Assembly: GCF_013394855.1 (NCBI RefSeq)
Contig: NZ_JABMLK010000001.1
Coordinates: 558,001-622,000, forward strand
DNA length: 64,000 bases
Origin: Limnobaculum xujianqingii
GTDB lineage: Bacteria > Pseudomonadota > Gammaproteobacteria > Enterobacterales > Enterobacteriaceae
Reading direction: 5' to 3'
The notes under the pieces are model-generated. The model saw nothing but the letters and a program-made list of their open reading frames with translations. It ran no database searches and was not told the DNA's origin. Shown here piece after piece: positions 1-64,000 of the stretch (position 1 is the stretch's first letter; the number at the start of each line of letters is the position of its first letter). The position numbers were made by a program, and so were the translations under genes.

Positions 1-105
1 TTAATTTCACCAATAGTTGGTTTTTTTCATCAAACCATTTTTCATATACAAATAGCAAGAAAAATAAAATCACTTTAAAATCAGATAATTGAATTTTTTG
101 AAAAG

Positions 106-122
106 TTGGCACGCTTCTTGAT
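106..122 (+). promoter_or_regulatory. sigma-54 promoter of the psp operon
   Basis: The sequence TTGGCAC-N5-TTGAT matches the -24/-12 sigma-54 consensus (TGGCAC-N5-TTGC), with GG at the -24 element. It lies about 75 bp upstream of the pspA start, as expected for PspF-activated psp promoters. The AT-rich stretch at 1-100 is where PspF upstream sites and an IHF site would sit, but I could not assign them base by base. The usual divergent pspF gene would lie left of the window. Confidence 0.85.
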
Positions 123-196
123 ATATCTATGGTAACTAACCTGAATGGCAATATATGCCAGTTAATTGATTAACCACTGTAGAAGAGGACATAACC

Positions 197-868
197 ATGG
201 GTATTTTTTCTCGTTTCGCTGATATCGTAAACGCTAACATCAGCAGCTTATTAGAGAAGGCTGAAGATCCACAAAAAATGGTTCGCCTGATGATTCAGGA
301 GATGGAAGACACACTGGTAGAGATTCGTTCAACATCAGCTCGTGCACTGGCAGAGAAAAAGCAGTTATCTCGCCGTATTGAACAAGGGGAAGCTCAGCAA
401 GCAGAATGGCAGGAAAAAGCTGAACTGGCATTACGTAAAGACAAAGAAGATCTGGCGCGTGCGGCACTGATTGAAAAGCAGAAAGTTGCGGACCTGGTAG
501 CTGTACTGCAATCAGAGCTGGTCATTGTTAATGAAACCCTTGACCGTATGCGTAACGAAATTGGCGAACTGGAAGCGAAACTGAGTGAAACTCGTGCTCG
601 CCAGCAGGCATTAACCTTACGCCATCAGGCTGCCAGCTCTACACGTGATGTTCGCCGCCAGTTGGATAGTGGTAAAATTGATGCTGCAATGGCTCGTTTT
701 GAACAATTCGAGCGTCGCATTGACCACATGGAAGCAGAAGGGCAAAGCGTTGGTTTCGGCAAGTCAAAGAGCCTGAGTCAGGAGTTCACCGAGCTGAAAG
801 TTAACGAGCAAATTGATAATGAATTAGCGGCCCTGAAAGCTAAAATGAATATGAATAAAGACGCCTAA
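197..868 (+). CDS. pspA: Phage shock protein A (membrane-stress effector, PspF repressor)
   Basis: PspA is a peripheral inner-membrane protein of the PspA/IM30 (ESCRT-III-like) family. It binds and inhibits the activator PspF in unstressed cells and oligomerises on damaged membrane to limit proton leakage. The 223 residues match the usual length. The protein begins with the conserved amphipathic helix ([15 protein letters not shown]), and most of the rest is long charged coiled coil. The ATG follows an AGAGGAC ribosome site. It is the first gene of pspABCD, directly downstream of the sigma-54 promoter, so it should be induced by envelope stress through PspF. Confidence 0.98.
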
Positions 869-886
869 TCATAACAGGCTGATGAG

Positions 887-917
887 GTCGCTTATTCAGA
901 ATGTATGAATAAGCGAC
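887..917 (+). promoter_or_regulatory. Strong hairpin between pspA and pspB
   Basis: A perfect 12-bp inverted repeat (GTCGCTTATTCA and its complement) with a 7-nt loop lies in the 81-bp pspA-pspB gap. There is no U-run after it, so it is not a classic terminator. It more likely protects the pspA 3' end or partly attenuates readthrough, which would suit the need for more PspA than PspB or PspC. The function is inference. Confidence 0.7.
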
Positions 918-949
918 AATCTAAGAATTTTAGATAAGAAGGAATATCA

Positions 950-1183
950 ATGAGTTGGCTACTGGGTTTACTTGCCATACCGCTGACAATATTTATCTTG
1001 TTTGTTGTCCCTATCTGGCTCTGGTTGCACTACCGTGGAAAACAGAGCGATGGTGGTCAGTTGAATCAGCAAGATATGCAACGGTTAGCAAAACTTACTG
1101 ATGAAGCGCAAAGAATGCGTGACCGCATTCAGACTCTGGAAGCTATATTGGATGAAGAACATCCAAACTGGAGACAACGTTAA
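950..1183 (+). CDS. pspB: Phage shock protein B (membrane sensor subunit)
   Basis: PspB is a small inner-membrane protein that works with PspC to sense envelope stress and pull PspA off PspF. The 77 residues show one N-terminal transmembrane segment (about residues 4-27, ending with the aromatic run IWLWLHY). A charged C-terminal helix with heptad-like leucines follows, as in the family. AAGGA precedes the ATG. The stop codon overlaps the pspC start by one base (TAATG), so the two are probably translationally coupled. Confidence 0.96.
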   Translation: MSWLLGLLAIPLTIFILFVVPIWLWLHYRGKQSDGGQLNQQDMQRLAKLTDEAQRMRDRIQTLEAILDEEHPNWRQR

Positions 1184-1527
1184 TGAACAATAAACTGTAT
1201 CGTATTCCTGATGAAGGCATGATTAGCGGCGTATGTGCGGGAATTGCGCGTTATCTGGGCATCCCGGTACTGGTGGTTAGAATTTTAGCCCTGTTAGCAT
1301 TAGTGTTTGGCTTCTTCTTTGTTACCGTTGTGGTTTATTTCACCATGGTGTTCTTTTTGGAAAGCGCACCGGTCGAAGAAGCAAATTTGCATAGCCGAAT
1401 CCCTGCTCGTCAGCGGATGAAGCAAGTTGAACAAGAACTGGCAGCCAGTGAACAGCGTCTGCGCGATCTGGAACGTTATTTGACCTCTGAGACTTTTCAG
1501 GTGGAAAGTCGATTTCGTCGCCTGTAA
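1183..1527 (+). CDS. pspC: Phage shock protein C (membrane sensor subunit)
   Basis: PspC is the inner-membrane partner of PspB and a PspA-binding regulator. The 114 residues contain the PspC domain: an N-terminal 'LYRIPDEGMISGVCAGIARYLG' type motif at residues 5-26, a hydrophobic transmembrane stretch at about 30-58, then a C-terminal coiled coil rich in Glu, Arg and Leu. Length is close to the E. coli protein. It starts inside the stop region of pspB, which supports co-translation. Confidence 0.96.
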   Translation: MNNKLYRIPDEGMISGVCAGIARYLGIPVLVVRILALLALVFGFFFVTVVVYFTMVFFLESAPVEEANLHSRIPARQRMKQVEQELAASEQRLRDLERYLTSETFQVESRFRRL

Positions 1528-1580
1528 TACCAGTGGCATAAATAACGGTATTATAAGTTACGACCATTATCTTCATACTA

Positions 1581-1612
1581 TGCGAGCAACCCTTGGTTCA
1601 GGGAAGCTCGCA
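1581..1612 (+). promoter_or_regulatory. Nested hairpin in the pspC-pspD gap
   Basis: TGCGAGC pairs with GCTCGCA, and an inner CCCT/AGGG stem stacks inside it. It lies in the 142-bp gap between pspC and pspD. No U-run follows, so an mRNA-processing or stability element is more likely than a terminator. No other gene is visible in the gap. Confidence 0.5.
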
Positions 1613-1669
1613 TCGACATGTCACCATCTTCCGATGAGATAGCATAACCCCAGAGTTTCAGGAGCAATC

Positions 1670-1900
1670 ATGCAAAAGTCAGCTAAACTGCAGGCTCTTA
1701 TTCAACCGCTTATCACGATAATATTATTCTTTGGGCGCTCTTATGCTCCGGCGTTAGTGCTATCATTCCTGTTAAAAAGCAAATTATGGCGGCCGGTTAG
1801 ACTGTTACTGGTCATGTTTGGTGAACCACTGTTAAGAAAAGTGTTTGGCTCCATTGCCTGGCGCTTTAAAAAGGGTTCGGATGAAACGACTGCAAAATGA
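1670..1900 (+). CDS. pspD: Phage shock protein D
   Basis: PspD is a small peripheral inner-membrane protein whose exact role in the phage-shock response is unclear. The 76-residue product begins MQKSAKLQALIQPLI and carries hydrophobic segments around residues 11-32 and 41-55. Size and position after pspC match enterobacterial pspD. CAGGAG lies just upstream of the ATG. Its last 20 bases overlap the start of ycjX, which ties the psp genes to ycjXF in one transcript. No pspE is seen. Confidence 0.9.
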   Translation: MQKSAKLQALIQPLITIILFFGRSYAPALVLSFLLKSKLWRPVRLLLVMFGEPLLRKVFGSIAWRFKKGSDETTAK

Positions 1901-3278
1901 AATAAATTCGTTGGTTAACCGCGGGCTGGACCGTCACTTGAGACTGGCGGTCACTGGGCTGAGTCGTAGCGGAAAAACCGCATTTATTACCGCGTTTGTT
2001 AACCAACTTTTAAATGTGAATAACGGTGCTCGTTTGCCTTTGTTTTCCGCTGTCCGGGAAGAACGCTTGCTGGGGGTGAAACGAATTCCACAGAAAGATT
2101 TTGGTATTCCACGTTTTACCTATGATGAAGGATTAGCATCGCTGTATGGTTCACCTGCCAGTTGGCCAACGCCAACCCGCGGAGTTAGTGAAATTCAGTT
2201 AGCGTTACGCTTTCGTTCTAATGATTCACTGATACGTCACTTTACCAGCCATTCCACACTCTATCTGGAAATTGTCGATTATCCGGGGGAGTGGCTATTA
2301 GATTTACCAATGTTGGAACAAAACTATCTGGAATGGTCTCATCAAATGAACAGCATTCGGCAGGGAGAGCGTGCCGAATGGGCTAAACCATGGCTTGACC
2401 TCTGCGCCAAATGCGATCCTTTAGGGCCGGTTGATGAGAATTTATTGGCAGATATAGCTCAAGCCTATTGTGATTATTTGCTGCGTTGTAAGCAGGAAGG
2501 ACTGCATTTTATTCAACCAGGGCGTTTTGTGTTACCAGGGGATTTAGCCGGTGCTCCGGCATTACAATTTTTCCCGTGGCCAGAGATTAATGCGCAAAAT
2601 GAATCCCGACTGGCTCAGGCCGATAAGCGAACCAACTGGGGAATGCTGAAAGCCCGCTATGATTACTATTGTCAGCATGTAGTAAAAGGTTTCTATCGGG
2701 ACCACTTCATGAAATTTGACCGCCAGATTGTATTGGTAGACTGTCTGCAACCGTTAAATAATGGCCCGCAGGCATTTAATGATATGCGTCTGGCTCTGAC
2801 TCAGTTAATGCAGAGTTTCCACTACGGCCAGCGTTCTTTGCTCAGACGTCTGTTTTCTCCCTGTATTGATAAGTTGATGTTTGCAGCCAGTAAAGCGGAC
2901 CATATCACACCGGATCAGCACGCTAATTTGGTTTCTCTGCTGCAACAACTGGTACAGGAAGCCTGGCAGAATGCGGCGTTTGAAGGAATTAGTATGGATT
3001 GCGTAGGTCTGGCATCAGTACAGGCAACAGAGAGCGGCATGATTGAACATCAGGGAAATCGTCTGCCAGCGTTGAAGGGTTACCGCCTGGAAGATGGTCA
3101 GCCATTAACGGTCTATCCCGGAGAGGTTCCAGCTCGTTTACCAGAGCCATCATTCTGGCAACAGCAAGGTTTTCATTTTGATCAATTCAGACCTAAGCCA
3201 ATGAGCGTTGATACACCATTACCCCATATTCGTTTAGATGCGGTTATGGAGTTTCTGTTAGGAGATAAGCTTAAATGA
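1881..3278 (+). CDS. ycjX: YcjX family GTP-binding protein
   Basis: YcjX is a DUF463 P-loop protein of the Psp regulon that has been linked to stress. The start at 1881 gives 465 residues, the E. coli length, and begins [20 protein letters not shown]. An in-frame ATG 36 bases upstream would add 12 residues that homologues lack. The Walker A motif GLSRSGKT is at residues 26-33 and a DYPGEW motif (DxxG-like) follows. The start lies inside pspD (20-bp overlap), and the end overlaps ycjF by four bases. This spacing implies translation coupled to the psp operon. Confidence 0.95.
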
Positions 3279-4336
3279 ACCAACCCATAAAAGGGCGTAT
3301 CACCTTTGATGAGCCTCTGTTGGATGAAAAAGAGCCTGTTTTACGCAGCAATTTGCAGTTTGACCCACAAGAAGCAGAAAACTTCTTTCCTACGGCTCCG
3401 GAGTTGGAAGAAGAGCAGGAAGAGGGTGAAGCCGAAGGCATTATTATGAATGCCCTTAAGCCCAAAACTAGTTTGTGGCGAAAAATGGTCACTTTTGGAC
3501 TGGGGGGGTTTGGCATTAGCGTGGTTGCGCAGGGAATTTACCGTATTTCTGATGCGATTCAGAATCACGAATGGATTACTCTGGGTGCTTATAGCGCTGG
3601 GGCCATCATCGTTGTAGCTGGTGTTGGTTCGGTGATAACCGAATGGCGTCGATTATATCGTCTGCGGGAGCGTGCAGAAGAGCGAGATATCGCTCGTGAA
3701 TTGTTACATAGTCACGCCTTGGGTAAAGGGCGTGAGTTTTGTGAGAAACTGGCTGTTCAGGCAGGTATTGATAAAAGTCATCCGGCTTTACAACGCTGGC
3801 AGGCATCATTGCATGAAACGCAAAACGATCGCGAAGTGGTTTCCCTGTATGCCAAACTGGTGCAACCGGTATTAGATCAGCAGGCTCGTCGTGAAATCAG
3901 CAGTTCTGCTGCCGAATCAGCTTTGATGATTGCCGTTAGCCCGCTGGCGATTGTCGATATGGCATTTATTGCCTGGCGCAATATCCGACTGATCAATCGC
4001 ATCGCCAGTATTTATGGTATCCAGCTAGGTTATTTTAGCCGTATCCGACTGTTTAAACTGGTAATGCTGAATATTGCGTTTGCCGGCGCCACTGAATTAA
4101 TTCGGGAAGTGGGTATGGACTGGATTTCTCAGGATATTACCGCCAGATTATCTACCCGAGCTGCACAGGGAATTGGGGCCGGTTTATTGACCGCTCGCCT
4201 TGGTATTAAAGCGATGGAATTATGTCGTCCATTGCCCTGGATGGATGATGACAAGCCACGCTTAGGGGATTTTCGTACCCAACTAATAGCGCAGATAAAA
4301 AGCAAGTTACCGAAAGGTGGAAGCAGTAAAGCGTGA
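3275..4336 (+). CDS. ycjF: YcjF family inner-membrane protein (UPF0283)
   Basis: This membrane protein of unknown mechanism is conserved beside ycjX in the Psp regulon. The 353 residues show an acidic N-terminal cytoplasmic part, two adjacent transmembrane segments (about residues 67-90 and 100-118), and a C-terminal domain with the conserved run [24 protein letters not shown]. The ATGA overlap with ycjX shows tight coupling. The gene ends just before a bidirectional terminator. Confidence 0.93.
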
Positions 4337-4356
4337 GTTTCTCAGATAGCTAAGAT

Positions 4357-4394
4357 AAAAAGGCGGCGTCCATTTACTATGGTGCCGCCTTTTG
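4357..4394. terminator. Bidirectional terminator between ycjF and metY
   Basis: AAAAGGCGGC pairs with GCCGCCTTTT around a short loop. T-tracts on both strands fit termination of the psp-ycj operon from the left and of the metY-like gene from the right. Confidence 0.85.
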
Positions 4395-4409
4395 CTATTC
4401 ACATTAAAA

Positions 4410-5678
4410 TCAGGCGTTCAGTGCCTGTTCAAGATCGGCCAGAATATCTTCAATGGCTTCAATACCAACAGATAAACGGATCATTTCCGGCTTAACCCCT
4501 GCTTTTGCCTGTTCTTCTTCAGACATTTGGCGATGGGTAGTTGAAGCGGGATGACAGGCCAGAGATTTGGCATCACCAATATTCACTAAACGCTTAAAGA
4601 TTTGCAGCGCATCGTAGAATTTCACACCGGCGGCATAGCCATCTTTCAAACCAAACGAGAGAATGGCGGAAGGTGTGCCATTCATATACTTTTGTGCTAA
4701 TGGATAATGAGGATGGTCTGGCAGACCAGCGTAACTGACCCAGGCAACCTTATGATGCTGTTTTAAGTAGTTAGCTACTTTTATGGCGTTTTCTACATGA
4801 CGTTCCATTCGCAGCGATAAGGTTTCAAGTCCTTGTAACAACAAGAACGCATTCATTGGCGAAAGGGCTGCACCACAGTTACGTAAAGGAACGGTTCTGG
4901 CCCGGGCAATAAATGCAGCTGCACCAAAACTTTCCGTATAAACAACGCCGTGATAGGCGGCTTCGGGAGTGCTGAACATTGGGAATCGCTGCTGGTATTT
5001 TTCCCACGGGAAGTTACCGGAATCGATAATTGCTCCACCTAATGAATTACCATGACCACCAACGTATTTGGTAATTGAATGAACGATGATATCTGCACCA
5101 AACTGTATTGGTTTACACAGAACCGGAGAGGCTACGGTGTTATCTACGATTAAGGGAACGCCATGGTTGTGAGCAACCGTGGCCAGTCCTTCAATGTCAA
5201 CAATGTTTCCAGCAGGGTTGCCAATGCTTTCGCAATACACGGCTTTGGTATTTTCATCAATCAACTCAGCGATCGCCTGTGGCGAATCGTCCCGGGCAAA
5301 TTTCACATTAATGCCAAAGCCTGGCAGCATATGAGCGAACAAAGTATAAGTGCCACCATATAGCTGTGGCGTACTGACAATGTTGTCTCCTGCCTGGGCC
5401 AGAGTCTGGATAGCATAGCTGATAGCAGCACTACCAGCAGAAACCACTAATCCTGCGATACCGCCTTCAAGGGCCGCCATGCGCTTTTCCAGAATGTCAT
5501 TGGTCGGGTTCATTATTCGGGTATAGATATTGCCCGGTACCGCCAGATTGAACAGGTCAGCACCATGCTGAGCATTGTCAAACTCATAAGCAACCGTTTG
5601 ATAGATAGGTACAGCTACGGACTTGGTGGTTGGATCGCTTTGAAATCCATGATGCAGTGCTAGTGTTGCGTCTTTCAT
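4410..5678 (-). CDS. metY: O-acetylhomoserine aminocarboxypropyltransferase (MetY type)
   Basis: This PLP enzyme of the Cys/Met-metabolism family probably makes homocysteine from O-acetylhomoserine and sulfide, and may also act as an O-acetylserine sulfhydrylase. The 422 residues fit the MetY subgroup rather than MetB or MetC (about 380-395). PLP lysine K204 lies in SITKYVGGHG, with D179 upstream in VDNTVAS. The IYTRIMNPTND and AGSAAISYAI motifs are also present. It stands alone on the minus strand between ycjF and tyrR, which are adjacent in E. coli, so it is an insertion relative to that order. The substrate is assigned by family only. Confidence 0.9.
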   Translation of the reverse strand: MKDATLALHHGFQSDPTTKSVAVPIYQTVAYEFDNAQHGADLFNLAVPGNIYTRIMNPTNDILEKRMAALEGGIAGLVVSAGSAAISYAIQTLAQAGDNIVSTPQLYGGTYTLFAHMLPGFGINVKFARDDSPQAIAELIDENTKAVYCESIGNPAGNIVDIEGLATVAHNHGVPLIVDNTVASPVLCKPIQFGADIIVHSITKYVGGHGNSLGGAIIDSGNFPWEKYQQRFPMFSTPEAAYHGVVYTESFGAAAFIARARTVPLRNCGAALSPMNAFLLLQGLETLSLRMERHVENAIKVANYLKQHHKVAWVSYAGLPDHPHYPLAQKYMNGTPSAILSFGLKDGYAAGVKFYDALQIFKRLVNIGDAKSLACHPASTTHRQMSEEEQAKAGVKPEMIRLSVGIEAIEDILADLEQALNA

Positions 5679-5980
5679 TCGCTATTCTCTTTTTTCTATT
5701 TTTATGGAGGATATGTTTAAGGAAATGTTACTTAATCATTGTTTATTGTTAAATGAAACAGGCAAATGAATTTTTTAGTCGATTATTTTTCATATCTATG
5801 CCTTGAAAAGCCTGACTAAATCATAAAGTGGTGATATTGATGGCGATGATTGAGTGTATCCAATGAGTTTCTGTTAAACCTGTCAACTTTTTGTGACACT
5901 CCTCTTCATCTGAACGGGCTCTACGGGTATGATAGGGGCAACAACCGTTACAGTGTGCTCGTTAAACAAGGCTATTCACA
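5679..5980. other. metY-tyrR divergent intergenic region
   Basis: These 302 bp separate two divergently transcribed genes and must hold both promoters. A TATGAT hexamer at 5928-5933 is a candidate -10 for tyrR, but I see no good -35. No TyrR box, Met box or small gene could be assigned with confidence. Confidence 0.4.
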
Positions 5981-7561
5981 ATGCGTCTTGAAGTCCTCTG
6001 CGAAGATCGTCTGGGATTAACCCGTGAACTACTTGATTTGCTGGTTGCCCGCAATCTTGATCTACGGGGCATCGAAATTGATGTCAGCGGTAAGATCTAC
6101 CTTAACTTTTCCTCTATTGATTTTGATGTATTCAGTGCATTGATGGTGAACATTCGTCGGATCACCGGCGTAACCGATGTTCGCACCGTTTCTTATATGC
6201 CTTCGGAACAGCGTTTACACGCATTGAGGGCGTTACTGGAATCTTTGCCTGAACCGGTGATTTCTATCGATTTGAAAGGGCGGATCGACCTGGCTAACCA
6301 TGCGGCTTTGATGCTGTTTGGACTTTCTGAGGAAAGAATACTTACTCAGACTGCTTCCAGCCTGTTAAGTGGCTATAACTTCCTGCGGCATCTGGAAGGG
6401 GAAAACATCATACCCCATTCGGAACGTGCAATTATTCGCGGTCAGGATTACCTGATGGATATCACTCCTATCTACCAGAGTGATGACGATCAGTTGCCGA
6501 AAGAAGTGACCGGTGCAGTAATTGTTCTGAAGTCCGCAGCCAGAATCGGGCGTCAGCTACAGAATAAGAACGTAGCGGATAACAATGCGTTTGGTCATAT
6601 CGTCGCCATCAGCAGCAAAATGAAACTGCTGATAGAGCAGGCCAACAAATTAGCAATGCTGGATGTCCCATTACTGATTATTGGTGATACCGGAACCGGT
6701 AAAGATGTTTTAGCTCAAGCCTGCCACGTTCGCAGCGCTCGTCGGGATAAACCGTTTCTGGCAATTAACTGCGCCTCTTTGCCTGATGATGTGGTGGAAA
6801 GCGAACTGTTTGGCCATGCGGGAAGCGCACAGATCGAAAGCAAAAAAGGTTTTTTTGAACAGGCGAATGGTGGTTCAGTTTTGCTGGATAACATCAGTGA
6901 AATGTCACCAACCATGCAGGCAAAATTATTGCGTTTCCTGAATGATGGTACCTTCCGGCGGGTAGGTGAAGATCAGGAAGTATACGTAGATGTTCGTGTG
7001 ATTTGTGCAACTCAAAAGAGCCTGTTTAATTTAGTCAGTCAGGGGTTGTTCAGAGAGGATCTGTATTATCGCCTGAACGTACTGACACTAACAACTCCTC
7101 CATTACGGGAACGTGTTTCCGATATCATGCCGCTGGCAGAGCAATTTATTACACTGTTCGCCGATCAGTTGGGTGTCCACCGTCCTAAGCTGGCTCCGGA
7201 TTTAACACCGTTATTAACCCAATACGGCTGGCCGGGCAACGTCAGACAATTAAAGAACATTCTTTATCGCAGCTTTACTCAGTTGGAAGGCAATGAGCTA
7301 CAGGTTAAAGATATTGTATTGCCTGAAGTCTCTGCGGAAATGATGCTGAATAATAACATTATGGATGGCAGTCTGGATGAGATCTGTAAACGTTTTGAAT
7401 GTTCAGTATTAACTCAGTTGTACAGTAGCTATCCAAGTACCCGTAAACTGGCTAAACGATTAGGTGTTTCCCATACGGCAATTGCTAATAAGCTCAGAGA
7501 ATATGGTTTAAGCCAACCATCGCGTACTGCTGAAAATGTAGAAGTTGTTGATAACGAATAA
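5981..7561 (+). CDS. tyrR: Aromatic amino acid regulator TyrR
   Basis: TyrR controls aromatic amino acid biosynthesis and uptake genes through sigma-70 promoters. Domains in order: N-terminal ACT domain (1-80), PAS domain (about 80-190), an AAA+ module (about 200-430) with Walker A GDTGTGKD, and a C-terminal helix-turn-helix (STRKLAKRLGVSHTAIANKL). The GAFTGA loop of sigma-54 activators is absent, as in TyrR. The Walker B sequence reads LLDNISEM, with Asn304 replacing the usual Glu. The 526 residues slightly exceed the E. coli protein (513). It faces tpx, as in E. coli. Confidence 0.96.
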   Translation: MRLEVLCEDRLGLTRELLDLLVARNLDLRGIEIDVSGKIYLNFSSIDFDVFSALMVNIRRITGVTDVRTVSYMPSEQRLHALRALLESLPEPVISIDLKGRIDLANHAALMLFGLSEERILTQTASSLLSGYNFLRHLEGENIIPHSERAIIRGQDYLMDITPIYQSDDDQLPKEVTGAVIVLKSAARIGRQLQNKNVADNNAFGHIVAISSKMKLLIEQANKLAMLDVPLLIIGDTGTGKDVLAQACHVRSARRDKPFLAINCASLPDDVVESELFGHAGSAQIESKKGFFEQANGGSVLLDNISEMSPTMQAKLLRFLNDGTFRRVGEDQEVYVDVRVICATQKSLFNLVSQGLFREDLYYRLNVLTLTTPPLRERVSDIMPLAEQFITLFADQLGVHRPKLAPDLTPLLTQYGWPGNVRQLKNILYRSFTQLEGNELQVKDIVLPEVSAEMMLNNNIMDGSLDEICKRFECSVLTQLYSSYPSTRKLAKRLGVSHTAIANKLREYGLSQPSRTAENVEVVDNE

Positions 7562-7581
7562 AGCAAAACTCAGGAAAACAG

Positions 7582-7605
7582 AAGGGAGCCAGTGGCTCCC
7601 TTTTT
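7582..7605 (+). terminator. tyrR terminator
   Basis: AAGGGAGCCA pairs with TGGCTCCCTT, followed by a T-run, 20 bp after the tyrR stop. It may also serve tpx, which ends on the other strand at 7633. Confidence 0.85.
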
Positions 7606-7632
7606 CATGTAATATATTCGGTAGTAATGCGG

Positions 7633-8136
7633 TTATTTCAGTGCGGCCAGCGCAGCATCATAGTTTGGTTTAGTAGAGATCTCTTTAACCAGTTCGCTGT
7701 AAATTACTTTATCGTTAGCATCAAGTACCACTACAGCACGGGCAGTTAAACCTTTTAGTGGGCCGTCCTGAGTATCCACGCCATAATTTTGTTTAAATTC
7801 TGGATTACGGAATACAGACAGGGTAACCACATGATCTAAACCCTCTGCGCCACAAAAGCGTGCTTGAGCAAAGGGCAGATCGCCAGAGATACATAACACA
7901 ACCGTATTATCGACATCACCCACGCGTTGGTTAAAGGTTCTGACCGATGTAGCACACACTGAAGTATCTACACTTGGAAATATATTCAGTACGTTACGTT
8001 TGCCTGCATAGGTACTTAATGTGACATCAGAGAGATCTTTGGCTACCAGGGTAAATGCTTTTGCGCTGTCACCAGCTTTGGGTAATTGCCCGGCAACGGA
8101 TACAGGATTGCCTTTCATTTGTACGGTTTGAGTCAT
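7633..8136 (-). CDS. tpx: Thiol peroxidase Tpx
   Basis: This atypical 2-Cys peroxiredoxin reduces lipid and hydrogen peroxides using thioredoxin. The 167 residues carry the peroxidatic Cys61 in [12 protein letters not shown] and the resolving Cys95 in ARFCGAEG, the same numbering as E. coli Tpx. The ATG follows a GGAGGC-type ribosome site. It is convergent with tyrR, a conserved arrangement. Confidence 0.97.
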
Positions 8137-8496
8137 AACTGCCTCCAGTGAATGTTACTTTAAATTAACAATTAAGTTATCTTAGTCCAACAAAATAGTT
8201 TTGGATATCTCAAAATAAATTAGTGTTGCCGTAAATTGATCCTGCTATTAATTCTCATGCTATTTTTTCTTTTAAAATCAGTTCATTCAGTTTCCTTAAA
8301 TCAAACTTAGCTTGGATCTATTGCTCTAATCAGCAAAAAAATTGATTATTTTTCGCCGGACAACAGGTAGCATCTCTGTATGAATGATCTGTTTTGATTC
8401 ATAATAGCTGTTGATAGATGTAAACTGATGGTTACCCATGTCTGCGGTAAACCAGACAAATTTAACTGATATAAAGCTGAAGTTTAGGAATTAAGA
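8137..8496. other. tpx-ldtE divergent intergenic region
   Basis: This 360-bp stretch has no plausible gene. It contains a 7-bp inverted repeat (TATGAAT ... ATTCATA, 8379-8403) with an 11-bp spacer, which could be an operator. A TATAAA near 8470 could be the ldtE -10. Both calls are weak. Confidence 0.35.
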
Positions 8497-9420
8497 ATGA
8501 ACCGTGTTTTTGCAGTTTGTAAGGCTGTGCTGGCTATGTTGTTCGTTGGTCATTTTTCTGTCGCTCAGGCTATGGAATACCCGCTACCATCGTCGAATAG
8601 CCGTTTAATTGGTGAGAATAGGGTATTGATTGTTCCGAATGACGGACGCTCACTGGAACGAATCGCCTCAGATTATCAAATCGGCCTGATTGCTATGCTG
8701 GAAGCAAATCCGGACGTTGATCCACTATTGCCAAAAGCGGGTTCAGAATTAATTCTTCCGCTGCAAATGATCCTGCCTGATACACCGCGCGATGGCATCG
8801 TTATTAACCTGTCAGAACTTCGCCTTTACTACTATCCGAAAGGAAAAAACACCGTTATCGTTTATCCAATTGGTATTGGCCAGTTAGGTCGAGATACGCC
8901 GGTAATGACGACAACTATTATTGAAAGAAAGGCCAACCCAACCTGGACGCCAACCGCCAATATTCGTAAAAATTACGCGGCAGAAGGTATCATTTTACCG
9001 GCAGTAATTCCGGCAGGCCCGGAAAACCCAATGGGTTTATTTGCCCTACGTCTGGCTGCGGCAGGTGGGACTTACCTGATTCATGGTACTAATGCTGATT
9101 TTGGTATCGGTATGCGTGTAAGCTCTGGCTGTATCCGTTTACGCCCTAACGATATTGAAGAACTGTTTAATACCGTTCCTGTGGGAACCCGAGTTCAAGT
9201 GGTTAATGAGCCGATTAAAGCAACAGTAGAGCCTGATGGTTCTCGTTATGTTGAAATTCATCAGCCATTGTCTAAGTCTGAAAATGACGATCCGCAGACT
9301 AAACCAATTGAAATTCACCCAACTATCGCGACATTTATTAATAACCCGTCAACTGACTCTTCCCGAGTGAATGCTGAAATTGAGCGTCGTTCTGGATTAC
9401 CGTTGCTGGTGAATCGTTAA
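8497..9420 (+). CDS. ldtE: L,D-transpeptidase (LdtE/YnhG type)
   Basis: This is a periplasmic YkuD-family enzyme that forms 3-3 cross-links in peptidoglycan. The 307 residues begin with a signal peptide (cleavage near AQA-MEY, about residue 25), then a LysM-like segment, then the YkuD domain with the catalytic motif HGTNADFG...SSGCIRL. LdtE rather than an Lpp-attaching paralogue is chosen because the convergent lpp and then pykF follow, as in E. coli (pykF-lpp-ldtE). The suf operon that flanks ldtE in E. coli is not here. Confidence 0.88.
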   Translation: MNRVFAVCKAVLAMLFVGHFSVAQAMEYPLPSSNSRLIGENRVLIVPNDGRSLERIASDYQIGLIAMLEANPDVDPLLPKAGSELILPLQMILPDTPRDGIVINLSELRLYYYPKGKNTVIVYPIGIGQLGRDTPVMTTTIIERKANPTWTPTANIRKNYAAEGIILPAVIPAGPENPMGLFALRLAAAGGTYLIHGTNADFGIGMRVSSGCIRLRPNDIEELFNTVPVGTRVQVVNEPIKATVEPDGSRYVEIHQPLSKSENDDPQTKPIEIHPTIATFINNPSTDSSRVNAEIERRSGLPLLVNR

Positions 9421-9443
9421 TAGCGTTAAGGGTAGTGACAAAT

Positions 9444-9473
9444 AAAGCAGTGGGAAAGTCTTCCCGCTGCTTT
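9444..9473 (+). terminator. ldtE terminator
   Basis: AAAGCAG-TGGGAA pairs with TTCCCG-CTGCTTT (one imperfect step). It lies 24 bp after the ldtE stop and ends in TTTAATAATA. Confidence 0.75.
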
Positions 9474-9776
9474 AATAATATTTCCCGCCATAATGTTTTC
9501 CCTTTGATATATTTTCCTGATGTAACTTAATTATTTTCCCTTGCGGTTAAATCTTTTCATCATTGATATTCTATTTCGATAAATAATCGCCTGAGCGCTA
9601 ATTTGAGGCGTTTTTTCCATTACCACTCATACAGGTCTTAAAATTATTTTAATAAGCTTAAAGTGGAGTAGAGACGCTATTATTGCTATTGGGAAGTAAC
9701 GGAACCAAAGTTGAAGAATGAGATAGGGCAGATGGTGAAACGAGAAAGCAGAAAATAGTAACTTGCTAATACGGAT
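9474..9776. other. Empty stretch between the ldtE and lpp terminators
   Basis: About 300 bp of AT-rich sequence lies between two convergent terminators. No open frame with a ribosome site, no repeat and no clear structured RNA was seen. Confidence 0.4.
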
Positions 9777-9809
9777 AAAAAAAATGGCGCACTTAAGTGC
9801 GCCATTTTC
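9777..9809 (-). terminator. lpp terminator
   Basis: A strong hairpin (AATGGCGCACTT / AAGTGCGCCATT) is followed on the minus strand by seven Ts. It sits directly after the lpp stop, as expected for this very abundant mRNA. Confidence 0.93.
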
Positions 9810-9823
9810 CCTTACGAGAAATA

Positions 9824-10036
9824 TTATTTCTTGTAAGAACGAGTCATGTTGTCTAAACGTTGGTTAGCACGAGCTGCTTCATCTTTAGCAACTTGTACAT
9901 CAGAACGTAAAGCAGCAACATCGCTGATCAGTTGAGTCAGCTTGCTGTTAGTTGAAGTGTCAGTGCTTTTCGCACAGCCAGCTAACAGAGTAGCACCTAA
10001 AATTACAGCACCCAGTACCACTTTAGTACGGTTCAT
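9824..10036 (-). CDS. lpp: Major outer-membrane (Braun) lipoprotein Lpp, short form
   Basis: Lpp ties the outer membrane to peptidoglycan. The start at 10036 is preferred because GAGGGTGTAAAT precedes the ATG and the protein then begins with a lipoprotein signal (LLAGC, lipid Cys21). A longer in-frame ORF upstream is non-coding leader. The product is 70 residues and ends in YKK, whose terminal Lys would be linked to peptidoglycan. The C-terminal half ([19 protein letters not shown]) is nearly that of E. coli. About 14 residues of heptad repeat are missing from the middle, partly offset by a Ser/Thr-rich linker after the Cys. Confidence 0.95.
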
Positions 10037-10074
10037 ATTTACACCCTCAATTTGAGTTAACTTTTTGCATGTAG

Positions 10075-10110
10075 CCCGATAAGTATTACACAAACTTTTT
10101 CGGAATGAGA
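10075..10110 (-). promoter_or_regulatory. lpp promoter (candidate -10)
   Basis: On the minus strand, TAATAC (10083-10088) lies 7 bp before GGGCTACATG, which resembles the E. coli lpp transcript start. The -35 region is poor. The flanking DNA is very AT-rich, which may act as an UP element. Confidence 0.5.
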
Positions 10111-10360
10111 ATAATTTTTTAACTTCTCGCAAACTATTTTGCTTGTTTGGTTAAAGAATAGTCAAAACAAATTTTTATTTGCGAAAAAAAGGATTTTACG
10201 CTACTAAAAAAAGTGAACGTGTGGGGGACAAAAAATTTATCTAAAGATAAGTGGGTGAAATAACCCTGTGTTTTTATACACCATTATCCAATTTTGGATA
10301 AAAAATATAGCACAATTAATCAATAATTCTGACAGCAGATTTCGCCATAAAATAGACGAA

Positions 10361-10393
10361 AAAAAACGCCATCTGATTCAGATGGCGTTTTAA
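10361..10393 (-). terminator. pykF terminator
   Basis: AAAACGCCATCTGA pairs with TCAGATGGCGTTTT, with a T-rich tail on the minus strand (TTTTTTTCGTC). It lies 15 bp beyond the pykF stop. The rest of the 370-bp lpp-pykF gap (10037-10360) holds only the lpp leader and promoter. Confidence 0.9.
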
Positions 10394-10407
10394 TGTTACA
10401 AGAGTTG

Positions 10408-11820
10408 TTAAAGAATATGTACGGAAGCAGTATTTGTTGTACCACTGGCAACCAGTGCACCAGATACCATTACGATAACATCATTCTTTTGCGCTAATCC
10501 GCTGGTTAACGCCATTTCTTTACCAATACGGTAGAAATCATCAGTGGAGGCGATTTCTTTAACTACTTGCGCAGTCACACCTTTAGTCAGAACTAACTGA
10601 CGAGCCGTGGTTTCGTTGGTAGTTAACGCCAGAATTGGTGCAGTAGGGAAGTATTTACGGATAGCTTTAGCTGATTTACCACCTTGGGTAGCTACAACAA
10701 TCAGTACTGCATCCAGCTTCTCTGAAGTTTCTACTGCGCCACGACATACGGCTTCAGTAATACGTAATTTACCGGAAGAGGTCAGTTTGTCTACGCGACA
10801 TGGCATCACACAATCGGTACGTTCGCAAATGGTGGCCATGATAGTAACGGATTCCAGTGGATATTTACCCTTAGCACTTTCACCCGACAGCATAACCGCG
10901 TCAGTACCGTCCAGGATGGCGTTAGCAACATCACCGGCTTCAGCACGAGTAGGGCGAGGGTTTTTGATCATTGAGTCCAGCATTTGTGTTGCGGTGATAA
11001 CCACTTTACGAGCCTGGTTACATTTCTCAATCATCATTTTTTGGGCGAAGATAACTTCTTCAACCGGGATTTCAACACCAAGGTCACCACGAGCAACCAT
11101 GATACCGTCTGATGCTTCGAGAATTTCGTCGAAGTTGTTCAGGCCTTCCTGGTTTTCAATTTTGGAGATGATTTGGATATGTTCACCACCGTGTGCTTTT
11201 AAATGCTCACGGATGTCCAGTACGTCTGAACGCTTACGGATAAAAGAAGCAGCAACAAAATCAACATTTTGCTCACAACCAAATACCAGATCTTTTTTAT
11301 CTTTTTCTGATAGCGCTGGCAGTTGAATAGAGACGTTTGGCAGGTTGATACCTTTGTTTTCACCCAGATCGCCACTGTTCAGTACTTTACACACAACTTC
11401 TTTGGCGCGAACTTCGATCACTTCCATACCAATCAAACCATCGTCAACCAGTACGGTATTACCCACTTTCAGGTCTTCTGCAAAACCAGTATAGGTCACA
11501 GCAACACGTTCATTGTTACCAACAACGCTTTGGTCGGTAGTAAAGGTGAAGGTTTGACCAGCAACCAGAGGGGCATCATTACCGCCTTCCAGTTTCATGG
11601 TACGGATTTCCGGACCTTTGGTATCCAGCAGGATAGCCGCTTTTTGACCGGTTCTGGCCAGTACCGTGCGCAGATTAGAAATACGTTGTCCGTGCTCATT
11701 ATAATCACCATGAGAAAAGTTCAAACGCATTACATTCATACCTGCATTCAGCAGCTTACCCAAAACTTCTTCTGATTCAGTTTTTGGACCGATGGTACAT
11801 ACAATTTTAGTCTTTTTCAT
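10408..11820 (-). CDS. pykF: Pyruvate kinase I (PykF)
   Basis: It converts phosphoenolpyruvate and ADP to pyruvate and ATP, the last step of glycolysis, and in this type is activated by fructose 1,6-bisphosphate. The 470 residues match E. coli PykF. Visible motifs are MRLNFSHG near the N-terminus, the catalytic lysine in [10 protein letters not shown], the ARGDLG and TATQMLDSM motifs of the barrel, and a C-terminal allosteric domain ending ASVHIL. A Cra-like operator lies upstream at 12000-12011. Confidence 0.98.
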
Positions 11821-11999
11821 GATGATAATTTTTACCGATATTTTTGTGTGGAAAGAAAACGATAGCCTGCCATTGAGGCTTCAGAAAAGAATACACGCAC
11901 AATCAGGTTACTTTCAGTATTGCGAAACATAGCCAATATCGCCAGTCTGTAGATAGAAATCATCCTTTATACCGAAGAAACTGCGGCTCACTCATTTGC

Positions 12000-12011
12000 T
12001 GAAACCTTTCA
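12000..12011 (-). promoter_or_regulatory. Cra (FruR) operator upstream of pykF
   Basis: TGAAACCTTTCA differs at one base from the ideal palindromic Cra site TGAAACGTTTCA. E. coli pykF is repressed by Cra, so the site has a known logic here. A TATAAA on the minus strand (11966-11971) is a candidate -10 downstream of it. Otherwise the 330-bp region 11821-12151 shows no gene. Confidence 0.7.
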
Positions 12012-12151
12012 ACTCACTATTTTGCCTATTATAGAGGGGAAATGCACCAGAAGAAAATGGATAAATGTTGAAATAATAATGTAATAAGCAGCTGAATTTA
12101 GTGAAAACGTACAGAAGGGCCGGAAACAGGGGATGTGGGGGAGATAAAAAA

Positions 12152-12228
12152 TGGTGCGCCCTAGTGAACTCGAATCACCGACCTCCACCATGTCAAGGTG
12201 GCGCTCTAACCAACTGAGCTAAGGGCGC
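12152..12228 (-). tRNA. tRNA-Val (anticodon GAC)
   Basis: This 77-nt cloverleaf includes an encoded CCA. The acceptor stem is GCGCCCT/AGGGCGC, the T-loop is GTTCGA-like with slight variation (ATTCGAG), and the anticodon loop TTGACAT gives GAC. It is the downstream member of a tandem pair, separated from its twin by 33 bp, and is probably co-transcribed with it. Confidence 0.97.
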
Positions 12229-12261
12229 TTTGTAATTCCAGATACCGGAAGAAGAGATATC

Positions 12262-12338
12262 TGGTGCGTCCGAGTGGACTCGAACCACCGACCCCCACCA
12301 TGTCAAGGTGGTGCTCTAACCAACTGAGCTACGGACGC
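12262..12338 (-). tRNA. tRNA-Val (anticodon GAC)
   Basis: This 77-nt tRNA includes CCA. The acceptor stem is GCGTCCG/CGGACGC, the T-loop has GGTTCGAGTCC, and the anticodon loop TTGACAT gives GAC. It is the upstream member of the tandem pair, like E. coli valV-valW near mdtK. A TTGTTA/TAATAC promoter with 16-bp spacing (12346-12373, minus strand) lies very close to the 5' end and is only tentative. Confidence 0.97.
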
Positions 12339-12505
12339 ATATTTTGTATTATTAAAGCATGATGCACTAACAATGCGCACGAATATTAACGATGAAGTGA
12401 CTCAGTGGCAAGGAGAAAAAGCGATTTTCTTCTGCCAACATCGCTAACTGGCGACTTACTGCTCAGGCAGCCTCTTTTTTGTCCAACAGGCTGCCCGAGA
12501 AAGCA

Positions 12506-13879
12506 TTAACGCTGAGCGCGGGCCAGAATAAGCTCGACAGGTTGTTTTTGTAGCCAACGCATACGTAGCATCATTAGCACTGCAGAAGCACTCAAACCAA
12601 CAATAAATCCAATCCAGAAACCGGCTGGTCCCATTGCCGGAACCAACAAATCGGTTAACCCCAGACAATAACCAACGGGTAATCCTACAATCCAGTAGGC
12701 AGTAAAAGTAATATAGAAGATAGAGCGGGTATCTTTATAACCGCGCAGAATTCCACTACCAATCACCTGAATAGAGTCGGAACATTGATACACTGCTGCC
12801 AGTAACATCAAATGGGTCGCCATCATCACTACCGCAGGAGTATCGTTATACAGTAATGCTATTTGATGGCGGAAAACTACGGTAAACAGGGCAGTGATAG
12901 AGGCCAGACTTAAGCCCATTATCAATCCGGTATAAGAAGCCACTCTGGCCTCATCAACTTTCTTCTGCCCCAGCTTAAAGCCAACCCGAATTGAGGTTGC
13001 TACACCCAACGCCAGCGGAATAACGAAAACCAGACTACTAAAGTTAAGCGCTATCTGGTGTCCTGCGACAGAAACGACGCCTAATGGTGAAACCAGTAAT
13101 GCCACGACAGCAAACAGAGTAACCTCAAAAAATAGCGCCAGAGCTACCGGTAAACCAAGGTTAAACAAACGTTTGAGGGTGGGCATATAGGGTTTCTCAA
13201 AAGTACTGTATTGAACAATATCTTTTTGAGAACGGGCAGAACGTACGTATAGCTTGAGGCCAATAAACATCACCCAATATACCGATGCGGTAGCAATACC
13301 ACAGCCTACACCACCCATTGCGGGAAAACCCAGCTTGCCGTGAATCATCACATAGTTAACGGGAATATTGACCAGTAAGCCAATAAATCCAATCACCATG
13401 CTGGGTTTAGTTTTTGATAATCCGTCACACTGACTGCGATAGACCTGAAACAGCAAATAACCGGGAGCTCCCCACATAATAGCGCGCAGATAGCGAATGG
13501 TGATATCCGCCAGCTTCTCATCGATATTTTGCATATGCTCGATAATATAGTGACTGTTATACAACAGCACGATAAGAAACAACGATATGAACAACGCCAT
13601 CCAGACGGATTGTGTTACCTGATGAGCAATTTCTTTTCTGCGCCCGGCACCGTTCAATTGCGCCACTACCGGCGTCAATGCCATTAACAACCCTTGTCCA
13701 AATAAAATGGCGGGTAACCAAATGGAAGTGCCAACAGCTACCGCGGCCATATCAGTTGCACTAACGTCTCCGGCCATGATGGTGTCAACTACACCCATAG
13801 CGGTTTGGGAGAATTGGGCTGCAATAACTGGAATAGCTAAAACCAGCAGATTACGCGCTTCACGGGTATACTTCTGCAC
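12506..13879 (-). CDS. mdtK: Multidrug/Na+ antiporter MdtK (MATE family)
   Basis: This inner-membrane multidrug efflux pump uses the Na+ or H+ gradient. Its 457 residues equal the E. coli length. About 12 hydrophobic segments form two MatE repeats, beginning [22 protein letters not shown] with the conserved start of helix 1. It is transcribed away from ribC, an arrangement also found in E. coli. A loose inverted repeat near 12465-12495 may terminate the transcript, but it lacks a T-run. Confidence 0.96.
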
Positions 13880-14134
13880 GTACTTACCTTTAATATATTG
13901 AGATTAAAACAAAAAAATGCCACTGAAGTATAGATACTACAGTGATAACCGAAATGTGAGGGGCACGATTCTACCTGTTAAACGTCAGTAAGCAAATGAA
14001 ACACACATGATTAAAATTCATAAACAAGAATAAAACCGGAAACTGGATTTGGTTTTTATATCAAATTGCGTCAAACTTCCGCTTAGTTGATTTTGTACAT
14101 TACTAAATGTCACTACTGATTTGAGGCCTATTGA

Positions 14135-14743
14135 ATGTTTACCGGAATTGTTCAGGGTACTGCTCCTGTTGTTGAAATCGAAGAAAAAGCTAATTTCCGC
14201 GTCCATAAAATGAAATTTCCTGCTGAGCTGTTGCCTGGGCTGGAGACGGGGGCATCCGTTTCACATAACGGCTGTTGTTTAACGGTAACGGAAGTGAATG
14301 ACGATATCGTCAGTTTTGACTTAATGAAAGAGACGTTACGAGTAACCAATCTGGGGGCGCTTTCTGTTGGTTCTAATGTCAATCTGGAACGGGCAGCTAA
14401 ATTCGGTGATGAAATTGGTGGACACTTAATGTCTGGCCATGTCATGTGTCAGGCAGAGATCATGAAAATTCTGATTTCAGAGAATAATCGTCAAATCTGG
14501 TTCAAAATGCCGGAAGACCTGATGAAGTATGTGCTGAATAAAGGATTCATTGGTATTGATGGCATCAGCCTGACGATTGGTGAAGTAGTGAAGAGTCGTT
14601 TCTGCGTATATCTGATACCGGAAACGTTGGAACGCACTACGTTGGGCAAGAAACGTTTAGGTGACACGGTAAATATTGAGATTGACCCGCAAACTCAGGC
14701 GGTTGTTGATACCGTTGAGCGTGTTCTCGCCAGTAAAAATTAA
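14135..14743 (+). CDS. ribC: Riboflavin synthase, alpha subunit
   Basis: It dismutates two 6,7-dimethyl-8-ribityllumazine molecules to riboflavin plus the pyrimidine precursor (also called ribE in some schemes). The 202 residues show two lumazine-binding repeats. The first starts MFTGIVQG and contains the [10 protein letters not shown] motif; the second has GHLMSGHV and [10 protein letters not shown]. Length is slightly below E. coli (213). No FMN riboswitch was found upstream. The 255-bp gap to mdtK holds divergent promoters. Confidence 0.96.
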
Positions 14744-14782
14744 CCACGCATTTGAAATTTGTGATTCTGGAAGGTGCGCAAT

Positions 14783-15070
14783 CCCACTCTAACGGTGGGC
14801 ATTGAGACTGTTGACAAACTTAATAAATCAGCACCTGTGAATATTCCGCCCGTAAAAAACACTGTGCTAATATCGGTACCGATAACGGTCGGTAAACAAT
14901 CTGTACTGAGCTACAGAGCACGTCGGGCCTAAGCTGCCTACGGGCACTTCGTTGGCTTACGCCAAGTCGACCCCCACGGCACCTTCTCCCTCCGATTGGC
15001 TATGTTAAAACATAAAACTGAATCATCTGACTTTATCACCAGTTTGAATCCCCACTTAATAGTGGGGATT
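14783..15070. ncRNA. Structured intergenic element between ribC and aegA (function unknown)
   Basis: This gene-free stretch contains a run of small perfect hairpins: CCCAC/GTGGG (14783-14799), ACCGA/TCGGT (14878-14893), TCTGTA/TACAGA (14900-14917), TTGGC/GCCAA with a TTAC loop (14952-14965), TATGTT/AACATA (15001-15014), and AATCCCCACT/AGTGGGGATT (15047-15070). The last resembles a terminator. The central part (about 14875-15000) is GC-richer than its flanks. It could be a small RNA, a dispersed repeat or a decayed mobile element. No start codon and ribosome site mark a small gene. Confidence 0.35.
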
Positions 15071-15082
15071 GTTATTTATGGG

Positions 15083-17120
<2,038 letters not shown>

Positions 17121-17331
17121 TGCTTATAAATAGCTATTATAGGGATTATCATCACTTTTATTATGGTTATGGTGTTTATCACAGGAAAGCGGGGTTAACA
17201 ATAGTGAAAATGCCAAAGAAAGTTTGTGAAATACCGGTTGAGGATAAATGAAACTGAAACAGAATTTCATTTAATTTTTTGATTGTGAAAAGGTATTTTT
17301 GTTAAAGCTGATTAAATGCTCACTTGCTGAT

Positions 17332-17370
17332 ACGTTTCCGCTAGAAACAATTTATTTCAAGCGGAAACGT
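17332..17370. repeat. 11-bp inverted repeat between aegA and ydgA
   Basis: ACGTTTCCGCT and its exact complement AGCGGAAACGT are 17 bp apart, just beyond the 3' end of ydgA. No T-run follows on the minus strand, so it is not an obvious ydgA terminator. Apart from this and the palindrome above, the 314-bp gap 17087-17400 shows nothing else. Confidence 0.6.
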
Positions 17371-17400
17371 TTATTTATTACCGTTCGATTATTATATGAA

Positions 17401-18942
17401 CTATTCCATACCAGACATCATAAACAAATTGATGAACTGCTCTGCCGGCATTTTTTGTCCATTCAGATCAATTACACCGTCAGCATAGTTAAAACTGCTG
17501 GTAATGGTGTTGTCATCCAGCTTGCTGATCATCTTCTGTGCTAAACCAAGGCTGACCATTTGTTGAACAGATTCTGTTGCCTGCGCTTGTGCTTCTTCAG
17601 CAGAAAGACCATCAGATATCTCATGGTTAATTTTGACTTGCTCGTTCAGCATAGGGATGGAGAGTTTACTGTTACTGCTGAATGATTTAATTGAGCTCAT
17701 CAGTAGCTGAGACATATCTTCCATTGCCATATTTTGCGGATCGGGTTTCATCATAGTCAGAGACATATCAATCTGACTTTCGCCTTTATCATTTTTCCAG
17801 ACAAAAGGCGCGATGCTGATTACCGGATTAGCGTCCAGGAAAGCCATCAGGTTATTCATCATCATATTACCTGCCTGTTCGGCAGACTCTTCAGCAGGTA
17901 TACCAAGGAACAGGTAGGTCAGTTGGTTTGAGTTTTGATTCAGGTATTGCAGAGCTTTACCGTCAAATTGATCCAGTTTGAGTTTCAGGCTACCAGAACC
18001 AATGATTTTTCCTTCAATGCTCATTTGACCTATAGTGGTATCAACCACCTGGTTAACAAATTTATCAGTTTCCTGTGCATTACTGGAAATTAAAAGATTA
18101 TCAATAGTCAACTTTGGCTGCTGCTTAACGGTATAGGTAACATTTTTCAGTTCAATATCGCTGACGCCTACACCAAGATCGAACTTACCGATTTTACCGT
18201 TGCTTTTTATTGTCAGACCATTCATAACCAGCTGATCTGCATCAGTCTCAGCAATGGTAAATTTACCTACGCTGGCCGTTGCCTGGTACTCCTGAGCTTT
18301 ATTCTGAGTAACATCAATCTTGGCTGTATCGTATGACACAATGCGTCCTTCATCATTCAGTTCAAATGGAGAACTGGTCAGGGTAACCGCTTCTTCACCC
18401 TTCAGGACTTTGGCAACACCATCAACAGTTAATCCACTGAATTTAAAAGTATTAGAATCTTTTCCTGTTAACGGCTCTAACACCAACTTCAGGTCAGAAC
18501 TGCCGCTATAGGATGTTAAGATATCAACCGTGAGAGGGGACTTTCCGCCCGCCATTTCAAACAGCTCATTCAGAGAGTCTTGTTTAACCAGTTCGGTTTT
18601 TGAGTAAGCCAGTTTAGGAATCAGGCTGAATTTTGCCAGCGGGAATGGACCATGGCTGACTTCCTGATGAATGGTTACGCTATCTTTCTGTGGGCCTTGT
18701 TCGTTGGTTTGATCAACCATTTCAAACTGATAATTAATGGTAGAGGAGAAAATACCACGTTGATAATCAGCAACAGAAAGCTTTGCCTGATATTCAGGTG
18801 CATTTTTGTCAATGTAGGTTTGGGCATCAACAATGGATTTATTGACCTGATCCTGAATCATTTTCCCTGTATACCACGCACCACCAACCCAAGCGCCACC
18901 CAGTACGATTAATACACCAACTGCAACTATCGATTTTTTCAT
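17401..18942 (-). CDS. ydgA: YdgA family protein (DUF945)
   Basis: This envelope protein of unknown function is conserved in enterobacteria. The 513 residues (E. coli about 502) begin with a single N-terminal hydrophobic segment (MKKSIVAVGVLIVLGGAWVG) that works as a signal or anchor. A large predicted beta-rich periplasmic region follows, with repeated acidic and Ser/Thr-rich strands. It is divergent from fumC. In E. coli ydgA lies near manA-fumA-fumC, so the neighbourhood is partly conserved. Confidence 0.9.
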   Translation of the reverse strand: MKKSIVAVGVLIVLGGAWVGGAWYTGKMIQDQVNKSIVDAQTYIDKNAPEYQAKLSVADYQRGIFSSTINYQFEMVDQTNEQGPQKDSVTIHQEVSHGPFPLAKFSLIPKLAYSKTELVKQDSLNELFEMAGGKSPLTVDILTSYSGSSDLKLVLEPLTGKDSNTFKFSGLTVDGVAKVLKGEEAVTLTSSPFELNDEGRIVSYDTAKIDVTQNKAQEYQATASVGKFTIAETDADQLVMNGLTIKSNGKIGKFDLGVGVSDIELKNVTYTVKQQPKLTIDNLLISSNAQETDKFVNQVVDTTIGQMSIEGKIIGSGSLKLKLDQFDGKALQYLNQNSNQLTYLFLGIPAEESAEQAGNMMMNNLMAFLDANPVISIAPFVWKNDKGESQIDMSLTMMKPDPQNMAMEDMSQLLMSSIKSFSSNSKLSIPMLNEQVKINHEISDGLSAEEAQAQATESVQQMVSLGLAQKMISKLDDNTITSSFNYADGVIDLNGQKMPAEQFINLFMMSGME

Positions 18943-19206
18943 CGTTCGTTCATCCTGTTCCTTTGTCGTTAACGACTTACAATATCAGTGCGTAACTATA
19001 CATATGACTAACTACAATAGGAGCTGATTGTCCGCTGAAAGACGGTTGATAAGCAACAATAGTTAAAAAGATTTTATGTACAGTTTAATAATATTAATGA
19101 TTCTCATCTTCATTAAACAGTGGAATGTCACATATTCATACAGAGCATTATGAGATGATTGTTACCGTTTATTAACATATTAATTGACCAGAATCAGGAG
19201 AAACTC

Positions 19207-20604
19207 ATGGTTGCTATGCGTACAGAAAAAGATTCAATGGGCCCGATTGAAGTACCTGAAAGCAGCCTGTGGGGCGCACAAACCCAGCGTTCACTGGAGC
19301 ATTTCCGTATCTCTCAGGAGAAAATGCCCAAGGCGTTAATTCATGCTTTAGCCCAGGTGAAACGTGCGGCTGCTACGGTAAATATGCAATTAGGGTTGCT
19401 GGATGAGAAGAAAGGCCAGGCCATTATCAGTGCTGCCGATGAAGTGTTGGCTGATAAACATAGTAATGAGTTTCCTCTTTCTATCTGGCAAACCGGTTCC
19501 GGTACTCAAACCAACATGAACATGAACGAAGTTCTTGCCAATCGCGCCAGTGAAATACTGGGCGGTAAGCGGGGTAACGATCGTTTAGTGCATCCTAATG
19601 ATGATGTAAATAAAAGCCAGAGCTCTAACGACGTATTTCCAACCGGTATGCACGTTGCGGCAGTGATTGCAGTACGCAGCCATTTATTACCGGAACTGAA
19701 AGCATTACATCAAGTTTTGGCCGGTAAATCCGAAGCATTTCACGATATTGTCAAAATTGGCCGAACACATTTACAGGATGCCACGCCGCTAACGCTGGGA
19801 CAGGAGATTTCAGGCTGGGCAGCCATGTTGTCATATAACATCAAACACATTGAAAATTCGATACCACATCTCAGTGAACTGGCTTTAGGTGGCACGGCCG
19901 TGGGGACCGGACTGAATACTCATCCGGAATACGCCGTTCGGGTAGCTAAAGAACTGGCTTCGTTAACCGGACAACCATTTGTTACTTCACCAAATAAATT
20001 TGAAGCACTGGCAACTTGTGATGCGCTTGTTCATTCTCATGGTGCATTGAAAGGGCTTGCCGCATCGTTAATGAAAATTGCTAACGATGTACGCTGGTTG
20101 GCCTCTGGCCCTCGTTGTGGTATTGGTGAAATCGCCATTCCGGAAAATGAACCGGGCAGTTCGATTATGCCGGGCAAAGTTAATCCAACTCAGTGTGAAG
20201 CTCTTACCATGCTGTGTGCTCAGGTAATGGGCAACGATGTGGCCATTAATATTGGTGGGGCATCCGGTAACTTTGAGCTAAACGTGTATCGCCCGATGAT
20301 TATTGATAACTTCCTGCAGTCTGTTCGTCTGCTGGCGGATGGCATGAACAGCTTCAATGAACATTGTGCGATTGGCATTGAACCCAACAGAAAGCGCATA
20401 TCTCAATTACTGAATGAATCGCTGATGCTGGTAACAGCGCTTAACACCCATATAGGTTATGACAAAGCGGCTGAAATTGCGAAAAAGGCCCATAAAGAAG
20501 ATCTTACCCTGAAAGCATCAGCGCTGAAGTTAGGTTATCTGACAGAAGCTCAGTTTGACGAGTGGGTCAAACCAGAGGATATGGTTGGCAGTATGAAGAA
20601 ATAA
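19207..20604 (+). CDS. fumC: Fumarase C (class II fumarate hydratase)
   Basis: This is the iron-independent tetrameric fumarase of the TCA cycle, typically used when iron is scarce or under superoxide stress. The ATG at 19207 is preferred over an in-frame ATG 48 bases upstream because AGGAG sits 8-12 bases ahead and the 465-residue product then aligns with E. coli FumC from its start. Signature [11 protein letters not shown] (catalytic Ser loop), [10 protein letters not shown] and [14 protein letters not shown] are intact. Confidence 0.97.
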
Positions 20605-20655
20605 CTTATTGCTGCTAACCGAAGGCTGATGTGTTGGCTTTTCCAGGATCGATAT

Positions 20656-20693
20656 AAAAGCCCGTAATTATACTCAGATAATTACGGGCTTTT
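20656..20693. terminator. Terminator between fumC and the DUF2770 gene
   Basis: AAAAGCCCGTAATTAT pairs with ATAATTACGGGCTTTT. T-tracts on both sides suit bidirectional use by fumC and the opposing ynfM transcript. Confidence 0.9.
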
Positions 20694-20737
20694 AGTTTCC
20701 TTAGCGATCGAAAGTGCTTTTAGTTTTAATAAATCAA

Positions 20738-20854
20738 TTACTCGTAAAACCAGATGTAATAAATATCCAGCAACAGAACAATGATCCAAATGATGATATA
20801 AATCATCATATGCTCCCGGATATTATTCATTACTGTATCAATAATGCGCGACAT
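20738..20854 (-). CDS. Small single-pass membrane protein, DUF2770 (YceO-like)
   Basis: The start at 20854 gives a 38-residue protein: a short basic N-terminus (MSRIIDTVMNNIREH), one very hydrophobic helix rich in Ile and Leu, and an aromatic tail ending IWFYE. The NNIREH motif followed by an aromatic-ended helix matches E. coli YceO (DUF2770), whose function is poorly defined. A longer ORF reading into ynfM sequence is rejected. It lies 31 bp after ynfM and is probably co-transcribed with it. Confidence 0.75.
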   Translation of the reverse strand: MSRIIDTVMNNIREHMMIYIIIWIIVLLLDIYYIWFYE

Positions 20855-20885
20855 CAGATCTTTCTTTTCTTTCACCTTAACCTCT

Positions 20886-22220
20886 TTAGCGGCTTTTGGG
20901 TTTTGCTGATGCTTCCGGCAAACGAGCAAGATAACGCCCAATAAACAGGGCACAAAGTAACATTCCGGCAAGAAATATAACTAAGCCAGTCCAGCCATAG
21001 TTATGCCAGAAAAATCCACCTAAGGTCCCCGCAATGCTGGAACCTACATAATAGAAAAATAGATACAGAGCTGATGCCTGACCTTTGGCCCGCTTAGCCC
21101 GATGGCCAATCCAACTGCTGGCAATCGAATGTGCGGCAAAAAAACCAGGGGTAAAGATCAACATACCAATAAAGATAAGCCAGATTGATGAAAACAGGCT
21201 AATGCATAACCCTAATAACATCAGTGCGACAGAACAGATAAATACCGGACCACGACCATACTTCACGCTCAATGAGCCTGCTTTAGGGGAGCTAAGCGTA
21301 CCGGTCAGGTAAACCAGTGACAGCAGGCCAATAAATGCCTGGCTAATATTGTAAGGAGGCTCCATCAGGCGATAGCCGATGTAGTTAAATAACGTAACAA
21401 AGGAGCCCATTAATAAAAACCCCTCTGCAAATAGCAGAGGCAGACCACGATCGTGCCAGTGTAAGTGAAAGTTTATTAATAAGGTTCGCGGGCGCAGGGA
21501 GGAGGCGCGAAAATGACTTGAAGGGGGTAATATCCGCCAAAAAACAATCGCAGCGATCAGGGCAATACAGCCGATGCTACCCAGCGTAATACGCCATGAA
21601 AACAAGTCGGTCATTACGCCGCTGATAAGCCGTCCACTCATACCACCAATCGAATTACCGCTGATATACAAACCCATAGCGAAAGCGACAAACATTGGGT
21701 CAATTTCTTCGCTAAGATAGGTCATTGCAACCGCGGCTACACCGCTTAATGCCAGGCCAACCAGTGCCCGCATGATCAAAATACCGTGCCAACTGGTGGT
21801 TAATGAGCTGGCAATGGTTAGCGTTGCTGCCAGCATTAACGCAACAACCATCACCGGTTTACGACCTACAGCATCAGAAATCGGACCGGTGAACAACAAA
21901 CCTACTGCTAGCATGGCAGTTGAAACCGACAACGATAAGCTACTGCTGGCAGGTGAAATACCAAAATCTTGGGAGAGTATGGGCAAAATAGGTTGAACAC
22001 AATAAAGCAAGGCAAAGGTAGCCAGACCAGCTGAAAACATTGCCGCCGTTACCTTCATAAAATCAGTGGTTCCTCTGACAATAAAAGGAGAACGGGAACG
22101 CGACATTTTTGCTTTAATAACAGGATAGGAAACCGGTAAGGTGTTCAAGTCAGGTTCGGGGGCTGCCTCATCGGTAGAGGTCTCTGCCGGATTTGCCTGT
22201 TCGGGCTTATGCTGTGCCAC
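20886..22220 (-). CDS. ynfM: MFS transporter YnfM
   Basis: This is an inner-membrane transporter of the major facilitator superfamily; the substrate is not established (arabinose and drug efflux have been suggested for relatives). The 444 residues contain 12 hydrophobic segments. The region FSAGLATFALLYCVQPILP and the GRKPVM loop-2/3 signature are nearly identical to E. coli YnfM. The N-terminus is about 25 residues longer than E. coli and rich in Glu and Pro, so a later start cannot be excluded. Confidence 0.9.
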   Translation of the reverse strand: MAQHKPEQANPAETSTDEAAPEPDLNTLPVSYPVIKAKMSRSRSPFIVRGTTDFMKVTAAMFSAGLATFALLYCVQPILPILSQDFGISPASSSLSLSVSTAMLAVGLLFTGPISDAVGRKPVMVVALMLAATLTIASSLTTSWHGILIMRALVGLALSGVAAVAMTYLSEEIDPMFVAFAMGLYISGNSIGGMSGRLISGVMTDLFSWRITLGSIGCIALIAAIVFWRILPPSSHFRASSLRPRTLLINFHLHWHDRGLPLLFAEGFLLMGSFVTLFNYIGYRLMEPPYNISQAFIGLLSLVYLTGTLSSPKAGSLSVKYGRGPVFICSVALMLLGLCISLFSSIWLIFIGMLIFTPGFFAAHSIASSWIGHRAKRAKGQASALYLFFYYVGSSIAGTLGGFFWHNYGWTGLVIFLAGMLLCALFIGRYLARLPEASAKPKSR

Positions 22221-22552
22221 GATGATTCCTCAGCCATAACTGGCAATAATCAGGAAATTAAAACTATACGTTGGTGACAAATATTATCTGGTAAACGATA
22301 ATCGAAATCCATCTACGATATTAGCCGGAAAATGCCAATTTTATTGCTGTCATCATCGCAGGTTGAATAAATAAGAACCAATTAGTAGCAAACAATGCTT
22401 TAAATGATAGAAATATAAACGGATCCTGTTAATCTGCCTGACGTCTTCGGTTAAATCGTATTGATTTTATTATATATTGCAACACATATAATTTCCGATA
22501 ACCGGGTAAAATATTCTAAAAGATTTAATCAGCTGTATTCAGAGGCAATAAC
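22221..22552. other. ynfM-mlc divergent intergenic region
   Basis: 332 bp with no gene. TATAAT at 22487-22492 is a good -10 candidate for mlc, about 60 bp before its start. An upstream TTGATT has 20-bp spacing, which is poor. No Mlc or CRP operator was clear. Confidence 0.4.
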
Positions 22553-23770
22553 GTGAATAGAGAAGGGCAGCCGGGCCATATTGACCACATCAAGCAGACT
22601 AACACTGGCGCGGTATATCGACTTATCGACCAGTATGGTCCGGTATCACGTATTGATTTGTCTAAACTCTCCCATCTGGCACCTGCCAGCATCACTAAAA
22701 TCGTTCGTGAACTGTATGATGCCCATTTAGTTAAAGAGACCGAATTCAGTGAAGCTGGTAGTCGCGGGCGTCCGGCAGTAGGTGTCGAACTGGATACTCA
22801 GGCATGGCATTATTTAAGTTGTCGTGTTCATTATGGTTACCTGACGCTGGCGTTAAGAGACTTAAGCAATCAGCTGATTATTGAAGAACAGATTGATTTT
22901 CCGATTGATAAAAACAGCTCTTGGTTAGAACGTTTTATTTATCAAATTGAATCCTTCTTTACCCGTCATCAGAAACTGCTGGAGCGGTTGACCGCTATTG
23001 CTATCACTATGCCTGGCATCATTGATGCTACAGCTGGCATGGTATACAAAATGCCATTCTACAATGAAGAGAATGTCCCATTAGGGCCAATGCTTAGTAA
23101 AAGAACAGGCTTACCGGTGTATGTTCAACAGGATGTTTCTGCCTGGGCTATCAGTGAAGCGCTGTATGGTGCAGCATTTGGCTGTCAGAATGTCATTCAA
23201 ATAGTTATTGATGATGTAGTCGGTGCCTCGGTTATTAGCGATGGTAGGATTCTTCATGCTGACTCCAGCCGTCGAATTGAGATAGGGCATACTCAGGTAG
23301 ATCCAAAGGGGAAGGCGTGCTATTGCGGCAATCATGGTTGTCTGGAAACCATCGCCAGCATGAGCAATATACTGGAGAGAACACGACAGTTGTTGCCTTC
23401 TTATCCTGACTCTATGCTTAACTACTCACCAGTTACCATCGAGAATTTGTGTGATGCCGCCAATAAAGGCGATCGGTTAGCCAAAGAGATCATCTGTTAT
23501 GTTGGAGAAAGCGTCGGACATATTGCCGCGGTAATGGTCAATATCTTCAATCCGGAAAAGATTATCGTTGGTTCGCCGTTGAATGCGTCTTCTGGCACGC
23601 TCTATCCAGCTATAGAAAAATGTATTCATCAACAGTCCCTGCCACAATACCGTGCAGATATTCGCATTGCCCCAACTCACTTTGTCAATGTAGGAACCAT
23701 GCCCGGAGCAGCTCTGGTGAAGATGGCTTTATACAATGGCTCTCTGCTGGTTAAGCTTCTTCAGGGATAA
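22553..23770 (+). CDS. mlc: Sugar metabolism repressor Mlc (DgsA)
   Basis: Mlc is a ROK-family repressor of PTS glucose and related genes; it is sequestered by the dephosphorylated glucose permease. The 405 residues have an N-terminal winged helix (ISRIDLSKL...SITKIVREL-like, residues about 30-60) and a C-terminal ROK domain with the zinc motif CYCGNHGCLE. The start is GTG, with GAGGCAATAAC upstream. The N-terminal GQPGHIDHIKQTN matches E. coli Mlc. It precedes ynfK, as in E. coli. Confidence 0.95.
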   Translation: MNREGQPGHIDHIKQTNTGAVYRLIDQYGPVSRIDLSKLSHLAPASITKIVRELYDAHLVKETEFSEAGSRGRPAVGVELDTQAWHYLSCRVHYGYLTLALRDLSNQLIIEEQIDFPIDKNSSWLERFIYQIESFFTRHQKLLERLTAIAITMPGIIDATAGMVYKMPFYNEENVPLGPMLSKRTGLPVYVQQDVSAWAISEALYGAAFGCQNVIQIVIDDVVGASVISDGRILHADSSRRIEIGHTQVDPKGKACYCGNHGCLETIASMSNILERTRQLLPSYPDSMLNYSPVTIENLCDAANKGDRLAKEIICYVGESVGHIAAVMVNIFNPEKIIVGSPLNASSGTLYPAIEKCIHQQSLPQYRADIRIAPTHFVNVGTMPGAALVKMALYNGSLLVKLLQG

Positions 23771-24030
23771 TCTGCTTAAAATACCTGAACTTCCGTTATT
23801 TACCTCTAAATAAGTATAACGCTTTGTTTTCTAAAAAAGATATCAGCTGTTTTAGCAAATCTTGAGCTAACGCAATCTATTCAATCTGCCCTTAGCCTAG
23901 ACTTTTGATCCTGAGAGGAATATCACTGCTTATGAATTCAATTATATATTTGTTGCTTATTCCGTTTTAGCAACCCGGCATTTGATAAGAATCAATCATT
24001 TATTTAGAAGGTTTCGGAGCAATAACTTTT

Positions 24031-24702
24031 ATGCCGAATCGATTTTTTGTAACAGGTACTTGTACTGAAGTGGGCAAAACCGTTATTTCACGGGCCCTGT
24101 TGCAATCATTCATTAAACAAGGCAAGCGTGCAGTAGGGTATAAACCTATTGCGATTGCCTCTCACATTACTGATGAAGGTATCAGGAATCATGACGCCAT
24201 GATCCTCCAGTCCTCTTCATCTATTAGTGTTTCTTATGATGAAGTTAATCCGGTGCTCATTGAAGATCATGCTGCATTAACTTATAGCGACAGCCCAATG
24301 GATTATGCCCGTCTTTCTCGAGGGTTAAAGCATCTTCAAGCTCAGTCCGATGCGGTAATTGTTGAGGGTACTGGTGGTTGGCGTTTTCTGTTTAACGGCA
24401 TGCGTCCTGTTTCTGATTGGGTAATTGAAGAAAAACTTCCGGTAATTTTAGTGGTAGGTATTCAGCTTGGCTGTATTAACCATGCAATTCTGACAGCAGA
24501 AGCCATCGCTCATGATGGATTGAACATCGCCGGATGGGTAGCAAACCGGATCAATCCAGGTTTAGCTTATTACGCTGAAACTATTGAGGCACTTAAACAG
24601 AACATTCCTGCCCCCCTGATTGGTGAACTGCCATATCTCTCCCGACCAGAAGAACGGGACTTAACCAGTTTTATCGATCTTAGCCGCATAAAAAACAGCT
24701 GA
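24031..24702 (+). CDS. ynfK: Dethiobiotin synthetase paralogue YnfK (BioD2)
   Basis: This belongs to the ATP-dependent carboxylase family that closes the ureido ring of dethiobiotin. The paralogue BioD2 is usually unlinked to the bio operon, as here. The 223 residues show the P-loop GTCTEVGKT (9-17), the VEGTGGW motif and the conserved C-terminal base-binding region. Linkage to mlc matches E. coli ynfK. It could be a backup for BioD or act on a related substrate; the sequence cannot tell. Confidence 0.92.
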   Translation: MPNRFFVTGTCTEVGKTVISRALLQSFIKQGKRAVGYKPIAIASHITDEGIRNHDAMILQSSSSISVSYDEVNPVLIEDHAALTYSDSPMDYARLSRGLKHLQAQSDAVIVEGTGGWRFLFNGMRPVSDWVIEEKLPVILVVGIQLGCINHAILTAEAIAHDGLNIAGWVANRINPGLAYYAETIEALKQNIPAPLIGELPYLSRPEERDLTSFIDLSRIKNS

Positions 24703-24827
24703 TATTGCATTGCCGTCATCTGATTAATCAACGATGATGGAAATGTGAGACAGAAATCGAGTCCTCTCCTTTTGGCTGTCCATAAGCCAAAAGGTTTCTT
24801 ATATACAAACAGGTAAGGGGAAATGTA

Positions 24828-25574
24828 ATGGTTGTTTTTGTTACCGGTGCATCTGCAGGGTTTGGTCAGGCTATCGTTAGAAAATTTGTTAGCCAGGGGC
24901 ACTATGTAATTGGTGTAGCGCGTCGAGCAGAGCGTCTTCAGCAGCTAAAAAATGAATTGGGTGATAAATTTCTTCCCGTTGAGCTGGACGTTTGCGATCG
25001 CGAAAAACTACTGGCCACCCTAAAAACGCTACCGGCTGCGTTTAAAGATATTGATCTGTTGGTGAACAATGCGGGCCTGGCTTTAGGTTTAGAACCAGCC
25101 AATAAAGCAGACTTCAGTGACTGGACCACCATGATTAACACCAACGTGACGGCACTGGCATCAGTTACTCATGCAATTTTACCGCAAATGGTTGAACAGA
25201 ACCGTGGCCACGTCATTAACATTGGTTCAATTGCCGGAACATACCCATATCCGGGCGGAAACGTATATGGCGCCACTAAAGCTTTTGTGAAGCAGTTTAG
25301 TCTTAACCTGAGAGCCGATCTGGCGGGTACCGCTATTCGTGTGACGGATGTTGAACCGGGACTATGTGGGACTACTGAATTTTCCAATGTGCGTTTTAAA
25401 GGGGATGATGCGAAAGCCGCAGGTCTGTATGAAAATGTGCAGCCATTAACCGCTACTGACATCGCCGAAACGGTATTCTGGATCGCTACTCAGCCAGCCC
25501 ATGTAAACGTTAACCGCATTGAGCTGATGCCAGTGGCACAAAGCTTCTCGCCGTTGAAAGTTACTAAAGATTAA
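24828..25574 (+). CDS. ydfG: NADP-dependent 3-hydroxy acid dehydrogenase YdfG
   Basis: This short-chain dehydrogenase oxidises L-allo-threonine, serine and 3-hydroxy acids and also reduces malonic semialdehyde. The 248 residues match E. coli (248). Nucleotide motif TGASAGFG lies at residues 6-13, NNAG near 80-83, catalytic Ser134, Tyr147 and Lys151 (YGATK). AAGGGG lies shortly before the ATG. It is followed by a strong terminator. Confidence 0.96.
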   Translation: MVVFVTGASAGFGQAIVRKFVSQGHYVIGVARRAERLQQLKNELGDKFLPVELDVCDREKLLATLKTLPAAFKDIDLLVNNAGLALGLEPANKADFSDWTTMINTNVTALASVTHAILPQMVEQNRGHVINIGSIAGTYPYPGGNVYGATKAFVKQFSLNLRADLAGTAIRVTDVEPGLCGTTEFSNVRFKGDDAKAAGLYENVQPLTATDIAETVFWIATQPAHVNVNRIELMPVAQSFSPLKVTKD

Positions 25575-25590
25575 TCAGTAAATAACAAGA

Positions 25591-25616
25591 AAAAAGCGCC
25601 GGTATGGCGCTTTTTT
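25591..25616. terminator. Terminator between ydfG and osmV
   Basis: AAAAAGCGCC-GGTA-TGGCGCTTTTTT has T-tracts on both strands, so it can end ydfG and the convergent osm operon. Confidence 0.93.
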
Positions 25617-25647
25617 AAATCTCATTCTGGTGACAATGTCACTTATC

Positions 25648-26784
25648 TTAAGCAGAAATCTTACGTCGGGTACGTCCGGAGCTCAAGTAGCTGGCAATAT
25701 AATCCTGAGAGATCTCACCGCTGTAACGTCCTTCTTCATCCACAATTGGCATCCACACCAGGTTGTGTTCATAAAGTTTAGACAAGACTACCCGAAGATT
25801 ATCTTCCGCCCGGGCGGTAATGGTGATCGGGTGAGTTAATTCACCACACAAACCTTCAGCCCCACGGGCTTCCCGACGCTTGATAAAGCCCAGTGGTTTT
25901 TCATCATCATTGACCACAATGATAGAACGCATATCATTGTCATCCATAATGGTGAATGCCTCACTTAATGGCGTAGAGCGGCGAACAGTTAATGTTTCTT
26001 GCATATCAGTAACGTCACCGGCCTGAACTAACAGCAGGCGTTTTAAGGTACGATCCTGACCAACGAATGAACCAACAAACTCATCAGAAGGTTTAGCCAG
26101 TAATTCATCCGGCGTGGCGCATTGAACAATTTTTCCCTGACGGAAGATAGCGATACGATCGCCAAGTTTCAGTGCTTCATCAATATCATGGCTTACTAAT
26201 ATGACGGTTTTTTTCAGCTTACGTTGCATCTCCTGGAACTCATTTTGGATCGACTCACGGTTAATCGGGTCAACGGCACCAAAAGGTTCATCCATCAGCA
26301 ATACCGGAGGATCCGCAGCCAGAGCACGAATAACACCGATACGCTGTTGCTGACCACCTGACATCTCTTTTGGATAGCGTTTCAGGAAACGATTTGGATC
26401 AAGCGCTACCATATCCATTAGTTCACGGGCTCGTTCTTTACACGCCTTTTTATCCCAGCCTAACATGCGTGGCACGATAGTAATGTTTTCTTCAATGGTC
26501 ATATTAGGGAACAGACCAATCTGTTGAATTACATAACCGATTTTGCGGCGCAGGGTAACGGTATCCAGGCCAGAGGTATCTTCGCCATTAATCAGAATAC
26601 GACCACTGCTAGGGGTAATCAGGCGATTGATCATCTTCAGAGTGGTAGTTTTACCACAACCAGATGGTCCTAACAGGACACACATTTCACCGGCAGGGAC
26701 ATGTAAATCAATGTTATCAACGGCGTTAAACGCTTTACCACTTTTCTGTTTAAATTGTTTTGTCAGATTTTCTAATTTAATCAT
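25648..26784 (-). CDS. osmV: Osmoprotectant ABC transporter ATPase OsmV
   Basis: This is the ATP-binding subunit of the OsmU-type glycine betaine/choline-O-sulfate importer. The 378 residues contain Walker A GPSGCGKTTT, signature MSGGQQQR, Walker B VLLMDEPFG, and two C-terminal CBS domains (about residues 250-370), which in this family sense ionic strength or nucleotide. It is the distal gene of osmYXWV and overlaps osmW by one base. Salmonella OsmV is the closest recognised relative. Confidence 0.93.
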   Translation of the reverse strand: MIKLENLTKQFKQKSGKAFNAVDNIDLHVPAGEMCVLLGPSGCGKTTTLKMINRLITPSSGRILINGEDTSGLDTVTLRRKIGYVIQQIGLFPNMTIEENITIVPRMLGWDKKACKERARELMDMVALDPNRFLKRYPKEMSGGQQQRIGVIRALAADPPVLLMDEPFGAVDPINRESIQNEFQEMQRKLKKTVILVSHDIDEALKLGDRIAIFRQGKIVQCATPDELLAKPSDEFVGSFVGQDRTLKRLLLVQAGDVTDMQETLTVRRSTPLSEAFTIMDDNDMRSIIVVNDDEKPLGFIKRREARGAEGLCGELTHPITITARAEDNLRVVLSKLYEHNLVWMPIVDEEGRYSGEISQDYIASYLSSGRTRRKISA

Positions 26785-27434
26785 TATCGAATTCCTTTAG
26801 GCGTCAGGGCAATTTGTAAACGGTGTAATAACCAGTCCATCGCGATCGCCAACAGGCTGATCATAACTGCGCCGGCAATTAACAAACGCGGGTCGCTTCG
26901 ACTGATGCCATGCAATAACAGCAGGCCTAATCCACCGGCGCCAATAACAGCTGCAATAGCCATAACACCGATATTCATTACAACTGCGGTGCGTACACCA
27001 CCAAAAATCACAGGCAAAGACATGGGAATTTCAACCCAACGCAAACGTTGCCAGAATGTCATGCCAATTCCACGGCCAGCTTCTCTCAGCCCGCCGGGCA
27101 AATTACTCAGCGCAATATGGGTATTACGCACTATAGGTAACAAAGAGTATAAAAATACTGCTGTTACCGCAGGAACAAAGCCAATCCCCTGACCAATAAT
27201 AGAGAAGATTGGAATCATCAGGCCAAACAACGCGATAGAAGGGATGGTTAATACCACCGTCGCCAGGCTAAGTACTGGTGTTGCTAACCATTTATAACGC
27301 ACAATTAAAATGCCAAGGGGGACACCGATAATAATTGCCAGACCAACGGCAATACTTACCAGAAGCATATGTTGTGAGGTTAAACCTGCGATATAACCAG
27401 CGTCTTGCCACATATAGGAAAGGGTTTCCATCAT
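26784..27434 (-). CDS. osmW: Osmoprotectant ABC transporter permease OsmW
   Basis: This is an inner-membrane permease with the BPD_transp_1 fold. The 216 residues show about five or six transmembrane helices and the EAA-type loop (REAGRGIGMTFWQRLRWVEIPMSLP) that contacts the ATPase. The stop overlaps the osmV start by one base, and osmX lies 7 bp upstream, so all are one transcript. Confidence 0.92.
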   Translation of the reverse strand: MMETLSYMWQDAGYIAGLTSQHMLLVSIAVGLAIIIGVPLGILIVRYKWLATPVLSLATVVLTIPSIALFGLMIPIFSIIGQGIGFVPAVTAVFLYSLLPIVRNTHIALSNLPGGLREAGRGIGMTFWQRLRWVEIPMSLPVIFGGVRTAVVMNIGVMAIAAVIGAGGLGLLLLHGISRSDPRLLIAGAVMISLLAIAMDWLLHRLQIALTPKGIR

Positions 27435-27441
27435 TGCCTCC

Positions 27442-28371
27442 TTAAAGCAAACCGTTATCTTTTAAGAATTGAGTGGCAACCCGTTCAGCAGATTGGTGTT
27501 CAACATCTACTTTGGCATTCAGGGCCGAGATAACATCATTATCTAACAGGCGGGACAGGGTATTCAGCGCGTCCGCCAGCTCTGGCGTGGCATTCAGTAC
27601 TTCTTCACGAACGGTAGGAGTGACAGCGTAACTTGGGAAGAAACCTTTATCATCTTCAAGTACTTTCAGATCAAAGCCATTAACTCGTCCATCAGTGGTA
27701 TAAATCAGACCAGCATCAACAAAACCATCACGAATAGCGTTATAGACCAAACCTGGATCCATCTGGCGGATCTGTGGGCGTTCCAGATTCAACTGATAAG
27801 TATCCTGCATGGGTTTCAAACCATCAGAACGATTAACAAACTCAGGATCGAAAGCTACCATCCAGTTATGTTTGGCATCAGTTTTCTGGATTTGAGTAAT
27901 GCGATCAACCAGTTGTGAAAGGGTACTGATATTTTCTTTTTCAGCTCTGGTCCGTTGCATAGCAAAAGCGTAGGTATTATTCATTTTTGCTGGTTCTAAC
28001 CAGACAATACCTTGTTTAGCGTCCAGTTTTTTTACTGTGTTATAGGTCTCTTCACTCGACATCGATTCATGGATATGGTTATAAACAATCAGTGAAGTAC
28101 CGGTATATTCCCAGGCGATATCTACCTGCTTATTCAGCATCGCGTTTCGAATAATGGTAGAAGCGAGGTCTGTTTTAGGGGTAACGTCAATACCTTTAGT
28201 TGCCAGATATTGAACAGTAATAGCAGAAAGAATGTGCTGTTCAGTGAAGTTTTTACTTGCCAGCACTAATGGGGCCGCATGAGCGGTGACGCTGGTTAAT
28301 AACAGTGCACTTAATACACTGAACTTCACCGTTCGTCCCCATTGTTGGTATCGTTGTTTTAATTTAATCAT
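27442..28371 (-). CDS. osmX: Osmoprotectant-binding periplasmic protein OsmX
   Basis: This substrate-binding protein of the OpuAC/ProX class captures betaine-like osmolytes. The 309 residues begin with a signal peptide (hydrophobic core [16 protein letters not shown], cleavage about residue 32). The mature protein starts [13 protein letters not shown], typical of the family, and has several Trp and Tyr residues suited to cation-pi binding. Exact ligand preference is unknown. Confidence 0.92.
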
Positions 28372-28404
28372 AATTATCCAAATCTGTTGTGGTATGTATC
28401 TGAT

Positions 28405-29121
28405 TTACTTCACCAGTTGTGGGCTCAGCACATAGCTAAGACCGGCAAGAATGGTATCCAGTGCTAAAGCGATAATGGCGGTTGCTGCAGCGCCAAGAAT
28501 TAACAATGGGAAGTTGTTCAGATAAATTCCGGGGAAAATCAATTCACCAAAACTACTGGCACCAATCAGGAAGGTTAATGGTACCGTCCCCACATTGATG
28601 GCAGCAGAAACGCGAACCCCGGACATAATCACAGGTAAAGCATTGGGTAATTCCACTTTCATTAAGCGCTGCATGGGTGTCATGCCGATACTGTTGGCTG
28701 CTTCAATTAATGAAGGTGGAATCGAACGAAGTCCTGAATAGGTGTTACGAACAATAGGTAACAGTGATGCAAGGAAAAGGGCAAAGATAGCCGGTTTATC
28801 ACCGATACCCACCACAACCATGGCCAACGCCAGTACTGCTAATGGTGGTAATGTATTACCTACATTAAACACTTGCATAGCCGACTCAGCCCAACGATGA
28901 GCAAAAGGGCGACTTAGCAATACACCACTTGGCAAACCAACAATCAGCGCCAGGAACATGGAACATCCGACAAGAAACATATGTTGCTTACCAAGATAGG
29001 TCAGATCCTCAGCGTGAAGCTTCAGCGTATCCATACCAATGCCGTAAATCAGTAGGGCAAGCACCGCTATAAACAGCAGGCCTCCTATCATGATGCGTCT
29101 TAGTAACGCGGATTTATGCAT
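28405..29121 (-). CDS. osmY: Osmoprotectant ABC transporter permease OsmY (OsmU system)
   Basis: This is the second permease subunit and the first gene of the operon. The 238 residues carry about six transmembrane helices and an EAA loop (EAANSIGMTPMQRLMKVELP). It is not the unrelated periplasmic protein also called OsmY in E. coli. GGGGGA precedes the ATG. Induction by osmotic stress is expected from relatives but no promoter element was identified. Confidence 0.9.
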   Translation of the reverse strand: MHKSALLRRIMIGGLLFIAVLALLIYGIGMDTLKLHAEDLTYLGKQHMFLVGCSMFLALIVGLPSGVLLSRPFAHRWAESAMQVFNVGNTLPPLAVLALAMVVVGIGDKPAIFALFLASLLPIVRNTYSGLRSIPPSLIEAANSIGMTPMQRLMKVELPNALPVIMSGVRVSAAINVGTVPLTFLIGASSFGELIFPGIYLNNFPLLILGAAATAIIALALDTILAGLSYVLSPQLVK

Positions 29122-29503
29122 ATATTTTATCCCCCAGGATAGAGTTAACTATCAGCCAACAATTCTTCAGGCAACAAAAAATCGTCACTAATAGGTATTA
29201 GCTAAACGAAAATAGAGAAAACATTGAAAATTTCGGAAGTGTTCAGCAAAAAATATTAATTAATGGATTAGAGACAGCATTTCCTCAACTCATCGTACCT
29301 TTAAAGGTATAACATCATGTTTGAGCCAATGCCAAATTATCAGGTGAATTAATTCATATGAAATTAATAGTATTATTCGCTCCAGCCCTTGTTATCACTG
29401 CGTTAGAAGAAATTTAACTTTTTTACAAAAAATAAGTTACACCGTAACAAATAAATTTATTTGTTTATCAATAGATAGCATATAAATAGTGGGGATATTA
29501 GAT
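29122..29503. other. Region upstream of the osm operon
   Basis: About 380 bp of very AT-rich DNA with no credible gene. It must hold the osm promoter. A GTTAC-acc-GTAAC inverted repeat at 29436-29448 is the only symmetrical element noted. Confidence 0.4.
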
Positions 29504-29529
29504 AAAAGCCCTCAAACAGAGGGCTAAAA
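29504..29529 (-). terminator. Terminator of the DUF1161 gene
   Basis: AGCCCTC pairs with GAGGGCT, and on the minus strand the hairpin is followed by TTTTATC. It lies just after the stop at 29546. Confidence 0.85.
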
Positions 29530-29545
29530 CAAGTCGAGAAAAACG

Positions 29546-29887
29546 TTACGGTTGGGTTTGTGGCTGAAGGTCAGGATGTTCAGTATCTTCTACTACAGGC
29601 GTTTTCTCTGAAATACTACTATCAGAGGCAGCAGGGGCCGTTTCTGATGCATGGTGTTTAGCGTATACGATCTTCTGTTTGCCCTGTTCACAATTACCGA
29701 CCACAGTTTCACCGGCTTGTTCTGCCTGTTCAACAGGAACTACGTTCAGTTGGAATCCGGATTCAGGTACACCGTTATTAATAATTTTCTGAGCTATCTC
29801 TGCTTTAATCTCATCACAGGTTGCAGCGAACGTAGCTAATGGGGCTAACAGCATGGTAGCCGTCAATAACAGTAGAGATTTTTTCAT
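29546..29887 (-). CDS. DUF1161-like periplasmic protein
   Basis: The start at 29887 is chosen because AGAGGA precedes the ATG and a signal peptide follows at once (MKKSLLLLTATMLLAPLATFAA). The 113-residue product has a small core domain (TCDEIKAEIAQKIINNGVP...VVGNCEQGKQKIVYAK) with two cysteines likely to form a disulfide, plus an acidic, Pro/Glu-rich tail of about 40 residues. The core resembles E. coli YnfD and other DUF1161 proteins of unknown function. It appears monocistronic. Confidence 0.75.
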   Translation of the reverse strand: MKKSLLLLTATMLLAPLATFAATCDEIKAEIAQKIINNGVPESGFQLNVVPVEQAEQAGETVVGNCEQGKQKIVYAKHHASETAPAASDSSISEKTPVVEDTEHPDLQPQTQP

Positions 29888-30097
29888 CGAGCGTTCCTCT
29901 GGTTGCGTATAACGCATGGGTTATTCGATAGATAGATGACAATAACCTAATTATTCTAGCAGAAATTATCTTTTTAAATTTCTAGCTTCTTCAGGTTTTG
30001 TAAGACATTAGAAATAATAACTCGCCCGGTATAACAGGTGAGTTATTACGATTCTGGAAAGAGAATTATTCGTAGTGCAGTTCAGACAGATAGCACG

Positions 30098-30463
30098 CTA
30101 GTTTTTTGAATTGGATTTAAACAGCGAATAGTTGCGTACAAAAATAACGATACCAAAAACAATGAAGCCAGCCCCCATGATAAATGGAAGGTTTGTCATA
30201 CTGCCATCTTTATAACCAAAATAGGCAAATACCAAACCCATAAAAAGATAGAAAATCGGGGCAATCAGAATGTTTTTCGGTGCAGCCGAATAGACCCGGG
30301 CATTTCTTTGAATAATCGTATTGTAAGTTTCAACTACTTCTTCATGTTTGCCAGCACAAGCTAAACCATGACCCAAATCGTTGGCACATTCAGGGCACAG
30401 GCCCTTATGGCATGCTTTACAAGTACCTATTGCCTGAACATCCTGGTGATTAAAACAACGCAT
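30098..30463 (-). CDS. B-box-type zinc-finger membrane protein
   Basis: The 121 residues start with a zinc-binding cluster (CFNHQDVQAIGTCKACHKG, then CPECANDLGHGLAC) resembling bacterial B-box zinc fingers. Two transmembrane helices follow (about residues 66-82 and 92-110) and the tail is short and basic. GGGGTAAGG precedes the ATG. The function of this family is unknown; the layout suggests a cytosolic metal-binding head on a membrane hairpin. Confidence 0.7.
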   Translation of the reverse strand: MRCFNHQDVQAIGTCKACHKGLCPECANDLGHGLACAGKHEEVVETYNTIIQRNARVYSAAPKNILIAPIFYLFMGLVFAYFGYKDGSMTNLPFIMGAGFIVFGIVIFVRNYSLFKSNSKN

Positions 30464-30592
30464 CCCTTACCCCTATAAAGCCTGATGATTTTTTAATAAC
30501 AGCACTTTACCATCTGGTTAAATCACTGAAAAGGTAATGACTTATAACAGGTGGGAAAATTTGTAGGGATATTGGAATGATAAGACGTCCAA

Positions 30593-30626
30593 AATAATAA
30601 TGCAGCCCACAGGCTGCATTATTTGA
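30593..30626 (-). terminator. tcyP terminator
   Basis: AATAATGCAGCC pairs with GGCTGCATTATT around CACA, with AT-rich flanks, 18 bp beyond the tcyP stop. Confidence 0.88.
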
Positions 30627-30643
30627 CTCAGATAAGTTTGAGA

Positions 30644-32035
30644 TTAACGGTGAGCTAATTCACCATCTTCTTCTGATTCAAAAACGCTTTTATCCGTTTC
30701 TTTCAGAATTTGACTGGTGATGGTACCTGCAGTCATTGCACCATTTACGTTCAATGCAGTACGACCCATATCGATCAGCGGCTCAACCGAAATCAGCAGA
30801 GCGACCAGCGTAACCGGCAGACCCATGGTGGGTAGCACAATCAGCGCAGCGAAAGTAGCACCACCACCCACACCGGCAACGCCAGCAGAGCTAACGGTAA
30901 CGATAGCAACCAGCGTAGCGATCCACATTGGATCAAATGGGTTAATACCAACAGTTGGTGCAACCATAACGGCTAACATTGCCGGGTAGATACCCGCACA
31001 ACCATTCTGACCAATAGTGGCACCAAATGATGCAGAGAAGCTGGCGATAGTTTCTGGCACGCCTAAACGACGGGTTTGAGCTTCAACGTTCATTGGAATA
31101 CTGGCAGCACTGGAACGGCTGGTAAACGCAAAGGTTAATACCGGCAATACTTTTTTGAAGAATCTAATCGGATTAATACCGCTGAAGGTCAGCAGAATAC
31201 CGTGTACCACGAACATCAGACCCAATGCGATGTAGGATGCGACGATAAAGCTACCCAGTTTAATCAAATCCTGAATATTAGAACCGGCAACCACTTTAGT
31301 CATTAACGCCAGAACACCATAAGGAGTCAGCTTAATGACTAAACGAACCAGCTTCATAACCCATGACTGTAGAGTATCAATCGCGGTCAAAACACGTTGG
31401 CCTTTTACTTCATCATCTTTTAACAGCTGTAATGAAGCAACACCCAGGAAAGCAGCAAAAATAACAACGCTGATAATTGACGTTGGGCTGGCACCGGTCA
31501 GGTCGGCAAACGGGTTTTTAGGAATGAAAGAAAGAATCAGCTGAGGTGTTGTCAGGTCGGCAACTTTCCCCATATAGTTGGATTCAATTGCTCCCAGACG
31601 CGCAGTTTCCTGAGCTCCCTGAACTAAACCTTCCGCAGACAGGCCGAACAGCAGGGTAATCATAATACCGATAAATGCGGCGATCATGGTGGTAAAAAGC
31701 AGAATACCAATAGTCAGGAAACTGATTTTTCCTAATGAAGACGCGTTATGTAGTTTTGCTACTGCACTCAGAATCGAAACAAAAACTAACGGCATAACAA
31801 TCATCTGCAACAACTGAACGTAGCCATTGCCAACAATATTGAACCAGGAGATGGATTCTTTCAGGATAGGGCTATTCGCGCCATAAACCAGTTGTAATCC
31901 TAAACCAAAAATAACGCCGACAATCAGGCCGATCAGCACTTTTTTCGCCAGACTCCAATTGGTATGACGTGTTTGCGCCAGAAGAAATAGCAACGCTATA
32001 AAAACCAGCACATTTATAATCAACGGTATGTTCAT
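30644..32035 (-). CDS. tcyP: L-cystine:cation symporter TcyP (YdjN)
   Basis: This dicarboxylate/amino acid:cation symporter-type carrier imports cystine. Its 463 residues equal the E. coli length and it ends in the same ELAHR tail. About eight transmembrane helices and re-entrant loops are visible, with the conserved [11 protein letters not shown] and GQNGCAG motifs. GAGG precedes the ATG. CysB control is typical in relatives, but I did not identify a CysB site. Confidence 0.96.
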
Positions 32036-32234
32036 TCCCGACCTCAGTCAAAATTATTATTCTGTTCAAATAGTAAGCAATAGATATTGCGTGGAAGTAT
32101 TGTAACAGTTAAGCAATATTACTACTTATAGCAAAATAGTATTGTTTATGCTGTTTAATTGTATATAAAAAACTATCTTAATGATTAATAAATCATTTAT
32201 TTATGATAGTCATCACCGTTAGGAGCGATAGCTG

Positions 32235-32789
32235 TTATGAATGGTCTAATGGGCGTTGATAACGGACGATAAAATAAGTCGATGACTGGTAATTAAATTC
32301 AGCAACAATATCTGCAGATAACCCTTTAGTATGTGCGCTCAGTGAATGCGGATTATCTCGATTAATAAAAGCAAAACCCGTTTGATATTGCCCCGGAGAT
32401 AAATATTGCCACATATATTGGTATAAACCTTTAAATACCCCCAATCCTGCGGCCTGTTCTGATATACAAACAGGGCCAAACACAAAAGGCTTATCCAGAT
32501 GCTCTGGCTGGAGAGTATGAATTAATGTTTTCAACATCGAATCAACAACCGGAGAAGGTGAACCATCAGAAAAGGGTGACAAGCCCAAAAATCCCAAAAC
32601 CTGTTGGTTTTCATCTTGTGCTATCAATAATCCCAATCGTTGATTAATTGATGACAACATGGCTGTAGTAAAGCGTTTATCCAGAAAGCCTCGGGAACGA
32701 TCGCCATTCTCAGCATCAGGATAAAAGGGCTCAGCCACTTTTAAAATGTCCGGATAATGACTTGTAGTAGCCCGTTGATAGGTAATCAT
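32235..32789 (-). CDS. GNAT-family N-acetyltransferase (putative)
   Basis: The 184 residues starting MITYQRATTSHYPDI fit the GNAT fold: a beta-strand start, a central strand (GLLIAQDENQQVLGFLGLSPF) and a late FVFGPVCISEQAAGLGVFKGLY segment that replaces the usual Q/RxxGxG/A acetyl-CoA loop. The substrate is unknown. An upstream in-frame ATG would add three residues. It stands alone, opposite the TerD-VWA gene. Confidence 0.65.
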   Translation of the reverse strand: MITYQRATTSHYPDILKVAEPFYPDAENGDRSRGFLDKRFTTAMLSSINQRLGLLIAQDENQQVLGFLGLSPFSDGSPSPVVDSMLKTLIHTLQPEHLDKPFVFGPVCISEQAAGLGVFKGLYQYMWQYLSPGQYQTGFAFINRDNPHSLSAHTKGLSADIVAEFNYQSSTYFIVRYQRPLDHS

Positions 32790-32977
32790 GTTCAGCATTC
32801 CTTATATCTGCAGCTAAGTTTCATCATAGATTGAAAAGCATAGAATAGTTGGTTATCAATCGCTATGAATTTAATTTCATTAAGTCTATTTGCATTAAAT
32901 GTGAATATTATTGAAACTTACCCATCAGGATAAATAAATCAGTGACATGAGCAACGAATCATTAAAGGATTAAAAAT

Positions 32978-34228
32978 ATGGAACTGCAGCCGGGGCAAAA
33001 TATTCAGTTAAGCACAACATCCTTGTGCATCACGCTTAGTTATCCAAAGAGTCAGGGTTTTCAGAGCGAAGTTGACCCATCAGCCTTTATGTTAAATATG
33101 GACAATAAGGTTAGAGACGATAACGATTTCATTTTTTTTAATCAACCATCAACACCAAACCAAAGCCTGACATTGCAGACATCGAACGAGAGCAGCAAAT
33201 TCCTCGTTGATCTGAATAAAATTGATGCTGATATTAATAAAATTGCAATTACGCTAGTAATAGATGGTCCAAATTCTGTAGCCCATCTCAATAATCTGAG
33301 GCTCAATATAGAAGGTATCGCATTTTTTGAAGTACCTCTTCAATCAAGGCAAGAAAAAGCACTTATTATAGGTGAGATATATCGACACAAGGGTGACTGG
33401 AAATTTAGGGCACAAGGGCAGGGATTTAATGGTGGCCTGGAACCGCTGGCCATTAATTATGGAGTTGATGTTTCACCTGGTGAGAGTAAGCCTGTTCAGA
33501 CCGCACCGGTATCTACAATAAATCTGGAAAAGACAATTCAGGATAAGGCACCTCGTCTGGTCAGTTTAGCTAAAAAAGTTACTGTGAGTTTGGCAAAACA
33601 CAATCTTCAATCCATTCGTGCCAAAGTTGCTTTCGTATTGGATGCCTCAGGCTCGATGACCGGAGAGTTTAGAAGGGGCAATGTACAGGCAGTACTCGAT
33701 AGGATTGCAGTTTTAGCCGTCCAGTTTGATGACGATGGCAGCATGGATATCTGGGGATTTGCAGCAAAACATAGTAAATATCCGGATGTAACACTGGATA
33801 ATTTAGACGGATATATTGATTCCATTCAGAACGCGAAACAGCGCTCAGCGTGGGAAATTCTTCCTGGATTAGGTGGTACTAACAATGAGCCGCCAGTTAT
33901 GGAAGAGATTGTAGACTATTTTAAAAACAGTGATATGCCAGTATATATTGTGTTTATAACCGATGGCGGGATCAGTAAAACCCGTGCTATTAAAGATGCT
34001 ATCCGTCGTTCTGCAAATTATCCGATTTTCTGGAAGTTTGTTGGCCTTGGTGGCTCAAACTATGGCATTTTGGAAAAACTGGATAACTTTACCGACAGAC
34101 TTCTTGATAATACCAATTTCTTTGCCATTGATAATTTTGCCGCCATGACGGATGAATCAATATACGATCTATTGCTGGAAGAGTTTAGTGACTGGCATCA
34201 GGTAGCCAAAGAGAAAGGAATTATTTGA
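32978..34228 (+). CDS. TerD-domain / VWA-domain fusion protein
   Basis: Residues about 1-170 form a TerD-like Ca2+-binding domain (LQPGQNIQLS start and GEIYRHKGDWKFRAQGQGF near the end). Residues about 215-400 form a von Willebrand A domain with MIDAS motif DASGSM beginning at Asp222 and an ITDGG strand. Such TerD-VWA (TerF-like) proteins usually sit in large ter stress gene clusters with TerB, TerC, TerY and a kinase or phosphatase. Here it is alone. A chaperone-like, metal-dependent stress role is inference from the family. Confidence 0.85.
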   Translation: MELQPGQNIQLSTTSLCITLSYPKSQGFQSEVDPSAFMLNMDNKVRDDNDFIFFNQPSTPNQSLTLQTSNESSKFLVDLNKIDADINKIAITLVIDGPNSVAHLNNLRLNIEGIAFFEVPLQSRQEKALIIGEIYRHKGDWKFRAQGQGFNGGLEPLAINYGVDVSPGESKPVQTAPVSTINLEKTIQDKAPRLVSLAKKVTVSLAKHNLQSIRAKVAFVLDASGSMTGEFRRGNVQAVLDRIAVLAVQFDDDGSMDIWGFAAKHSKYPDVTLDNLDGYIDSIQNAKQRSAWEILPGLGGTNNEPPVMEEIVDYFKNSDMPVYIVFITDGGISKTRAIKDAIRRSANYPIFWKFVGLGGSNYGILEKLDNFTDRLLDNTNFFAIDNFAAMTDESIYDLLLEEFSDWHQVAKEKGII

Positions 34229-34343
34229 TAATTTATCATTAAATTCAATGTATTAAATTAATTTGAGTCTCCATAAGGCTGCGATAGTGTTTATGCATAT
34301 AAGCGCCAATGGTGACGATGTCACTTTTATTCCTGGTAATTAT

Positions 34344-34955
34344 ATGACACATCCTGCAGCGGATAAGATTATTGAGCTTTACCAAACCCATGCAAAAGAT
34401 TGGGATTCACTACGTGGAAAGTCACTGAATGAAAAGGCATGGTTAGATAAATTCATATCCATATTACCGGATTTAAATAATCCCACAGTATTAGATATCG
34501 GCTGTGGTTCCGGTGAGCCTATTGCACAATATCTGATTGAACAACAAATAGCATTAACAGGAATCGATAGCTCATCATCAATGATCGCGATTTGTCAGGA
34601 AAGATTCCCGAACAGCCAGTGGCAAGTTGTGGATATGCGAACGTTATCATTGAATCAAAAATTTGATGGTCAGATTGCCTGGGACAGTTTTTTTCATCTT
34701 AACCATCAAGACCAACGAAAAATGTTCCCGATATTTAATGCACATGCAAAATCTGGTGGTGTATTGATGTTTACCAGTGGACCAGAACATGGTGAAGCGA
34801 TTGGCAGATTTTGTGGACAGCAACTTTATCATTCGAGTCTGGCTGAAGATGAATACATAGAATTGTTAAACCTGAATGAATTTGATGTCGTTGACCATAT
34901 AGTTGAAGATCCTGAATGTGGTCACCATACAATTTGGCTGGCCAGACATCGATAA
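34344..34955 (+). CDS. Class I SAM-dependent methyltransferase
   Basis: The preferred ATG at 34344 gives 203 residues beginning MTHPAADKIIELYQTHAKDWD, a common start for this group; the in-frame frame opens earlier with TTG at 34263. The SAM-binding motif I is VLDIGCGSGEP, with acidic motif II about 20 residues later (GIDSSSSM). The substrate cannot be assigned. It lies 115 bp after the TerD-VWA gene and could share its transcript. Confidence 0.8.
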   Translation: MTHPAADKIIELYQTHAKDWDSLRGKSLNEKAWLDKFISILPDLNNPTVLDIGCGSGEPIAQYLIEQQIALTGIDSSSSMIAICQERFPNSQWQVVDMRTLSLNQKFDGQIAWDSFFHLNHQDQRKMFPIFNAHAKSGGVLMFTSGPEHGEAIGRFCGQQLYHSSLAEDEYIELLNLNEFDVVDHIVEDPECGHHTIWLARHR

Positions 34956-35179
34956 CTTGAAGGTGTGAAATGGTGAAAGCCAATCAATACAGAGAGGAAT
35001 TACAGCGGCTGAAGTACCAGAAATCACTTAAATCGTTATAGGTGCGTATAATGTATATTATGTTAAATAAGATATCTGAATGTATTATGCTTAATGCCTC
35101 TTTGCTCCTGTTGTTCTAAGCTTTATTATTGTGACTGATAAATCATTACAGATAACCTTAAGCTAGAGATCATAATTCC

Positions 35180-36775
35180 ATGGCAAAAAAACATTCATCT
35201 TCATGGTCACCTTTACGTAATCGTGTTTTCTTTATGTTATGGATGGCTACATTATTTTCCAATATAGGTACCTGGATGAATGATGTTGGTGCTGGATGGT
35301 TGATGACAAATTTAAGTCCAGACCCGGTCATGATTGCAGCTATTCAAGCAATGACAACTTTGCCTGTTTTTTTATTAGCGCTACCTGCTGGAGCAATTGC
35401 AGATATCTTTGATAAAAGAAAATTACTGATTTTTGTCAATATACTGATGTTGTGCGCTGCAACTCTACTTGCCATTTTAGTTTACCTTAATGTCATCAGT
35501 ATCGGATGGTTGCTATTTATCACTTTTATTTTAGGGGCTGGCGCTGCCTTTTTAGGTCCGGCATGGCAGGCGATTGTGCCAAGCCTTGTTGAACCTCAGG
35601 AGTTAAAGGCTGGTATTGCTTTAAACAGCATGGGAATTAATATCAGCCGTGCTATAGGGCCTGCGCTTGCTGGTATTTTGATTTCTCAAGTTGGTCTTTA
35701 TCTCCCCTTTTTGCTTAATGCCATCAGTTTTATTGCGATTATTTTGGCGGTTTGGCTGTGGAAAGGTGAAGAAAAATCCGAGCAAAATCTTCCCGCCGAA
35801 TCGGTTATTGCAGCGATGATTTCTGGTTTACGTTATGCTCGTTACAGTCCAGCTTTAATCAAAACTATAATTAGAGCCGCCAGCTTCTTTATTTTCGCCA
35901 GTGCGTATTGGGCTATGTTACCTTTAGTTGCGCGAATTTCACTTCAGGGAGATGCCACTTTATATGGCATCCTAACAACCAGTATTGGGATCGGTGCTGT
36001 TTGTGGTGCTTTCAGTTTATCTTCATTACGTGAACGATTCAGTACAGGGACATTAATCACGCTAGGCACTGTTGGTACCTCTATCGTATTGCTCATTTTT
36101 GCCGTTGCCGTATCAAAATACTTAGCTATTTTAGCTAGTGCTATTGCTGGCTTTAGCTGGATTATTACATTATCAACCCTCATGGTATCAGCACAAACCG
36201 CCCTCCCTAACTGGGTTCGCGCCAGAGGGCTTGCGTTATACCTGACAGTATTTTCTGGTTCTATGGCCTCAGGTTCTTTAATCTGGGGGCAAATTGCATC
36301 ACACACGTCAGTGACGATAGCATTACTTTCAGCAGCAATTGGTATTGTTTTAGTTTGGTTATGTGTATTAAGAGTAAAAATTGAACATGACAATATTAAT
36401 TTACAACACTCCGATCACTTCGCTCTTCCTGATGAATTACTTAATGATGTGAGTATTGAAAAAGAACCTGTCATGGTATCTGTTCATTATCAGGTCAAGA
36501 TGGAATATCATGATAAATATCTTAACTTAATGAATAAATTAAAAATTATTCGCTTAAGGGATGGTGGATACTCTTGGGGGCTTTTTGCTGTTCCTGATAA
36601 AACTGATGAGTTTATTGAAATGTTTATGGTTTCTTCATGGACGGAACATTTACGTCAACATGACAGAGCGACTATTGATGACAACCTGATACAACAACAA
36701 TTGAATGAAGTTGTTCAATATAAGAAAGCGACTCATTATTTTTCGGCCTTCTCACAAAAAACAGGTTATCAATAG
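35180..36775 (+). CDS. MFS exporter with C-terminal ABM-like domain
   Basis: Residues 1-405 form an MFS_3 (EntS/DUF894-like) transporter with about 12 transmembrane helices (RNRVFFMLWMATLFSNIGTW start). Residues about 430-525 are soluble and read like an antibiotic-biosynthesis-monooxygenase (dimeric alpha-beta barrel) domain: VHYQVKMEYHDKYLNLM, then MVSSWTEHLRQHDR. This combination is known in several bacterial MFS proteins; the substrate is unknown. Export of a siderophore or small metabolite is only a family-based guess. Confidence 0.8.
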   Translation: MAKKHSSSWSPLRNRVFFMLWMATLFSNIGTWMNDVGAGWLMTNLSPDPVMIAAIQAMTTLPVFLLALPAGAIADIFDKRKLLIFVNILMLCAATLLAILVYLNVISIGWLLFITFILGAGAAFLGPAWQAIVPSLVEPQELKAGIALNSMGINISRAIGPALAGILISQVGLYLPFLLNAISFIAIILAVWLWKGEEKSEQNLPAESVIAAMISGLRYARYSPALIKTIIRAASFFIFASAYWAMLPLVARISLQGDATLYGILTTSIGIGAVCGAFSLSSLRERFSTGTLITLGTVGTSIVLLIFAVAVSKYLAILASAIAGFSWIITLSTLMVSAQTALPNWVRARGLALYLTVFSGSMASGSLIWGQIASHTSVTIALLSAAIGIVLVWLCVLRVKIEHDNINLQHSDHFALPDELLNDVSIEKEPVMVSVHYQVKMEYHDKYLNLMNKLKIIRLRDGGYSWGLFAVPDKTDEFIEMFMVSSWTEHLRQHDRATIDDNLIQQQLNEVVQYKKATHYFSAFSQKTGYQ

Positions 36776-36797
36776 AAAAATGATAGAGCCAAATCAC

Positions 36798-37331
36798 TTA
36801 CTTCCACTCTTTTTTGAGAAGCGCGTAGATGAAGGTATCATCGTATCTTTCTTCACTACCATCCTGTTTGAACGAGACAAATTCTTTAAAACAACCCTCC
36901 TGCCGCATATGGAGTCGAGCACAAAGCTTTTGAGAGGCTAAATTATAGTTTTCAACGTAAGCATAGAGGCGTCGGGCCTCTTTTTGAGAAAACAAATATT
37001 GAAACAATGCAGTGACGGATTCCGTAGCATAACCCTGACCTTCATAACGCTGGTTAAAGTGCCATCCCACTGACCAAGTGTTCCTATCCGTCTCTTCACT
37101 GTTATCTGCAAAAAGATGACCAATCAATTCATCAGTCTCTTTTAGGCATACAGCTAATTGGCTGGTATCACGGGCTCTTCTACCAACCTCTTCTATTGCA
37201 TCTTCAATTGAATTGAGTTTCTCATCCTGAAAACAAGGTGTACGTGGTGAAGACAGGTAATCGAAAAGTGCAGGTGCGTCTTTCTGGTTGAATGCGCGAA
37301 TAATGAGTCGCGGTGTAGTAATTAAAATCAT
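36798..37331 (-). CDS. RimJ/RimL-type GNAT acetyltransferase
   Basis: The start at 37331 gives 177 residues beginning MILITTPRLIIRAF, the usual RimJ/RimL N-terminus; five extra residues are possible from an upstream ATG. The acetyl-CoA loop RYEGQGYATESV and the late AYVENYNLASQKLCARLHM helix are characteristic. It probably acetylates a protein N-terminus, amino group or drug. It converges on the MFS gene with a 22-bp gap. Confidence 0.85.
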   Translation of the reverse strand: MILITTPRLIIRAFNQKDAPALFDYLSSPRTPCFQDEKLNSIEDAIEEVGRRARDTSQLAVCLKETDELIGHLFADNSEETDRNTWSVGWHFNQRYEGQGYATESVTALFQYLFSQKEARRLYAYVENYNLASQKLCARLHMRQEGCFKEFVSFKQDGSEERYDDTFIYALLKKEWK

Positions 37332-37506
37332 TATAACCTCATTCATAGGGCTCTATAATATGACTCAAAATTTTGGTTGACCATATTTTAACTCACCCTG
37401 ATGCTAGATAGTAAAAACTAATGGACTATTCCATGATAATACATACAGTACTAATGCTTGTATTTAGATAGTTAGTTCATCATTTCAAGATAATTGGAGT
37501 TCAAAT

Positions 37507-38631
37507 ATGAATGATGCTTTGGATGATAAAAATGAAAACGCCTTTAAGCATGCCTTCGACGCGGTGCTGCTACAGCAAATTGCGAATTCAATTAGTCGTT
37601 ACTTTCCTTCTTTTCGATCTGAAGAGTTTTTAAAAATTGAATCTGAACTTGCAACTCTGGAAATGAAGCCCAGAGTTAAGCTTATCCGTGATGCGCTTGC
37701 TAATGAATTACCGCAAGAATATCCCAAAGCATTAGAAATTCTCGTTTCGGTTCTTAACGAGAATAAACTCAGTGGTTTTGTGGTCTGGCCAATAGCCGAA
37801 TACATTCAAACTTATGGCCTCAATGACCTTGAGATATCATTAAATGCACTAAAACTTGTCACTACGTGTTTTACATCTGAATGGGCAGTTCGACCATTCA
37901 TCAAAAAATATCCTGGTGAAACAATGCGTTTTCTACTTCAATGCGCAAAGAGTGACGATGTTAATATCCGTAGATGGGCCTCTGAAGGCACCCGCCCTCG
38001 TGTACCATGGGGAGAACAACTTCAAGATTTCATTAAAAATCCATCTGCGACAAAAGACATTTTAGAAGTTTTAAAATTTGACCCTGAAATTTTCGTCAGA
38101 AAAAGCATCGCTAATCACCTTAATGATATTTCTAAAGATCATCCTGATTATGTTATTCAGTTGCTAAAAGGCTGGAAGCAACAGGCAAAAGGTGAAGATG
38201 AGAAAAAAGTCGAATGGATTATCAGGCAGGCTCTTCGCACCTTAATTAAAGATGGAAATCCAAACGCTTTAGCGCTTATTGGCGTTCAGTATGGCGCACA
38301 GGTAACCATTGATAATTTCTCTATTAAACAGAAAAATATCAAACTTGGTGATAGTTTGGAATTTGAAGTCCAAATTCGTTCTGTAAGTAATACACCACAA
38401 AAAATTGTTATCGATTACCTTATCCACTTTATGAAAGCGAATAAAAAAACCATGCCAAAAGTATTCAAGCTTCGCACTTTTGAATTGCCGGCAAATGGGT
38501 CAATAACAATTGAGAAAAAACACACGATTAAGAAAATAACGACTCGACAATATTATGAAGGTATTCAACAAATTGAAATTCAAGTTAACGGAAAAGTTAT
38601 GGGGAAACAAGACTGGCATCTTGAACTATAA
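37507..38631 (+). CDS. alkC: AlkC-type DNA alkylation-repair glycosylase
   Basis: This HEAT-like-repeat DNA glycosylase family excises N3-methylated purines. The 374 residues contain the AlkC hallmark RRWASEGTRPRVPWG near residue 155-170, successive helical repeats up to about 270, and a C-terminal region (about 275-374) rich in beta strands (VTIDNFSIKQKNIKLGDSLEFEV) that looks like the Ig-like domain of longer AlkC proteins. GGAG lies upstream of the ATG. It is not linked to ada or alkA here. Confidence 0.85.
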   Translation: MNDALDDKNENAFKHAFDAVLLQQIANSISRYFPSFRSEEFLKIESELATLEMKPRVKLIRDALANELPQEYPKALEILVSVLNENKLSGFVVWPIAEYIQTYGLNDLEISLNALKLVTTCFTSEWAVRPFIKKYPGETMRFLLQCAKSDDVNIRRWASEGTRPRVPWGEQLQDFIKNPSATKDILEVLKFDPEIFVRKSIANHLNDISKDHPDYVIQLLKGWKQQAKGEDEKKVEWIIRQALRTLIKDGNPNALALIGVQYGAQVTIDNFSIKQKNIKLGDSLEFEVQIRSVSNTPQKIVIDYLIHFMKANKKTMPKVFKLRTFELPANGSITIEKKHTIKKITTRQYYEGIQQIEIQVNGKVMGKQDWHLEL

Positions 38632-38712
38632 CTAAGGCAGAAATAACTAAATGGCACAAAGCCGCCAACTAAGGCGGCGATCAACAAGGTAATACAAGTA
38701 TCGTTCTCTTTA

Positions 38713-40251
38713 TTACTTCATCCCTAACCGCTTTGCCAGTCGATGCAAGTTACCGACATCAAGCCCTAAGGCCCGGGCACTCGCGGACCAGTTCATTTGA
38801 TTGTCCTTCAGAGTATTGGCAATCATCTGACGTTGAAAGCCCTGAGTTGCCTGCTGAAGATTTAACGATGATGAGGCTGTCACTGTCGCAATCAGATTGC
38901 TGTTTGTTTCTTCTTGTGGTTCAGATATCGGTAAATTAAACAGATAACGATGCAATATTACCTCACCCTGATTTTGTGCTGCGCGAGCTAAAACGGCCGC
39001 ACGTTCAATAGCATGTTTCATTTCACGTACGTTACCAGGCCAGTCATAGCTTTCTAACATGGATAAAGTATCCGCAGGAAGGCTAATTTGAGTAAGGCCC
39101 AGTTTATTTCTAATCTGCTCAACAAAGAATCCGGCCAACAGCACAACATCGCCTTTTCTTTCCCTCAGCGAAGGTACATACAACGGGAATACACTCAGTC
39201 TATGAAACAAATCGACTCGAAAACTCCCTGCTATTGTGGCCTGTTTTAAATCACGATTGGTCGCCGCCAGAATTCGCACGTTAACCCTCTTGGTACTGTC
39301 TTCCCCTACCCGCTGTAAATCTCCGTACTGGATCACCCGCAAGAGCTTGGCCTGAAGTACCAACGACAGCTCACCTATTTCATCCAGAAATAGCGTACCG
39401 TTATCTGCCATCTCGAACTTACCTGTTCGATTATGTATAGCGCCGGTAAATGCCCCTTTAACATGTCCAAAAAGTTCACTCTCCGCCACACTTTCCGGCA
39501 ATGCAGCACAGTTTAAATACACCATTGGTTTATCTGCGCGCGGCGATAATTGATGTATCGCATTAGCCACCAGTTCTTTACCAACACCGGTTTCACCAGT
39601 AATCAGCACATTCAGTTCAGAACCTGCAACTACACTAATCTCATGTTGGAGTTGCTTCATTGGCTCAGAAAGCCCCACCATTTCTTCATCTGCGCGATAT
39701 GTACTCTGCTTTCCGGAATTAATCTCACCGGTCGTTGGCAACGCCCCTTTTTCCAGCATAGAAACCAAAAGTGCAGTGTTTAGCGCAGAAGATGCCAGCG
39801 CTCCAATTAACCACAATTCCTCATCGCTAAATACATCAAACTGTGCAGGATTCAGGCTGTCGAAAGTCAATGCCCCGATCAATTCCTGATCGGCAAACAG
39901 CGGCAAGCCAATACAAGCATGAACTTTAAGTTCATCATGACCTGGTATTAAACCATCATAGGGATCGGGCAACTGACTATCTGCCGGGAAACGCACAACG
40001 TTACCCGCTCTGGCTATCGCTTCCAGCCGGGGGTGTGATGACAACGCAAAACGGCGACCAAGCACATCAGGTGATAAGCCATCAATCGCCAACGGCCTGA
40101 ACTGTTGATTTTCATAACGTAATAGTGCAGATGCATCACACTGCAGCAGCTCTCTGACGCTACTAATCAGTCGTTGAAACCGATCGCGCCCCGCCAGGCC
40201 ATGTTGTAATTCGATAGCAATATTTGCCAGAGATTGAATAGATAGCTTCAT
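38713..40251 (-). CDS. norR: Nitric oxide-responsive sigma-54 activator NorR
   Basis: NorR senses nitric oxide through a non-haem iron in its GAF domain and activates norVW. The 512 residues have GAF at 1-170, AAA+ with Walker A GETGVGKE (219-226), the sigma-54 loop GAFTGA at 266-271 and an intact Walker B FLDEIGEL, then a Fis-type helix-turn-helix at the end. Arg75 and Asp99, implicated in NO sensing in E. coli, are present at the same numbers. It is divergent from norV. Confidence 0.97.
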
Positions 40252-40256
40252 AGTTT

Positions 40257-40312
40257 GTCATTCAGACATAGTGTTAGTCATATTGACAATAATACCACAT
40301 TGTCAATATGAC
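40257..40312 (+). promoter_or_regulatory. Three NorR enhancer sites
   Basis: Three GT-N7-AC elements are present: GTCATTCAGAC (40257-40267), GTCATATTGAC (40277-40287) and GTCAATATGAC (40302-40312). The last two are embedded in a perfect 17-bp inverted repeat (40274-40290 with 40300-40316). E. coli norV also needs three NorR sites. The first lies at the very start of norR. Confidence 0.88.
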
Positions 40313-40353
40313 TAATTTGTTTTTTATTGTAATTAAAATCAACAAATTAACTA

Positions 40354-40370
40354 TTGGCACACTACTTGCT
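40354..40370 (+). promoter_or_regulatory. sigma-54 promoter of norVW
   Basis: TTGGCAC-N5-TTGCT is a near-perfect -24/-12 element, about 46 bp before the norV start and 42 bp after the last NorR site. Confidence 0.92.
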
Positions 40371-40415
40371 ATTACCAGATAAGGAAACCATTCAATTTAA
40401 TTTCAGGAAACAACT

Positions 40416-41846
40416 ATGGCTATTCAAGTTAAAAACAATATCAGTTGGGTTGGACAAAGAGATTGGGAAGTTCGTGATTTTCACGGTACCGAATATAAAA
40501 CAACACAGGGTAGCAGCTATAACAGCTATCTGATCCGTGAAGGCAAAAACGTACTGATTGATACCGTTGATAAAAAGTTTAGCCGGGATTTCATTGCCAA
40601 TCTGGAACAAGAAATCGATCTTAATGCTATCGATTACATCATTATCAATCATGCTGAAGAAGATCATGCCGGTGCATTGAGTGAATTAATGGCTCGTATT
40701 CCCAATACCCCTATTTACTGCACAACTAATGCTATCGACTCTATCAATGGTCATCATCATCATCCCGAATGGAATTTCCACACGGTTAAAACCGGTGATA
40801 CGTTAGATATTGGCAACGGTAAGCAACTTATTTTTGTCGAAACGCCAATGCTTCACTGGCCAGACAGTATGATGACCTATATGACTGAAGATGCTGTGTT
40901 ATTCAGTAATGACGCTTTTGGTCAGCACTACTGTGATGAACATCTGTTTAATGATGAAGTGGATCAGATAGAACTCTATGAACAGTGTATTCGTTATTAC
41001 GCCAATATCCTCACGCCTTTCAGCCGACTGGTTACTCCTAAGATTCATGAAATTCTCGGGTTTAACCTGCCGGTATCAATGATTGCCACATCACATGGTA
41101 TTGTATGGCGTGATAATCCGACGCAAATTGTAGAGAAATATCTTGAGTGGGCAGCCGATTATCAGGAAGACCGTATTACTATTTTTTACGATACTATGTC
41201 ATCAAATACCCGAATGATGGCCGATGCTATCGCTCAAGGGATTCATGATACAGACCCCTCTGTTGCGGTAAAAATCTACAATATTGCTCGCCACGATAAA
41301 AATGAAATCTTAACCCAGATATTCCGTTCAAAAGGCGTTCTCGTCGGTTCATCAACCATGAATAATGTCATGATGCCAAAAGTTGCCGGCATGCTGGAAG
41401 AGCTGACCGGCCTGCGTTTTCGTAATAAAAGAGCATCCGCTTTTGGCAGTTTTGGCTGGACCGGCGGCGCAGTCGATCGCATCCAGACTCGCTTAATGGA
41501 CGCAGGATTTGATATTTCCCTCTCGCTTAAAACTAAATGGCGTCCTGATGGTAGCGCTCTTGATGAATGCCGGGAGCACGGTCGTAAAATTGCCCGTGAA
41601 TGGGCATTACATCCATTAGATGCCCCTGCTCTGGCAGCTACGCCTGCAACCAATGAGGATAATTCGGTAAAAACAGCAGATTACATCAGCGTTAGCATGA
41701 TATGTAGCGTCTGTCAGTGGGTTTACGATCCAGCATTGGGTGAACCGTTACAAAACGTCGACCCGGGAACTGCATGGTCTGATGTACCCGATTCATTCCT
41801 GTGCCCTGGTTGTGCATTGGGCAAATCAGTATTTGATCCAATGTAA
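40416..41846 (+). CDS. norV: Anaerobic nitric oxide reductase flavorubredoxin NorV
   Basis: It reduces NO to N2O in the cytoplasm. The 476 residues contain an N-terminal metallo-beta-lactamase-like diiron domain (His79, Glu81, Asp83, His84 in HAEEDHAG), a flavodoxin domain from about 250 ([13 protein letters not shown]), and a C-terminal rubredoxin domain with CSVC and CPGC cysteine pairs. It is first in norVW, with norW 10 bp downstream. Confidence 0.97.
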
Positions 41847-41856
41847 TGGGGGATAA

Positions 41857-42990
41857 ATGGAAAACAATATCGTTATTGTTGGTTCAGGTTTTGCTGCCCG
41901 CCAACTGGTAAAAACTATTCGTAAGCTTAATAAACAGGTACCTGTTACCTTAATTGCTGCGGACAACTGTGTTGAATATAACAAGCCGGATTTAAGCCAC
42001 GTATTCAGTCTGAAACAGAGTGCTGATGATCTAACCCGACAATCGGCTGAACAATTTGCTGAAGAAAATAACCTACGGATTTATGCCAATACTTCTGTGA
42101 CAACCATTGATCGCCCTGCAAAACAGATCGTTTGTGGCGATCTGCGCATTAGCTATCAGAAATTAGTACTGGCAACCGGAGCGCACCCTATTGTTCCCTC
42201 TATACCGGGAAGTGATTTGATTATCACCTTCAATAGTCAGGATGAATACCGGCGATATCAGGCTCGTTTGCAGTCAGCAAACAGGGTTATGGTACTGGGT
42301 GCAGGATTGATCGGCAGTGAGCTGGCCATGGATTTACAACGTTCCGGTAAACAAGTGATATTGGTTGACCGTGCTCATAGCATATTGCCTCTGTTAATGC
42401 CGGTAGAACTCAGCAGTCGTTTGACACATAAATTCAGTCAGACAGGAATTCAATTAGCACTGAATAATGAACTGACCAGCGTAAAAGAAACGGCTGACGG
42501 AATAAGTGCCACGTTACGCAACGGGTATATCGCAGAAGTCGATGCAGTTATTGCCTCTATTGGTCTGAAACCCAATATTGTATTGGCTGCTGCATCCGGA
42601 TTAGAGGTACAACGAGGTATCAGGGTAAATAGCCAGCTACAAACCTCCGATACGGATATTTATGCATTAGGCGATTGCGCTGAAGTCGAAGGTAAAGTGC
42701 AGTCTTTTCTGCAGCCAATTCAGCTGGGCGCTATGGTTCTGGCTAAAAATTTACTGGGCGCAGAGGAAAAATTACTGCTCCCGGCAATGCTGGTTAAAGT
42801 AAAAACCCCCGACCTTCCACTATTCTTAGCCGGTGAAACTCATCGTCAGGATCTAAACTGGGATATCACCTTAAGCCAGACAGGAATGGTTGCCCGTGGT
42901 TTTGATCATCTAAAACAGTTCAGAGCTTTTATCACCAGTGAAAATCATACATCGCAGGCTTTTACTTTACTGCGTGAACTAACGCTTTAA
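41857..42990 (+). CDS. norW: NADH:flavorubredoxin reductase NorW
   Basis: This FAD enzyme passes NADH electrons to the NorV rubredoxin centre. The 377 residues (E. coli 377) show an N-terminal FAD motif (VGSGFAARQLVKTIRK), an NAD motif VLGAGLIGSELAMDL near residue 147, and a second FAD motif IYALGDCAEVEG. It follows norV directly and shares its promoter. Confidence 0.96.
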   Translation: MENNIVIVGSGFAARQLVKTIRKLNKQVPVTLIAADNCVEYNKPDLSHVFSLKQSADDLTRQSAEQFAEENNLRIYANTSVTTIDRPAKQIVCGDLRISYQKLVLATGAHPIVPSIPGSDLIITFNSQDEYRRYQARLQSANRVMVLGAGLIGSELAMDLQRSGKQVILVDRAHSILPLLMPVELSSRLTHKFSQTGIQLALNNELTSVKETADGISATLRNGYIAEVDAVIASIGLKPNIVLAAASGLEVQRGIRVNSQLQTSDTDIYALGDCAEVEGKVQSFLQPIQLGAMVLAKNLLGAEEKLLLPAMLVKVKTPDLPLFLAGETHRQDLNWDITLSQTGMVARGFDHLKQFRAFITSENHTSQAFTLLRELTL

Positions 42991-43025
42991 TTATTGAACC
43001 CTTCTGGAAAAACAGGACGTAATAG

Positions 43026-43886
43026 ATGAAAGAATTACTATGTTATAAAACGATGCCAATCTGGAATAATGAAAACCTACCCCAAAGCTTTACCCAACAG
43101 CACAATACTAAAGCGGGAACCTGGGCAAAATTAACCATCCTGCAAGGTACTCTGAGCTTCGCGATGATGACTGAATCAGGAGATACCATCAAAACATTGG
43201 TTTTTACCCCCGAAAGCGATACACCGTTTGTAGAACCACAACAATGGCATCGGATTGCAGATTACTCTGACGACATGCAGTGTCAGTTAGCCTTTTATTG
43301 CACCGCCGAAGAGTACTTTAATAAAAAATATCAGCTTACTTCGACACATTCTGAAGTTATTGAAGCCGCAAATATTATCCCACCGGGTAAAGTGTTAGAT
43401 TTAGGCTGTGGTTCTGGCCGTAATGCGTTGTATTTAAATTTGAAGGGATTTAACGTTGCCGCATGGGATAAAAATTCCACCAGTATCGATGCCGTCAATA
43501 ATCTGATAACTACCGAAGCACTTTCTGGTATTACCGTTAACGTAGTGGATTTAAACAGCATTAATTTTAGTGGTGACTATGATTTTATTCTCTCAACCGT
43601 AGTCTTTATGTTTCTGGAGAGGGATAGAATCCCTGCATTGATCGATAATATGCAGAAATCTACGGTCCCAAATGGTTATAACTTAATTGTTGCCGCAATG
43701 GATACGGAAGATTATCCATGCCCTCTGCCATTCTCTTTTACCTTTAAATCCGGTGAGTTAAAAGAATACTATCAGGGCTGGGAGATAATTAAATACAATG
43801 AAAATGTTGGTCAGTTACATAAAACTGATGCAAACGGTAATCGCATAACCTTGCACTTTGCAACACTGCTGGCCAGGAAGGTTTGA
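43026..43886 (+). CDS. tehB: TehB-like SAM methyltransferase with N-terminal DUF1971 domain
   Basis: The 286 residues combine a cupin-like DUF1971 domain (about 1-95, [18 protein letters not shown]) with a class I methyltransferase ([15 protein letters not shown]). This is the long form seen in Haemophilus tellurite-resistance TehB, not the short E. coli one. No tehA partner is present. It lies 35 bp after norW with no terminator in between, so NorR-driven co-expression is plausible. The real substrate is uncertain. Confidence 0.82.
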
Positions 43887-43922
43887 TTCGACGTTGCCTG
43901 GGTGGATGCGTTACTTAAAACT

Positions 43923-43984
43923 GCCTGCTGTATCATGATGAAGGTGAACTGAATATCACCGCTCATTACACCGATACAGCAGGC
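43923..43984. repeat. 12-bp perfect inverted repeat after tehB
   Basis: GCCTGCTGTATC and its complement GATACAGCAGGC enclose 38 nt that hold a smaller GGTGA/TCACC hairpin. It lies in the convergent gap between tehB and the next gene. It could end transcription or be a small repeat element; no T-run is present. Confidence 0.5.
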
Positions 43985-44021
43985 TCACTTAATATGTTTT
44001 GCTCGTCAAAAGAACCTGAAT

Positions 44022-44528
44022 CTAAGGACTAATCGCACAAACATTTACCATGGTATTTCCTGAGTATGTACACCCTTCTCTTGTTCCTATTTTATCCGGA
44101 TGTAAGCAGCCATAAGACACAGTGCCATCACTGTTTGAGGTGCTACTCAATTTTCCTTTGATTTGATTCTTACAACAGCTTTTAAATCCTGAAGGAGTTG
44201 AGTAATCACATCTGTTTGCAGCCTGCGTCATGGAGTCCAACCCTGAACGCACAGATGACATTAGCTCCGGATTATCCGAGTTATTAACTGCCATATCGGC
44301 CAGTCCATTATTAATAGCTTGCATGGCATCTCCACCGGAAGCCTCGGCCATTATGCCTGCACCAACTATTCCCACGATTTGTGAAACCAACGATGAAGAA
44401 TCATCATTACTTTCATTTTCCACCGGTAAGGCAGCTATCTCTTCAGCAACCTTCATATGATTTTTTTGAGACTTTTTTCTCATGAAAATATTTATATGTA
44501 ACCTGAGTAATATATCCATCATTATCAT
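44022..44528 (-). CDS. Hypothetical Cys-rich protein
   Basis: I do not recognise this 168-residue protein. GAGGATAAGAA precedes the ATG, which supports expression. The N-terminal part is basic, the middle is small-residue-rich and mildly hydrophobic (SLVSQIVGIVGAGIMAEASGG), and the C-terminal third holds six cysteines (RCDYS, SCCKN, YGCLH, EGCTY, NVCAI). That pattern fits a disulfide- or metal-stabilised domain. No clear signal peptide. It is convergent with tehB and divergent from marR. Confidence 0.5.
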   Translation of the reverse strand: MIMMDILLRLHINIFMRKKSQKNHMKVAEEIAALPVENESNDDSSSLVSQIVGIVGAGIMAEASGGDAMQAINNGLADMAVNNSDNPELMSSVRSGLDSMTQAANRCDYSTPSGFKSCCKNQIKGKLSSTSNSDGTVSYGCLHPDKIGTREGCTYSGNTMVNVCAISP

Positions 44529-44647
44529 TTCTTATCCTCAAATTTAATGCCAAAGCTCTCCTTTTTTGGCGTTCTCGTTACTCTGATTGAACATTTCACC
44601 AACCATCAATTGCTCTTAACAACTTGCAGACTGATTATAAAAGTGCC

Positions 44648-44674
44648 ATATTGTTTGCAAATGCAAGTAATTTG
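44648..44674. promoter_or_regulatory. Putative MarR operator in front of marR
   Basis: TTTGCAAATGCAAGTAAT lies 12 bp before the marR start and has the TTGCA-N2-TGCAA palindrome. On the minus strand its wider context matches a second site at 50817-50842 almost base for base. A TATAAA just upstream could be the -10, so a bound repressor would block early transcription. Confidence 0.65.
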
Positions 44675-44682
44675 GATGCTTT

Positions 44683-45147
44683 ATGAAATCTACTTCTCCG
44701 CGCCCTTATCCACTGGGTATTTACCTTGATATAACCAATCGTCAGTGGCAACTGGCGATGGAAAAGTCACTATATCCCATTCAAATAAACAAGCCTCAAT
44801 GGCTGGTTCTTAGTGCGATGGATGAGCTCGGCAATGGTTGTAATCTGACTCAAATTGCCGATTTTCTGGCGATGGAAATATCAACGTGTTCGCGGGCTAT
44901 TTCATGGTTAAACCACAAAAAGTACATAGAAAGAATTGAAGACAAAAATGATAAGCGGGCAAAAGTTCTGCATATCACTAACCAGGGCAAAGAAATGTTG
45001 TATCAACTGGATGAAGCCGCTCAGGAAGTGCGTAAAAAAATGCTGGTTAATATTACGCAAGAGCAATACGCGTTATTTCAGCAGGTACTGGATGCCATAA
45101 AAACACAGGCCACTGAAATATTGTCGCAAAATGATCCCTTAGATTAA
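44683..45147 (+). CDS. MarR-family transcriptional regulator
   Basis: The 154 residues form a MarR winged helix: recognition region NLTQIADFLAMEISTCSRAISWL, then the wing (KKYIERIEDKNDKRAKVLHIT with the conserved D-x-R-x3 pattern) and a C-terminal dimer helix. It is the first gene of the molybdenum-hydroxylase locus and is preceded by the palindromic site described above. It probably represses itself and the locus until an aromatic or related ligand binds; the ligand is unknown. Confidence 0.9.
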   Translation: MKSTSPRPYPLGIYLDITNRQWQLAMEKSLYPIQINKPQWLVLSAMDELGNGCNLTQIADFLAMEISTCSRAISWLNHKKYIERIEDKNDKRAKVLHITNQGKEMLYQLDEAAQEVRKKMLVNITQEQYALFQQVLDAIKTQATEILSQNDPLD

Positions 45148-45178
45148 TGGCGAATCAAAAGCACTTTCGGTGAACATA

Positions 45179-46555
45179 ATGAGCAAACAAAAACGCAATT
45201 TAACGTTACTTCTATTGATCGGTGCTTTGGGAATGATGGCCTTCCCCTCCCACTCAAGCACCTCCCCTGATGATCCGGCATTGCTTGCCAGAGGCGCTTA
45301 TCTGGCCCGGGCGGCGGACTGTAATGCTTGTCATCGGGGTGTCGCTCCCGGCTCTGCGGATTACAGCGGTGGCCTGGCTATATCAACCCCGATGGGTAAT
45401 ATTATCGCGACCAATATTACACCGTCCGAACAGTACGGGATTGGTCGTTATTCCGAAGAACAGTTTAAACGGGCAGTGACAGAAGGAATTCGCGCTGATG
45501 GAACACATCTTTATCCTGCAATGCCTTACAGTGCATACCAAGGAATAAGTGATGCTGATATTCATGCGCTTTATATCTGGTTTCAGCAAAGTGTTCCTGC
45601 CTCAGATAATCCACCTCCTGAAACATCCTTAAGTTTTCCCTGGTCAGTCAGAGGATTAATGGCGATATGGAATCCTTTGAATGCTGAACTTCCCGAATCA
45701 GTAGCATCACAAAAAAATCCTCAGATAGAACGTGGCTACTATCTTACAGAAGTGCTGGGTCACTGCTCCGCCTGCCATAGCCCTCGAAATATTATGATGG
45801 GTGAAGATATGGGGCAGCGTTTTTCCGGAGGTGATATTGGCGGCTGGCATGCACCTAATATTACTGCCGACCCGGTTAGCGGGATTGGTGGATGGAGTGA
45901 TTCAGACCTGTCGCACTATTTGAAAAGCGGAAATTTACCCGGTAAAGGCACCGCTGCTGGCGGCATGGCTGAAGCTGTTGACCATAGTCTGCGTTACCTT
46001 TCCGATAACGATATCAGTGCTATGATCGCTTACTTGCGTCAGATACCCGCCATACGCAATTCTGACGATCTAACCCCTGCATGGCAGCATAATCAAAAAC
46101 CTCAGACAGCTGAAAACATTGACCATGAAGCGGCGCTACTTTATCAACAAGCTTGTGCTGCCTGCCATCGCTGTGATGGTGAAGGTGCTTATAACAATAC
46201 TTTCCCTTCGCTAAATGCCAATACCACCACGGGAAGCACCCGCTCTAACAATTTGGTGAAAGTCATTCTTGATGGCGTTCAAAGAGAAGGCGCCAAAAGC
46301 GGCGGTAATATGCCCGCTTTTGGCGAAGCATTAACTGACCAACAGGTTGCCCAACTGACCAATTATGTTGCTCATCGTTTTGGTAATCCTTCCAGTCAGG
46401 TCAGTGCCAGTGATGTTGCCACTCTGAGAGCCGGGGGAGAAAAACCGCTGATTGTCAGATTATTACCGGTGTTCTATGGCATTGCTGCCGTTGTCATTAT
46501 TTTACTGATAGCACTGTTTCTCCGTCGTTCTCGTCGTAAAGGAGCCTCACAATGA
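45179..46555 (+). CDS. Membrane-anchored tri-haem cytochrome c
   Basis: The ATG at 45179 (458 residues) is preferred over a GTG nine bases upstream. A signal peptide is followed by three c-type haem sites: CNACH at Cys48, CSACH at Cys196 and CAACH at Cys326. A C-terminal transmembrane helix (about 425-447) and a basic tail anchor it. The three-domain layout matches the cytochrome subunits of periplasmic alcohol and aldehyde dehydrogenases. It should carry electrons from the downstream Mo enzyme into the respiratory chain. It overlaps the next gene by four bases. Confidence 0.88.
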   Translation: MSKQKRNLTLLLLIGALGMMAFPSHSSTSPDDPALLARGAYLARAADCNACHRGVAPGSADYSGGLAISTPMGNIIATNITPSEQYGIGRYSEEQFKRAVTEGIRADGTHLYPAMPYSAYQGISDADIHALYIWFQQSVPASDNPPPETSLSFPWSVRGLMAIWNPLNAELPESVASQKNPQIERGYYLTEVLGHCSACHSPRNIMMGEDMGQRFSGGDIGGWHAPNITADPVSGIGGWSDSDLSHYLKSGNLPGKGTAAGGMAEAVDHSLRYLSDNDISAMIAYLRQIPAIRNSDDLTPAWQHNQKPQTAENIDHEAALLYQQACAACHRCDGEGAYNNTFPSLNANTTTGSTRSNNLVKVILDGVQREGAKSGGNMPAFGEALTDQQVAQLTNYVAHRFGNPSSQVSASDVATLRAGGEKPLIVRLLPVFYGIAAVVIILLIALFLRRSRRKGASQ

Positions 46556-47004
46556 AATTCATACTAAATGGAAAACCTGTTACGTTTGACGGTGAGCCTG
46601 ATACGCCTTTGTTATGGGTCCTGCGTGAAGATCAACAGCTAACAGGAACAAAATTTGGCTGCGGAATCGGTGCCTGTGGAGCCTGTACCGTACATGTAGA
46701 TGGCGAAGCGGTACGCTCCTGTTGTTATCCATTGCTATTGGTAGAGGGGCGACATGTTACTACTATTGAAGGGCTTAGCCCGGACCGTTCGCATCCGGTT
46801 CAAAAAGCCTGGATAAAAGAAGAAGTTCCTCAGTGTGGATACTGCCAGTCAGGCATGATTATGGCGGTTTCTGCCGTCATGGCTCGTAAGCCTCTGCCTC
46901 CAGAACCTCAAGTTTATAAAGAAATCACTAACATCTGTCGCTGTGCAACTTATCACCGTATTCGCCTGGCAATTCATCGCCTGTATCAGGAACAAGGAGA
47001 ATAA
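46552..47004 (+). CDS. [2Fe-2S] subunit of a molybdenum hydroxylase (IorA-like)
   Basis: The 150 residues carry two [2Fe-2S] clusters. The plant-type site is Cys37, Cys42, Cys45 and Cys57 (CGIGACGAC...SC). The second is in the helical domain (CGYCQSGM and CRCATYHRIR). It overlaps the cytochrome gene (ATGA) and is followed two bases later by the large subunit. Relatives are isoquinoline 1-oxidoreductase alpha subunit and nicotinate or aldehyde dehydrogenase small subunits. Confidence 0.92.
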   Translation: MKFILNGKPVTFDGEPDTPLLWVLREDQQLTGTKFGCGIGACGACTVHVDGEAVRSCCYPLLLVEGRHVTTIEGLSPDRSHPVQKAWIKEEVPQCGYCQSGMIMAVSAVMARKPLPPEPQVYKEITNICRCATYHRIRLAIHRLYQEQGE

Positions 47005-47006
47005 TC

Positions 47007-49241
47007 ATGGCACTGTCACGTCGTCAGTTTTTAAAAAGTGCGGCAATCTTCTCACTGGTTATTCCTTTGATACCCGGAGCCAACGCAGCACTAATTTATA
47101 ATTCCCCTGAGCTTCCCCCTGATGATTTACCAATGAATGACTGGATCTGGATTGGGGCTGATAATCAGATAGTTATCGGTGTATCACAATGCGAAGTTGG
47201 TCAGGGTATCTATACCGGATTAGCTACTGTATTAGCCAGCGAAATGGATGCTGACTGGGATAAGGTTAAAGTTAAATTCGTTATTGGTCGTGATGCCTAT
47301 CGTCAGGAATCTGGCGGTGAAGAAAGATCTCAATTCGTAGCCGCCTCAACCTCCATGACCAACTTCTATCAGAGAATGCGTGTCGCCGGTGCTCAGGCCA
47401 GATGCTTTTTCATCGCTGCCGCAGCACGTGAATGGAATGTTGATGCTCAACAGCTACGCACTGAAAATAGCTTTGTTATTGACGATCATCGGGGTAAAAA
47501 AATTGCCTATTCCGATCTCATTCACTGGTCGCAGGATATTCCTCTGGAAGCTAATCCTGCACTGAAAACCGCCGAACAGGAAAAAGGCAGCCTGATTGGT
47601 CGTAACCTGCCCCGTATCGATTGTGGCGAGAAAGTTGATGGCAGTGCTGAATTTGGTATCGATGTTCAGGTACCAGATCTGCATATTGGCGTACCCTGGA
47701 TGGGACCTTCTCTGAATGGCAAACTGGGCAGCATTCGTAACGAAAAACAGATCCTTTCTCTGCCAGGTGTCATTGCTTTAGTTCGCACTCGCCACTGGTC
47801 AACGCTGAATATGGCACGACTGGACCCGGATATGGCTCCTAATACCATTATTGTGGTCGCAAGAACTTACTGGCAGGCGAAAAAGGCTGCCGATCGGCTG
47901 GATGTGGAGTGGATATTCAGTGATAAGGATAATTTTTCCAGTGAAACCATTAACCAGGATAATAAAAAGGCACTGGAAAGTGATGATTTCATCACTGCGA
48001 CCAATATCGGTGATGCTCAGGGAATCATAGATAATGGTCGAAATAGCTCCCGGTTTCATGAAGCTCGTTACAAAGCACCCTACATCACCCATGCCACCAT
48101 GGAACCCTGCAATGGCACATGCTATGTAGAAAAAGATCGGGTCACCGCCTGGGGGCCTTTTCAGGGACAGGATCTAGCCCAAAAGCTGATATCAATATTT
48201 GCCGGGGTACCTATTGAAAACGTCACCCTGCACAACACACTTCTTGGTGGCAGTTATGGGAGGAAATATATTCCCGACCCTGCTATGCATGCCTGTCTGG
48301 CGTCGAAAGCTACGGGTAAACCGGTTAAAGTGATTTATCCTCGCGAGGTTGATATTCAACATGCCTATTATCGTCCCGGAAACACCAGTCATTATCAGGC
48401 ATTGCTGGATGAGGATGGTTATCCTTTAGCCCTATGGGCTCGCTACGCTGGTCAGGGATTATTCTGGCAACTACATCGTTCACGGGTAACAAAAAACGGT
48501 GGCTGGGATGAAACCATTGTTGAATGTGTCTACAACACCCGCTATGACCTTCCTGCACTTAAAGTGGAGTCGATAACCGTTGAGCAAAATATCTCCCTGA
48601 GCTTTCTTCGCGGTGTAGGTAGCGTTGCCAGTATCTTCTTTCTGGAAAGCTTCATTAGTGAACTGGCTATCAAAGCCAATAAAGACCAACTTGAATACCG
48701 CATGCGACTGCTAAAAAATGAGCCTGAAATGCAGCGAGTATTAAAAGCGACGGCGGATGCCGCAGGTTGGGGTAATCCTCTGGCGGATAACCATTATCAG
48801 GGAATGGCCGTCAATATCTGGGTGGCACGAGATGAAGCTTTTATCAGTTATGTGGCTCTGGTTGCTGAAATAGAAGTTCTGGGTAGTGCATGGAAGGTCA
48901 CCCGAATGGTATGTGGTGTGGAGTGCGGTAAAGTGATCAATCCGGGGCTTATCAAAGCAAACATCGAAGGTGGGATTGGTTTTGCGCTGAGTGGAGCCTT
49001 ACACAGTCAGCTTCATTTTGAACATGGAGGCATCGTGGAAAGTAACTACAATAATTACGGTGTACTTCAGCTGTCAGAGCAGCCAGAAATTGAAGTGGTT
49101 ATTCTTGATAGTGAACGTGCCCCGCAAGGTTGTGGTGAAGTTTCAACTGCGGTAGTTACGCCAGCTATTGCCAGCGCATTACAGGTTGCCACGGGCAAAA
49201 CCTACACTGAAATGCCCTTCCCGGCTATTTTAGAGCGTTAG
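47007..49241 (+). CDS. Molybdopterin subunit of a molybdenum hydroxylase (IorB-like)
   Basis: The 744-residue catalytic subunit starts with a Tat signal (SRRQFLK, then a hydrophobic stretch ending near ANAAL), so the enzyme acts in the periplasm after folding with cofactor. Xanthine-oxidase-type motifs are present: QCEVGQGIYTGL, the region THATMEPCNGTCYV, a GGSYGRKY loop and, near the end, PQGCGEVSTAVVTPAIASAL with a candidate catalytic Glu. The single-chain form fits IorB and similar aldehyde or N-heterocycle dehydrogenases. The substrate is unknown. Confidence 0.9.
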   Translation: MALSRRQFLKSAAIFSLVIPLIPGANAALIYNSPELPPDDLPMNDWIWIGADNQIVIGVSQCEVGQGIYTGLATVLASEMDADWDKVKVKFVIGRDAYRQESGGEERSQFVAASTSMTNFYQRMRVAGAQARCFFIAAAAREWNVDAQQLRTENSFVIDDHRGKKIAYSDLIHWSQDIPLEANPALKTAEQEKGSLIGRNLPRIDCGEKVDGSAEFGIDVQVPDLHIGVPWMGPSLNGKLGSIRNEKQILSLPGVIALVRTRHWSTLNMARLDPDMAPNTIIVVARTYWQAKKAADRLDVEWIFSDKDNFSSETINQDNKKALESDDFITATNIGDAQGIIDNGRNSSRFHEARYKAPYITHATMEPCNGTCYVEKDRVTAWGPFQGQDLAQKLISIFAGVPIENVTLHNTLLGGSYGRKYIPDPAMHACLASKATGKPVKVIYPREVDIQHAYYRPGNTSHYQALLDEDGYPLALWARYAGQGLFWQLHRSRVTKNGGWDETIVECVYNTRYDLPALKVESITVEQNISLSFLRGVGSVASIFFLESFISELAIKANKDQLEYRMRLLKNEPEMQRVLKATADAAGWGNPLADNHYQGMAVNIWVARDEAFISYVALVAEIEVLGSAWKVTRMVCGVECGKVINPGLIKANIEGGIGFALSGALHSQLHFEHGGIVESNYNNYGVLQLSEQPEIEVVILDSERAPQGCGEVSTAVVTPAIASALQVATGKTYTEMPFPAILER

Positions 49242-49796
49242 ATGCCAGGAATATTGCTGATCGCCGCAGGCAAAGGTGAACGCTACCGGGCGGCTGGCGG
49301 AAAGGGAGAGAAACTCATGGCTCCCCTTTCTGCTCATCATGGCCGCCCACTTTTCAGCGTAGTACTGGAAACCGCGATCGCCAGTCAACTGCCGCTACAT
49401 ATTGTTACCCGTCCGGACAACATCCCCATCATACAACTGGCTGCTGATAACGGTATTGCAGTAACCCTGCTTAACAGCCAGAGTATGGGGGAAAGTATTG
49501 CAGCGGGAGTAAAAGCGACCGATGACTGGGATGGCTGGCTAATACAACCTGCTGATATGCCAGAAATTACCGTCAGGGATTATCATCGTATCGTACAGGC
49601 CCTGCAACACAGTTCGCAGGCCAGACTTTATTGGCAGGAGCAGCCCGGTCATCCTGTCGGGTTCTCTCAACAATGGCGAGATGCGTTATGCCAGCTCTGT
49701 AATGAAGAAGGCGCTAAAAACGTGATTAACCATTCATTGCTTAGGCTAAACGGCCATCCGGGTGTGGTTATCGATCGTGATTTTCCTGAAGAATAG
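49242..49796 (+). CDS. MobA/MocA-like molybdenum cofactor nucleotidyltransferase
   Basis: The 184 residues start directly after the Mo subunit stop. The N-terminal LLIAAGKGERYRAAGGKGEK motif and the QPADMPEI metal-binding strand identify a MobA-like NTP transferase. Those linked to xanthine-oxidase-family enzymes (MocA) usually attach CMP to give the MCD cofactor. It should equip the upstream subunit. Its last 29 bases overlap the opposing xdhC-like gene. Confidence 0.88.
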   Translation: MPGILLIAAGKGERYRAAGGKGEKLMAPLSAHHGRPLFSVVLETAIASQLPLHIVTRPDNIPIIQLAADNGIAVTLLNSQSMGESIAAGVKATDDWDGWLIQPADMPEITVRDYHRIVQALQHSSQARLYWQEQPGHPVGFSQQWRDALCQLCNEEGAKNVINHSLLRLNGHPGVVIDRDFPEE

Positions 49797-50769
49797 TTGC
49801 CAGATTTTTATGTTTTACAATATCTGCCATCACAGATAGTGCAATTTCTGAAGGGGTTTTGCTGCCAATATCCAGACCAACAGGGGCATGCACTCGTTCT
49901 AATTCTGATTCGGTTAACCCTCCTGTCCGGGCCAGTCTTTTCAATCGATTCTCACTGTTTTTAGCCGAGCCCATTACGCCGATATAAAACGCCGGGGTAT
50001 TTACGGCCTCCATAATAGTTAAATCATCCATGCGAGCATCATGTGTCAGCGCCACTATCGCGGTCTGAGGATGACAACCTTCAGTCTCCAGATACACAGC
50101 AGGAAACTGCTCCAACACACTGATGGGCGAGCTGACTAATGGAAGTAATTGTGTCAAAAACTGCGGACGAGGTTCACAAATAACAACTTCAAACCCCAAA
50201 CTATAAGCAAAGGAGACGCAATATTCAGCCACACTGGACCAGCCAGCCACAACCAATCGTGGAGATGCACCATGCCAGATGGTTACCATTCCCGTTGATA
50301 GATCAACGCCTGGAGCGCTTCTCTGATTCACGTCATTCAGACTATGGCAGGCATGGGACAATATCAGCTGTTTTTGCAAGGGTTGACTGCCATTCACCGC
50401 GGCAAGCATTCTTTTTAAATAGCGTTGCGTATTGTCATCGGGCTGCAGAAACTCAACCAATACATCCAGCCTGCCGCCACAAGGCAATCGGGTATCCGGC
50501 TCCAGTCCTCCATCACCATAGGTTACAATTTGGCTGAGTTGGCGCCACTGCCCGGCTTTTATCTGGCGAAGAAAACTCTGTTCGACACAGCCGCCGGATA
50601 ATGATCCACACCAGTTACCCTCGGCATTAACCACCATCAACGCCCCAGGAGATCGCGGTGAAGAGCCCCAGGTTTTTAGTACCGTACATAACCAGACCGG
50701 CTGAGCTATTGCCCAGTCAATGGCTTGAAGAATAACTCGTTGGTCAGTTGGAAGTGATGAAGTAACCAT
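49768..50769 (-). CDS. XdhC/CoxI-family molybdenum cofactor maturation factor
   Basis: The 333 residues have an N-terminal XdhC domain (WLCTVLKTWGSSPRSPGALMV, CGSLSGGCVE) and a C-terminal Rossmann domain with VALTHDARMDD and YIGVMGSAKNSENR. This family sulfurates and inserts the cofactor into xanthine-oxidase-type enzymes. It is convergent with the MocA-like gene. Its promoter region carries the second copy of the putative MarR operator. Confidence 0.9.
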   Translation of the reverse strand: MVTSSLPTDQRVILQAIDWAIAQPVWLCTVLKTWGSSPRSPGALMVVNAEGNWCGSLSGGCVEQSFLRQIKAGQWRQLSQIVTYGDGGLEPDTRLPCGGRLDVLVEFLQPDDNTQRYLKRMLAAVNGSQPLQKQLILSHACHSLNDVNQRSAPGVDLSTGMVTIWHGASPRLVVAGWSSVAEYCVSFAYSLGFEVVICEPRPQFLTQLLPLVSSPISVLEQFPAVYLETEGCHPQTAIVALTHDARMDDLTIMEAVNTPAFYIGVMGSAKNSENRLKRLARTGGLTESELERVHAPVGLDIGSKTPSEIALSVMADIVKHKNLATILQENHDR

Positions 50770-50816
50770 AAGCCTCCCGGACAGACATTGCTCAGATAGG
50801 TTAACTCAGTTGTATC

Positions 50817-50842
50817 ATTATTTGCATTTGCAAGCAAATAGC
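50817..50842. promoter_or_regulatory. Second copy of the putative MarR operator, upstream of xdhC
   Basis: ATTATTTGCATTTGCAAGCA followed by AATA lies 48-73 bp before the xdhC start. Compared with the minus strand at 44648-44674, ATTA-TTGCATTTGCAA-CAA is shared with only single-base changes. The site overlaps the likely -35/-10 region of the xdhC promoter (TGATAC on the minus strand). Confidence 0.65.
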
Positions 50843-50926
50843 TTTGATTTTGACCAAAGCCATTGTCAGAACAGAATAGATTATTGGTGGAATTTGATGG
50901 AGATTATGAGCCGGGAACGTTGCGGG

Positions 50927-51598
50927 TCATTTCACCGCAAGCTTAAAACTATTATCTATTCGCATAAAAATCTCATCTACAGACACAGAGCCATCCAGAC
51001 GAATAGTTATCCAGTACTTTTTGTTCATATGGAAACCGGGAAAATACTTTTTGCCGTCGGTAAGTGCAATGATGTCATCAGGGTCCATGCGTAAATCAAG
51101 GATCTCAATGCGCTCTTCCCCATCTAAGCCTAACTTATTATTTTTTATCGTTAATATTGCACCGTACCATTTTGCATTATCCTGACGTCGAAAAATGGCA
51201 TTATCAGGCGTACGAGGCCATAAGAACTCCAGCTCATCATGGTATTTATCTCTGATAAATTGAATGACTTGCCTGGTTACCGGGCTTTTAAAAACATCAG
51301 GTATAAAGCATACCTTCGCGATATCAGTTAAAACCCGTTCATACTCTTCACGAAGTTTTCCAACAAACGCGCCGGTGGTTGCCACAACATGATGAAGCAC
51401 ATAATCCTCTCCAGTGGACGTATCAATGACCGTCGTTGATACAACGCCTTGGGATGAAACCACCACCGTCATTTCAAACTGACCTTCAATCAAATCCGTT
51501 AAGTAAACATAACGGTTGTCATGTTGGTTAAATCCGTAAGCCAGTAGTTTCTGGATATCCACTTTACGACGACCAAATATATCGATAATGCTTTTCAT
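50927..51598 (-). CDS. MmcQ/YjbR-family protein
   Basis: The start at 51598 gives 223 residues beginning MKSIIDIFGRRKVDIQKLLAYGF; earlier in-frame starts (ATG 51661, TTG 51706) add residues with no clear family match. The C-terminal half is the YjbR (DUF419) fold with KWYGAILTIKNNKLGL and the RMDPDD motif near the end. The N-terminal half is an extra domain found in longer members. Function is unknown; a DNA-binding role has been suggested for the family. Confidence 0.75.
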   Translation of the reverse strand: MKSIIDIFGRRKVDIQKLLAYGFNQHDNRYVYLTDLIEGQFEMTVVVSSQGVVSTTVIDTSTGEDYVLHHVVATTGAFVGKLREEYERVLTDIAKVCFIPDVFKSPVTRQVIQFIRDKYHDELEFLWPRTPDNAIFRRQDNAKWYGAILTIKNNKLGLDGEERIEILDLRMDPDDIIALTDGKKYFPGFHMNKKYWITIRLDGSVSVDEIFMRIDNSFKLAVK

Positions 51599-51794
51599 CT
51601 GCTGTTTTCCGCCCTGTCCGGTAACCGTATCGAGACTTTCTTTATCGCTATATTTAGGCATATAAATGTGCGCATAAATACCTGAAAATTCAAATTTGCG
51701 AAGCAACAGGGGAAATTATAAAAAATGCCTACCGTACAAAAACCGTCTTAGCGTAGGATATTTTCTGCTTAGTTAATTTTAGGGATGAAACAAC

Positions 51795-52850
51795 ATGCTC
51801 TCAGCCATTCAGCTTTCGCCTGCACAGGCGTTTGACTTCCTTCTTTCTGTTGCCACCACCAGACCGGTATTTATGTGGGGAGCGCCGGGGATCGGAAAAA
51901 GTGCATTAGTGCAGAAGTTTGCTAATGAAGTTGGCATGGAATGCGTATCACTGCTCGGCAGTCAGCTTGCACCGGAAGATTTAATGGGTATTCCTCAAAT
52001 TGATGGTGAATGTTCGCGTTTCTTTCCCCCTGTGAATATTGTACGTAGTGAGCCATTTATCCTGTTTCTGGATGAGCTAAATGCGTCATCTCATGAAATT
52101 CAGAAGGCTTTCTATTCATTGATTCTTGAGCAGCGTGTCGGTGAATATCGACTGCCAAAAGGCACCATTGTTATAGGTGCTGGAAACCGGGCAAAAGATG
52201 CCGCTATAGTCAAACCAATGCCTTCCGCATTGATTAACCGTATGGTGCATATTCATCTACGAGCCGATCATCGGCAATGGTTGGACTGGGCCATTAATGA
52301 GTCTGGAATTCATCCATGGGTGGTTGAATATATTCAACTGCGTCCGGATCAGCTCTGGAATGAACCACCAAAACATGAAGAACCTTTCTCTACACCACGC
52401 AGCTGGCATATGTTATCTGATGCATTGCACTCCTTTGGCAACGATATTAGTGATGAGATGCTTGAGGCTCTCATTTATGGGCTTCTTTCCCCTTCCCATG
52501 CGGGTGGTTTTAAAGGTTTTATCAAACAAATTCGTCAAAAATTCACTATAGTTTCAATCATTAAAGGTGATGCTAACTGGCCAGAGGCACCGGGCGATCG
52601 TGATATTCTCTATTTTCTTGCTCAGGCTTTTAGGTCTCATTTGTATAAAGAGTTACCTGCTGAAGAATCTGCATTGAAGGGAGAACACCGACAGCTAGCC
52701 ATACAGGCAAAAGATCGGTTGAAATCACTGGCACGTATTAGCGTTGAAATTGCTCAATCGGTCATGAGTGAAGACGATCAGGGGCGTAAACTTCCTTCCT
52801 GGTTTTTATTAGAAGTGGCACGGGACCTTCCACGGTTAGCGGTTCGCTAA
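51795..52850 (+). CDS. MoxR-type AAA+ ATPase
   Basis: The 351 residues carry Walker A GAPGIGKS (29-36), Walker B ILFLDELNAS, and a sensor-1 region GAGNRAKD, then the C-terminal helical lid. MoxR ATPases act as chaperones for partner complexes and are almost always paired with VWA proteins, as here. The stop codon's last base coincides with the start of the VWA gene (overlap TAATG), so the two are tightly coupled. The partner target is unknown. Confidence 0.9.
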   Translation: MLSAIQLSPAQAFDFLLSVATTRPVFMWGAPGIGKSALVQKFANEVGMECVSLLGSQLAPEDLMGIPQIDGECSRFFPPVNIVRSEPFILFLDELNASSHEIQKAFYSLILEQRVGEYRLPKGTIVIGAGNRAKDAAIVKPMPSALINRMVHIHLRADHRQWLDWAINESGIHPWVVEYIQLRPDQLWNEPPKHEEPFSTPRSWHMLSDALHSFGNDISDEMLEALIYGLLSPSHAGGFKGFIKQIRQKFTIVSIIKGDANWPEAPGDRDILYFLAQAFRSHLYKELPAEESALKGEHRQLAIQAKDRLKSLARISVEIAQSVMSEDDQGRKLPSWFLLEVARDLPRLAVR

Positions 52851-54667
52851 TGAGCAGGGAAAAAATACGCAATAATCCAGCACTGGAAGCTTGTCATGAA
52901 GGCATAACCCTTATCAATAATCACCGCCTGTTCGAACCCATATGGCGAGAAATACGCTGTCATTTTGATAATGATGGGCAGTATGTTTCCTCAAAAGCCT
53001 GGCTGGCTATCTCACCGAATGGTGACATCTGGCTTAATGCCAAACGTCATGCAACACCACAGCAATGGTCAAGAATGATAGCTCAAGGGCTGGTAACGTT
53101 GGGATTTGGTTTAATTCAGAAACGTTCACCCCAGATGTTATGGGAACTTGCGACATTAAGCGTAGTTAATAAATTCTGCGATGAACTCAAAATTGGTCCT
53201 TTGCCCGGTGAATTGCAGAACTGGCCTTTTCCTGAACAGCTGAGTAACGATGCGGAAGTGGTATTTCGTGAATGGGTAGCCGATGGTTATCCGGACTTAC
53301 TCAGGCAATGGCATCATATCTGGTGTGGCGGTTCAGGCTCATGGTTTTGCCAGTTGGAGGCTCCTCCTCGTCGCTGGGGGCAACCAGTCGACTGGAAAGC
53401 GCTCTTTGTCGAAGGCATTACCCAAAGCGTCCAGCAGGCGTTGGAAATTGCGGGTGGGCATTTAGCGACTGACGCTCGTCCTAAAGTTTTGACAGTGGCA
53501 CAAAAAGCCCGCCGCCAACTAATGGACTATTTTCCTTTATTGGGTGCTCTGGCTGCCAGCTTTGATATTGAAGAGGATATTCATTTATGTAGTCAATATG
53601 ATATCCGCGTAGCCGCTATTGATGTTGGAGCACATAAAATTTGGATGAACCCGAGTGCCAGACTCAATCAGGCTGAATGTCTGTTCGTATTTGCCCATGA
53701 ATTGCTTCATGCAGGTTTAAATCATACTTCTCGTCGACGTGGACGCGACCCATTGTTGTGGAATGTTGCCTGTGATTTTTCAATTAACAGTTGGTTAATT
53801 GAAATGCAGGTCGGTACGCCACCATCATTAGGTTTGTTATATGATTCTCAGTTTGCAAATTCATCCAGCGAAGAGATTTATGACATTCTGGCACAGGATG
53901 TGCGCCGGGCCAGAAAACTGATTACCTTACGTGGAAATGCCGGTGAAGGTGATATTCTGGGTAACGACGAAGGTTCTATTTTTGTCAATGCGGAAGCGTG
54001 GTGCCGCAGAGCTTTAAATCAAGGACTTGAACGCTGTTTGTATGGTTCTTCGCGTGGAACAATGCCAGCAGGACTGATCGAGGAGATTCGCAGTCTTGCT
54101 CAACCACCGATCCCGTGGGATGTTCGACTTGCCGAGTGGTTTGATGAGCATTTTCCACCACCAGAATCCCATCGTAGCTATGCGCGCCCCTCCCGGCGTC
54201 AGTCGGCTACGCCCAATATTCCACGCCCTTCTCTGGCTAAACCTTCAGATGAAAGTCGCCTGTCCCGGGTATTCGGCGTGGTTTTGGATACCTCCGGTTC
54301 AATGGACCCTGTTCTGTTAGGGAAAGCGCTGGGCGCTATTGCCAGCTATTCGCTGGCCCATGATGTTTTTATGGTGCGCTTAATCTGCTGTGATGCTCAG
54401 GCTTACGATCGTGGTTGGGTTGAGCCGGAACAATTACTTTATCGTTTCACCCTTCAGGGGCGAGGCGGCACAGTATTACAACCGGGAATCGATCTCCTTA
54501 CCCGGTTATCAAAACAGGGTGATTTTCCCAGCGTTGGGCCGGTGTTGATAATTACCGATGGATATTGTGAAAGTCAGATTAATATCTCGATGGAACATGC
54601 ATGGTTGCTGCCGGAGGGACGGCGTTTACCCTTTGTTCCTCGTGGTGAGCAGTTCAGAATACAGTGA
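52850..54667 (+). CDS. Metallopeptidase-like / VWA protein (DUF2201)
   Basis: The 605 residues combine an N-terminal domain with a zinc-protease HELLH motif (His283-Glu284-Leu-Leu-His287 in FAHELLHAGLNH) and a C-terminal VWA domain with MIDAS DTSGSM starting at Asp480 and a later ITDGYCE strand. This is the DUF2201-type architecture found next to MoxR ATPases. Whether the HELLH site is active is not known, but the motif is intact. It overlaps the following gene by four bases. Confidence 0.88.
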   Translation: MSREKIRNNPALEACHEGITLINNHRLFEPIWREIRCHFDNDGQYVSSKAWLAISPNGDIWLNAKRHATPQQWSRMIAQGLVTLGFGLIQKRSPQMLWELATLSVVNKFCDELKIGPLPGELQNWPFPEQLSNDAEVVFREWVADGYPDLLRQWHHIWCGGSGSWFCQLEAPPRRWGQPVDWKALFVEGITQSVQQALEIAGGHLATDARPKVLTVAQKARRQLMDYFPLLGALAASFDIEEDIHLCSQYDIRVAAIDVGAHKIWMNPSARLNQAECLFVFAHELLHAGLNHTSRRRGRDPLLWNVACDFSINSWLIEMQVGTPPSLGLLYDSQFANSSSEEIYDILAQDVRRARKLITLRGNAGEGDILGNDEGSIFVNAEAWCRRALNQGLERCLYGSSRGTMPAGLIEEIRSLAQPPIPWDVRLAEWFDEHFPPPESHRSYARPSRRQSATPNIPRPSLAKPSDESRLSRVFGVVLDTSGSMDPVLLGKALGAIASYSLAHDVFMVRLICCDAQAYDRGWVEPEQLLYRFTLQGRGGTVLQPGIDLLTRLSKQGDFPSVGPVLIITDGYCESQINISMEHAWLLPEGRRLPFVPRGEQFRIQ

Positions 54668-55362
54668 AATACGATTTGAGAGATTCGATGCAAATAATGA
54701 CCAAAGATATATTCTCGTTTCCTGTCATTTTCACCGATGATTACGGCACAAACGATGTATTGTGTTATTCCAACGGATATTCCTTGCAGTTAGAATTAAG
54801 AGGCATTCGACTAACGGGTACCTCTTTTAATCTTCTTTCGTTTTCTGATGGGGATAGGCAAAAAGCATTGGCTACATTTGTCATGGATAAATTCGATACT
54901 ATTGAAGGTTTATTCTGCGTAAAACTGCCACTATCGATTCAGAAAGATACGGTGATGACATCAGGCGTTCTGTTATTAAATTTTGATTACCGGAATGAGA
55001 AAAACGATATTACATTTTCTCTCGAATACAATAATCAAACATACGGCACTACAGGGGTATTCTCATTTGTAGAGGATGTTCTCATCACTCTACAAAAACT
55101 GCTGCCTGAGGGTTGCCGACTTCGCTGTTGTATGTCATGTCGTTTTTCAAGCTACCACCCTGTGGGTAATAACGATTTTGGCGCTTTGGCCTGTTTCAGG
55201 TTAATGAAAGGTGACGTTGTAACTGTCGATGATAAACATTCACTGATGGATCTGTGGGATAAAAGCATTAAAGAAAACAAACACATTACCGTACAGGAAA
55301 CATTTATCTGCCCCGAGTATGATGAGAATACTGGCGCGGTATGGATGTATAAAAGCTTTTAA
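54664..55362 (+). CDS. Third gene of the MoxR-VWA module, unknown function
   Basis: The 232-residue frame opens with GTG overlapping the stop of the VWA gene; an ATG at 54688 is an alternative. It has a beta-rich N-terminal part and a Cys-rich motif (RCCMSCRFSSYHPVGNNDFG, about residues 154-173) that from memory recalls DUF6304-type proteins. There is no membrane segment. The four-base overlap makes it a third subunit or substrate of the MoxR-VWA pair, an inference from context only. Confidence 0.65.
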   Translation: MKYDLRDSMQIMTKDIFSFPVIFTDDYGTNDVLCYSNGYSLQLELRGIRLTGTSFNLLSFSDGDRQKALATFVMDKFDTIEGLFCVKLPLSIQKDTVMTSGVLLLNFDYRNEKNDITFSLEYNNQTYGTTGVFSFVEDVLITLQKLLPEGCRLRCCMSCRFSSYHPVGNNDFGALACFRLMKGDVVTVDDKHSLMDLWDKSIKENKHITVQETFICPEYDENTGAVWMYKSF

Positions 55363-55380
55363 ATAGCGTTCTAGATTAGT

Positions 55381-55950
55381 TTATGGTTTAACAAAGTTAC
55401 CGTTGCTTAATGACAGCCAAAATGGCTCCCATCCATCAGGTGGGTCCCACTCACCAGAGCCATAAATAATATTGTTCCGAATATCATTAATGATTACACC
55501 ATCAATAGCGCATTGTTTTGACTGCCAGACTATTCCCGTATTTATATCAACCAGAAAAATATATGAGAAGGTAGCTACCAGAAAAGTATCACTGAGTACT
55601 TCGGCGAAAATATCGGGAACCGGATATAGATAACCAACATAGTCATGAAGAAATATGCTTTTTACTTCACTCGAGGCTATATCAAATAAATGAGCATGCT
55701 GACCATATAACACTGCAATTGTCTTATCATTACAAAGAACGTCACAAAAACACTGCTCAAGCAAATAGCCGTCCTCGTCTATCTCTGCAAAAATGCCAAG
55801 AATAATAACAGGCTGATTATTTTTACAGACTAAGACTTCTCTTCTTATCGTTGAACGGCTGGAGAAAGAATTAATATCGACTCTGCAAAGATGACTGCTT
55901 ATATCATTACTATTCTGATTAACATCAATAAATTGCGCGCTGTATTCCAT
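55381..55950 (-). CDS. Hypothetical protein (beta-rich, 189 aa)
   Basis: I do not recognise this protein. It has no signal peptide. It is rich in short beta strands and aromatic residues (FAEVLSDTFLVATFSYIFLVDINTGIVWQSK), which look like beta-propeller or WD-like blades, and ends WEPFWLSLSNGNFVKP. It lies 23 bp before the Sel1-repeat gene's 3' end and is convergent with the MoxR-VWA module. Expression is suggested by a GAAGAGTCAGAT leader only weakly. Confidence 0.5.
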   Translation of the reverse strand: MEYSAQFIDVNQNSNDISSHLCRVDINSFSSRSTIRREVLVCKNNQPVIILGIFAEIDEDGYLLEQCFCDVLCNDKTIAVLYGQHAHLFDIASSEVKSIFLHDYVGYLYPVPDIFAEVLSDTFLVATFSYIFLVDINTGIVWQSKQCAIDGVIINDIRNNIIYGSGEWDPPDGWEPFWLSLSNGNFVKP

Positions 55951-55973
55951 ATCTGACTCTTCGTCTATTCATT

Positions 55974-57113
55974 CTATTTTGATCGTTTTGCAGGCGTCCC
56001 TGACCATAACAGCAGATTTTCCGGGCTCATACTGATATCAGGTGCATAACGATCAAATCGGATATCCATATTCTGTGCAGCTATCAGATTACGTTGAGCA
56101 CCGCGATGACCTTGTTCAGCAGCTTTGGTATACCAATCAATAGCCAGTTGAGGCTCCTGATCAATTCCTCTTCCTTCCTGACAGGCAATACCCAATAGAA
56201 ACTGTGCGTCTGGTACGTTTTGAGCGGCAAGTTTATGCAGAATGTTAACGGCCTTTTTGCACTGAGTGTTATCACCACTGTTTAAATAGAATATTGAAAG
56301 GCAACATAAAGCCTCTGTATTATTTTGAGCGGCAGCTTTTTGGCACCAGTAAAATGCCTTTTCGCTGTTTCGTTCAACTCCTTCACCATGTTGATACATA
56401 TAAAACAGATTGAGCTGTGCCTGAAAATATCCCAATTCCGCAGAGCGCTGAAGGCAAGAGAAACCTTTTTCTCTGTCTTGCAAACATCCTGTTCCATCGT
56501 CATACATATAGGCCAGGTTAAACAATGAGATAGGATGTTGCTGTCCGGCTGCCTGTTGATACCAATACACCGCTTGTTTACTATCCATTTCAACTGCACC
56601 ACCAAAATGATATTCGCTCCCCAATCTGAATTGGGCTTCGCTAAAATTATTCTGTGCAGCGCGTTGCCAGTAAAGGATCGCTTTATTCCAATCTTTTCCT
56701 AAAAACGTTTCATCATAATAGATAGTACCCAGCGCGTATAACGAGTACGGATGATCTTCTTTTTCTATTGCTTTGAGATACCAAAAGGTCGCCTGTTGAT
56801 AATCTTGCTCAACGCCTTCACCTAAATGATATAACCGCCCAAGATTATGTTGTGCTTTTGCATTACCAAGTTCTGCTGCCTGACGATATAAAGACAGTGC
56901 CTGTTTTATATCCGCAAGGACCCCGGAACCATGTTCATATAGCAGACCAAGGTTATTTTGAGCATTAGTACTTCCCTGAACGGCCGCTTGCTCATACCAA
57001 TAAACAGCCTGTGAAAACTCACTCTGAGCTACATAACGTTTGGCCAATTGAAACTGCTCTTCTGCATCCGTTGGCGAAGAACGTCGGGATAAAAAACGAG
57101 TAATGAAATTCAA
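55974..57113 (-). CDS. Sel1-repeat (TPR-like) protein
   Basis: The 379 residues consist of about nine Sel1-like repeats of roughly 36 residues (pattern A-x2-NLGxLYxxGxGVxxDxxxAxxWYxxAA). A short basic N-terminus (MNFITRFLSRRSSP) contains no signal peptide, so it is probably cytoplasmic. Sel1 proteins act as scaffolds for protein partners, and in some islands they are effectors or adaptors. The next gene, START-domain, begins on the same strand upstream. Confidence 0.85.
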   Translation of the reverse strand: MNFITRFLSRRSSPTDAEEQFQLAKRYVAQSEFSQAVYWYEQAAVQGSTNAQNNLGLLYEHGSGVLADIKQALSLYRQAAELGNAKAQHNLGRLYHLGEGVEQDYQQATFWYLKAIEKEDHPYSLYALGTIYYDETFLGKDWNKAILYWQRAAQNNFSEAQFRLGSEYHFGGAVEMDSKQAVYWYQQAAGQQHPISLFNLAYMYDDGTGCLQDREKGFSCLQRSAELGYFQAQLNLFYMYQHGEGVERNSEKAFYWCQKAAAQNNTEALCCLSIFYLNSGDNTQCKKAVNILHKLAAQNVPDAQFLLGIACQEGRGIDQEPQLAIDWYTKAAEQGHRGAQRNLIAAQNMDIRFDRYAPDISMSPENLLLWSGTPAKRSK

Positions 57114-57136
57114 CTATGCATCCCTGTAAATACCTT

Positions 57137-57736
57137 TTATTTCATCGCTTCCGCATGCAACCTAAACGCTTTCAAGGTCTCAAACGGCCCATCGACAACA
57201 AACTGGTTTGCCAGCCAGGCAGGAACACTACCACCTGGTTCTGCCGCTACCTGATAAATAACTTTGGTGGTTTGCGCATCAACAGGAATGAATTTCCAGA
57301 ATCCATCAAGTTTGGTGATACGAATATGCCCCTCAGCAGGCGGAACGTTTTGTGGTAATGCAGTGATGTTAACGGTAATGGTGCCATCTTTATCCTGCTC
57401 TGCACGGCTGAGGATCGACAAATCCCGATCGGATACTGGCCACGCAGTTTTAATTTGTGAGTAAGCCCAGTAATTGTAGCCTTCTTGTTTAATCAGTCGG
57501 GCCTGTTTACAGCCGTACATTAATCGACAGGAAAGAGGCATATCCGCCAACATTGTGGCAATAACCTGTGGCTGGGCTTTGATAGTAGTTTCAGCGCGAT
57601 AGGCTTTAAATGAAGAGTCTGCAGGAGTAGATAAGAATACGCGAATATCTTCTTTATCAACGGCAAGCTGCCAGTTATCCGCATGGGCCAATGAACTAAT
57701 AAACAGCAGGAGTAGCGCAATAATACGGTATGACAT
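57137..57736 (-). CDS. START-domain lipid-binding-like protein, exported
   Basis: The 199 residues begin with a signal peptide (MSYRIIALLLLFISSLAHA, cleavage before DNW) and continue into a START/StARkin fold typical of bacterial periplasmic members: WQLAVDKEDIRVFLST, KAYRAETTIKA, and DRDLSILSR motifs. Such proteins may bind lipid or sterol-like ligands, but no specific role is established. It may be co-transcribed with the Sel1 gene (23 bp gap). Confidence 0.78.
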   Translation of the reverse strand: MSYRIIALLLLFISSLAHADNWQLAVDKEDIRVFLSTPADSSFKAYRAETTIKAQPQVIATMLADMPLSCRLMYGCKQARLIKQEGYNYWAYSQIKTAWPVSDRDLSILSRAEQDKDGTITVNITALPQNVPPAEGHIRITKLDGFWKFIPVDAQTTKVIYQVAAEPGGSVPAWLANQFVVDGPFETLKAFRLHAEAMK

Positions 57737-57950
57737 GATGAGTCCTTTTTAGTCAGCTGTTCCCTATTTCTGGCAGTATATCAGCTCAATGGCGGATTTA
57801 GTGTTTCTTAATCACCTTACCAATAATCTGAATAAAAACAATATCTCATGCCGCATTGGGTGCATCATAAGCTTTGCGTTTAATCTTCGGGTTGTTAGTA
57901 TGGGTTGGTGCTAAATGCAGTGGTAGCTGATATCAATAATTTAGGGATAA

Positions 57951-59087
57951 ATGATGCTCTCTTTTCCATCCCCTGAGGCCTATATCTTCTGGTGGCTATT
58001 ATTACCGGTTTTGTTCTTTCCCTTTTATTTTGTGCCATTTTTCTTAAAACGATACCGATATGTATTGATCTACTGCACAACGGTTGCCGTTATTGCTCTG
58101 GCGCTACTGTACCAGTTCAGGCACTCTTATCAGGGCTCAGAACTGATGCTCTATACCGTTTCTGCTGTCGTCTTTAGCGGAATTATCAGATGTATACAGC
58201 TGTTTTGGAAAAATCAGCGAAAAAAAATAGCTACGATAGGCGCGATCATTTTCTACGGTATTCTGCCACTTTCAGGTGGCCTATTCTGGCCGGTATATTT
58301 AGTCGGTGTTCCCCTATGGGAATCCTGGGAAAACCGACCTGACAAAGATTGTATTGCTAAGGGGCGCTTAATATCGCTTGAACCGGGGGTGATTTACCGT
58401 CTGCATCCTGTTTATGGTGATGATTTTTGGGTCGTACAGGGCGATGAAACCTTCAATGTTTCCTCTAAGAAGTTTTGCCAGTCTTTTTCTACTGATGTGG
58501 CGTTTCCAATAGATAAACTGGAATTTAGTTTTTATGAACTTTGTCGCTCGCCACAAACGTCCTGGCAAAAGGCTTATTGTGCGGGAAACTCGCAGAGTCT
58601 GAGGTTAAGCAATTTAATATTAAAACGTTCAGCATCAGACAATGAAAGCGGCTGGCAACAATTACAAGAAGCATTAAACGGCTCGCGAAACATTCAACGA
58701 TTGCAGGGACAATTGCCCTATAGCCCTTATTACTACACCGACTGGTTGCAAACCGTTCAGTTTGATAGTGGAGTTACGACCTATGAATTCTATCGTTCTG
58801 GTGTGAGTACGGTGGTTAAACATCCTGACTGGTTACATCAGCAACCAGAACCTGTGGTACTCAATTGTTCACAAGAGTATTACGTTAGGTGCAACACGGC
58901 TTATCTTTACCGTGATAGCCTGTATATCCGTTATTCCTATAATCGCGCTAAAGATAACCAGCGATATGATTTTGATGAAGATGCCCGACATATTTACGAT
59001 AGTAACTACATCAATACACAACTTAATGCCGCTCGGGAAGCTGCCAGTATTGCTGAAAAGTTCCTTGAAGAAATGCGGGTATATTAA
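57951..59087 (+). CDS. Hypothetical membrane protein
   Basis: I do not recognise this 378-residue protein. It has four hydrophobic segments in the first 130 residues (for example FWWLLLPVLFFPFYFVPFF), then a large soluble region of about 240 residues with several conserved-looking cysteines (DKDCIAKGR, KKFCQSF, CSQEYYVRCN). That domain would lie on one side of the inner membrane. The ATG follows AGGGATAA. The gene ends before a strong terminator. Confidence 0.55.
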   Translation: MMLSFPSPEAYIFWWLLLPVLFFPFYFVPFFLKRYRYVLIYCTTVAVIALALLYQFRHSYQGSELMLYTVSAVVFSGIIRCIQLFWKNQRKKIATIGAIIFYGILPLSGGLFWPVYLVGVPLWESWENRPDKDCIAKGRLISLEPGVIYRLHPVYGDDFWVVQGDETFNVSSKKFCQSFSTDVAFPIDKLEFSFYELCRSPQTSWQKAYCAGNSQSLRLSNLILKRSASDNESGWQQLQEALNGSRNIQRLQGQLPYSPYYYTDWLQTVQFDSGVTTYEFYRSGVSTVVKHPDWLHQQPEPVVLNCSQEYYVRCNTAYLYRDSLYIRYSYNRAKDNQRYDFDEDARHIYDSNYINTQLNAAREAASIAEKFLEEMRVY

Positions 59088-59101
59088 CGGTATTAATTAA
59101 C

Positions 59102-59132
59102 AAAAACGGCGGAATCACTCCCGCCGTTTTTT
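59102..59132 (+). terminator. Terminator after the membrane protein gene
   Basis: AAAACGGCGG pairs with CCGCCGTTTT and is followed by six Ts. It marks the end of host DNA just before the prophage. Confidence 0.9.
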
Positions 59133-59165
59133 CAGTATTAACTCAATAAAAATAAACTACGTTAC

Positions 59166-59251
59166 TGATTGTAGCGCGCGAAATCTTTTGATACCGGTTT
59201 GAATTTCTTTTGATACTGAGCTGCTAATGGCGTTTTAAAAACATTTGATAC
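59166..59251. other. Candidate Mu-like prophage right end with transposase-site repeats
   Basis: Starting at a TG (59166), a GCGCGCGAAA element is followed by TTTTGATAC at 59186-59194, TTTTGATAC at 59208-59216 and TTTGATAC at 59244-59251. Spacings are 22 and 35 bp. Terminal TG plus phased internal repeats fits the end of a transposable phage. The exact end and a 5-bp target duplication cannot be shown within this window. Confidence 0.4.
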
Positions 59252-59271
59252 TAAAAAGATGGGTGACAAAA

Positions 59272-59298
59272 TAAACGAGAGGTAACCCTCTCGTTTTA
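59272..59298 (-). terminator. Terminator of the phage tail operon
   Basis: AACGAGAGG pairs with CCTCTCGTT and is followed on the minus strand by TTATTTTG. It lies shortly after the tfa stop. Confidence 0.85.
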
Positions 59299-59318
59299 TC
59301 ATGAACAATAATTGAACA

Positions 59319-59738
59319 TTATTTTGGCAGTGGTGGCCATTCAATATCAGGGTATTTTGAAGCATCAATCCTATTAAGCAATACGCGGTATTTACGCCAT
59401 TCATTATATAGCCGCTTTTCCTCATCAGTAGCCATATCAAGGTCAATAGCGTCTTGTAGGGGCGTGATAATGACACTTGCTTCAGCTAATTTCTCAGTTC
59501 TTTCTGCGTTCGCTATTTCCATCACTTGCTCGTATGTCAGTGGGGGGATATCTCCCCAAGCAGGTAAGCCATCACGCCCGGCAATACGGCGCTTTCCATC
59601 AGGCGGGGTACCTGAAAACTCATTAAAAATATCAAGAGAGATATTAATAGCATCGTCAGGCCATGTTCCTGCCGTCTCATAATTTTCTTTACTATCAAAT
59701 AAATAAAACGCATTTGTCGTTTTGCTATAAAAAATCAT
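59319..59738 (-). CDS. Tail fibre assembly chaperone (Tfa)
   Basis: The 139 residues match the Tfa/gpU family: an N-terminal region MIFYSKTTNAFYLFD and a C-terminal caudo_TAP domain with EWRKYRVLLNRIDASKYPDIEWPPLP. It helps fold the tail fibre encoded immediately upstream; the stop of the fibre gene and the start here share the TA/ATG junction at 59738. Confidence 0.93.
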   Translation of the reverse strand: MIFYSKTTNAFYLFDSKENYETAGTWPDDAINISLDIFNEFSGTPPDGKRRIAGRDGLPAWGDIPPLTYEQVMEIANAERTEKLAEASVIITPLQDAIDLDMATDEEKRLYNEWRKYRVLLNRIDASKYPDIEWPPLPK

Positions 59739-60412
59739 TATACTTTACCTTCTGCAATCCAATAAAACGCATTTGTGCTACCCGTAATAGTGCCTGTTCC
59801 ATCAATCTTATAAGCGCGACAGACTGCACCGACATTAGACGACGCAGCATCATTGATAATGATTGACTGTATGGCTGTTGGCACTGACGACTGTTTATAA
59901 CCAAAATAGACAGCATCCGGTTTTACCGAAAAGGCAATCGGGTAGTTGATTGTTACATCACCACTCGCATTAGCAACAGACGTTCCCCACTGTCGGATAT
60001 ATCCACCAGGGAGACGTTGAAAACCCGAAGCCCCCAGACTCCCGGCTGACCCGACACTTGAGCTGAATGACGACATGTCGGGTATTTGATTTACTCCAGT
60101 ACCAACACTTCTTTTTGCCGCATCTTTCAAACCCAAATTTTTCAGAGCCTCCTCTATATCAGGAAGATCCGCAAGATTACCATCTTTAGTTAGTTTTGAA
60201 TTAATTACCCCTGAAAGCTGGTTTAAATTCCCCTTTTCAAGCGACAGGCCAGCGCCAGTAATTGCATTAATCAGCTCACCCTGAACGATATTAAACCACG
60301 CCGCGCCAGGGTAGCTGGGCGGACTTTCAGTAAACCAGCGGGGCGTTGAGCTAACCGCTTCACCTACTGGCGGCATCGTACTGACGCCTGATTCATTATC
60401 AAGAAAGTACAT
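59738..60412 (-). CDS. Tail fibre protein (short)
   Basis: The 224 residues include a bacteriophage tail-fibre N-terminus (PPSYPGAAWFNIVQGELINAI), a collar-like linker (GNLADLPDIEEALKNLGLKDAAKRSVG) and a C-terminal receptor-type domain (GYIRQWGTSVANASGDVTINYPIAF). It would recognise the host cell surface. It is short compared with Mu gpS (about 500 residues), so it may be a minimal fibre or a fusion product of recombination. Confidence 0.88.
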   Translation of the reverse strand: MYFLDNESGVSTMPPVGEAVSSTPRWFTESPPSYPGAAWFNIVQGELINAITGAGLSLEKGNLNQLSGVINSKLTKDGNLADLPDIEEALKNLGLKDAAKRSVGTGVNQIPDMSSFSSSVGSAGSLGASGFQRLPGGYIRQWGTSVANASGDVTINYPIAFSVKPDAVYFGYKQSSVPTAIQSIIINDAASSNVGAVCRAYKIDGTGTITGSTNAFYWIAEGKV

Positions 60413-60415
60413 GTC

Positions 60416-61000
60416 TTATTCCTCAGATAGATAGACAAAATGAATATGAGCCGGACGATAACGATCAAGCAGACACTCTAAATCGCCGTAATCGTAAACC
60501 TTTAAACGCGTCGTTACGTCATCAAGGACCGTCATATCGTGTAAAAATGGCGCGCCGATATAAACATACGCTGTCCACCAGTTTTCCTCCGGATAAAGCG
60601 GATAAGTACAAGTTCGCAGACAGTGATGTGGGTAATACTCACGAATTTTAATGTTGTAACCGCGCTCTGCGGCCAGTTGTTCAAAAAAACGGGTACAGAG
60701 TGAACCGGTCATCTTCAACTTGGCCGCCAGAGCCAGACGTCGGTTATCAATGGTCAGGTCGTCACCGCCCGGGCAGTCCGGGAGCCCTGCGAAAGCCTCC
60801 CAGTCAGGCAGGAGCATAAAGGCATTATCAGCAAACGACTCACCCTATAGTCGGTCGCCTATGGTATCAATGCGCGCCAGTTCGTCCCCCAGACCTAACA
60901 TGAGCTTACCCAGTTGACTGTCCGGCGAACGTGTCCAGGCTCGCCCAATCGGCAACAATGCCAGCCCGGCCTGTTGATACTGTTCCGGGGTCATTGCCAT
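60416..61000 (-). pseudogene. gp48-like baseplate gene (DUF2313) interrupted by an amber codon
   Basis: Reading from ATG at 61000, the frame gives MAMTPEQYQQAGLALLPIG... and meets TAG at 60845-60847 (codon 52). The same frame then continues without interruption to the natural stop at 60416, encoding the rest of a YmfQ/gp48-like protein (194 codons in all). Both halves match the family, so this is one gene with a point nonsense change. The start overlaps the end of gp47 by 10 bases. An internal ATG at 60817 could give only the last 133 residues and lacks a good ribosome site. Confidence 0.85.
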
Positions 61001-62055
61001 GTGATATCACCTAACACAATCAGCTCATGCTCCCGGGCGTAAACATCCCCGGAGAGTGAGACGATTTTCCCATCCGTCACACCGTCAGCCGTTGCTACGG
61101 CTGCATCCATTTTTGACTGGTACGCCATACCACCCGGCTCGGCATCAATCAGTAAATCCGTTAACGCAGCAGTAACGGCGGCCTGTGTCGCGGGTGTTTT
61201 AGGTGAAAGACGAATAACCGGATTTAAGGGGAGTTTTTTCGGGCCTGAGACAATCAACTCAACACAAGGCGGCTTACCCTCCCACTGGTTAGTCAGGGGG
61301 TTAATGTGCGCGGTAATGTAATCATTAACGCGTTCAATATCTGCTCCTGTCGGGAAGATATCCGACTGACCATCGAGCACAAACAGAACGGTAATAACGT
61401 TACGGCCAAAGGTTGAAAAGCACCAGGCTCGCGTCACACCGGCACACTCCAGCGCCCAGCGAATGTAATCATGTGTATTACCGCCACTGGGTGGGTACTG
61501 AACACGAAGCAGCAGACGCGAACGCAACGAATCAACGCTCTCAATCGCCGCGCCACCGCTGATAGTGGTTGATGCCACAATGGCCGCGCTCTTGACGTTC
61601 ACCACCGGGGAAAGCAGCTCAACCTTAATGTTAGCGGCGGTATTTCCCGACGTTCCGACCTCCACGGCCTCAACGGGTACCTGAACGTTACCGGCATCGG
61701 AGACCATCACGGCCGAGGTAGATGTAAAAATCACACCATCCTGACGCTGCCAGCGTGTACCGATATCAATAACAGCCTCGCCGACGGTGTCAACCTGGAT
61801 AATGCCACTGGCGGCGGTGGGCTGTTTACGCCATACCCCCCAGAACTCACAATGACGTAGCAGGATATCGTCATCAGCCAGGTGAGGCACAATGTTTCGT
61901 GCAATCCAGGACAGGCGGCCATACAGGCCGTAAGCATTCGCGGCGGCTGATGCGGCCACGCCCTCAGTGGCAAGGTTTGACGTACCAGTCCGAGTTTCGA
62001 TATCCGTGCGGGTTCGGGTCAGTAACTCGCTTAATGTCGGTGATATATATGGCAT
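60991..62055 (-). CDS. Baseplate protein gp47 (baseplate J family)
   Basis: The 354 residues fit the baseplate J/gp47 family that forms the wedge of contractile tails. Motifs include RTRTDIETRTG near the N-terminus, a central GNTAANIKVELLSPV strand and GGNTHDYIRWALECAGVTRAW. It lies immediately after gp46 with no gap. Confidence 0.93.
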   Translation of the reverse strand: MPYISPTLSELLTRTRTDIETRTGTSNLATEGVAASAAANAYGLYGRLSWIARNIVPHLADDDILLRHCEFWGVWRKQPTAASGIIQVDTVGEAVIDIGTRWQRQDGVIFTSTSAVMVSDAGNVQVPVEAVEVGTSGNTAANIKVELLSPVVNVKSAAIVASTTISGGAAIESVDSLRSRLLLRVQYPPSGGNTHDYIRWALECAGVTRAWCFSTFGRNVITVLFVLDGQSDIFPTGADIERVNDYITAHINPLTNQWEGKPPCVELIVSGPKKLPLNPVIRLSPKTPATQAAVTAALTDLLIDAEPGGMAYQSKMDAAVATADGVTDGKIVSLSGDVYAREHELIVLGDITWQ

Positions 62056-62478
62056 TTAAACCCCGTTTAAACTGGCTTTAAACGACATCGGCAAAGTTTC
62101 GCCGTCGTTTAATAAAATGATAATAGTGAGCAGCAAAACGCCGTTTTCCGGATTGGTGGCCGTTACGCGATAATCGCGAATGAGTCCGGCTTTTGGCATC
62201 CAGACCAGCGCTTCATCGGCGTAAGTCCGAGCCTTTGTGATGACCGTCTGTAATTGCTTTTCACGCGACAATAACCAGAGCCGGGAGCCCAGAAGCTCAC
62301 CGCGCCAGGAGTCACACCACCACCCGCGCCGGTCGGTCCCGCCGTCCGGTAATTCATCCGAAGACTGGGCCCGCCTGTCCGTAAACAGCGAGGCGATAAC
62401 GTTGGTGGTGATGTTGTCACCCGTCAGACTGTCGAGCACGATATCGGCATCGTTCATCTGCCAGACCAGAGATATCAT
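62056..62478 (-). CDS. Baseplate protein gp46-like
   Basis: The 140 residues match Mu gp46 (a small baseplate wedge protein related to T4 gp25 by position). It contains DRRGWWCDSWRGELLGSRLWLLSREK, characteristic of the family. It overlaps the stop of gp45 by one base. Confidence 0.92.
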   Translation of the reverse strand: MISLVWQMNDADIVLDSLTGDNITTNVIASLFTDRRAQSSDELPDGGTDRRGWWCDSWRGELLGSRLWLLSREKQLQTVITKARTYADEALVWMPKAGLIRDYRVTATNPENGVLLLTIIILLNDGETLPMSFKASLNGV

Positions 62479-63023
62479 TATTGCGCCTCATCTGTCAGGG
62501 CACCGTCATGTTCACGGTGTCGGTGTGTTTTGCCACTAATACCACCACTGATATGGTCGGCGGCCTCACTGGTGCCGGTGGTGGTACTGTTCCCGAGTAT
62601 AGAGACATTGCCCGCAAATTGAGTTTCACGTGCTTCAAACACAACTTCATCCGCGACAACCTTAAAGATTCGGCAAGTCACTTCGGCCACACCATCTTCC
62701 GTCAGGAGAAAGTGATGTCCGTCCATATGGTAAAGCGCACTGTCACCGGGTTTGAGTGAGCCGAGGCGAGTGGCTTTATTATCGACCACAACCGCGACCA
62801 GGTGCTCACGCATCCCACCGACGGAAAGGACAATCGCTTCACTGCCTGCCGGCGGGACGCTGGTATGGCCGTAATTCTGGAAGCGTTCGACATCATCGGC
62901 GGTGTCATCGTCCAGGATACTGATTTGAAGGTTTTGCGTCTTCAGGCTGTCATTGATGACATTCACCACAGCACGGGAAACCAGCAGTTGCATACGGCGC
63001 TTTAAGCTATTGAAGGCTTTCAT
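62478..63023 (-). CDS. Baseplate spike protein gp45-like
   Basis: The 181 residues match the Mu gp45 membrane-piercing spike family. The N-terminal region holds an OB-like domain (NYGHTSVPPAGSEAIVLSVGG), then beta-helix repeats. The C-terminus ends HISGGISGKTHRHREHDG, with His residues suited to the apical metal ion of the spike tip. It overlaps the gp44-like gene by one base. Confidence 0.93.
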   Translation of the reverse strand: MKAFNSLKRRMQLLVSRAVVNVINDSLKTQNLQISILDDDTADDVERFQNYGHTSVPPAGSEAIVLSVGGMREHLVAVVVDNKATRLGSLKPGDSALYHMDGHHFLLTEDGVAEVTCRIFKVVADEVVFEARETQFAGNVSILGNSTTTGTSEAADHISGGISGKTHRHREHDGALTDEAQ

Positions 63024-64000
63024 CAGTACCAGAGCCCCCCTGAACCACCCGAACCGCCCGCGCCGGTACTTTCCTTTTGCGCCGGTTCATCAAATCCGGC
63101 CGCCGGCATCAGGGTCAATTTTGTGGTGGTACCGCCGTCATTGGTGAGCGACAGTTCCATCTGAACGATAAGGAGTTCACGCTCGGTATAACCTTCGTCA
63201 GGCACATCCAGCACCACTAGGCGGTTAGGCATCCATAGCGCCTTATCACGGGTAAACCAGTCGACCACCTCAACCACTACCGGCTGGCCGTGCGCCATTG
63301 CCCGGCGGCGCTCCCAGTCAGCACGGGAACGACTTTCATCTGAGTTTTGATTACTGTCGGCCACAATGACGGTCGGGCGATAACGGGTAATTTCCGTATC
63401 GGTCATGTCAACGCGCACACCGGTCGACTGGTGGGCGGTTTGTTCATCCCCCCACAGGCCACCGGCCGTTGATGACCCCAGCACAATGTAGTCGCTGAAG
63501 CGCTCAGACCAGGAGGAACGCATATTGATATATTTGATATTCTCACCAAAGCGCAGGACTTCCAGACGTTCCGTGCCGGCCGTGGTGAATATCAGGTCAC
63601 CGGCCGCATTACTGTTAACCATCACGCCACGGTGTCGGGCGGCTTTCGCCAGGTTCTCAAAGACGGTTTCGCCGGGTTCGACTTTCCATACCCGAAACGG
63701 CTTCGCGGCCGTCTGTGTCGTCACTGACCAGACGACACTCACACCAAAGGGCTGACACAGGTCACGGGCAATGGTTTCAAGGGAAGCATTGCGCCACTGG
63801 CCGGACTTATACCGGGCGGCGCAGTCCACCAGGTCACCGGTCTTGTCACGACCTTCAGCGACAATGGTGCGGGTCTCGGCGTCAATAGTTCTGTCCATCG
63901 TGTCAATGTAGCCGCTGATAACCACCTGGCCGTTAATCTCCACACGGCAGGGTTGCCCCTCTTTCAGCGGGACATCCTTATCGGTACGGGTACGTGTCAG
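63023..64000 (-). CDS. Baseplate hub protein gp44-like (gpP, late-control D family), 5' partial
   Basis: The frame stays open through the right edge (63944-64000 translate in frame as ...DKDVPLKEGQPCRVEING), so the start is outside the window; a GTG at 63943 is not the real start. The visible portion has DKTGDLVDCAARY, FENLAKAARHRGVMVNSNAAGDLIF and the EVVDWFTRDKALWMPN segments of the gpP/gpD hub family. The tail GSGGSGG is a flexible end. Confidence 0.93.
   Translation of the reverse strand: MTRTRTDKDVPLKEGQPCRVEINGQVVISGYIDTMDRTIDAETRTIVAEGRDKTGDLVDCAARYKSGQWRNASLETIARDLCQPFGVSVVWSVTTQTAAKPFRVWKVEPGETVFENLAKAARHRGVMVNSNAAGDLIFTTAGTERLEVLRFGENIKYINMRSSWSERFSDYIVLGSSTAGGLWGDEQTAHQSTGVRVDMTDTEITRYRPTVIVADSNQNSDESRSRADWERRRAMAHGQPVVVEVVDWFTRDKALWMPNRLVVLDVPDEGYTERELLIVQMELSLTNDGGTTTKLTLMPAAGFDEPAQKESTGAGGSGGSGGLWY

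Follow-up and report, generated by a model that had tools for sequence, protein, structure and literature searches.

In the E. coli Pao system, PaoD is an XdhC-family protein and PaoB an FAD subunit; the nicotinate locus governed by NicR or BpsR includes a cytochrome-linked molybdenum (Mo) hydroxylase, and NicB is a Mo-cytochrome gene fusion, unlike the separate genes of the locus described here. PMC3909100 describes PaoABCD as a Mo aldehyde oxidoreductase of the periplasm, served by its own chaperone PaoD, and passages of PMC6837509 describe NicR and BpsR as MarR regulators of nicotinate catabolism. The P. putida genes PP_3621-PP_3623 (IorA-II, beta subunit and AdhB) are called an aldehyde oxidase complex in a passage of PMC7188995. 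In the titles, starts of abstracts and some passages of the open-licence literature, we found no description of the operator or regulon proposed below; strings of its core turn up in ten papers.

A Mo hydroxylase locus with a MarR-family regulator

We analysed a window of 64,000 nucleotides from Limnobaculum xujianqingii, in which a preliminary description had placed genes for MarR, cytochrome c, [2Fe-2S] subunit, Mo subunit, a MocA-like enzyme and an XdhC-like factor. Open reading frames (ORFs) and Pfam matches bear out this gene order:

44683..45147, + strand: MarR-family regulator, 154 aa (Pfam MarR 2.9e-09, above cut-off)
45179..46555, + strand: tri-haem cytochrome c subunit (three CXXCH motifs; best PDB match 7w2j_C, with 8gy3_A matched as well)
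46552..47004, + strand: [2Fe-2S] small subunit (Pfam Fer2 and Fer2_2)
47007..49241, + strand: molybdopterin large subunit (Pfam MoCoBD_1/2; best PDB match 8gy3_C, residues 3-738)
49242..49796, + strand: MocA-like nucleotidyltransferase (Pfam NTP_transf_3 1e-20)
49768..50769, - strand: XdhC-family maturation factor (Pfam XdhC_C 3.6e-35, XdhC_CoxI 1.7e-17)

The xdhC and mocA genes are convergent, and their 3' ends overlap by 29 bp. For the cytochrome c gene the start is ATG at 45179, with GTG at 45170 also in frame; residue numbers of its product were counted from base 45182 and are hence one lower than from 45179.

As in the three-subunit cytochrome-c-linked aldehyde dehydrogenase 8gy3, [2Fe-2S], Mo and multi-haem cytochrome c subunits are encoded together, and by sequence the locus enzyme, with its separate cytochrome, [2Fe-2S] and Mo genes, resembles 8gy3 along residues 3-738 (Mo subunit) and 20-398 (cytochrome c). 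The likeness is distant (171.9 and 190.0 bits). By annotation, the same trio makes up PP_3621-PP_3623. NicR and BpsR offer a parallel for the MarR-type control of a catabolic locus predicted here. PaoC matches the Mo subunit only in part (residues 195-566, about 78 bits). In keeping with the 8gy3 type and unlike PaoABCD, the six locus ORFs spanning 44683-50769 include no FAD-binding Pfam match, and xdhC is opposed to the operon rather than last in it. The Mo subunit, which has a GCGE motif at residue 708, falls short of the xanthine dehydrogenase equivalog cut-off (129.4 bits against 780 for NF043082). The MocA-like protein is a probable Moco cytidylyltransferase, judged from its sequence, although it scores 55.8 bits against the TIGR03310 cut-off of 186; XdhC is likewise below the NF045664 cut-off (144 against 350 bits). 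By eye, the Mo subunit has a Tat-like N-terminus (SRRQFLK) and the cytochrome c subunit a C-terminal hydrophobic segment.

The regulator has a MarR domain (PF01047, 37.1 bits against a cut-off of 24.6; MarR_2, 30.8 against 27). It shares with the SlyA/MarR family a MarR-type winged helix, assigned by sequence, and a palindromic site near its own gene, the latter a putative operator of the kind that marks MarR-family regulators. The nearest solved structures are SlyA proteins (4aih and 3q5f; 46.3 bits to 4aih). Unlike SlyA, it falls under the equivalog cut-off of NF002926 (59.2 against 120 bits) and its apparent regulon is local, with two sites. The locus operators also differ from the site of SlyA, TTAGCAAGCTAA. 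Its clade is small, with 23 protein clusters at E <= 1e-20 in a 5.8 billion database.

Two palindromic sites upstream of marR and xdhC

The preliminary description had also proposed a pair of matching 26-bp sites, one ahead of marR and one in the xdhC promoter, with the TTGCA-N2-TGCAA symmetry of a MarR box. The two matching sites are present at these positions, with a possible accessory half-site beside the first:

44622..44628, + strand: possible accessory half-site ACTTGCA, 5' of operator 1, forming an inverted repeat with 44662-44668
44650..44671, no strand assigned: candidate operator 1, ATTGTTTGCAAATGCAAGTAAT (exact core TTGCAAATGCAA at 44655-44666; scores 30.6 bits with a matrix built on other genera)
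50817..50838, no strand assigned: candidate operator 2, ATTATTTGCATTTGCAAGCAAA (exact core TTGCATTTGCAA at 50822-50833; 31.3 bits with the same matrix)

Read with site 1 on the minus strand, the common sequence is ATTA[C/T]TTGCATTTGCAA[A/G]CAA, in which 19 of 21 bases are identical. Because the likeness drops away outside ATTA...CAA, the shared length is about 21-22 bp, and the proposed 26 bp did not hold. The proposed symmetry needed loosening too: a core of TTGC-N4-GCAA with A/T-rich arms is found throughout the clade, with a consensus of about TTTRYTTGC-N4-GCAARYAAA, whereas Serratia sites deviate from the strict form. A promoter scan found 9 candidates against 10.9 expected by chance; around operator 1 it gave no + strand promoter for marR.

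The extended site is confined to two places in the genome

To assess rarity we searched the whole genome with ATTAYTTGCANNTGCAARCAA. At up to 2 mismatches it matched sites 1 and 2 only, both at 0 mismatches, so that the extended form is not randomly scattered. Allowing 3 mismatches added two places, each with exactly 3, which we regard as background because the reversed control, with per-strand counts of 1 and 3, comes close to the 3 and 3 of the motif. The core was less discriminating: with at most 1 mismatch, the 12-bp core occurred 4 times in the window against 4.95 expected, and exact TTGCANNTGCAA occurred at 7 places in the genome against 10 for its reversed control. The case therefore rests on the extended site.

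We also scored the window with a matrix built from 12 sites of other genera, leaving out the window's own genus. The two sites ranked first and second (31.3 and 30.6 bits), followed by a score of 2.2, and the highest score over 40 first-order random 64-kb sequences was 19.4. The two 3-mismatch places in the genome scored 13.9 and 14.8 bits, under this random maximum. The motif used to locate the matrix sites came from the window, so the matrix falls short of full independence.

Conservation of the sites in relatives

MarR and the Mo subunit co-occur in an identical set of 10 of the 295 family genomes sampled. Across the 45 pairs, MarR identity is correlated with that of cytochrome c (r = 0.92), Mo subunit (0.90) and [2Fe-2S] subunit (0.74), taking the longest aligned piece per genome. 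All ten genomes carry a marR-side site. In nine this site spans 22 bp and departs from the consensus at no more than 2 of 18 positions; the tenth, G241, has instead two overlapping exact 12-bp cores upstream of marR. These are a poor fit to the 22-bp consensus, with 4 mismatches, a level that 53 random upstream sequences out of 2000 also reach. In alignments of near relatives, the operator is kept while most other intergenic DNA diverges, and all 4 aligned sequences (window, G003, G019 and G188) retain CTTGCAGA at the possible accessory half-site.

The xdhC-side site is present at five of the six loci in which xdhC faces the operon, so conservation in orthologous loci extends to the oppositely transcribed xdhC promoter. 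With a matrix that excludes the genus being scored, the xdhC-side sites of G019, G188 and G241 reach 31.4, 30.4 and 23.3 bits, and the equivalents of operator 2 in G003, G019 and G188 lie 58.5-60.5 bp from the xdhC start. The exception, G013, has an opposed xdhC without a second site (best score -1.4). The site is also absent from one locus with a collinear xdhC following the operon and from three with xdhC elsewhere: no separate xdhC site was found in G096, and in G029, G195 and G278 the best xdhC match is outside the locus, with no site within roughly 1.5 kb on each side. By eye, xdhC in these last three genomes is beside other Mo-enzyme genes. The single regulon first envisaged, tying cofactor maturation to the enzyme, is supported, with a coupling to xdhC that is not universal.

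Proposed regulation of the locus

On sequence grounds, both sites are most likely operators of the adjacent MarR, which would be a local, autoregulated repressor of marR-cytc-[2Fe-2S]-Mo-MocA and of xdhC. As a dimer, MarR would bind TTTRYTTGC-N4-GCAARYAAA-like palindromes at two promoters: its own, from which the cytochrome c, [2Fe-2S], Mo subunit and MocA genes are probably transcribed too, and that of the opposed xdhC. Both units would be repressed until a small ligand frees MarR. This ligand is probably a substrate or product of the enzyme, such as an aldehyde or an aromatic acid, and its arrival would raise the enzyme and its dedicated cofactor-maturation genes in concert. The Mo hydroxylase is probably exported to the periplasm by the Tat route and anchored in the membrane, and its electrons would probably reach the respiratory chain by way of the tri-haem cytochrome c subunit.

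MarR might instead be an activator, or act in both ways, at the two sites, which we judge unlikely. SlyA proteins, its nearest solved relatives, can activate by antagonising silencing, and operator 2, centred 58.5 bp upstream of the xdhC ATG, is compatible with a location upstream of a promoter. However, the protein is far under the SlyA equivalog cut-off, and operator 1 is centred only 22.5 bp upstream of the marR ATG; a centre so near a start codon is typical of steric repression.

It is considerably less probable that another, global regulator binds the palindromes beside a coincidental MarR. Binding by MarR is itself predicted, TTGCA-type cores do occur elsewhere in the genome, and a looser 22-bp pattern (up to 2 mismatches) has 4 matches in each of two genomes of the same genus that lack this MarR, G001 and G002, scoring at most 18.6 bits. 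Against this stand the confinement of the extended motif to two places, the site at marR in every genome with this MarR, and the control loci. At 32 Mo-homologue loci of other families in the wider class (540 kb, up to 8 kb on either side, several ended by contig ends) there was no detectable relative of this MarR and no exact 12-bp core; 15 cores had 1 mismatch and the best score was 5.2, many of these loci being G+C-rich, which lowers matrix scores. An earlier control, 29 of 32 non-own Mo places with about 1.5 kb on either side (146.6 kb; 0 exact cores, 3 with 1 mismatch, best score 2.0), was too narrow because neither window operator lies within 1.5 kb of the Mo gene; it was widened to 8 kb, and the result held. 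That the likeness is due to chance or is a functionless remnant of a duplicated promoter is barely credible: such duplications occur, as a partial copy of the marR 5' region with its site in LSJC7 (L035:7318) attests, but the DNA flanking one window site bears no relation to that around the other, and G003, G019 and G188 keep both sites at near-fixed spacing while their flanking DNA diverges.

Local repression by MarR would give an uncharacterised Mo hydroxylase a precise candidate operator and a proposed two-unit regulon. Since the compound that frees MarR is likely a substrate or product, the operator offers a route to the enzyme's substrate. The arrangement suggests that a maturation factor shares the switch of its client enzyme where its own promoter stands beside the enzyme genes; such two-site co-control of enzyme and cofactor helper is an ordinary form of bacterial gene control. 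More tentatively, this small MarR clade might serve, in relatives within the Enterobacteriaceae, as the sensor for what a periplasmic cytochrome-linked Mo hydroxylase consumes or produces. The xdhC gene would have entered or left the regulon through gain or loss of an operator of its own, in step with changes in its position and orientation. Operator and gene order would then co-evolve, and the mocA/xdhC overlap could be a second layer of coordination.

Distant MarR loci and additional sites

Among 394 genomes sampled from the order, wider MarR relatives were found at 10 loci, none of which has an exact core or, within about 1.5 kb, another operon gene at E <= 1e-8; a core with 1 mismatch is present at four. 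A contig scan matched 27 stretches, of which 5 are relatives. Scores at 21 loci of more distant MarRs were at most 13.4 bits, the value for the best, L046, whose site precedes the MarR match by about 108 bp; four congeneric loci scored at most 5.8. Two further sites were rejected as regulon members. The third LSJC7 site belongs to the partial marR 5'-region copy, and an exact 22-bp site in G195 (C1:228204, 30.5 bits) is inside an unrelated ORF, acyltransferase-like by eye, and is read as chance.

Matching palindromes flank the molybdenum-hydroxylase locus

Sequence comparison located two palindromes, both predicted sites for the neighboring MarR, at the two ends of the locus:

44022-44528, minus strand: 168-aa ORF, divergent from marR
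44634-44661, minus strand: strongest promoter-like match of the region (10/12), its first hexamer within operator 1
44650-44671: operator 1 palindrome, between the 168-aa ORF and marR
50817-50838: operator 2 palindrome, upstream of xdhC
50930-50903, minus strand: promoter-like match (9/12), upstream of operator 2 and xdhC

With site 1 taken on the minus strand, the palindromes have 19 of 21 bases in common, and their centers lie 22.5 bp upstream of the marR ATG (site 1) and 58.5 bp upstream of the xdhC ATG (site 2). The preliminary description, which had proposed two matching 26-bp operator-like sequences bracketing the locus, was right in its main points; the common block spans about 22 bp, not 26.

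The genes from marR through mocA share one strand, with a gap of 31 bp from marR to the cytochrome c ATG and smaller gaps or overlaps thereafter; mocA and xdhC are convergent and share 29 bp at their 3' ends. Domain scores of the MarR protein exceed Pfam cut-offs, and its closest solved relatives are SlyA proteins, with its score falling under the SlyA equivalog cut-off. The cytochrome c subunit contains three CXXCH motifs and has 7w2j_C as its top solved match, 8gy3_A also being matched. The Mo subunit carries SRRQFLK close to its start, plus GCGE, and matches best, across nearly its full length, 8gy3_C, an aldehyde dehydrogenase large subunit.

The marR-side palindrome is conserved with MarR

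Among 295 sampled family genomes, this MarR (E <= 1e-22) and the Mo subunit (E <= 1e-100) each occur in ten, and the two sets are identical (7 genera, own genome counted). Conservation in orthologous loci had been set as a check on the operators, and the palindrome lies directly ahead of marR in all ten genomes, nine of them differing at no more than 2 of 18 positions and G241 having two overlapping exact cores instead. It is also present in two additional Serratia records (L037 and L038); L035, L036 and L039 were treated as G188, G096 and G195 and not counted a second time. In an alignment of the window, G003, G019 and G188, the operator is prominent against diverged flanks, and CTTGCAGA upstream of it is likewise conserved. 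The operator is spaced 22.5 bp from the marR ATG in the window, G003 and G019; G188 shows the same distance when its first ATG is taken.

A profile from the ten MarRs found 23 protein clusters at E <= 1e-20 out of 5081 candidates. One relative (P0008, 49% identical) is labeled Salmonella enterica serovar Choleraesuis at source, a label that may be wrong. The overlapping palindromes of G241 (L031), two rather than one, are 15 bp apart. LSJC7 carries a partial duplicate of the marR 5' region, palindrome included (L035:7318-7620); the intact marR follows about 1.6 kb downstream. In the sister species G003 (L026, about 7062-9746), the Mo gene, and apparently the [2Fe-2S] gene as well, aligns in two frames, and the Mo match contains a TAA; by its sequence, this enzyme looks inactivated, with both operators retained.

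The extended site exceeds chance

Unlike the 12-bp core, the extended site exceeds chance. The core has four matches in the window (<=1 mismatch) against 4.95 expected, and occurs exactly at 7 places genome-wide versus 10 for its reversed control. At <=3 mismatches, ATTAYTTGCANNTGCAARCAA finds both window sites with none and two further places in the genome with 3; its reversed control also matches (1 and 3 per strand versus 3 and 3). The clade pattern TTTRYTTGCNNNNGCAARYAAA, composed after the relatives' sites were known, matches five places in the genome at <=2 mismatches, two being the window sites (reversed control, 0), and four in each of G001 and G002, genomes of the same genus without this MarR.

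Bit scores set the window sites apart from these other places. A matrix built from 12 relatives' sites, all outside the window's genus, scored them at 31.3 and 30.6 bits; the runner-up in the window reached 2.2, and 40 first-order random 64-kb sequences gave a top score of 19.4. The other three TTTRYTTGCNNNNGCAARYAAA places in the genome did not exceed 14.2, nor did the eight of G001 and G002 exceed 18.6. Because the relatives' sites had been located with the window's motif, the 150 bp upstream of marR were tested separately: of 2000 random sequences per locus, 0-3 did as well as the observed match in 11 of 12 loci, and 53 did so in G241.

Among 369 sampled class genomes, 31 besides our own have a Mo homologue (E <= 1e-100; 32 places, 32-37% identical). 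These control loci, taken with up to 8 kb on each side (540 kb, some ended by contig ends), contained 15 one-mismatch cores, no exact core, and no relative of this MarR or, within the stretches, of this cytochrome c at E <= 1e-8. Their best matrix score was 5.2, many being G+C-rich, which alone depresses scores. Loci of more distant MarRs (n = 21) scored at most 13.4. Most control loci (L124-L155) have a [2Fe-2S] subunit and many an XdhC.

The second operator varies with xdhC arrangement

xdhC opposes the operon in six loci (window, G003, G019, G188, G241 and G013). The shared operator that the preliminary description placed in the xdhC promoter is found in five of them, at 27.3-31.3 bits; the G019, G188 and G241 sites had been part of that matrix, and scored 31.4, 30.4 and 23.3 bits with their own genus left out. 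It is absent from G013 (best score -1.4); in this locus xdhC is preceded, at a distance of 117 bp, by a co-oriented 303-aa ORF judged by eye to be transporter-like. G096 has xdhC downstream of the Mo gene in the same orientation, without a site of its own, and in G029, G195 and G278 the best xdhC match lies outside the locus, also without a site. The second operator thus accompanies an independent xdhC promoter within the locus, with one exception. The outlying xdhC genes (L105, L103 and L104, respectively) adjoin other Mo-hydroxylase-like genes, judged from ORFs by eye.

Predicted regulation

The system has the appearance of a common type of local MarR regulon; comparative genomics supports it well, and the papers searched do not describe it. 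Given the position of operator 1 near the marR start and general knowledge of MarR proteins, we favor repression relieved by a ligand: MarR would act as repressor, and a small ligand would lift repression. We infer this repression and ligand, as we do substrate and electron path. A promoter scan was no richer than chance (9 matches versus 10.9 expected). Its strongest match is directed away from marR, toward the 168-aa ORF, which has no Pfam or NCBIfam match; since the first hexamer of this match lies in operator 1, the divergent ORF could be affected through that operator as well.
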